From Patescibacteria group bacterium (GTDB lineage Bacteria > Patescibacteriota > Patescibacteriia > WFTA01 > S139-112): 32,688 nt of DNA. The notes beneath the pieces were generated by a model. It did not search any database and had not been told where the DNA came from. It saw only the letters and a program-made list of their open reading frames with translations. Shown one piece after another: positions 1-32,688 of the stretch. Location of the stretch: the NCBI GenBank assembly GCA_015485695.1, contig WFTB01000029.1, forward strand, positions 1-32,688, read 5' to 3'. A program made the translations under genes and the position numbers. Within the stretch, counting starts at the first letter, position 1. Each line of letters starts with the position of its first letter.

Positions 1-45
1 CATGGTATTCGTCAGTGTGTCGTCCTCAATGCGAAGCGCGTATAG
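1..45 (+). CDS. Possible C-terminal end of an unidentified gene
   Basis: Frame 1 is open from the window edge to a TAG at 43-45 and reads HGIRQCVVLNAKRV. It is followed 20 bases later by an intrinsic-terminator hairpin that also works in the plus direction, which would suit a gene end. Fourteen residues are too few to identify a family, and the open frame could be chance. Confidence 0.25.
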   Translation, partial: HGIRQCVVLNAKRV

Positions 46-64
46 GTTATAACGGTGTATTTGA

Positions 65-92
65 AAAACAGGACACGTTGTTGTCCTGTTTT
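65..92. terminator. Bidirectional intrinsic terminator
   Basis: AAAACAGGACA and its complement TGTCCTGTTTT form an 11-bp stem around a short loop, with A-rich and T-rich flanks, so it can terminate in both directions. On the minus strand it lies just after the tRNA-Glu 3' end and should end that transcript. On the plus strand it would end whatever gene enters from the left edge. Confidence 0.7.
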
Positions 93-99
93 CGGTGTG

Positions 100-171
100 T
101 GATCCCACGGGGAGTCGAACCCCGGTTACCAGGATGAAAACCTGGCGTCCTAACCACTAGACGATGGGACC
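100..171 (-). tRNA. tRNA-Glu (anticodon UUC)
   Basis: The minus strand folds as a complete cloverleaf. The acceptor arms GGTCCCA and TGGGATC pair with one G-U. The anticodon stem CCAGG/CCTGG encloses the loop TTTTCAT, giving anticodon TTC (Glu). The T arm is CGGGG-TTCGACT-CCCCG, and the discriminator base is A at position 100. No CCA is encoded. The first 22 bases of the tRNA also serve as the last codons and stop codon of the upstream GIY-YIG gene. A 3'-truncated second copy of the same tRNA lies about 330 bp upstream, and both seem to be on one transcript ending at the hairpin at 65-92. Confidence 0.95.
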
Positions 172-413
172 GTGAATATTCTACTGAAAAGTTGCTCTTT
201 TTGGTGTTTGTTTTTCTTTAGCTCTATCTCGCGCTTTCGGGCAGTTGTTTTATCGTTGTACGCCTCATAATACACCAACCTCATTGGCAGACAATGTTTT
301 ATGGACTTGGTCTTGCCCGCATTATGTTGATTGAAACGAACTCGCAAATCTTCAGTACTTCCGATATAAGTACTTCCGTCTTTCTTGCTCTGCAACACAT
401 ACGTATAGAACAT
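150..413 (-). CDS. Small GIY-YIG nuclease-domain protein ending inside tRNA-Glu
   Basis: An 87-residue protein with the single-domain GIY-YIG fold of the YhbQ/UPF0213 type. The N-terminal FYTYVLQS strand and the YIGST motif correspond to the two halves of the GIY-YIG signature. R24 and N28 (RVRFNQHN), a central VYYEAY segment and a basic helix with E62 (ARKREIELKK) follow as in the family. The recognisable domain ends near residue 77. The last residues, VPSSSG, and the TAG stop are read from the acceptor and D arm of tRNA-Glu. The ATG is preceded by AAAAGG, but only one base away, which is poor spacing. The gene lies between a truncated and an intact tRNA-Glu copy, as expected of a mobile or homing-type nuclease. 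DNA cleavage is inferred from the family; the target is unknown. Confidence 0.85.
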   Translation of the reverse strand: MFYTYVLQSKKDGSTYIGSTEDLRVRFNQHNAGKTKSIKHCLPMRLVYYEAYNDKTTARKREIELKKNKHQKEQLFSRIFTVPSSSG

Positions 414-424
414 ACCTTTTCGAG

Positions 425-499
425 TACCAGGATGTCAGTCTTCGACTGATCAATCGAAGATTGAAAAACCTGGCGTCCTAACCACTAGACGATGGGACC
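425..499 (-). pseudogene. 3'-truncated tRNA-Glu copy with a 30-nt insert in the anticodon
   Basis: The minus strand repeats the first 35 bases of the intact tRNA-Glu exactly, from the 5' end through TTTT of the anticodon loop. An extra 30 nt (435-464) follows, then the next ten tRNA bases CATCCTGGTA. After that the sequence diverges into the start of the GIY-YIG gene. The insert splits the anticodon between positions 35 and 36. The variable loop, T arm and 3' acceptor strand are missing, so it cannot make a tRNA alone. It is most likely the left-hand duplication left by insertion of the nuclease element, or a decayed tandem tRNA. Confidence 0.8.
435..464. repeat. Two back-to-back 15-nt hairpins
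   Basis: The 30-nt insert is made of two adjacent 15-mers, TCAGTCTTCGACTGA and TCAATCGAAGATTGA. Each is a 6-bp stem with a 3-nt loop (TTC and GAA). The second is the reverse complement of the first except for two bases, and those two form a matched pair (G-C changed to A-T), so both stems stay perfect. Boundaries are exact relative to the intact tRNA copy. Confidence 0.85.
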
Positions 500-536
500 T
501 TATCGGTTTTTTGCCTCAAAACCTTCAAGGTGTATG

Positions 537-567
537 GTATTAAGACATTAAAATCAAAATTAGTCAA
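537..567 (-). promoter_or_regulatory. Possible promoter of the tRNA-Glu / GIY-YIG transcript
   Basis: The minus strand has TTGACT (567-562) and TAATAC (542-537) separated by 19 bases, longer than ideal. A start near 530 would give a 30-nt leader before the truncated tRNA copy. The rest of 500-724 is AT-rich, and I see no convincing gene in it. Confidence 0.4.
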
Positions 568-724
568 GGTTTTGCTCGGTTTTGGCGCTTTATTGTTTCG
601 GTTTTTGAGTAAAACTTGCGCTTATTGTTTGTCGTTTGGGTTTTCCCTGTCACCTCTTCCAATTTCTCAAATAGTGATGTATATTTAAAGCAATAATGCA
701 GTTTATCAACTATTACATAATAAT

Positions 725-1186
725 ATGGCATCATCACTAATATCAAAACTATCACGACAAAACGATAAAGACGAGGAAGAGATATCATCAAACCAAGACG
801 ACGCTTTGGCTGTTGGTGAGGACAGTCAAAAAAGCGACTGGCTGGAAGATGAAGACGAAGGTCAGCTTTCGGTTGATGTGTATCAAGATGAAACCAGCAT
901 AATCGTCAAATCCACAATAGCCGGCGTTAATCCGGAAGACATAGACATATCGATAGATAACGATATGCTGACTATAAGAGGTGAGAGGAGGCATGAAGAA
1001 GAAATAAACGAAGAAGATTATTACTATCAAGAGTGTTATTGGGGAGCGTTTTCAAGGTCTATAATACTTCCAACCGAGGTGAAAGCGGAAGAAGTTGAGG
1101 CAACTTTGAAAAACGGAGTTTTGACCGTCAGGTTGCCAAAGGCTAAAAAATCAAAGAGCGTGTCGATAAAGATAAGCTCCGAATAA
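725..1186 (+). CDS. Hsp20 / alpha-crystallin small heat-shock protein
   Basis: This 153-residue ATP-independent holdase should bind unfolding cytosolic proteins and hold them for refolding. Residues 1-47 form a charged, low-complexity arm rich in D, E, S and K. The alpha-crystallin domain spans about 48-150: LSVDVYQDETSIIVKSTIAGVNPEDIDISIDNDMLTI at the front, then the ERR..EE loop, and the family's A-x-x-x-N-G-V-L-T-V motif as ATLKNGVLTVRLPK near the end. The canonical I-x-I tail motif appears as VSIKI. Length is normal. No clear Shine-Dalgarno sequence precedes the ATG, and I see no CIRCE element. The next gene starts 9 bases later, so co-transcription is likely. Confidence 0.93.
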   Translation: MASSLISKLSRQNDKDEEEISSNQDDALAVGEDSQKSDWLEDEDEGQLSVDVYQDETSIIVKSTIAGVNPEDIDISIDNDMLTIRGERRHEEEINEEDYYYQECYWGAFSRSIILPTEVKAEEVEATLKNGVLTVRLPKAKKSKSVSIKISSE

Positions 1187-1195
1187 AACCGGAAC

Positions 1196-1471
1196 ATGAA
1201 AGAAGATTCGTCTACAAGTGATGGTGAGTTTGAGCGTCCGTACATCTCTGCGGTCGTGGAATCTTTGAGTGAGAGCACTGCCACAGTATTAACTTCGGAC
1301 AATCAAAAAATCACAATTCCAAAGGACAAGCTTCCGAAAGACGCGTCCGATGGAATGCGAATTCGGCTTATAATTTCATCGGACAGAGATGAAAGCGTGG
1401 AGCGTGAATTACTCGCCAAATCCATACTGAACGAAATTTTGAACGGTGTTGGCGAGGAATATGTTCGATAA
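1196..1471 (+). CDS. Small DUF3006-like protein
   Basis: A 91-residue soluble protein. Residues 17-60 (ISAVVESLSESTATVLTSDN, then KITIPKDKLPKDASDGMRIRLII) match the DUF3006 pattern: a short beta segment, a self-describing strand pair, a K-LP turn and a G-x-x-I/L-x-hydrophobic strand. This fold probably resembles a small beta barrel; its role is not known. The C-terminal helix (ELLAKSILNEILNG) is an addition. The stop codon overlaps the ATG of the following VanW gene, so the two are probably translationally coupled. Assignment rests on pattern only. Confidence 0.7.
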   Translation: MKEDSSTSDGEFERPYISAVVESLSESTATVLTSDNQKITIPKDKLPKDASDGMRIRLIISSDRDESVERELLAKSILNEILNGVGEEYVR

Positions 1472-3308
1472 GAAACATAAAAAATTGATAATAAAAAAGT
1501 GGCTTGATTTATCTGTGGTCGCTTTTTTTGTGTTTGCGGTTTTGGTAATTGCAATTCCTCAATTGATGAGAGTCGCTTGGTCCGGCGAGGCGTATCCTGG
1601 AGTTTTGGTGGGCAATCACAATGTTGGTGGGATGAATTACGATGAGTTGAAAGCGTTTCTTACCAAAGAGTGGAACAAAGTCGGTCAAGAGGGTATCGTT
1701 CTGACCCTTGATGGGCGAAACATGACACTGTATCCGACGGTTACGTCTACCGGCGATCCGGATTTGAGTTATGATGTTGTCGTGTTCGACATGGACAAAA
1801 CGATAAGTCGAATTTTAGCAATCGGTCGCGAGAGAGATTTTTACTCTTGGTTTCTCTCCCCATACATAAGCCTTGCGAATAAGCGAGAGGTAAAAGCGGA
1901 TGTTCGGGTTATGCCCGGAGTGTTACAAGAGATAGTTCGTAAAAATTACGAAGACCGTATCGTTGAAGCCGAAGACGCTCGTTTTGAAATCTCTGACAAT
2001 GAAATAATCTTGGTGCCGGAGAAGTCCGGATTGTCCATTGATGTCGGAAATGTCGTCGGTCAAATAGAAGAAAGGTTTTTTATGCTTGATGACAATCCGG
2101 TTGAAATTTCGCTTTTGACGGTGAAACCAGATGTATATGTGCAAGACATAAGACCGTTGATGGACGATGCGCGCGAGGTTTTGGATAGGGCTCCCTTTGT
2201 CATAGAAGCCGACATTACCAATTCTTCTCGTCGTAAATTTTATTGGAGCAGATCCATAACCGCGGAACAAGTTCAAAATTGGCTTGGCGCAAAGAAAGAC
2301 GGCAATGGAGTAGTGAGTTTGGGTTTTAACAACTCTCTCATCGATTATTTGAGTCGGTTGAAAAAAGAAATTGACCTTGAGGCCAGGGATGCGAAGTTTG
2401 ATATATCCGAATCCGGTCGCATAACAAAGTTTCAGGCATCTCGAGACGGAAGGTCGATTGACGTAAGTGAGTCGTATGCGAAACTTGAGCGCGATATCAT
2501 TGACAACAAACAAACAAAATCCGAATTGGTGGTGGATTTGGTAGAACCTCTTATAACAATGGAAAAAGCGAACAATCTCGGTATCAAGGAGGTTTTGGGT
2601 GTCGGTACATCGAATTTTTCCGGGTCACCGAAAAACAGACTCAAAAACATAAAAGTCGCGTCTGATAAACTAAACGGTCTTTTGATAAAGCCGGGAGAAG
2701 AGTTTTCCTTGGTAAAAGCTTTGAAGCCGTTTACCACGGATGAAGGCTATGTTCCGGAATTGGTGATAAAAGGCACGAAACTGGTTCCTGAACTTGGCGG
2801 TGGCGCGTGTCAGATAGGCACCACATTGTTCAGGGCCGTTTTGGACGCCGGTCTTGATATCACTCAGAGGAGAAACCACTCTTTTGCGGTAAGTTATTAC
2901 AACGATGAATACGGTCTGCCGGGGACTGACGCGACAATATACGATCCGGCTCCGGATTTTAGATTTAAAAACGACACGGACAACTATATTCTGATACAAA
3001 CCGATGTTGGAGACGATGGCATACTTACCTACACGTTGTGGGGAACGTCTGACGGAAGAAACGCCTCCATAAGCAAGACTAAGATATTGGATTCTTTTCC
3101 CGCTCCGGACACTAAATACATAGAAACCGAAGACCTGTCACCCGGTACGGTCGAATGCACCGGCAACAATGTTCCCGGATACAACACATCATTCACATAT
3201 TCAATCACATACTCGGACGGAACTTCTCATGAAGAGGTATTTGATTCGTACTACCGTCCATTCCAGCGCGTTTGTCTTGTCGGTATCGGTGAAATCGAGA
3301 AAGATTGA
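1461..3308 (+). CDS. VanW-family membrane-anchored cell-wall protein
   Basis: A 615-residue protein. One membrane segment (about residues 13-31, VVAFFVFAVLVIAIPQLM) anchors a large extracytoplasmic part. The middle resembles tandem putative peptidoglycan-binding domains of the YoaR type (PG_binding_4). The C-terminal third is the VanW domain: GVGTSNFSGSPKNRLKNI, then KPGEEFSLVKAL, the invariant-looking LGGGACQIGTTLF, and RRNHSFAV...GTDATIYDP. Domain order and length fit the YoaR/VanW family, whose biochemical role is unsettled. I chose ATG 1461 over an upstream in-frame GTG at 1446 because GCGAGGA lies at good distance before it and it overlaps the stop of the previous gene. The gene ends with TGA, evidence against TGA recoding. 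Confidence 0.88.
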   Translation: MFDKKHKKLIIKKWLDLSVVAFFVFAVLVIAIPQLMRVAWSGEAYPGVLVGNHNVGGMNYDELKAFLTKEWNKVGQEGIVLTLDGRNMTLYPTVTSTGDPDLSYDVVVFDMDKTISRILAIGRERDFYSWFLSPYISLANKREVKADVRVMPGVLQEIVRKNYEDRIVEAEDARFEISDNEIILVPEKSGLSIDVGNVVGQIEERFFMLDDNPVEISLLTVKPDVYVQDIRPLMDDAREVLDRAPFVIEADITNSSRRKFYWSRSITAEQVQNWLGAKKDGNGVVSLGFNNSLIDYLSRLKKEIDLEARDAKFDISESGRITKFQASRDGRSIDVSESYAKLERDIIDNKQTKSELVVDLVEPLITMEKANNLGIKEVLGVGTSNFSGSPKNRLKNIKVASDKLNGLLIKPGEEFSLVKALKPFTTDEGYVPELVIKGTKLVPELGGGACQIGTTLFRAVLDAGLDITQRRNHSFAVSYYNDEYGLPGTDATIYDPAPDFRFKNDTDNYILIQTDVGDDGILTYTLWGTSDGRNASISKTKILDSFPAPDTKYIETEDLSPGTVECTGNNVPGYNTSFTYSITYSDGTSHEEVFDSYYRPFQRVCLVGIGEIEKD

Positions 3309-3335
3309 CTGTCGGTGTTTGGCGGTCAATAAGAA

Positions 3336-3914
3336 TCAATTCTTAGTATTAGGGTAGGCTTTTTTGTACCATGCGACAAGTTGAACTATTTGTCTTGCCA
3401 CTTTGTTCGGGTTCGGAACTTGTTCGAACACCACGCGTTGGCGCGTTCCGGCCGATTGTATGTATACGTCACCGTAATTTAGAAAATGCGCAAGTAGTCC
3501 GGTCTGTTCCGTTGTTACGTCTTGAATGCGAAATAATTTTACTTCAGTAACAGTTCTCTTGAACAGGCCCTCAAGTTCTATGTTTAGTATTCTGTGGTTT
3601 GTGACAATCCAAACATCGAGAAAATAATCCAAAAAACCTCTGTAAAAGAAAAGCCATACGAACATATAGAATCCGACGAGAGTCAAATTCAATACCGGTA
3701 TAACCGCGGGATCGGAAAGCAGGTTTTGGAAGAATGTGCTTATGAACCAATACGCCCCAAACGGAAGAATTGATATAACTACATAAAGCGCAACGTGAAA
3801 CAACAATACCGAAATATCTCGTCGCAACAAAAATATCACTTCTTCATTGTTTTTTCCTTGTGGCAAATGTTTAAGTCCTATCATAGGTTTTGTGTCGATA
3901 TGTTTATCGACCAA
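3336..3914 (-). CDS. Membrane protein with a bacterial PH domain (bPH_2 / YdbS type)
   Basis: A 192-residue protein. A soluble N-terminus carries EEVIFLLRRD. Two hydrophobic stretches follow (about 36-61 and 74-98, VLLFHVALYVVISILPFGAYWFI and LTLVGFYMFVWLFFYRGFLDYF). The C-terminal half is a bacterial pleckstrin-homology domain (DUF304): DVWIVTNHRILNIELEGLFKR, EVKLFRIQDVTTEQTGLLAHFLNYGDVYIQSAG, and FEQVPNPNKVARQI. These follow the family consensus closely. It is last of three minus-strand genes after ruvB, 23 bases after its neighbour. Function in the family is poorly known; a membrane-associated structural or signalling role is only a guess. Confidence 0.82.
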   Translation of the reverse strand: MVDKHIDTKPMIGLKHLPQGKNNEEVIFLLRRDISVLLFHVALYVVISILPFGAYWFISTFFQNLLSDPAVIPVLNLTLVGFYMFVWLFFYRGFLDYFLDVWIVTNHRILNIELEGLFKRTVTEVKLFRIQDVTTEQTGLLAHFLNYGDVYIQSAGTRQRVVFEQVPNPNKVARQIVQLVAWYKKAYPNTKN

Positions 3915-3937
3915 TCTATTGGTGCCGCATCGTGTTT

Positions 3938-4171
3938 TTACAGCGAAATTACAATTTCTATGGTTTGCCCCCAGTCTGTGGAGAGGATTATTGTTAGAGC
4001 TATTCCAACCAGTATTGCGGACACTATCACGTAAATTCCCAATGATAACTCGTTTGCAATCCCTTTTATTCCGAACTTAATCGCGTGAAAAATATTGAAA
4101 CCCGAAAATATTACCCAAAATACGGTAAATACGAGGAAAAAACCCAAAAATATCGCTATCGGAATCTCCAT
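3938..4171 (-). CDS. Small two-helix membrane protein, function unknown
   Basis: A 77-residue protein with two clear hydrophobic segments (about 4-30, AIFLGFFLVFTVFWVIFSGFNIF, and 45-64, IYVIVSAILVGIALTIIL). They are joined by a short loop with K and E residues; the C-terminus contains DWGQ. I recognise no named family. It sits between ruvB (64 bases upstream) and the PH-domain gene (23 bases downstream) on the same strand, and is probably co-expressed with the latter. Confidence 0.7.
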   Translation of the reverse strand: MEIPIAIFLGFFLVFTVFWVIFSGFNIFHAIKFGIKGIANELSLGIYVIVSAILVGIALTIILSTDWGQTIEIVISL

Positions 4172-4234
4172 AAATCAAGTTTGTTTTAATTAAGTCTTGT
4201 TTGGAATTTGTTTCTACTGTCTTGCTTTGCTTGA

Positions 4235-4263
4235 ATTATAACAATTTTTCTTGCAAATTGGCA
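4235..4263 (-). promoter_or_regulatory. Possible promoter before the two small membrane-protein genes
   Basis: Over the ruvB stop codon the minus strand has a perfect TATAAT (4240-4235) preceded by TGT (extended -10 pattern), with a weak TGCCAA (4263-4258) 17 bases upstream. It would give a leader of about 57 nt to the gene at 4171 and allow expression independent of ruvB. Confidence 0.4.
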
Positions 4264-5279
4264 GGTACCTTTTTACCCAAGTGTTCATAAGCGGCTGGTG
4301 TAGCCATTCTTCCGCGCGGAGTTCTTGAGAGAAACCCTATTTGCATAAGATACGGTTCATACACTTCTTCTATGGTGGAATGGTCCTCTCCGGTTGCCGC
4401 AGACAGTGTACTCAACCCTGCCGGTCCTCCGTTGAACCGTTCTATTATCGTTGTCAGAAGCGCTCTGTCGGTTTCATCAAGTCCCAAAGAATCAATTTCC
4501 AGCAACTTAAGAGATTCTCGACATACTTGCGCGTCTATTTCTTCTTGATTGCGAACCTGAGCCACGTCTCGAACATGACGGAGCAAACGATTTGCTATTC
4601 TTGGCGTTCTTCGAGCTCTTGACGCCACTTCTTTTGCCGCGTCTTCTTTTAGATTGATTCGCAGTATGTCGGCGGACCTTAATGCTATTTGTCGCAAATC
4701 ATCGTGCGTATAAAATTCAAGCCTCCATATCCCGTTGAATCGGTCACGAAGCGGGGCAGAAATCATTGAAAGTTTGGTGGTCGCTCCTATAAGAGTGAAT
4801 GACGGTAATTCCAAGCGCAATGTTCTCGCCGATGGCCCTTTTCCGACTACTATATCAAGAGCGCTATCCTCCATTGCGGGGTACAAAATCTCTTCTATCG
4901 TTTTATTCAATCTGTGTATTTCATCGATAAAAAGTATGTCCCCTGGTTCAAGGTTTGTGAGTATGGCGGCAAGATCTCCGGCTCGTTCTATTGCCGGGCC
5001 CGCCGTGGTGCGTATGTTTGCGCTCATCTCTTTTGAGATTATGTGAGCCAGGGTTGTTTTCCCGAGTCCTGGCGGACCATAGAACAGCGTGTGGCCCAGA
5101 GATTCGTTTCTTTGTTTTGCCGCTTGTATTGATAATGACAGATTGTTTTTGATTTTTTCTTGACCAACAAAATCAACGAGTTTTTTGGGCCTCAGTGATA
5201 TGTCCAGTGTCGAATCAGCGAAATCTTCAGTGCTGATTGCGGATTTTGCCGATGCCGGTGTTTGGGAAGGTGTACACAT
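4236..5279 (-). CDS. ruvB: Holliday junction branch-migration ATPase RuvB
   Basis: A 347-residue AAA+ motor that, with RuvA, drives branch migration of Holliday junctions. After a variable 24-residue N-terminus come [15 protein letters not shown], the Walker A motif GPPGLGKTT (68-76), Walker B with FIDEIHRL (118-125), and sensor 1 IGATTK followed by the APLRDRFNG arginine-finger segment. The C-terminal winged helix follows ([32 protein letters not shown] and [17 protein letters not shown]). Length is usual. ruvA and ruvC are not nearby in this window. It heads a three-gene minus-strand cluster. Confidence 0.97.
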
Positions 5280-5307
5280 ATTTGGTTCGATTTTATGATC
5301 AATAGTC

Positions 5308-5336
5308 TTGACACAGAAGTTCTTCTATGATACACT
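5308..5336 (+). promoter_or_regulatory. Strong sigma70-type promoter of the candidate ncRNA
   Basis: A perfect TTGACA (5308-5313), a 17-base spacer and TACACT (5331-5336) predict initiation near 5343. No open reading frame of plausible length follows on the plus strand before the terminator at 5710, so the transcript is most likely non-coding. Confidence 0.75.
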
Positions 5337-5342
5337 CCAGGG

Positions 5343-5736
5343 TCAATTTGAAAATGTATTGCCGAGATTGTTGAAATAATCTTTGTTCTAATGTCTTTCT
5401 TATCGGTCAGGCACGACGAGCATGGGGATTATTGTTAGGTAACTACAGGGCTTCGCGCCTCGTGTTATCCTTCACAATAGTTTTCTTGCCTGACCGCTTG
5501 GAAAGACATTAATTTCATTTATCATCCGAGCCCCTAAGGTGAGGCACGATTTTCCGTCACATTTGTGGCGTACCGGGGATTCGACCTTTGCGGTCGAAAA
5601 AGTCATGGCTCGACCTCATTCCTTCGTATGGCGCTCATGCGCCATACACCTTCCTCGCCTTCAGGGCTCGCGTGAGATTTTGTTTTTCAGCTAAATTATT
5701 TGTTTAGATAAAACCGACATATGTCGGTTTTTTGTT
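5343..5736 (+). ncRNA. Unassigned structured non-coding RNA of about 390 nt
   Basis: This stretch has its own promoter (5308-5336) and terminator (5710-5736) and no plausible gene. It contains two long-range base-paired domains. Domain 1: AATGTCTTTC (5390-5399) pairs perfectly with GAAAGACATT (5501-5510). After a 4x4 internal loop, CGGTCAGGCA (5404-5413) pairs perfectly with TGCCTGACCG (5487-5496). Domain 2: CGAGCCC (5527-5533) pairs with GGGCTCG (5664-5670), and AAGGTGAGG (5536-5544) pairs with CCTCGCCTT (5653-5661). This encloses local hairpins such as TCGACC..GGTCGA and TATGGCGC..GCGCCATA. I cannot match it to tmRNA (no tag frame, no CCA end), SRP RNA (no GGAA tetraloop and AGCAG) or RNase P RNA (no GAGGAAAGTCC). 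A highly divergent member of one of these is still possible. Confidence 0.65.
5710..5736. terminator. Bidirectional intrinsic terminator
   Basis: AAAACCGACAT and ATGTCGGTTTT form a perfect palindromic hairpin, followed by TTGTTT on the plus strand. It can end both the plus-strand ncRNA and the minus-strand metallo-beta-lactamase-fold gene, whose stop codon begins at 5738. Confidence 0.8.
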
Positions 5737-6395
5737 TATATGGACAATAACACACCTTTCATTTCATCTTGTGGAAGGCTTGCGTGTGTGATTTTGAATT
5801 TGTCGGACACTTCATCGGATTTTATGCCAAGTTCTTTTTGTATGAATTCGGACGGGTTACCGGAAATACCATCGATTTTAATATTCGGCACTTTGTAAAA
5901 AATGGGGATGACCACCCTTGGCTGGAGTTGATTTACGACATCTCGAGCTTGTTTCATGTCCATTACGACAGAACCTCCTATGGGAAGAGCCAATATATCC
6001 GTGTTTTGCAATACTTCCGTTTGTGCGTCAGACAGTCCCGAAGAATTTTTCATGCTCCCAATCAACCCCACGACAATTCGTTCAATCTCCACTCTATACA
6101 CTATGCTTTCGTCTTCCGCGTCTTTAACGCCGTGTATCGCCATTCCTTCGATTTCATATTCCCCGGGTTCGTCTATTATTACGGGAGACCTGTCACCGTT
6201 CGAGTTAATTGACTTGAAGTTGTTGTAAATCGGGTCTGACGAATCCGATATCAAAACCACATCTGCCTTTATGCGAGGTAATTTGATTCCGATTTTTTTG
6301 CTATCAAAAGGATTTGCGACCAAAACCACGTCTTTCCCGTCTTGTGTTTTTGCTGATATTTTCAGGCACGATGCGCCATGGTGTGTAATAATCAT
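5736..6395 (-). CDS. Metallo-beta-lactamase-fold protein lacking the metal-binding motif
   Basis: A 219-residue protein resembling the UlaG/Lactamase_B_3 branch of the metallo-beta-lactamase fold. It starts MIITHHGASCLKI, has VANPFD where active relatives have IDPF, and LPRIKADVVLIS where the strand before the metal motif ends. Here the expected T-H-x-H-x-D-H is replaced by ISDSSDPIYNN, so all three histidines are gone. Later segments (VIIDEPGEYEIEGMAIHGV, DILALPIGGS, RVVIPIFYK) keep the fold's layout. A hydrolase function is therefore unlikely; a scaffold or binding role is possible. It lies 25 bases downstream of the coiled-coil gene and ends at a shared terminator. Confidence 0.78.
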   Translation of the reverse strand: MIITHHGASCLKISAKTQDGKDVVLVANPFDSKKIGIKLPRIKADVVLISDSSDPIYNNFKSINSNGDRSPVIIDEPGEYEIEGMAIHGVKDAEDESIVYRVEIERIVVGLIGSMKNSSGLSDAQTEVLQNTDILALPIGGSVVMDMKQARDVVNQLQPRVVIPIFYKVPNIKIDGISGNPSEFIQKELGIKSDEVSDKFKITHASLPQDEMKGVLLSI

Positions 6396-6420
6396 AAATT
6401 GTAATAAGTAATGTTTACGG

Positions 6421-6897
6421 CTATATCGGCATTTCTATTGCCGTTTTTTCGTTTTTGTTTTTCTCTTGTTTCTCTTTTTTCTTGATTGCTTTTTTTTCTT
6501 CTTGCGCCCTTATTTTTGCGTCTTCTTCTATTTGTCGTTTCAGTTCTTCTCTTTTCTGCGCGGCCTTTTGCGCTTTTTCGTCATTTTCCGAATTTTTCGC
6601 CCTAAGAGATGTTCCGTATTCGTGCTGTTTCGCGATTTCCATGTCCGAGAACGCTCCTTTGAGTTTTTGTTCGGCTACGACTCTGTTCGCGAATCCTTCG
6701 TGTTTTTCGTAAACATCGAGCGCCAGCATGGCTTCTTTCTCGTCTAGCGATGATGTTGTGTGGTAGTTTACTATCTTGTTTGCTATTTTATGACCGCTTC
6801 TTTTGTATACGTCTCTTACTCCGCCACTGCTTTTTTTGGTGGCGCTTCCCGCCATGACTTTTTTAATAAAAGTATCTGTGGGGATTTGTATGGACAT
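6421..6897 (-). CDS. Coiled-coil protein of unknown function
   Basis: A 158-residue soluble protein. The first 90 residues are mixed and basic (FIKKVMAGSATKKSSGGVRDVYKRSGHKIANKIVNYH). From about residue 95 to the end it is almost entirely K, E, A, Q and R (ENDEKAQKAAQKREELKRQIEEDAKIRAQEEKK), predicted to form a long charged helix or coiled coil. I recognise no named family. It is first in a two-gene minus-strand operon, with a clear promoter 35 bases before its ATG. Confidence 0.72.
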   Translation of the reverse strand: MSIQIPTDTFIKKVMAGSATKKSSGGVRDVYKRSGHKIANKIVNYHTTSSLDEKEAMLALDVYEKHEGFANRVVAEQKLKGAFSDMEIAKQHEYGTSLRAKNSENDEKAQKAAQKREELKRQIEEDAKIRAQEEKKAIKKKEKQEKNKNEKTAIEMPI

Positions 6898-6931
6898 GTT
6901 TGTTGAGATTAATGGTTATGCTCGTGGCTGT

Positions 6932-6961
6932 AGTATATCTCCGTCCGGTTGTTATGGTCAA
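6932..6961 (-). promoter_or_regulatory. Promoter of the coiled-coil / MBL-fold operon
   Basis: The minus strand carries TTGACC (6961-6956), an 18-base spacer and TATACT (6937-6932), predicting a start near 6925 and a leader of under 30 nt before the ATG at 6897. Confidence 0.75.
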
Positions 6962-7184
6962 GGAATGGTTTTCGCTTTCGTTCTCAACAGGTAATCAAGG
7001 CGTGCAAACGTAATTCATTGATTACTCGCTTTCATGTCCAAAACTCAAAATATCGGCACCGTAAGAATTAACAAGCGTTGCATCTGCGCATTAACTGCAT
7101 AAACCTTTGTTTCGTCATATTGCTCATAGACAATTTGATTATCGATTAACAGATGACACCCAGGTGTTAACCGTACAAAAAAAG
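6962..7184. other. Divergent intergenic region with repeated TTAAC boxes
   Basis: No gene is visible between the divergent promoters. The motif TTAAC occurs repeatedly (for example in GAATTAACAA, CATTAACTG, GATTAACAG and TGTTAACC). Just before the rpsA promoter is TTAACA-N13-TGTTAA (7146-7170) with a nested ACACC-CA-GGTGT. These could be operator sites, but AT-rich sequence makes some recurrence expected. Confidence 0.3.
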
Positions 7185-7213
7185 TTGACATATGCGATAT
7201 GTTTGGTTATACT
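7185..7213 (+). promoter_or_regulatory. Strong promoter of rpsA
   Basis: A consensus TTGACA (7185-7190), a 17-base spacer and TATACT (7208-7213) predict initiation near 7220. That leaves a leader of about 230 nt before the rpsA ATG, long for this compact genome. Confidence 0.85.
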
Positions 7214-7390
7214 TTGGCAACACATGCAGAATTAGGCAAACGGAATTTCAATGTATGTTTGGTAGTCGTTAGAGTTGCAAATGGTGGTTTGTTTCGGTTT
7301 TTCAAGTATTCGTAACCGTCGTTCGCGCTTTACGGCTCCATGACAACATTGTTCCTCCGTTATTTAATAAGTTTTTAACCAATATTCGTT

Positions 7391-7450
7391 CTGCGAGCCC
7401 GGTTTTCGGGCAAAGTCCTAATACCTGCCGTGCGCAGATTTTTTATTTTT
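7391..7450 (+). promoter_or_regulatory. Hairpin and U-rich tract directly before the rpsA start
   Basis: CTGCG (7391-7395) pairs with CGCAG (7433-7437), enclosing GCCCG-N5-CGGGC (7397-7411). The stem is followed by ATTTTTTATTTTT running into the ATG at 7451. There is no Shine-Dalgarno sequence. A U-rich, structured start region suits autoregulation by S1, or attenuation; both are inferred from what is known of S1 in other bacteria. Confidence 0.45.
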
Positions 7451-8797
7451 ATGACAGAGACAAAAGACGAAAAAACGGAAAAAACAACTGTTAAAAAAAC
7501 ATCTCATCCGATGGACGCTCTGATTTCGCAGTCCGTATCGAAACCGATGCCACGTGTAGGTGAGTTCGTGACGGGGACCATCATACAAGTCGGAAAACAT
7601 GAGGTTATAATAGATATACCCGGATTGACAACCGGAATTGTCAGAGGTTGGGAGGTTGTCGACGCTTCGGGTGAAATGACCGGGCTTAAAGTCGGCGATG
7701 AAGTTCAAGCGACGGTGATTGACCTTGAAAACGAACGTGGAATGATGGAATTGTCGTTTCGTATCGCCGGACATCGTAAGGCTTGGGACAATCTCAACGC
7801 CATAAAATCCGCCGGAGAAGTGGTTGAAGTAAAAGCTCTCGAGGCCAACAAAGGAGGGCTAATTGTCGAGCTTGGGCGCGTTCTCGGTTTTTTGCCCGTA
7901 TCACAGCTTTCTCCGGAAAATTACCCGCGAGTTGAAGGTGGAAACAAATCAAAAATACTGGACAAGCTCAAAGAATTGGTGGGGTCAACGTTTAAGGTGA
8001 AGGTTATTGACATAGACGAGGCTGATGAGAAGTTGATAGTTTCCGAAAAGGCGGTTGAAGAAGATAAGAATGTTCGCGCTCTGGTCGGGTATGCGGTCGG
8101 AGATGAACTGGAAGTTAAGATTTCCGGGATAGTTGACTTTGGGCTTTTTGTTGAAATACCGGCAAAAGACGGAGGTGACAACGCCGAAGGTATTAAAACC
8201 GTCGAAGGACTTATACATATCAGCGAGATTTCTTGGCAACGTGTCGATGATTTGCGTAGCAGGTATTCGATAGGCGATACGGTGAAGGCTCAGATAATAG
8301 AAATCAAAAACGCAAAGGTCTCGCTTTCGCTTAAACGATTGTTGGACGATCCTTGGAAAAAAGCCACCGAATATTACAGCGTCGGACAGATTGTAAGAGG
8401 AACAGTCACGAAAGTAAGTGATTTCGGCGCCTTTGTTGAACTTCAACACGATATACATGGTTTGGCGCATATATCCGAGCTGGCTCTTACCGACAGTGAA
8501 GACCCCAAAAAGAGCGTAGAAATTGGCAAGGAATATGAATTTAAGATAGTCAACATGGAGCCGGAGGAGCATCGTTTGGGGCTTTCTCGTCGAGCCGCGC
8601 ATCAAGATTCGGGAAAAGTTGTCGACGCGCCGATTGACGGCTCGGTCTCCAAGGATGACAAAGAAGACGGCAAAGAAGATAATTCATCGGGTGACGGAAA
8701 TGATGAATCTGAGAATGGCGAATCAGACAAAGATGCACGTGAGCCTGAAAACGAAGATTCCGAAAAGTTAAAAGAAAAAGAAAGCGACAATGAATAA
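7451..8797 (+). CDS. rpsA: Ribosomal protein S1 (four-repeat form)
   Basis: A 448-residue RNA-binding protein that helps the 30S subunit engage mRNA. It holds four S1/OB repeats. The first begins GEFVTGTIIQVGKHEVIIDI and the second GEVVEVKALEANKGGLIVELGRVLGFLPVSQL. The third, GDELEVKISGIVDFGLFVEI, ends in EGLIHISEISW. The fourth begins GQIVRGTVTKVSDFGAFVEL and ends in HGLAHISEL. A 60-residue tail very rich in D, E, S and K follows. Four repeats are typical of non-proteobacterial S1. The start is taken as ATG 7451; a GTG at 7430 is in frame, but the leader hairpin covers it. S1 may matter greatly here because many genes in the window have weak ribosome binding sites. ftsH begins 36 bases downstream. 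Confidence 0.93.
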   Translation: MTETKDEKTEKTTVKKTSHPMDALISQSVSKPMPRVGEFVTGTIIQVGKHEVIIDIPGLTTGIVRGWEVVDASGEMTGLKVGDEVQATVIDLENERGMMELSFRIAGHRKAWDNLNAIKSAGEVVEVKALEANKGGLIVELGRVLGFLPVSQLSPENYPRVEGGNKSKILDKLKELVGSTFKVKVIDIDEADEKLIVSEKAVEEDKNVRALVGYAVGDELEVKISGIVDFGLFVEIPAKDGGDNAEGIKTVEGLIHISEISWQRVDDLRSRYSIGDTVKAQIIEIKNAKVSLSLKRLLDDPWKKATEYYSVGQIVRGTVTKVSDFGAFVELQHDIHGLAHISELALTDSEDPKKSVEIGKEYEFKIVNMEPEEHRLGLSRRAAHQDSGKVVDAPIDGSVSKDDKEDGKEDNSSGDGNDESENGESDKDAREPENEDSEKLKEKESDNE

Positions 8798-8833
8798 TAT
8801 AATAATCGGGCTCGCTCGAAAGCAACTTATTTT

Positions 8834-10729
8834 ATGAAACAACTATTTAAAAATATTTTGATTTTTATCGTAGTCTTGTTTGTGATTACGAGTATATTCA
8901 GTTATTTCACCGGTCAAGAAGACGCGCCTCAGGATATGAGTTTATCTCAATTGGCGATTGCAATCCAAGAGGGTCGCGTAACAGAAATAGTGGTTGACGA
9001 TTTGAACTTGGAAATAACACTAACCGATGAGACTAAAGCTCGTTCCAGAAAGGAATTAGGCAGTTCACTAATAGAAGGTCTTACCGGTCTTGGAGTGACC
9101 GCTGAACAACTCAGGGCGACAACGGTCACCGTAAAAAGACCTTCTCAGATTAGCGTCATTTCGACGAATGTATTGCCGTTTCTTCTCCCTCTTTTGATTA
9201 TAGGGTTTTTTATTTTTTTCATGGCTCGCCAGGTTCAGGGTTTCAATCAAAAAGCCATGAGTTTCGGTCAATCACAACAAAAAGACGACTCCAAGAATGA
9301 ACGACCGAAAGTGACATTTAAAGACGTGGCGGGTGCGAAAGAAGCGAAACAAGAGTTACAAGAGATAGTTGAATTTCTAAAGTTTCCGAAGAAATTTACG
9401 GATTTGGGAGCTAAGATACCAAAAGGCGTTCTTTTGGTCGGTGGACCCGGTACGGGAAAAACTCTTCTTGCTAAGGCGGTATCGGGAGAAGCCGGAGTCC
9501 CTTTTATACACATATCGGGATCTGAGTTTGTTGAAATGTTTGTCGGTGTCGGAGCGTCTCGCGTTCGATCTCTTTTTCAAAAAGCCAAAAAGCAAGCTCC
9601 GGCGATTATATTCGTGGACGAAATCGACGCCGTGGGGCGACGTCGCGGTACCGGACTTGGAGGTTCTCATGACGAGAGAGAGCAGACGCTTAATCAGATA
9701 TTGGTTGAGCTTGACGGTTTCGACACTGATACGAACGTGATTGTCATGGCGGCGACGAATCGTCCGGACGTACTTGACCCGGCATTGCTCAGACCGGGAC
9801 GTTTTGACCGTCGAGTCACTCTTGATTCACCTGATATTTCGGACCGTGAAGCGATTCTTAAAATTCACGCAAAAGAAAAACCTTTGTCAGATTCCGTTGA
9901 TTTGAGCAATATCGCGGCTAGAACTCCCGGGTTTTCAGGCGCGGATTTGGCGAATCTCCTGAATGAAGCCGCAATTTTGGCGGCGCGAAAAAATCAGAAA
10001 AAAATCGAGCAAATAGACATACTCACGAGCATAGAAAAAGTTATGCTCGGCCCTGAACGTCGTAGTCACATGCTATCTGACCGCGAGAAAGAAGTTACTG
10101 CATATCATGAGGCCGGGCACGCTTTAGTCGCTCACATGTTGCCGCATACGGACCCGGTACAGAAGGTGTCTATAATTTCAAGGGGTTCCGCCGCAGGATA
10201 CATGATTAAACTTCCCGAAGTTGACAAACACATGCATACTCGTTCCGAATTCATAGAGGATTTGTCCGTTGCTTTAGCGGGACACGCCACTGAAAGTACC
10301 GTTTTTGGTGAAATAGCGACGGGAGCATCTTCAGATTTGCGTCATGTTACCGAGCTCGCGCGTCGAATCGTCACCGATTACGGCATGAGTGAGAAATTGG
10401 GCCCCAGGACATTCGGTCAAAAAGAAGAAATGGTATTCCTTGGAAAAGAAATACACGAACAAAGAGATTATTCGGAAAGCACGGCTCAAAAAATAGATGC
10501 GGAAATCGACGCTATTATATCTAAAGCGTATAAGGTGGCGGAGAGTATATTAAACAAGCATAGGGATAAATTGGATTTGATAGCGAGTAAGTTGATAGAA
10601 AAAGAAACCCTTGAAAAAGAAGAATTTGAGGCTTTGGTTGGCAAGAAAGAGAAAGTCTCACACAAGTCTGTAATGGTATCGAAAGGCACGAATGAAACCG
10701 CTGATGTTGCGCGTGACGCGTCTGCATAG
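8834..10729 (+). CDS. ftsH: ATP-dependent membrane zinc protease FtsH
   Basis: A 631-residue hexameric membrane protease that extracts and degrades membrane and regulatory proteins. Two membrane segments (about 6-25 and 111-132) flank a small extracytoplasmic domain. The AAA+ module has Walker A GGPGTGKT (203-210; the second residue is G where most have P), Walker B IIFVDEID, and the second region of homology ([21 protein letters not shown]). The M41 peptidase carries HEAGH (425-429), and the third zinc ligand lies in [12 protein letters not shown] charged tail ends the protein. Length is normal. It probably shares the rpsA transcript. Confidence 0.97.
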
Positions 10730-10735
10730 TATAAT
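10707..10735 (+). promoter_or_regulatory. Promoter inside the 3' end of ftsH
   Basis: TTGCGC (10707-10712), a 17-base spacer and a perfect TATAAT (10730-10735), just after the ftsH stop codon, predict a start near 10742. This would transcribe the following membrane-protein gene separately. Confidence 0.6.
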
Positions 10736-10769
10736 TAACTCACGAATTATTTAAAGACGCAGGATTATT

Positions 10770-11777
10770 ATGTCTTCAGTGTATAGAACAACCCTACGTG
10801 AAGCGTGGCAGATAACTTGGAAAAAGCGTTGGCTGTGGCTGTTCGGCTTGTTTTCGGCGTTTTTGGGAAGTGGGGGAGAGTATAATTTGATAGCCAAGAA
10901 CATAGCTTCGGTTCAAGACGGAGGAGCGGTTATGACTTCCGTGGCTTCCGTGATTCAGCAGAGCGGTTTCGGTGTATGGTATGAAACTTTTTCGGAAATA
11001 GTCGGCAATCTAAACGTGGCGTCAATCGCACTTTTGATTACAACTCTCATAATCATCATATTTATTTTCGTGATTGCTCTAATATCTCAAGGCGCGGTTG
11101 TTTCCGGAATATTCAGATCTTACAAGCAGTCGGAAACCGGTCTTAGAGAGAGTTGGAATAGGGGCAGAAACAAATTAAAAGAGGTGTTTTGGATAAATGT
11201 GATTGGAAAGCTTTCTTTGTATCTTGTGTTTGCGTTGTTAGCGATTCCGTTCTTTTATCTATTCCTTAAAACTTATAATCTGATGTGGCAATGGGTTTTG
11301 GTTGTCGTTTCTTTTTTGATATTCGTGCCTTTGGCGGTTGTGGTGTCGTTTCTCGTGAAGTATGCGGTGATTTTTGCGGTCACGAAGAACAATGACATAG
11401 GACTTGCGATTCGCGAAAGCTGGAAACTTTTTTGCTCGAATTGGGTAATTTCGATAGAAATGTCCCTGGTTCTATTCGCCGTAAATGTTATTGTGGGAGT
11501 TGGCATCGTCCTTGGGTTGATAGTTACTTCAATACCGTTTGTGATTATAGGTTTTATCGGAGTATATCTTGATATTTCCTATGTGTTTTGGTTTGCCGCC
11601 ATACTTGGAGCGGTTGTCGCGTTCGGAGGAGTGTTCACAGTTGGCGCCATGTTGACCGTGTTTCAGATGGCAAGTTGGGTGATTCTTTTTGAGCGTCTTG
11701 TAGAGGGTGTCGCGATACCGAAAATCGTCAGACTCGCTACCGGATTGCCCGGAAGTTTCAATAGAGACAAAAAGTAG
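10770..11777 (+). CDS. Polytopic membrane protein, possibly GPDPase-membrane-domain-like
   Basis: A 335-residue integral membrane protein with about six hydrophobic segments. It opens with a short amphipathic stretch (TLREAWQITWKKRWLWLFGLFSAFL), then has segments near 88-112, 150-167, 172-203, 233-262 and 268-305. Recurrent amphipathic pieces of the type IRESWKLFCSNW and LRESWNRGRNKLKEVFW resemble the repeated pattern of the membrane domain found with some glycerophosphodiester phosphodiesterases, but no catalytic domain is attached. I cannot give a function. It has its own promoter and terminator, so is probably monocistronic. Confidence 0.7.
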   Translation: MSSVYRTTLREAWQITWKKRWLWLFGLFSAFLGSGGEYNLIAKNIASVQDGGAVMTSVASVIQQSGFGVWYETFSEIVGNLNVASIALLITTLIIIIFIFVIALISQGAVVSGIFRSYKQSETGLRESWNRGRNKLKEVFWINVIGKLSLYLVFALLAIPFFYLFLKTYNLMWQWVLVVVSFLIFVPLAVVVSFLVKYAVIFAVTKNNDIGLAIRESWKLFCSNWVISIEMSLVLFAVNVIVGVGIVLGLIVTSIPFVIIGFIGVYLDISYVFWFAAILGAVVAFGGVFTVGAMLTVFQMASWVILFERLVEGVAIPKIVRLATGLPGSFNRDKK

Positions 11778-11802
11778 AATAATTGATTTTTGACACGATT
11801 AC

Positions 11803-11829
11803 CCCGCGATATGTATCGTGGGTTTTTTG
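11803..11829 (+). terminator. Intrinsic terminator after the membrane-protein gene
   Basis: CCCGCGATA and TATCGTGGG form a 9-bp stem with one G-U pair and a very short loop, followed by TTTTTTG. Confidence 0.85.
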
Positions 11830-11877
11830 TATTGCATATCCGTGGAGCAATGTTTTCCGAGGGAGGGTGATGTTTAT

Positions 11878-11906
11878 AAGACAATAAAGACGAAACATGG
11901 TAAAAT
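11878..11906 (+). promoter_or_regulatory. Probable promoter of pilB
   Basis: AAGACA (11878-11883), a 17-base spacer and TAAAAT (11901-11906) predict initiation near 11911-11913. An ATG at 11911 would open a 12-codon reading frame (MSALVCSARAPE) ending at 11949, just before the pilB start; whether it is translated is unclear. Confidence 0.5.
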
Positions 11907-11959
11907 AATCATGAGCGCTTTGGTTTGCAGTGCGAGAGCGCCGGAATGATTTGCGATTT

Positions 11960-13702
11960 ATGAATATAGATGACCTTAAAAAAGAAGTTGATTCTCGAAA
12001 GTCTCATATCTCTTCAGACGATGTTTCCATCGGACCTAAAATTACAAGCCAAGAAAAACACGAAGCCCTTGAAGAGAAAATGGGTGAAATAAAGAGGCGT
12101 GAAATAGAACAACAAACTCTTCTACGCTCGCGTTCTCTGGGAGTCGGGTATGTTAATTTGAGCGGAATAGCCATAGATACGGATACTTTGAAACTCGCTT
12201 CGGAAGAAGAATCCATGTCAGCTCAAGCAATTGTTTTTTATTTCGAATCACACAGAGAATTGCGCATAGGGTCTCCTGACCCGAAATCTCCTAGAGTAAT
12301 TGAATTTGCCAAAAAACTTGGTGAAAAACTCGGTATAGAACCCAAAATATATGTTATAAGTCCCGACAGTTTTCGCGAAGCCATGAAGCAATACAAGCGC
12401 CTCCCGCACATAACGGAGTTGGGCGATACCGTCGAAGTGACGCCGGACGATCTTTCGAGATTCGGCGATATAGAGTCAATAACTTCTCTTTCTCGGTTTT
12501 TGAAAAACGGAACCGCGACGGAAATGGTGAATGCCATTGTTGCGGGAGCTTTAAAATTCAACGCTTCCGATATTCACCTTGAAACGGAGCAGAATCGTTA
12601 TGTGATTCGCTATCGCCTTGACGGTGTTTTGCATGAGGCGGCATCCGTAGACCCGTCGCTTTATAAACCGATTATGTCCAGAATAAAGCTCCTGTCCGGA
12701 CTTAAAATCAACATATCAAACAAGCCTCAAGATGGGCATTTCGTCATAAGTATGCCCGATGGAAGAGTGGATGTTCGCGTATCCACATTGCCCACAAATT
12801 ACGGAGAAAGTATCGTTATGCGTATTCTTCGATCCGACATGGGAAATCTTAGAATATCGGAGCTCGGGCTTAGCGATTATTATAAGCCCCTTATTGAGCG
12901 AGAGATTAAAAGACCGAATGGAATGATTGTTGTATGCGGTCCCACCGGTTCCGGTAAGACCACGACTCTTTATTCCATGCTCGGGCAACTGAACACCCCT
13001 GAAAATAAAATATTAACAGTGGAAGACCCTATTGAATATAGAGTTTCCGGAATAAGCCAAAGTCAGGTGGACAGTTCCAAGGGGTACACTTTTTCTGTCG
13101 CATTAAGGTCCCTGGTCAGGCAAGACCCCGATGTCATATTGGTCGGAGAAATGCGTGACACCGAAACCATAGAAATATCAATCAATGCCGCTCTCACAGG
13201 TCATTTGGTACTTACAACGCTTCACACAAACGACGCCGCGGGAGCCATACCTCGTTTTCTTGCGATGGGAGCGAAGCCATATTTGCTCGCTCCGTCACTT
13301 AATACGGTTATTGGACAGAGGTTGGTTCGAGTTTTGTGCGAATTTTGCAAAATAGAATCGCAAATTCCGGACGAACACGCGTCAGAGGTTAGAACTCTCA
13401 TTGAAACTCTTCCGGATGAAGCCAAGAAATACTTGCCGGATTCCGGAAAATATTACACCGCAAAAGGGTGTTCGGAATGTCACGGGCTGGGGTTTAAGGG
13501 TCGAATCGGTATATTTGAAATATTTACAATGTCACCAGACTTGGAAAAACTGATACTGTCAAGCGAAATGTCCGAATCGGTAATGCGTGAAAAGCTTCGA
13601 GAGCAGGGCATGATTACAATGGCTCAAGACGGTATAATCAAAGCCTTAAATGGTATAACGACGGTAAAAGAGGTCTTCCGCGTGGTCGATGACAGACGGT
13701 AA
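11960..13702 (+). CDS. pilB: Type IV pilus assembly ATPase PilB (GspE/PulE family)
   Basis: A 580-residue cytoplasmic motor that powers pilus extension. A divergent N-terminal region (1-165) precedes the ATPase core. That core starts near ATEMVNAIVAGALKFNASDIHLE and RYRLDGVLHE, with Walker A GPTGSGKT (327-334), the Asp box (LTVEDPIEYRV), Walker B (VILVGEMRDTET) and the His box (LTTLHTND). The GspE-type zinc site is present as two C-x2-C pairs (CEFC and CSEC). ATG 11960 is preferred over GTG 11930. Other pilus genes are not in the window. CPR bacteria commonly keep type IV pili, which are thought to help host contact. A converging terminator follows directly. Confidence 0.93.
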   Translation: MNIDDLKKEVDSRKSHISSDDVSIGPKITSQEKHEALEEKMGEIKRREIEQQTLLRSRSLGVGYVNLSGIAIDTDTLKLASEEESMSAQAIVFYFESHRELRIGSPDPKSPRVIEFAKKLGEKLGIEPKIYVISPDSFREAMKQYKRLPHITELGDTVEVTPDDLSRFGDIESITSLSRFLKNGTATEMVNAIVAGALKFNASDIHLETEQNRYVIRYRLDGVLHEAASVDPSLYKPIMSRIKLLSGLKINISNKPQDGHFVISMPDGRVDVRVSTLPTNYGESIVMRILRSDMGNLRISELGLSDYYKPLIEREIKRPNGMIVVCGPTGSGKTTTLYSMLGQLNTPENKILTVEDPIEYRVSGISQSQVDSSKGYTFSVALRSLVRQDPDVILVGEMRDTETIEISINAALTGHLVLTTLHTNDAAGAIPRFLAMGAKPYLLAPSLNTVIGQRLVRVLCEFCKIESQIPDEHASEVRTLIETLPDEAKKYLPDSGKYYTAKGCSECHGLGFKGRIGIFEIFTMSPDLEKLILSSEMSESVMREKLREQGMITMAQDGIIKALNGITTVKEVFRVVDDRR

Positions 13703-13704
13703 AG

Positions 13705-13757
13705 CCCAAAAACAAAATCGCTTTCAACATGAGATTAAAAGCGATTTTGTTTTTGGG
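13705..13757. terminator. Shared bidirectional terminator between pilB and the M23 peptidase gene
   Basis: A perfect 20-bp inverted repeat (13705-13724 with 13738-13757, core AAAACAAAATCGC) with a 13-nt loop lies exactly between the two converging stop codons. A-rich and T-rich arms give a U-tract in both directions. Confidence 0.9.
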
Positions 13758-13758
13758 T

Positions 13759-15093
13759 TTATTGTACGTATGACAGCGGGTTCATCTTTTGCCCGTTTAT
13801 AATTATCTCGAAGTGCACATGCGGACCGGTTGACCAACCTGTTGAACCAACTTTTCCTATGGTTTCTCCTTGGGACACTTTGTCGCCGACATTTACAAAC
13901 AATTTGCTCATGTGCGCGTATCTTGTTTTTATATTGTTGCCGTGATTTATTACTATGTTGTATCCGTATCCTCTTGACCATCCCGAGTACTCGACTCGTC
14001 CTTCTCTTGATGCGACGAGGTCATTCCAGGGTCTTCCTCCGACATCTATGGCTTTGTGTTTGACGTGATAATATTGAGTTATTCGCCTAGACGCTGGAAG
14101 TGGCCATAGCCACGTTTTGTCGTCCGTTACTTTTTCCGTGTTTTTGGGAGTGAATATTTTATTTATACTTGCAAGGCGAGTTGTGTGCTTTGCTTTCGGT
14201 TTTGGAGGGACGCCGTTTTCTATAATTAGCTGTTGTCCTACTTTTAATTGATTCGCCGATACCATGTTATTGGTTTTGACGATGTCTTCCGCTTTGACTT
14301 TGTATTTATTCGCGATTTCGATAAGTGTTTCATTTTTCTGTACTGTGTGCATTACCCCGTTTTTTGGTAGTATTTTGAGGTTTTCACCTGGTTTTATAAT
14401 CGAATAAGATGATAATTTATTTGCCCACATCACCGTGTTGGTCGTGATGCCGTATTTTTTTGCTATTGTGCTTATGGTGTCTCCCGGCTGGACGGTGTAT
14501 GTTGTGATTTCCAACCGTTTCGTGACCGTATCATTTGTCAGCGGGGTTATGCTAAGAGCTCCTATTGATCCGGCGGTCATCGGGGCGACTTCAAAATCGT
14601 TTGTGTTTTTATCGTAAATCGTGGGGTCTGGAGAATCCAATGCCGCCATTATCGGTGTTGCCGGTTGAGGGTATGCGAGCGAATCCGGAGCTTCTATTAC
14701 CGTTAATTCTTCAGATTCCGACGCAAACAATTTATTGAGCAATCCGGGTTCGGCGTATTCTTGCGCGTGCGCGCTACTTTGAAGGTTTGTCGCTATCGTT
14801 AGAACGGTTATCGTAACTACGAAAGCGGGAATCGTGACGGATTTTTTTTGCTTGCCGATTCCGGGCTCACTTACACCTTCCAATGCAATCTTCCTGAAAT
14901 ATCTCCATGCTCTGTACAAATACAACAATACGGTCATAAAAACCGGACCTGCAAGTTTATGGGCGATTTTGATTGGAGTCAAAAAAAACCAGGCTACCGT
15001 TTTGAAGATAAACAGCACCCCATCAACGATCGCTACAAGCGCGCGAAAAATATTCTTTTTTAAGTGGATACTTATAAAACAGCAAATGGACAA
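13759..15093 (-). CDS. LysM-M23 peptidoglycan endopeptidase
   Basis: A membrane-anchored cell-wall hydrolase of up to 444 residues. Hydrophobic segments near residues 12-60 and 87-102 precede a linker. LysM repeat 1 is TYTVQPGDTISTIAKKYGITTNTVMWANKL and LysM repeat 2 is MHTVQKNETLIEIANKYKVKAEDIVKTNNM. The C-terminal M23 domain shows H-x3-D in KHKAIDVGG, YAHMSK, VSQGETIGKVGSTGWSTGPHVHFEI and the HxH zinc ligand pair, so it should be active on peptide cross-links. The start is uncertain: the longest frame begins at TTG (15093), and a GTG about 20 codons later is also possible. The mature enzyme is expected outside the membrane. It has its own promoter and converges on pilB. Confidence 0.9.
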   Translation of the reverse strand: MSICCFISIHLKKNIFRALVAIVDGVLFIFKTVAWFFLTPIKIAHKLAGPVFMTVLLYLYRAWRYFRKIALEGVSEPGIGKQKKSVTIPAFVVTITVLTIATNLQSSAHAQEYAEPGLLNKLFASESEELTVIEAPDSLAYPQPATPIMAALDSPDPTIYDKNTNDFEVAPMTAGSIGALSITPLTNDTVTKRLEITTYTVQPGDTISTIAKKYGITTNTVMWANKLSSYSIIKPGENLKILPKNGVMHTVQKNETLIEIANKYKVKAEDIVKTNNMVSANQLKVGQQLIIENGVPPKPKAKHTTRLASINKIFTPKNTEKVTDDKTWLWPLPASRRITQYYHVKHKAIDVGGRPWNDLVASREGRVEYSGWSRGYGYNIVINHGNNIKTRYAHMSKLFVNVGDKVSQGETIGKVGSTGWSTGPHVHFEIIINGQKMNPLSYVQ

Positions 15094-15192
15094 AATGCGC
15101 TTTTTCAGTTATAAGCGAGCTGAAACGCTACGCACTCTATCCTTGTTTGTTATCCGATACCCGTTCATGACAACCGTTGCAACCTGTCAGTT

Positions 15193-15221
15193 ATGATAGC
15201 ATGAGCGTTTACTCTTGTCAA
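15193..15221 (-). promoter_or_regulatory. Promoter of the M23 peptidase gene
   Basis: The minus strand has TTGACA (15221-15216), a 17-base spacer and TATCAT (15198-15193), predicting a start near 15186 and a leader of about 90 nt. Confidence 0.8.
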
Positions 15222-15304
15222 TATCGCCAAAATATGGTCTAATCTGGCGCTCTTTTCTGATTGATGTCATTCGTTTTTTTCGACATACGCAAGATTTTAA
15301 GCGT

Positions 15305-15334
15305 TTGCGCATTTTTGATTTCGAATGCTATTAT
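15305..15334 (+). promoter_or_regulatory. Probable leuS promoter
   Basis: TTGCGC (15305-15310), an 18-base spacer and TATTAT (15329-15334) predict initiation near 15341, 27 bases before the leuS ATG. The -35 box is the same TTGCGC seen before the gene at 10770. Confidence 0.5.
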
Positions 15335-15367
15335 GCTGTTGTCTGTTAATTACTCAGTTTTACAAAA

Positions 15368-18241
15368 ATGTCGCATATGAAACGGTATGATCACAAATCC
15401 ATAGAAAAAAAATGGCAATCTCGTTGGAAAGAAAGTGGAATATTCAAAACCGCCGACAACGAGAATGGAAAAAAATATTATATTTTGGATATGTTTCCAT
15501 ACCCGTCAGGAGTCGGTTTACATGTGGGACATCCTAAAGGATACATCGCGACTGATATTATTTCGCGACACAAACGTATGCAAGGATATGAAGTGTTGCA
15601 TCCGATGGGTTGGGACGCGTTCGGGCTTCCGGCGGAGAACTACGCGCTCAAGAACAAGGTGCACCCGTCTGTTGCGGTCAAGGAAAACATCGCGACTTTC
15701 AAACAACAGCTCAGTCTAATCGGATTTGACCATGATTGGTCAAGAGAAATAGATACCACCGATCCAGAGTATTACAAATGGACTCAATGGGTATTTGTCC
15801 AGATGTTCAAAAAAGGACTCGCATTTGAGTCCAATGAGCCTATAAATTGGTGCCCATCGTGCAAAACCGGTCTTGCGAACGAGGACTTGGAACAAGGCAA
15901 GTGCGAACGGTGCGGGTCTGACGTGGAACAGCGACCCATACGGCAGTGGGTGTTACGAATCACCGATTATGCGGACAGATTACTTGAAGGTTTGGACAAT
16001 CTTGATTGGGAAGATTCCATAAAGGAAATGCAGAGAAATTGGATCGGTCGAAAAGATGGAGCTGAGATTGATTTTAAAATTTCAAATTCACGATTTTCAA
16101 TTCCAGTATTCACGACGAGGCCGGATACCATATTTGGAGCGACATATATGGTATTGGCTCCGGAGCATCCATTAATCTCAAATCTTAAATCTCAAATCTC
16201 AAATTGGGAAGAAGTTGAGATTTATATTAAAAATTCCAGAAAGAAAACGGAATTGGAGCGGACCGATCTTGCTAAAGAGAAAACAGGCGTAGAGCTTAAG
16301 GGAATCAAAGCAATCAACCCCGCAAGCGGAGAAGATATACCCGTGTGGATTGCCGACTATGTTCTCGCGGGGTATGGAACGGGGGCTATAATGGCTGTAC
16401 CCGCGCACGATGAACGAGATTGGGGGTTTGCTCAAAAATACAAACTTCCCGTTAAACAAGTTGTCGCTCCGTTGTTTTCCGCAACAGGAGACCACCCTGA
16501 TGCGATACGACATGACAAGAAAACCGTAACGCGAAACAATGTGTATGTTATGGTGAAGCATTGGGATAAAGATGCTTATCTTTGTCTTGATTGTACGCAT
16601 GCCGACCATTGGCGATCCTTTGTTGTGGGCGGGGTGAATGAAAATGAATCGATAATTGAAGCCGCAAAACGCGAGTTGGTTGAGGAGACTGGGTATAGAA
16701 ACATAGCAACGATACGTGAGATACCGAACAGCGAGATACACTCGTCATATTATGCCGGACACAAAGGGGTGAATAGATACGGTAAATGTAGAGTTGTGTA
16801 TATGGAGCTTGCCGACGGCGAGCAATCGGAGATGTTCGACGAAGAAAAAGAAAAGCATGATCTTGTTTGGGTGGATGAGAAGGATGTGGCTTCTTTTCAA
16901 TCGTTTGGCAATTTATTGCATGCGTGGAAGGTGTTTCGAGGTGAAGTAACCGCGTATACCGGTGATGGAGTTGTGATTAATTCGGATTTTCTCAATAATC
17001 TCTCTGTTGACGAAGCGAAGACAAAGGTCATTGATTGGCTTGAAAAGGAAGGGAGCGGAAAGAGAGCGGTAACGTATAGACTCAAGGATTGGGTATTCTC
17101 TCGCCAGCGGTATTGGGGCGAACCGATTCCGATTGTTCACTGCGAGAAGTGTGGCGCCGTTCCGGTTCCGGAAGACCAATTACCGGTCATGCTTCCGGAG
17201 GTCGAGCGTTATGAGCCGACCGATACGGGCGAATCGCCACTTGCCAACATTGACGAATGGGTGAACACGACATGTCCGTTATGTGGCGGTCCTGGCAAGC
17301 GCGAGACAAACACAATGCCGCAATGGGCGGGGAGCTGTTGGTATTATCTGCGCTATATTGATCCTCATAATTCGAATGCGTTCGTGGACAAAGACAAAGA
17401 AAAGAAATGGTCGCCAGTCGATTTGTATGTTGGTGGAGCCGAACACGCGACACGACACCTTATTTATTCGCGTTTTTGGCATAAGTTTCTCTACGATATC
17501 GGAGCGGTGCATTATGACGAACCGTTTACGCGCCTTCAGCATGTAGGTCTGATTCTCGCTGAAGACGGACGCAAGATGAGCAAGCGTTGGGGCAATGTAA
17601 TCAACCCGGATGACATTGTAGAAAAATTCGGCGCTGACACACTGAGACTGTATGAGATGTTCGCGGGACCGTTCGAGCAATCGGTAACTTGGAATTCCAA
17701 CGGAATAATCGGTGTTAGAAAATTCATCGAAAGAGTATTAAAGTTGCAAGAAAAAGTGAAGCGCGATTTTTCCGATTCGGACGATACGCTAAGATTGTTG
17801 CACAAGACGATTAAAAAAGTGACTCAAGATATAGAAAAAATTCGCTTTAACACGGCAATTTCTCAAATGATGATTCTATCAAATCATCTTGCAAAGGAAG
17901 AATCAATTTCCAAAGAAACATTTGAATCGTTTGTCGCAATACTGGCGCCGTTTGCTCCGCATGTGACGGAAGAGATGTGGCAAAAATTGGGCAACGATGG
18001 ATTTTTGGCTCTGGGTCCGTGGCCGGATTTTGACGAAAGCCTCGCTATGGACGATGAAGTTGAGTGGGTATTTCAAATAAACGGAAAAGTCCGGGACAAA
18101 GTAATGCTTCCCGGCGACGTGTCGGAAGAAGAAGCCAAAAACAAAGCATTGGAATCGGACAAAGTGAGAAAAACACTGGGAGATAAAAAACCAAAGAAGA
18201 TAATATTTGTAAGAGGGAAATTGGTTAATATTGTTGCTTAA
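15368..18241 (+). CDS. leuS: Leucyl-tRNA synthetase with an embedded Nudix domain
   Basis: A 957-residue class I synthetase charging tRNA-Leu. The catalytic signatures are HVGH (52-55) and KMSKR (736-740). Zinc-binding cysteine pairs occur in CPSC...CERC and CEKC...CPLC. The CP1 editing domain has its T-rich TTRPDT (249-254) and the GYGTGAIMAVPAHDERD segment with D348 and D351. Between this and TAYTGDGVVINSDFL lies an insert of about 140 residues (roughly 385-525). It contains a perfect Nudix box at 421-443: G421, E427, R435-E436, E439-E440 and G442. It follows a typical beta strand (NNVYVMVKHW) and GG turn and ends near HAWKVFRGE. Ordinary LeuRS has only a short loop here. The tRNA-binding C-terminus is normal. 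ATG 15377 is an alternative start. A 7-nt tandem repeat lies in the editing domain. Confidence 0.96.
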   Translation: MSHMKRYDHKSIEKKWQSRWKESGIFKTADNENGKKYYILDMFPYPSGVGLHVGHPKGYIATDIISRHKRMQGYEVLHPMGWDAFGLPAENYALKNKVHPSVAVKENIATFKQQLSLIGFDHDWSREIDTTDPEYYKWTQWVFVQMFKKGLAFESNEPINWCPSCKTGLANEDLEQGKCERCGSDVEQRPIRQWVLRITDYADRLLEGLDNLDWEDSIKEMQRNWIGRKDGAEIDFKISNSRFSIPVFTTRPDTIFGATYMVLAPEHPLISNLKSQISNWEEVEIYIKNSRKKTELERTDLAKEKTGVELKGIKAINPASGEDIPVWIADYVLAGYGTGAIMAVPAHDERDWGFAQKYKLPVKQVVAPLFSATGDHPDAIRHDKKTVTRNNVYVMVKHWDKDAYLCLDCTHADHWRSFVVGGVNENESIIEAAKRELVEETGYRNIATIREIPNSEIHSSYYAGHKGVNRYGKCRVVYMELADGEQSEMFDEEKEKHDLVWVDEKDVASFQSFGNLLHAWKVFRGEVTAYTGDGVVINSDFLNNLSVDEAKTKVIDWLEKEGSGKRAVTYRLKDWVFSRQRYWGEPIPIVHCEKCGAVPVPEDQLPVMLPEVERYEPTDTGESPLANIDEWVNTTCPLCGGPGKRETNTMPQWAGSCWYYLRYIDPHNSNAFVDKDKEKKWSPVDLYVGGAEHATRHLIYSRFWHKFLYDIGAVHYDEPFTRLQHVGLILAEDGRKMSKRWGNVINPDDIVEKFGADTLRLYEMFAGPFEQSVTWNSNGIIGVRKFIERVLKLQEKVKRDFSDSDDTLRLLHKTIKKVTQDIEKIRFNTAISQMMILSNHLAKEESISKETFESFVAILAPFAPHVTEEMWQKLGNDGFLALGPWPDFDESLAMDDEVEWVFQINGKVRDKVMLPGDVSEEEAKNKALESDKVRKTLGDKKPKKIIFVRGKLVNIVA
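16174..16201 (+). repeat. Four tandem 7-nt repeats inside leuS
   Basis: AATCTCA, AATCTTA, AATCTCA and AATCTCA occur in direct succession, then a partial AAT. They encode ISNLKSQISN within the editing domain, between APEHPL and NWEEVE. Seven is not a multiple of three, so loss or gain of one unit would shift the frame. Confidence 0.9.
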
Positions 18242-18248
18242 AACCTTT

Positions 18249-19439
18249 ATGCCGGATAATGTTTTTTCATTGGAACACATACGACATTCGTTTAAACAAG
18301 AAATGTCCGAATTGTATTGGTTTTCGGCCATAAAAAATTTCGGAGTCGGACTGCTTGGTATATTCGTTCCGATTTATGTGTATGTTTATTTTGATGGCTC
18401 AGTATTGTTTACGGCGATGTTTTACGCGGCACAATTTTTATTGCAAATAATATTTTTGCCAATCGCCGCGGGATTGTTTTACAAGATTGGTTTGAAAAGG
18501 CTTATATCGATTTCGCATCCTTTTCTCGCTCTTTATCTGTTGTTTTTGTCCGTTGCTCCTCAGTATGGAATTGTAGCTTTAATCGGCGCGATAATTTCCA
18601 AAGTTACGTATTTCGTTTTGTTTTGGCCCGCTTATCATATTGATTTTGCCAAATTCATACACAAAAACAAAAGCGGGAAAGAAATCGGTTTCGTTAATAT
18701 AGTTATTTCCGTTATGCGAACAATAGCCCCTCTTCTGGGCGGTTATATGATTGTAATATACGGATTCGCGCCACTGTTCGTTATTTCTTCCGTTTTCATG
18801 ATAGTGTCCGCGTTTCCTCTTTTTATGTCCTCTGAAGTGTATGAGAGATACACGATGGATTGGAGAAAAGCGATTTCATACCTGTTTCGCAAACAAAACA
18901 TAAATTCGACCACGGCTTTTTTCTTTGAAGGAGTTGAGAGTTTTATAGGCTTGTTCTTGTTTCCCGCCTTTATAATGATGACGATAGGAGAAATAAACAC
19001 GATAGGTTGGATTACGTCTTTAACGTTGGTGTTCGCGACCATCACAACTTACATAGTCGGTCGTTCGATTGATAAAAGAGGTGAGAATAAGTTGATGGTC
19101 TTTGGCTCGGTGTTTCACAGCATGGCTTGGTTGTTGCAATTGTTGATAACGACACCGATTCAATACATGGTGTTCAATAGCATATTTCGATTGGCTTCAA
19201 CCGCGAATCGTTTACCTTATATGTCGGTTTCGTACAAGAAAGCCCACATGAAACGTCATAGAATAGATGAGTTCATAATAACAAGAGAAATCTCGGTAAA
19301 CGCGGGGAGGTTGAGTATGGCGCTTCTTGTAATAATCGGCGCCAGTTTGGGTTTTAACGTTTTCATGGTTTCTTTTGTGATTGCCAGCATCAGCGCTCTT
19401 TTGTTTAGAATGGTCGGTACAACGGTATCACGACTGTGA
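18249..19439 (+). CDS. MFS-like multi-pass membrane transporter
   Basis: A 396-residue protein with about 10-12 hydrophobic segments covering nearly its whole length. The N-terminal half has GVGLLGIFVPIYVYVYF and FTAMFYAAQFLLQIIFLPIAAGLFYKIGLKRLI, which resembles the MFS loop between helices 2 and 3 (G-x-L-x-x-x-x-G-x-K-R). The C-terminal half has a similar GRSIDKRGENKLMVFG. Substrate is unknown. ATG 18249 lies 7 bases after the leuS stop; an in-frame TTG at 18231 overlaps leuS and is less likely. It should be co-transcribed with leuS. Confidence 0.75.
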   Translation: MPDNVFSLEHIRHSFKQEMSELYWFSAIKNFGVGLLGIFVPIYVYVYFDGSVLFTAMFYAAQFLLQIIFLPIAAGLFYKIGLKRLISISHPFLALYLLFLSVAPQYGIVALIGAIISKVTYFVLFWPAYHIDFAKFIHKNKSGKEIGFVNIVISVMRTIAPLLGGYMIVIYGFAPLFVISSVFMIVSAFPLFMSSEVYERYTMDWRKAISYLFRKQNINSTTAFFFEGVESFIGLFLFPAFIMMTIGEINTIGWITSLTLVFATITTYIVGRSIDKRGENKLMVFGSVFHSMAWLLQLLITTPIQYMVFNSIFRLASTANRLPYMSVSYKKAHMKRHRIDEFIITREISVNAGRLSMALLVIIGASLGFNVFMVSFVIASISALLFRMVGTTVSRL

Positions 19440-19460
19440 TTTTTCGATTCAAACTTTTTA

Positions 19461-19491
19461 TTGTTCCGCATTGTACGGTATGTGTTATACT
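19461..19491 (+). promoter_or_regulatory. Possible extended -10 promoter of the Mur ligase gene
   Basis: TGT directly followed by TATACT (19486-19491) makes an extended -10 element. The only -35-like sequence, TTGTTC (19461-19466), is 19 bases upstream. The gene start is 40 bases downstream. Confidence 0.45.
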
Positions 19492-19531
19492 TATTTTACT
19501 TCGGTTTTATTTGCCGGTGTTTTGATATAAG

Positions 19532-20884
19532 ATGAGCAAATTTCTCAGGTTGTTAAAAAGCGTCATGCCCGATTATTTGGTTAATGTTTTACGTCCTCCA
19601 TACCATTTTTTTATGAGTGTTTGGGCGGCTTTTAGGTATGGTTTCCCGTCCGGGAAAATTCATGTTATAGGAGTGACCGGAACATCCGGAAAATCCACCA
19701 CAATAGAATTTTTATCTAATATTCTGGAGGGAGCGGGATATGTTGTTGGAAGCGCAACAACCATAAAGTTTAAGGTTGCTGAAAAAGAATGGCTCAATGA
19801 CAAAAAAATGACAATGGTCGGTCGACTTGAATTGCAACGGTTATTGAAGGACATGGTTCGCGAGGGTTGTGATTATGCCATAATCGAAACGACGTCGGAA
19901 GGGATAAAACAATTCCGACACTTGGGAATTCATTATGACACTTTGGTTTTTACAAACTTGCACCCGGAGCATATAGATTCTCATGGCAGTTTCGAAAACT
20001 ATAAATCCGCAAAATTGAGATTGTTTAAAAAATTGAACAGAAGCAACAAAAAACGTATTGGCGGGAAAACAATCGAAAGAACCATAGTCGCTTGCATTGA
20101 CAATGAGCACGCGAAGGATTTTCTGGATTTCGAAGTTGAGAAAAGAATAGGGTTCGGACTGAACATGGACATTAACATTGATTATGATTTTTTGGACGAG
20201 ACGATTTTCGCTCTCAATACAAAAACGGTTGAATTTGGTATCGAGTTTGAGGTGGATGGCGTTAAGTTCGGTATTAATATTTTCGGAGAGCATAATGTCT
20301 ATAACGCTCTTTCCGCCATAGCGGTTGGTAAAACGCAAGGCATATCTATGGATTCGATGAGGCAATCGTTACGTGAGATAAAATGTGTTCCGGGGAGAAT
20401 GGAATTCGTAAATGAAGGGCAAGATTTTTCCGTAATCGTGGATTATGCGTTTGAGCCCGTCGCGATGCGAAAACTGTATGACGCCGTTGAGAAAATACCT
20501 CATTCCAGGATAATTCATGTTTTGGGAACCACCGGCGGAGGTCGTGACGCTGATCGGGGTGAGAAGTTGGGAGAGATTGCCGGAAGTTTGGCTGATTTTG
20601 TGATAGTAACGAATGAAGACCCGTATGATGACGATCCGTCCATGCTTATGGCTCGTGTTACCGCAGGAGCATCAAAACAAATGAAAAACGGGTCTTTTGT
20701 CGAGATAGAAGACAGGCGTCAAGCTATTCGAACGGCGCTTCAGAGCGCTCGGAAAGGCGATTTGGTGCTTATTACCGGAAAAGGTTCGGAACAAGGTATT
20801 GTAGTCGGCGGAGGCAACATTGTTCCTTGGGATGACAGAATTGTAGCTATTGAAGAATTAAAAAAATTGATAAATAAATATTAG
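19532..20884 (+). CDS. MurE-like Mur ligase without the N-terminal UDP-binding domain
   Basis: A 450-residue ATP-dependent amide ligase. Only about 42 residues with a hydrophobic patch (YHFFMSVWAAFRYGF) come before the P-loop GTSGKST (50-56), where MurE has a whole domain. The centre holds ETTSEGIKQFRHLGI, FTNLHPEHIDSHG and YKSAKLRLF, whose lysine matches the carbamylated one of Mur enzymes. The C-terminal domain holds GTTGGGRDADRGEKLGEIA and VTNEDPYDDDP. The last sits where MurE has DNPR (diaminopimelate) or similar, so its substrate is unclear. Closest overall is MurE, but it could add another residue or act on another acceptor. It stands alone between leuS-MFS and rpoB. Confidence 0.82.
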   Translation: MSKFLRLLKSVMPDYLVNVLRPPYHFFMSVWAAFRYGFPSGKIHVIGVTGTSGKSTTIEFLSNILEGAGYVVGSATTIKFKVAEKEWLNDKKMTMVGRLELQRLLKDMVREGCDYAIIETTSEGIKQFRHLGIHYDTLVFTNLHPEHIDSHGSFENYKSAKLRLFKKLNRSNKKRIGGKTIERTIVACIDNEHAKDFLDFEVEKRIGFGLNMDINIDYDFLDETIFALNTKTVEFGIEFEVDGVKFGINIFGEHNVYNALSAIAVGKTQGISMDSMRQSLREIKCVPGRMEFVNEGQDFSVIVDYAFEPVAMRKLYDAVEKIPHSRIIHVLGTTGGGRDADRGEKLGEIAGSLADFVIVTNEDPYDDDPSMLMARVTAGASKQMKNGSFVEIEDRRQAIRTALQSARKGDLVLITGKGSEQGIVVGGGNIVPWDDRIVAIEELKKLINKY

Positions 20885-21063
20885 AATTGTTTAAGAGTTT
20901 TCCACCAAAACCTTATTAAATTGTGTATAAGTTGTGTTTTGCTATTGGAAAATTATTGACAAAAAGAATGGAATTTGTCTTGATTAATTTCGGCGAGAAT
21001 TAAACGATTATAAATTTGCCTAGTATTGGCTATTTTTCGGTTTTTGTTTTTTGTGCTTGACAT

Positions 21064-21092
21064 TTGACAAAATATCTTTCAAGTGTTACATT
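21064..21092 (+). promoter_or_regulatory. Promoter of rpoB-rpoC
   Basis: TTGACA (21064-21069), a 17-base spacer and TACATT (21087-21092) predict a start near 21099. A second TTGACA directly before it (21057-21062) is too far from the -10. The upstream stretch 20885-21056 is AT-rich, with no gene that I can see. Confidence 0.75.
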
Positions 21093-21098
21093 TTCCTT

Positions 21099-21250
21099 GT
21101 TACTTTCGTTTTTTTGCCTATTTTAGGCACGTTCTTCGCACCGAGTCTCACGGCTCGTTGCGGGTGTTTAGACCCAAATGAACGTCATAATCGCTTTTTA
21201 GTCCACAAAACAAGACATAACTCGAACAATTCGAGTTATTTTGTGTTTTT
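21099..21250 (+). promoter_or_regulatory. Structured rpoB leader ending in a terminator-like hairpin
   Basis: The leader can form TGCCTA-TTT-TAGGCA, an outer CGTTC/GAACG pairing around several smaller stems, and GGGT-N6-ACCC. It ends with a perfect 10-bp stem, ATAACTCGAA (21217-21226) with TTCGAGTTAT (21230-21239), then TTTGTGTTTTT. That last element looks like an intrinsic terminator between promoter and gene. It could be an attenuator of rpoBC, or it could end a short RNA of about 150 nt. Confidence 0.55.
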
Positions 21251-21284
21251 GCGGTCTTTTTTCATATATGCGATCAACCCTAAT

Positions 21285-21294
21285 CTAGGTGATA
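21285..21294 (+). promoter_or_regulatory. CTAGGTGATA element before rpoB
   Basis: CTAGGTGATA ends 15 bases before the rpoB ATG. AGGTGAT is complementary to the 3' end of 16S rRNA, but the spacing is long for a Shine-Dalgarno site. The identical 10-mer precedes rpoC at a similar distance. Confidence 0.5.
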
Positions 21295-21309
21295 TTAACC
21301 AAAAATCAC

Positions 21310-24300
21310 ATGTCGAACAGAAAATTTTTTACACCCGTCAAAGAAGTCATGCCTCTTCCGGATTTGATAGAAATCCAGAAAAGGTCATATGACTGGTTTT
21401 TTGAAGAAGGATTAAAAGAGTTATTTGAAGAGGTATCTCCGATTCGCGATTACATAGGACGAGATTTGGAGTTGCACTTTCTAGATTATTATCTTGATGA
21501 TCCAAAGTTCGATGAAAAAACCGCAAAGGATCGAAATGCCACTTTTGAAGCTCCTCTCAGAGTTAAAGCTCGTCTTACGAACAAAAAAACGGATGAATCT
21601 CAGGAACAAGAAATTTATCTGGGCGATTTCCCGATAATGACCGATAGGGGCACATTCATAATTAACGGAATCGAGCGTGTTGTGGTATCGCAGTTGCTTC
21701 GCGCCCCCGGCGTGTTTTTTACTTCGGAAATTCACAAAGGGCGTCGTTATTACGGCGCGAAAATAATACCGAATCGTGGCGCGTGGCTTGAAATAGAAAC
21801 TTCCGCAAGCAATTTGATTACTGTTAAAATAGACCGAAAGAGAAAAGTCGCGATAACATCATTGTTGAGGGCGTTGGGACTTTCCACGGACGAAGAAATA
21901 CGCGCCACATTCGCGGACAATGAAATACATCCCGATATAAACTACATAGACACATGTATAGAAAAGGATGTGGCGCACAATGAGGCTGAGGGGTTGATTG
22001 AAGTTTACAAGAGAATCAGGCCAGGTGATATGGCAACCGCGGATAATGCGCGTTCTTTGATTCACGCGATGTTTTTCCGGTTTGACAGGTATGATTTTGG
22101 GCGTGTGGGTCGATATAAGCTTAATCAAAGATTTGGACAGGACTTTCCGTTGGACAATGAAAACAGAACGTTAAAGCTGGAAGATTTGATTAATGTTGTC
22201 AAAGAAGTGATTGATTTGAACATATCACAGAGAGAGCCGGACGATATAGATCATTTGGGTAACAGAAGAGTTCGCGCAATCGGAGAGCTTTTGCAGAGCA
22301 AGTTGCGCGTTGGTCTTGCCAGAATGCAACGAATAGTTGTCGATAGAATGTCCACAAAAGACATAGCTTCGATTGTTCCGGGACAGCTTGTGAACGCGCG
22401 ACCGGTTATCGGCTCGGTTAAGGAGTTTTTCATGTCTTTCCAGTTGTCGCAATTCATGGACCAGACAAATCCGCTTGCGGAGCTTGAGCACAAACGTCGT
22501 TTGTCGGCATTGGGTCCCGGCGGTTTGTCTCGCGAGAGAGCCGGGTTTGAAGTTAGAGACGTGCATCGCACTCATTATGGACGAATCTGTCCTATTGCGA
22601 CACCGGAAGGTCCGAACATCGGTTTGGTCGGACATCTTGCGAGTTACGCTCGCATAAACGACTTCGGATTTATCGAAGCTCCGTATCGCAAGGTTGTGGA
22701 CGGAAAACCCACCGACGAAATAGAATACATCGACGCTTTTGAAGAGGAAAAAATAATTTCAACCGCGGCAACAACGACAACCAAAGAAGACGGAAAATTG
22801 TCAGACGAAGGAATGATTGAAGTTCGTCGTTTCGGCGAACCCGACCTTGCGCGCGCGGATGAAGTCACGCACATGGACGTATCGCCGAAAGAGATTATAT
22901 CGATATCCACTTCGCTCATTCCTTTTTTGGAGCACGATGACGCCGCCCGCGCTCTTATGGGAACAAACATGCAACGTCAGGCGGTTCCTCTCGTTACCCC
23001 TGATTCTCCAATCATAGGGACCGGTATCGAAGCCAAGGCGGCCGCGGATTCCGGGCATTCGGTAATTGCCAAAAATGACGGTGTTGTAGATTCAGTTGAC
23101 GGAAAAAGAATAGTAATAAGAGAATCCGATGGGAATATAAGGGAGTATTCTTTGACCAAATTTATGAGATCAAATCATTCGTCGTGTTTGAATCAACGTC
23201 CGATAGTTGAAAAAGGTGAGACGGTAAAAGCCGGACAGCCGATAGCGGACGGCGCTTCAATTCAAGACGGAGAACTAGCGCTCGGTCAAAACTTACTCAT
23301 AGCGTTCATGCCGTGGGAGGGAGGAAATTACGAGGACGCGATATTGTTGTCCGAAGAATTATCCAGAAAGGATATTCTAACATCGATACACATAGAACAT
23401 TATTCCATTGACGTTCGCGATACCAAATTGGGACCGGAACAGGTGACAAGAGATATTCCAAACGTAAGCGAAGAGAAATTAAAGGATTTGGACGAAACCG
23501 GAGTCATACGTGTTGGGGCGAAAGTTAGATCCGGTGATATTCTGGTCGGTAAAATCACTCCGAAAGGAGAAACGGAGCTTACCGCCGAGGAAAGGTTGCT
23601 TAGGGCGATTTTCGGAGAGAAAGCAAAAGAAGTTCGGGACTCGTCTTTGTACTTGGTTCATGGAGAAAGAGGAAAAGTTATTGACGTTAAAGAATTTTCA
23701 CGAGCCAAAGGAGACCGTTTGTCATCAGGTGTTATCAAACAAATTCAAGTGACAATAGCTTCTTTGCGTAAGATTCAAGTTGGTGACAAGATGGCCGGAA
23801 GGCACGGTAATAAAGGAGTGATATCGCGTTTGGTGCCGATAGAAGACATGCCGTTCATGCCGGATGGAACGTCCATTCAAGTAATGCTCAATCCTCTCGG
23901 AGTGGCATCTCGAATGAACTTGGGTCAGATATTGGAGACTCATCTCGGTTTGGCGGCTTGGAAAATGAATTACAAATGCGCGAGCCCGCCCCTTAACGGT
24001 GTGCCAGAGGAAATTATTCGCGATGAGCTGGACAAAGCCGGATTTGACCGTAGCGGAAAAGTTCAACTGATAGACGGCAGAACGGGCGATGAATTTGATA
24101 ATCCGACCACGGTTGGAGTTATGTATATGTTGAAACTTTCACACATGGTTGAAGACAAGATGCACCAGCGCTCAATAGGTCCGTACTCTCTTGTCACGCA
24201 ACAACCTCTCGGAGGTAAGGCACAGTTTGGAGGACAGCGTTTCGGAGAGATGGAAGTTTGGGCATTGGAGGCGTATGGAGCGTCGAACATGTTGCAAGAG

Positions 24301-24501
24301 ATTCTTACGATTAAGTCGGATGATGTCATGGGGCGTTCAAAAGCCTATGAGGCGATAATAAAAGGTGAGCCTATAAGCAGGATAAATATTCCGGAATCGT
24401 TTCACGTTTTGACAAGGGAATTAAAAGGTCTCGGTCTCGATGTTGAGCTCTTAAAGGACAATAAGGTTGTCGATACGAGCGAAAAAAAAGCGTACGAATA
24501 A
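21310..24501 (+). CDS. rpoB: RNA polymerase beta subunit
   Basis: A 1063-residue subunit that forms one side of the active-site cleft. The lobe and protrusion come first. The rifampicin pocket follows, with residues matching sensitive enzymes ([28 protein letters not shown]). Next are [17 protein letters not shown], the flap, GGNYEDAI, the catalytic-core [13 protein letters not shown] and the C-terminal [19 protein letters not shown]. In the fork-loop segment most bacteria have IETPEG; here it is IATPEG. The beta subunit is short, without large lineage inserts. ATG 21310 is chosen because the CTAGGTGATA element precedes it; GTG 21289 overlaps that element. No rplJ or rplL lies upstream. rpoC follows after 34 bases. 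Confidence 0.97.
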
Positions 24502-24509
24502 TATAATCT

Positions 24510-24519
24510 CTAGGTGATA
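24510..24519 (+). promoter_or_regulatory. CTAGGTGATA element before rpoC
   Basis: The same 10-mer as before rpoB, ending 16 bases before the rpoC ATG. A TATAAT sits just upstream (24502-24507) but lacks a good -35 box. Confidence 0.5.
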
Positions 24520-24535
24520 ACACGAATTAAAACAT

Positions 24536-27500
24536 ATGTCTGTTAAAACATTGCTTCCACAACAAGAGCGCGCGCAAATCGACTTTGACGCGATACGCCT
24601 AAAAGTGGCGTCGCCCGATGTCATACGCGGGTGGTCAAATGGAGAAATAACTAAACCGGAAACCATAAACTATCGTACTCAAAAACCGGAAAAGGACGGC
24701 CTGTTCGATGAACGTATTTTCGGACCGACCAGAGATTTTGAGTGCTATTGCGGTAAATACAAGAGAATACGTTACAAAGGAATAATATGTGAAAAATGCG
24801 GTGTTGAAGTCACGCGTTCAGTCGTTCGTCGTGAACGCATGGGACACATTGAGCTTGCCGCTCCCGTAACTCATATATGGTTTTTGCGAGGTTTGCCTTC
24901 AAAACTCGGTTTATTACTCGATTTGTCGGTTCAAGACATAGAAAGAGTTGTTTATTTCGCGAATTACGTCATTACGAGTGTAAATGAAGATTTGCGACAA
25001 CAAGCACTTGAGCAAGTAAAGTCCGAATTCAAACAACGGTTAAAACAAATAGAAAACGAAAGCGACAAGAAAATACACCACCTGAAGAGCAATCAAGAAA
25101 TAGACCAATCCCAACGCGATGAACAATTGAACGCCTTGGAGGACGCTCGCAATCGCGATATTGAGGATTTGGTTCAAGCGAAAGACCAGGCCATAAAAGA
25201 GCTTTCCGAGTTGAGAGTTCGACAGGTGATATCCGAGAGCACATACGTTGATTTGTCTCTTCGTTACGGGCAAGTGTTCGAGGCCGGAATAGGAGCCGAA
25301 GCGATTCGTCAACTTCTTGAGGCGATAGATTTGGATAAAATGGCAAGCGAGCTTACGGAGCTTTCGATGACCGCATCGAAGACTCAAGTCAAACGAGTGA
25401 ATAAGCGCCTTAAGCTGGTTTCGAGTTTGATTAAGAACAAGATACGTCCCGAGTGGATGGTTTTGACTGCCCTTCCGGTAATACCCCCAGATCTTCGCCC
25501 CATGGTTGCCATTGACGGAGGAAGATACGCGGCTTCCGATTTGAACGATCTTTACAGGAGAGTGATAAATCGCAACAATCGTTTAAAGAGACTCCTTGAA
25601 TTAAACGCTCCGGAAGTAATCGTCAGGAATGAGAAGAGGATGTTGCAAGAAGCGGTTGACGCTTTGATAGACAATAACGCTCGTCATGGTAAAACGGTCA
25701 CGGCATCAACCGGACAGAAAAGAACGTTGAAATCTCTTGCAGACGCTCTCAAGGGTAAGCAAGGGCGTTTTCGACAAAACCTGCTCGGTAAGCGTACGGA
25801 TTATTCCGGTCGTTCCGTTATTGTCGTCGGTCCGCATTTGAAGTTGGGAGAATGCGGTATACCGAAATACATGGCCCTTGAGTTGTTCCGTCCTTTTGTA
25901 ATAGCTCAAATAATTAAGAGAGAAATAATGCACAACGTGCGTTCCGCGAACCGTTACATTGAGACTGGAGCTCCGGAAGTTTGGGATATTCTTGAAGAGA
26001 TAACCAAAGAATCTTTTGTTTTGCTTAATCGAGCTCCAACTTTGCATCGATTGGGTATTCAGGCTTTTAAGCCGATTCTTATCGAGGGTAAAGCGATTCG
26101 CGTTCACCCGCTCGTCTGTCCGGCATTCAACGCTGACTTTGACGGTGACCAGATGGCTGTTCACGTTCCGTTGACTCAAGACGCTCGCGCCGAAGCCGAG
26201 GAGATAATGCTTTCGTCCAAGAATTTGTTAAAACCCGGTGACGGTAATCCGATAGTAAAACCTCAACAGGACATGATATGGGGTTTGTACTACATGACAT
26301 ACACAAAGGGTGTCGACGAAAGCTCGTTGGACTCCAAAAAACTGCCACTGTACGGGAGCGTTGAAGAGGCCATAGTGGCATACGAAAACAAGCACATAAC
26401 TTTGCAACAATTTGTCAGAGTACCGATTGACGGCAAAGTGACGGTCACGACCCCTGGAAGACTCATATTCAATTCCATTCTTCCGGATGATATGGATTTC
26501 GTTAATCGCACCATGGATAGCGGGGCTCAATCGGAGCTGGTTGCGGAGGTTATAGACGCTTATACGCAAGAAGAATCCGCTCGCATGCTTGATGCGATGA
26601 AAGAAATGGGATTCGAATATCTCACCATCTCAGGACTTTCTTGGGGTATGTCTGATTTGCCCGCTGTTCCCGCAAAAGAAGCCATTATAAAAAACGCGGA
26701 GCGGAGCGTGCAAGAAACCATGAATCAATACGAAGAAGGTCTGCTTACAAATGACGAGCGTCACGCGAGAATAATAGAAATATGGGCGGAAACAAAGGAC
26801 AAAGTTGTGGAAGAAGCCAAAAAAGTGTTTGACAGTTCGAGTTCCGTTTATACGATAATCGACTCGAAAGCTCGCGGTTCATGGGCGCAGATGAGCCAGA
26901 TGATGGGAATGAAAGGTAATGTGACAAACCCCGCCGGTGAACTTATAGAGCTTCCCGTGAAAGCGTCTTTCAAAGAGGGAATGGAAGTGCTGGAATATTT
27001 TATTTCGACTCACGGAGCTCGCAAAGGTCTCTCGGACACCGCTCTTCGCACCGCTAATGCCGGATATCTTACACGCCGTCTTATCGATGTATCGCAGGAC
27101 ATAGTGATAACCGAGTCGGATTGCGGAGATGAGAACGGATTTTTGATAACTCAAGAAGAGAGCAAAGCCATGAATATGACCATAGCAAAACGGTGCCTGG
27201 GCCGTTTCGTCGCGAAAGACGTAATACATCCAGACACCGGAGAGGTATTGGTCGAAAAGGACACTCTCATAGGAGAAGAAGAATCCGGCGTGATAGAGAA
27301 AGAAGGCGTAACTCAAATATCTCTGCGTACCGGAGTTACTTGCAAGGCAACAAACGGGCTTTGTCAAAAATGTTACGGATGGGATCTTGGATACAACGAG
27401 CTTGTAAAAATGGGAACCGCAGTCGGTATTATTGCGGCGCAGAGTATCGGTGAGCCCGGAACGCAACTTACGATGAGAACCTTCCACACGGGAGGTGTTG

Positions 27501-28414
27501 GGGGAGCGGACATCACCCAAGGTCTGCCCCGCGTTGAAGAAATTTTTGAAGTTCGCCCAGTTCGAAAGTCGGCTCTAATAGCTCCGTTTGACGGACAGGT
27601 AACGGTTGAGAACATAGAGGGCACACGACAAAAAGTGATAAAACTCAAAGGGAACGATCAATACAACGAAGTGGTCAAGGTGTCGCAGGAAGATTTGGAT
27701 TTTCTCAAGGTAAAAGAAGGAGAAACGGTCAAGAAAAATCAAGTGCTTATTGACAGAGACGGCATTAAAATAAAGTCTCCGATTCCGGGAATCGTCAATA
27801 TCGAAGAACCCGATGGAACGGATAAGGTTCATATAAGAATCAGCGAGGATAGAGAAGTCGAGAAGGAGCTCGTAGTACCTTCCGGGTTCGGTCTTTGGGT
27901 TAAGACCGGCGACCTGGTTTCTCGAGGAGATCAGTTGTGCGAGGGTAGTTTAGACCTTCAAGAGCTGTATCACCTAAGGGGACTTGAAGCCGTTCAAAAG
28001 TATATTTTAAAAGACATTTTGTATATCTACATTTCTCAAGGACAACGTTTGAATGAAAAACACGTTGAGATTATAGTGCGTCAATTGTTCTCTCGCGTAT
28101 TGGTTATTGATCCGGGTGATACGGATTATCTTTCCGGGGAAGTCGCGGAGTACAATCACATAGTGGAAGCAAATCAAAGAATCAAAGATAGCGGAAAGAA
28201 GGAAGCCGAGTTTTCAAGATTGTTGCTTGGTATGACAAAAGTATCGCTTTCCACGGAGAGTTGGCTTTCGGCCGCGTCTTTCCAAGAAACCGCCAAGGTG
28301 CTTATCGACGCCGCCGTTACCGGAAGAGTTGACAATCTAAGGGGTCTAAAAGAAAATGTTATAATAGGCAGACGAATACCGGCCGGTACGGGATTTGTGG
28401 CGAAAGAGAAATAA
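24536..28414 (+). CDS. rpoC: RNA polymerase beta' subunit
   Basis: A 1292-residue catalytic subunit. The N-terminal zinc ribbon is [21 protein letters not shown] long, charged coiled-coil stretch (about 160-225, rich in K, E, Q and D) follows, then the clamp helices and lid. The metal-binding NADFDGDQM (532-540) is intact. The trigger-loop region is [24 protein letters not shown] second zinc site ([18 protein letters not shown]) and [24 protein letters not shown] complete the family marks. A hybrid-barrel segment lies near 1020-1130. It is co-transcribed with rpoB and ends at a strong terminator. Confidence 0.97.
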
Positions 28415-28435
28415 CGTATTTTGCACAGACTTTAT

Positions 28436-28470
28436 GCCTCGCGCGGAAACGCGCGAGGCTTTGGGTTTTT
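28436..28470 (+). terminator. Intrinsic terminator of the rpoBC operon
   Basis: GCCTCGCGCG and CGCGCGAGGC form a perfect 10-bp GC-rich stem capped by a GAAA tetraloop, followed by TTTGGGTTTTT. Confidence 0.92.
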
Positions 28471-28558
28471 ATGTTGTTGCGATTTGTCTTTTTAGGTCGT
28501 GGGCGTAACTTTTGCGCCTGTTTGCTTCGGTGTCGTTTTGGCGCTCTTGGAGCTTAAG

Positions 28559-28587
28559 TTGTTTGTTCACTTGTGTTTTGATATACT
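28559..28587 (+). promoter_or_regulatory. Promoter placing the transcript start at the ftsK initiation codon
   Basis: TTGTTT (28559-28564), a 17-base spacer and TATACT (28582-28587) predict initiation at about 28593-28595. The in-frame GTG of ftsK is at 28595, so the mRNA would have no 5' leader. Confidence 0.7.
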
Positions 28588-28594
28588 ATCTACC

Positions 28595-31126
28595 GTGGCT
28601 AGAAAAAAAAACAATTCAAAAAGAAGCAAATCAAGCAAGAAAAAAAAAGATGAAGAGTTAGATGAGACGGAGGTTGGCGCGGGGCTCGCGCAGGATACGA
28701 AATATTGGATTGGTGTTACGGCGGTTATTGTTCTTGCCGTTATTTCGTTTCTTTCCCTTTTTGATTTGGCAGGTCCGATAGGTAAGATACTGTCAATTGG
28801 TCTGACTAGGTTATTCGGATGGGGAGACTTTTTGATACCGTTTTTATTGATTTGGTTCAGTTGGGTGATGATAAAACGACGCCAACATCTGTTGCACTCG
28901 ATTCACTACTGGGGAGCGGGTTTGTTTGTGTTTAGCTTTTACGGTCTTTTGCATTGGACACAGAATGGCATTGGATTGGTTGAGGCGATTTCACTTGGAA
29001 GAGGCGGAGGGTATGTCGGACTCGCTCTGAGTTGGCCTTTGTCGGTTTCTTTGGGTTCCGTTGCCGGTGTCATAGTTACGATTGCCATATTCATCATATC
29101 CGTCCTGCTTTTGTTTGACGCTTCTTCAAACTCGCTGTTCGGAGAATATAATATTTTCAAACGCACATACCTTAACGCTCGACATCGAATCATGGATGTA
29201 AGGTACGGCGATGACGACGGTTATGTTAGCGATGAAGAATACGAAGACGACTATTCGGAGGAAGACGAGGAAAATTATGAGTCTGACGAAGTTGATATTG
29301 AAGAGGGCGACGAAGAAGGAGATGAAGGCGATGATGGTCTTGACGACAAAGAGCCGACAAGCGATAAAAACGAATCACACTCCGAACAACGTATTGATTC
29401 GATTCAAAAGACAGATTCAAGCGGAAAGCAAGGGGAGCTTATAAAAACTTCTCGTCGCAAAATGCCGAAAATTGACATACCTCTCGCTTTGTTTAAAGGA
29501 AAACCGGGCAAGCCTAATTCGGGTGACATACGAGCGAATCAGGACATAATAGAACGAACTCTGGAAACTTTCGGAATTCCGGTCGATATGGGCGAAGTCA
29601 ATATAGGACCTACTGTTACACAGTATACATTCCGTCCGGCGGAAGGTATTAAGGTCAACAAAATAATGACATTGCAAAATGATTTGGCACTGGCCCTGGC
29701 CGCTCATTCCGTGCGTATAGAGGCTCCCATACCAGGAAAATCCCTTGTGGGTATAGAAATACCAAACCAAACCAAGGCAATTGTCACACTGAGGGAGTTG
29801 TTCATGTCTTCCGAGTTCAAAAACAAGAGAAAAAAATCTTCGTTGATGTTGCCTTTGGGTAAGGACGTATCGGGTAGAACATATGTTTCAGATTTGGCAT
29901 CCATGCCTCACCTGCTTATAGCCGGAACTACAGGGTCCGGAAAATCCATAGCCATAAACGCGATTTTAACAAGCCTTATGTACCAAAATCAGCCTACGGA
30001 TTTGAAATTCATATTGGTGGACCCGAAAAGAGTTGAATTGACGGCGTATGAAAACATACCGTATCTTATCACGCCGGTAATCACCGAATACAAAAAAACC
30101 GTGGGTGCGTTGCGTTGGGCGACAAATGAAATGGACAGAAGGTACAGCCTTTTGTCCAGAGCGGGATATAAGCACATATCAACATACAACAGTGACGTGG
30201 GAGTTGACAATCGTCTACCTAACATAGTGATAGTGATAGATGAGTTGGCAGATCTTATGTCGGCTGCGTCAGCTGATATAGAGGCTCCGGTGGTACGCAT
30301 AGCGCAGATGGCTCGAGCCGTCGGTATGCATTTGATTTTGGCGACTCAAAGACCTTCGGTTGACGTTATAACCGGACTTATTAAAGCTAACTTTCCTTCG
30401 CGAATGGCTTTTAGCGTTACGTCTATTATGGATTCTCGCACCATTTTGGATGTTGCTGGAGCGGAAAAGCTTTTGGGAAAGGGAGACATGCTGTTTAGTA
30501 ATCCGGAATTACCCAAGCCTCGCCGTCTTCAAGGAGCTTTTATTTCGGAAGACGAAATAAGGTCAATAGGTCAATACTTGCGAGGAAAAGCCAAACCGGA
30601 CTTTTTGAGCGAGGTCACAGCCGACGTTGACACCGGCTCAAATTCCGGCTCCGGCGACTCTGACGACGACTCAGACCCTTTGATGAATGATGCAAAAGAA
30701 GTGATATTGAGCGCAGGAAAGGCCTCCGCTTCTCTTTTGCAAAGACGTTTGCGGGTGGGGTATTCTCGCGCCGCTCGAATTTTGGACATATTGGAGTCCC
30801 AAGGTTTCGTCGGTCCGGCAGAAGGCTCTAAACCGAGAGAGGTTTTTGGAGATTCTGTGGAAACCAAAAACAATACGGATTCCGCAGAGGAAGATTTGAG
30901 CGGTCTTGACTCGGACGAGGATTCTGATTACTCTGATGATGGATACGATGATATTGACGAGGGCGCGGATGCTGATATTGATTCGGAAGAATTTGATGAT
31001 AGTGACGATTTGGAGAATGACTCTGATTTGGACGACGATTACGAAGAACAAGAAGACGAACACGACAATGACGATGAGAGTGAAGAAGATGGAGAATGGG
31101 ACGAAGAAACCGAAAGTTATAAATAA
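28595..31126 (+). CDS. ftsK: DNA translocase FtsK/SpoIIIE
   Basis: An 843-residue septal DNA pump that moves chromosome ends into daughter cells. A basic N-terminus (ARKKNNSKRSKSSKKKK) precedes four membrane segments (about 40-185). A strongly acidic linker of D, E, S and G (about 205-265) follows. The motor has PLGKDVSGRTYVSDLASMPHLLIAGTTGSGKS, with Walker A at 444-451, then ILVDPKRVELTAYENIPYL, Walker B IVIVIDELADLM and LILATQRPSVDVITGLIKANFPSR. The gamma winged helix (SAGKASASLLQRRLRVGYSRAARILDILESQGFVGPA) is present. The final 80 residues are again mostly D, E and S, an unusual acidic tail. I chose GTG 28595 because codons upstream of it overlap the promoter. The next gene follows after 5 bases. 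Confidence 0.92.
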   Translation: MARKKNNSKRSKSSKKKKDEELDETEVGAGLAQDTKYWIGVTAVIVLAVISFLSLFDLAGPIGKILSIGLTRLFGWGDFLIPFLLIWFSWVMIKRRQHLLHSIHYWGAGLFVFSFYGLLHWTQNGIGLVEAISLGRGGGYVGLALSWPLSVSLGSVAGVIVTIAIFIISVLLLFDASSNSLFGEYNIFKRTYLNARHRIMDVRYGDDDGYVSDEEYEDDYSEEDEENYESDEVDIEEGDEEGDEGDDGLDDKEPTSDKNESHSEQRIDSIQKTDSSGKQGELIKTSRRKMPKIDIPLALFKGKPGKPNSGDIRANQDIIERTLETFGIPVDMGEVNIGPTVTQYTFRPAEGIKVNKIMTLQNDLALALAAHSVRIEAPIPGKSLVGIEIPNQTKAIVTLRELFMSSEFKNKRKKSSLMLPLGKDVSGRTYVSDLASMPHLLIAGTTGSGKSIAINAILTSLMYQNQPTDLKFILVDPKRVELTAYENIPYLITPVITEYKKTVGALRWATNEMDRRYSLLSRAGYKHISTYNSDVGVDNRLPNIVIVIDELADLMSAASADIEAPVVRIAQMARAVGMHLILATQRPSVDVITGLIKANFPSRMAFSVTSIMDSRTILDVAGAEKLLGKGDMLFSNPELPKPRRLQGAFISEDEIRSIGQYLRGKAKPDFLSEVTADVDTGSNSGSGDSDDDSDPLMNDAKEVILSAGKASASLLQRRLRVGYSRAARILDILESQGFVGPAEGSKPREVFGDSVETKNNTDSAEEDLSGLDSDEDSDYSDDGYDDIDEGADADIDSEEFDDSDDLENDSDLDDDYEEQEDEHDNDDESEEDGEWDEETESYK

Positions 31127-31131
31127 TCAAT

Positions 31132-31581
31132 ATGACTGAATACAGACATGATATTGCGGTTGTGGCATCTCGCAACAGACAAGTTGAATTGAATCTAAAA
31201 GACAGACCTCGACTGTTTCGTGGCGCGTCCGTTATAATCGCTTTAATCGCTCTTCTTGGATATTTTTCTTGGCACGCTTGGGAAGTTGTTTCTCCGCCCG
31301 AATTGGCGATAATATCTCCCGATGAAAGTTTTGTGGTCTATGATCGAGATTTCGTATTGGAAGGCACGGTGACTCCGGGTAGTGAATTGTTCATTAACAA
31401 CAGCGAAGTTCTGGTTGGAGAAGATGGCTCGTTTTCACAGAATGTTAATCTGCATTCCGGAGCTAATGAATTTGTACTGACGGCGAAGAAACCATATAGC
31501 TCCAAGGTAATCGTATCTCGTACCGTTTATTATAAAACCAACGACGTCGTGAAGCGCTTGGAGTCAAGTGTGACGAATTAA
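31132..31581 (+). CDS. Single-pass membrane protein with an Ig-like external domain
   Basis: A 149-residue protein. A cytoplasmic N-terminus (1-30) and one membrane segment (about 33-50, [19 protein letters not shown]) lead to an outside domain of about 90 residues. That domain ([65 protein letters not shown]) has the repeated beta pattern of glucodextranase-B/Ig-like modules. Function is unknown. Tight spacing to ftsK (5 bases) and recA (20 bases) suggests one transcript. Confidence 0.75.
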
Positions 31582-31601
31582 TTTATTTACCAAATAACTT
31601 T

Positions 31602-32621
31602 ATGGCTAAAAAAACCGAAGATGAAATTAAGAAGGCGGGAGTTAAAGAGGCTATAGAAACCATACAAGGAAAATTCGGAGAGGGCGCCATTATGCGTTTT
31701 GGAGAGGCAAAGGCGATGGAGGTTGAGGTGGTTCCGGTTGGCGTGATTTCCGTTGACCTGGCTCTTGGAGGAGGGATTCCATACGGTCGTGTTGTTGAGA
31801 TATACGGAAACGAGTCTTCCGGCAAAACCACATTCGCAAACCATGTTATAGCCCAAGTGCAACGTCGCGGAGGCGTGGCCGCTTTTGTTGACGCAGAGCA
31901 CGCTCTCGATCCGGATTACGCCAAAAAACTGGGAGTCAAGATTGATGATTTGTTAATATCTCAACCTGATAGTGGCGAACAAGCGCTAGATATTGTTGAA
32001 ACGCTCGTTCGTTCAAACAGCGTTGATGTGATAGTCGTAGATTCTGTGGCGGCGCTGACACCAAAGGCAGAACTTGAGGGAGAGATGGGTGATTCACACA
32101 TGGCATTGCAGGCGCGCCTTATGTCACAGGCGCTCAGGAAACTTACCGCGATTATCAGTAAGTCGCATTGTATCGTTATTTTTATCAATCAGACAAGGCA
32201 TAAGATAGGGGTTTTCTTCGGAAGTCCCGAGACAACAACCGGTGGCAATGCTCTCAAATTCTATGCATCACTTAGAATCGAGCTCAAGCGAGCGGCGCAA
32301 ATAAAGAAAGGCGATGTCACGGTCGGCAACAGAACAAAAATGAAAGTGGTCAAGAACAAAATTGCTCCACCGTTCCGCACCGCCGAGTTTGACATTATAT
32401 ATTCCGAAGCCGGAATCTCCATAAGCGGAGACGCGGTGGATCAGGGCATGCTCTACGGAGTGGTTACCAAGTCTGGGAATACTTTTTCCTATGGCGACGT
32501 AAAGCTTGGAGTCGGTCGGGAAAACGCGAAAGCGTTCCTCCGTGAAAATCCAAAAGTACTCCGTGAGATTATAGATAAGACACTCAAAGCGGCAAGAGAC
32601 AAGGAAAAGCAAGAAGCATGA
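31602..32621 (+). CDS. recA: Recombinase RecA
   Basis: A 339-residue strand-exchange ATPase for recombination and repair. Walker A is GNESSGKT (69-76), where most RecA have GPESSGKT. The catalytic glutamate lies in VDAEHALDP. Walker B is [11 protein letters not shown] and is followed by [28 protein letters not shown]. The L2 DNA-binding loop reads [23 protein letters not shown], against the usual [21 protein letters not shown]. Loop residues N, Q and R remain. The C-terminal domain is short and ends in a charged KEKQEA tail. The TGA stop overlaps the next start codon (ATGA). Confidence 0.96.
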
Positions 32622-32688
32622 AGCTGACCCGGAGACAACTCAATACCTTGAAACAGCTGGGTTTGTCGGATGTGCAAACCAGGTTGTA
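32618..32688 (+). CDS. Start of a gene cut by the window edge
   Basis: An ATG overlapping the recA stop opens a frame reading [18 protein letters not shown] and continuing off the window. The overlap points to translational coupling with recA. recX often follows recA, but 23 residues are not enough to say so here. Confidence 0.55.

Follow-up and report, generated by a model that had tools for sequence, protein, structure and literature searches.

A conserved rod-shaped RNA of ABY1 Patescibacteria and its possible resemblance to RNA polymerase-binding RNAs

In the genome of a Patescibacteria group bacterium, a strongly folding stretch of DNA lies between ruvB and a β-lactamase-superfamily (MBL) gene, each encoded on the minus strand. 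We refer to the whole 32,688-nucleotide stretch analysed (contig WFTB01000029.1, positions 1 to 32,688, plus strand) as the window, and give all coordinates as positions within it (Table 1). A sequence-only reading of this gap had described a gene-free structured RNA with a TTGACA-N17-TACACT promoter and its own terminator, and each of these elements is present: the promoter matches 10 of 12 consensus positions and carries TG ahead of its −10 element, a terminator hairpin with a T-rich tail closes the unit, and no open reading frame of at least 80 amino acids is listed inside 5308-5736. Transcription is predicted to start near 5343. The plus strand of 5340-5736 folds with −149.8 kcal/mol, compared with −102 ± 5.35 kcal/mol in shuffled sequences (z −8.9), and none of the shuffles folds as well. 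Folding alone cannot pick the RNA strand, because the minus strand of the same stretch folds equally well (z −9.6). The covariance-model score at the locus is 71.6 bits on the plus strand and 6.7 bits on the minus strand, and the agreement of this score with the promoter, the terminator and the conserved motif identifies the plus strand as the RNA strand.

Table 1 Features of the RNA locus, in window coordinates
Feature	Position	Strand	Basis or partner
Promoter, sigma-70-type, TTGACA-N17-TACACT, extended −10	5308-5336	+	Sequence
5′ leader	5343-5388	+	Sequence not conserved; start site inferred
P0, 5′ strand TAATGTCTTTC	5389-5399	+	Partner 5500-5511
Conserved core domain	5399-5502	+	Covariance-model match, 76.9 bits with model R1, 71.6 bits with model R2
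P1, 5′ strand GGTCAGGCA	5405-5413	+	Covariation
10-nt 5′ bulge CGACGAGCAT, consensus CGACRAGCAU	5414-5423	+	Near-invariant alignment columns 17-26
P2, 5′ strand, GGGGA start with conserved G·U wobbles	5424-5447	+	Covariation
Apical element, GG 5448-5449 and CU 5459-5460, variable loop between	5448-5460	+	Conserved pairs
P2, 3′ strand, UUUUC end	5461-5485	+	Covariation
P1, 3′ strand TGCCTGACC	5487-5495	+	Covariation
P0, 3′ strand	5500-5511	+	Partner 5389-5399
Domain 2, second long hairpin domain	5522-5675	+	Arms 5522-5544/5653-5675
Intrinsic terminator	5710-5731	+	Hairpin, then T-rich tail

Rfam returned no match to the RNA at gathering scores and only chance-level ones up to E = 10, and searches of the window and its relatives at gathering and permissive thresholds likewise gave only scattered chance-level matches. 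The models of tmRNA (RF00023) and RNase P RNA (RF00010), which a genome of this kind should encode among its housekeeping RNAs, give no match here, and each of the two RNAs lies elsewhere in the genome (C14:5328-5727 and C47:40118-40500, respectively), in line with the earlier remark that neither strand shows signatures known for them. That remark extended to SRP RNA, and no SRP model (RF00169 or RF01854) matches at the locus. 6S RNA was also rejected as the identity, as RF00013 gives no match at the locus even at E = 10. We found no earlier description of the RNA in the literature, of which our coverage is incomplete, so a prior account is possible.

Two paired domains had been proposed in the RNA; both are present, but they are not equivalent, and only domain 1, in which 28-nt arms (5389-5416/5484-5511) are 86% complementary, is conserved class-wide. 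The family-defining part of the RNA is therefore the stretch of about 120 nt at 5389-5511. We scored a 32-pair structure in an alignment of 106 sequences (A2) and observed that 88.9% of cells were paired, whereas shuffles reached 66.3% and slid versions 39-54%. Cells changed on both sides numbered 747, against 227.5 ± 12.5 in shuffles, although such counts are inflated by kinship among the sequences, which the slid controls keep, and A2 was fitted to a similar covariance model, so that the fitting favours the structure. In the first MAFFT alignment, which was not model-fitted, double changes were already visible in 16 of 23 pairs. The first register suggested for P2 by RNAalifold (G27-U145) was dropped for G27-C144, which covaries better. 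Very strong covariation and conservation and the empty Rfam search together uphold the earlier description of an unassigned structured RNA, and we regard it as almost certain that these sequences form a genuine, conserved RNA family that Rfam 15 lacks.

Covariation shows the RNA to be a long rod. P0 and P1 form its closing stem of about 20 bp, an asymmetric bulge lies midway, and the apical stem beyond it has a constant length. The flanks lengthen the closing stem, to a mean of 18.4 pairs in each sequence's own flanks versus 10.2 in mismatched flanks, and within P1 97.4% of cells are paired and seven of nine pairs have changed on both sides. The bulge is near-invariant in sequence (CGACAAGCAU); in 100 of 106 members it measures 10 nt, and a single unpaired U (U5486 in the window) lies opposite. 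P2 covaries along its whole length, from a GGGGA/UUUUC base with G·U pairs kept in 100 and 89 of 104 sequences to a near-invariant GG/CU element at the tip, where the G·U pair G64/U79 is found in 95 of 104 sequences and the G-C pair G65/C78 in 98 of 104. The tip as a whole resembles GGC-UUCG-GCU with a variable loop. Between bulge and apical element, the 5′-strand spacer measures 24.4 ± 0.9 nt while its letters covary freely. In three members (L004, L034 and L035) the core reaches 133-137 nt, with a longer hairpin in place of the apical loop and a seemingly unchanged position of the GG/CU element.

A DNA search of 57 relatives revealed three further genomes that match the query from 5405 onward. 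The copy in L002, from the same taxonomic family, occupies the same ruvB-MBL gap; those in L003, where 5S rRNA precedes the RNA, and in L004 lie elsewhere, each beside a VanW-like gene. By eye, that gene resembles the VanW family and is convergent with the RNA in both genomes, and a similar gene in the window (1446-3308) precedes the RNA by about 2 kb. A 20-letter pattern detected copies in 85 of 192 genomes of the class, with one match in total for the reversed control. Covariance model R1, which was built from 30 sequences and gives rough E-values, detects the RNA in 336 of the 381 class genomes examined and, among the good ones, in 293 of 319 (88-92%), nearly always as a single copy; strict filters could overlook divergent copies. 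When 20 of the class genomes that lacked a hit were searched again permissively, two yielded one, in one case weak and doubtful. Members are mostly Falkow-, Uhr-, Magasanik-, Kerfeld-, Komeili- and Buchananbacteria, which together constitute the GTDB class ABY1. Across a sample spanning the phylum, ABY1 accounts for 31 of the 34 positive genomes, and the remaining three, with a fourth, come from one small sister class (four of its seven genomes); a permissive re-search of 18 genomes from other classes did not find the RNA. Sister-class homologues (L213, L214 and L215) keep P1, GGGGA/UUUUC-like pairing and the promoter, with the bulge shortened or absent. The sequence-only reading had left a choice between a divergent housekeeping RNA and a lineage-specific one, and the family has both traits, being class-specific and housekeeping-like in its distribution. 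Its retention, mostly as one copy per genome, by roughly nine tenths of the species in the class makes it probable that the RNA has a basic, undescribed job. A metagenome-assembled contig labelled Enhydrobacter sp. (L147) also has the RNA pattern; its bin is probably mislabelled or mixed.

Family-wide signals indicate how the RNA is transcribed. The promoter pattern TTGACN-N16-18-NANNNT, applied strictly with at least four of six matches demanded in the −10 element, lies upstream of 50 of 86 members, and the median distance from predicted start to core is about 36 nt. A terminator-like hairpin comes next, within 150 nt, in 45 of 78 members. For 63 of 82 members, the next downstream gene runs opposite to the RNA, which argues for separate transcription and action in trans, and the RNA is most likely its own transcription unit. 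A cis-acting leader or riboswitch of the neighbouring gene would account for the conserved internal loop sequence and for the 19 of 82 members with a downstream gene on the same strand, but is highly improbable given the prevailing opposite orientation, the neighbours that vary among members (ruvB/MBL, 5S rRNA and VanW-like genes) and the terminator that the window RNA has of its own. Long inverted repeats could mark a DNA element, such as a recombination or replication hairpin or the remnant of a mobile element. We find this scarcely credible: the G·U pairs at the base of P2 are sensible only as plus-strand RNA, promoter and terminator keep a fixed orientation, the element is nearly always single-copy in a genome and its exact pattern is absent from 2.9 million viral contigs.

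The architecture of the family invites comparison with RNAs that bind RNA polymerase. 6S RNA (ssrS, RF00013) binds the RNA polymerase holoenzyme and serves as the template of pRNA. It has a rod shape, in which a central bubble separates closing and apical stems and the apical arm carries a '−35'-like region (PMC8876501). The RNA described here is similarly a widespread, free-standing long rod with closing and apical stems, but the unpaired region between them, a near-invariant 10-nt bulge, is one-sided (10 nt versus 1 nt) whereas the bubble of 6S is two-sided, and its core is about 100-120 nt. None of the 38 relatives searched (38 of 38) has a match to the 6S covariance model, which suggests that the niche of 6S is unoccupied. 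Ms1 of Actinobacteria, an RNA of about 300 nt with extra end hairpins, sets a precedent: it is lineage-specific, binds RNA polymerase and occurs where 6S is missing (PMC9130861). Set beside the published description of Ms1, our family would be another lineage-level RNA of 6S-like outline; most members are apparently shorter than 300 nt from predicted start to terminator, and polymerase binding, demonstrated for Ms1 with the core enzyme, is here proposed from shape. We treat the resemblance to 6S and Ms1 as an analogy of shape and not as demonstrated homology or function.

On this analogy, we tentatively propose that the free-standing, trans-acting RNA encoded by 5343-5736, whose family occurs in ABY1 and a small sister class, may hold RNA polymerase in a 6S/Ms1-like manner. 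The family, its structure, distribution, promoter, orientation and trans arrangement rest on the observations above, whereas the polymerase as partner and the regulatory role are inferred. In this mechanism, the likeliest in our view though well short of even odds, the rod would imitate an opened promoter, with the invariant bulge (whose short RNA copy, in the 6S-like reading, would start near AUGCUUGUCGUG) occupying the place where RNA polymerase grips melted DNA and the apical element, at its fixed distance, falling roughly where the −35 contact would be made. In cells that grow slowly or starve, the RNA would in this way hold or store the enzyme. At an open promoter, about 22 bp separate the centre of the −35 element from the edge of the melted DNA; the spacer of the RNA is close to this value, which may be coincidence. 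A helix between CAAG of the bulge and CUUG on the 3′ side is conceivable and would recall the one by which the central bubble of 6S-1 RNA collapses (PMC8876501). Three observations weigh against polymerase binding: Rfam shows no 6S similarity up to E = 10, the bulge is one-sided, with a near-invariant 5′ side facing the single U, and the sister-class homologues L213 and L214 are without most of the bulge, which a promoter mimic should keep. If the RNA is indeed a 6S-like polymerase ligand, it is less novel.

Two conserved sites at a fixed spacing, in a near-universal single-copy RNA, would also suit the structural component of a ribonucleoprotein yet to be described, in which the RNA is bound at the bulge junction and the apical GG/CU, a reading that we rate nearly as high. 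One version of it is a substitute for bacterial SRP RNA, which is likewise a short rod with a housekeeping distribution and is undetected in this phylum: SRP RNA models are empty in 9 of 9 and 19 of 19 relatives, and the small SRP RNA model matches 0 of 145 sampled Patescibacteria, from ABY1 or other classes, compared with 11 of 14 control genomes. The substitute is harder to reconcile with the tip of the RNA, from which S-domain letters are absent (GGAA-type tetraloop, symmetric loop), with the classes that are without this RNA and also show no SRP RNA, and with Parcubacteria, reported to be without both ffh and ffs (PMC4508563). The lack of SRP RNA matches in the phylum sample itself fits that report.

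A base-pairing regulator, in which the bulge CGACRAGCAU, together with the GGGG after it, recognises one or several target RNAs while the rod does no more than present it, seems to us rather unlikely. A near-invariant bulge among freely varying helices is as expected of a seed, and the RNA is trans-acting; however, the bulge region has no exact complement longer than 8 nt in 23S or 5S rRNA, tmRNA or RNase P RNA, the RNA gene itself aside, a seed needs no fixed spacer to an apical element, and the bulge is absent in the sister class. Across these readings, we think it reasonably probable that the RNA represents an undescribed ABY1 housekeeping class with two contact sites at fixed spacing, serving RNA polymerase or some ribonucleoprotein where 6S and SRP RNA are undetectable. 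To our knowledge, class-wide, near-single-copy structured RNAs absent from RNA libraries are rare, and such class-wide RNAs have often been found to serve central machines. Patescibacteria make up a large share of bacterial diversity and reportedly lack components such as SRP; the presence of this RNA in about 90% of one of their classes points to biology invisible to protein-based annotation.

Downstream of the core, domain 2 is a real structure and a family-specific 3′ extension, so far common to one same-family relative only. Its 23-nt arms are 78% complementary, and folded alone the domain reaches z −6.1, with no shuffle equally good. The stem CCCCTAAGGTGAGG/CCTCACCTTCGGGG is recognisable, by eye, only in L002, where it leads into a T-rich tail. 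Comparison of the window with L002 shows no frame that looks conserved among the small ORFs of domain 2. The 12-mer GGTSAGGCACGA occurs in both core and domain 2 (GGTCAGGCACGA at 5405-5416 and GGTGAGGCACGA at 5538-5549), a possible trace of a decayed tandem core copy; domain 2 was rejected as a second core copy, as the model scores at most 1.9 bits there. Two tandem cores about 210-250 nt apart are found in other members, for example L006 and L009-L012. In these Buchananbacteria-type genomes the tandem cores, spaced at about 230 nt, share one promoter, and the outer segments of L006 (CTAATCTGTAGGTC and GACCTACAGATTAG) are complementary, so that a larger RNA fold is possible. Elsewhere in the window, a 957-amino-acid leucyl-tRNA synthetase (15368-18241, plus strand) carries an insertion behind its editing domain, namely a NUDIX domain at residues 410-507 (Pfam PF00293, E 5.8e-9).
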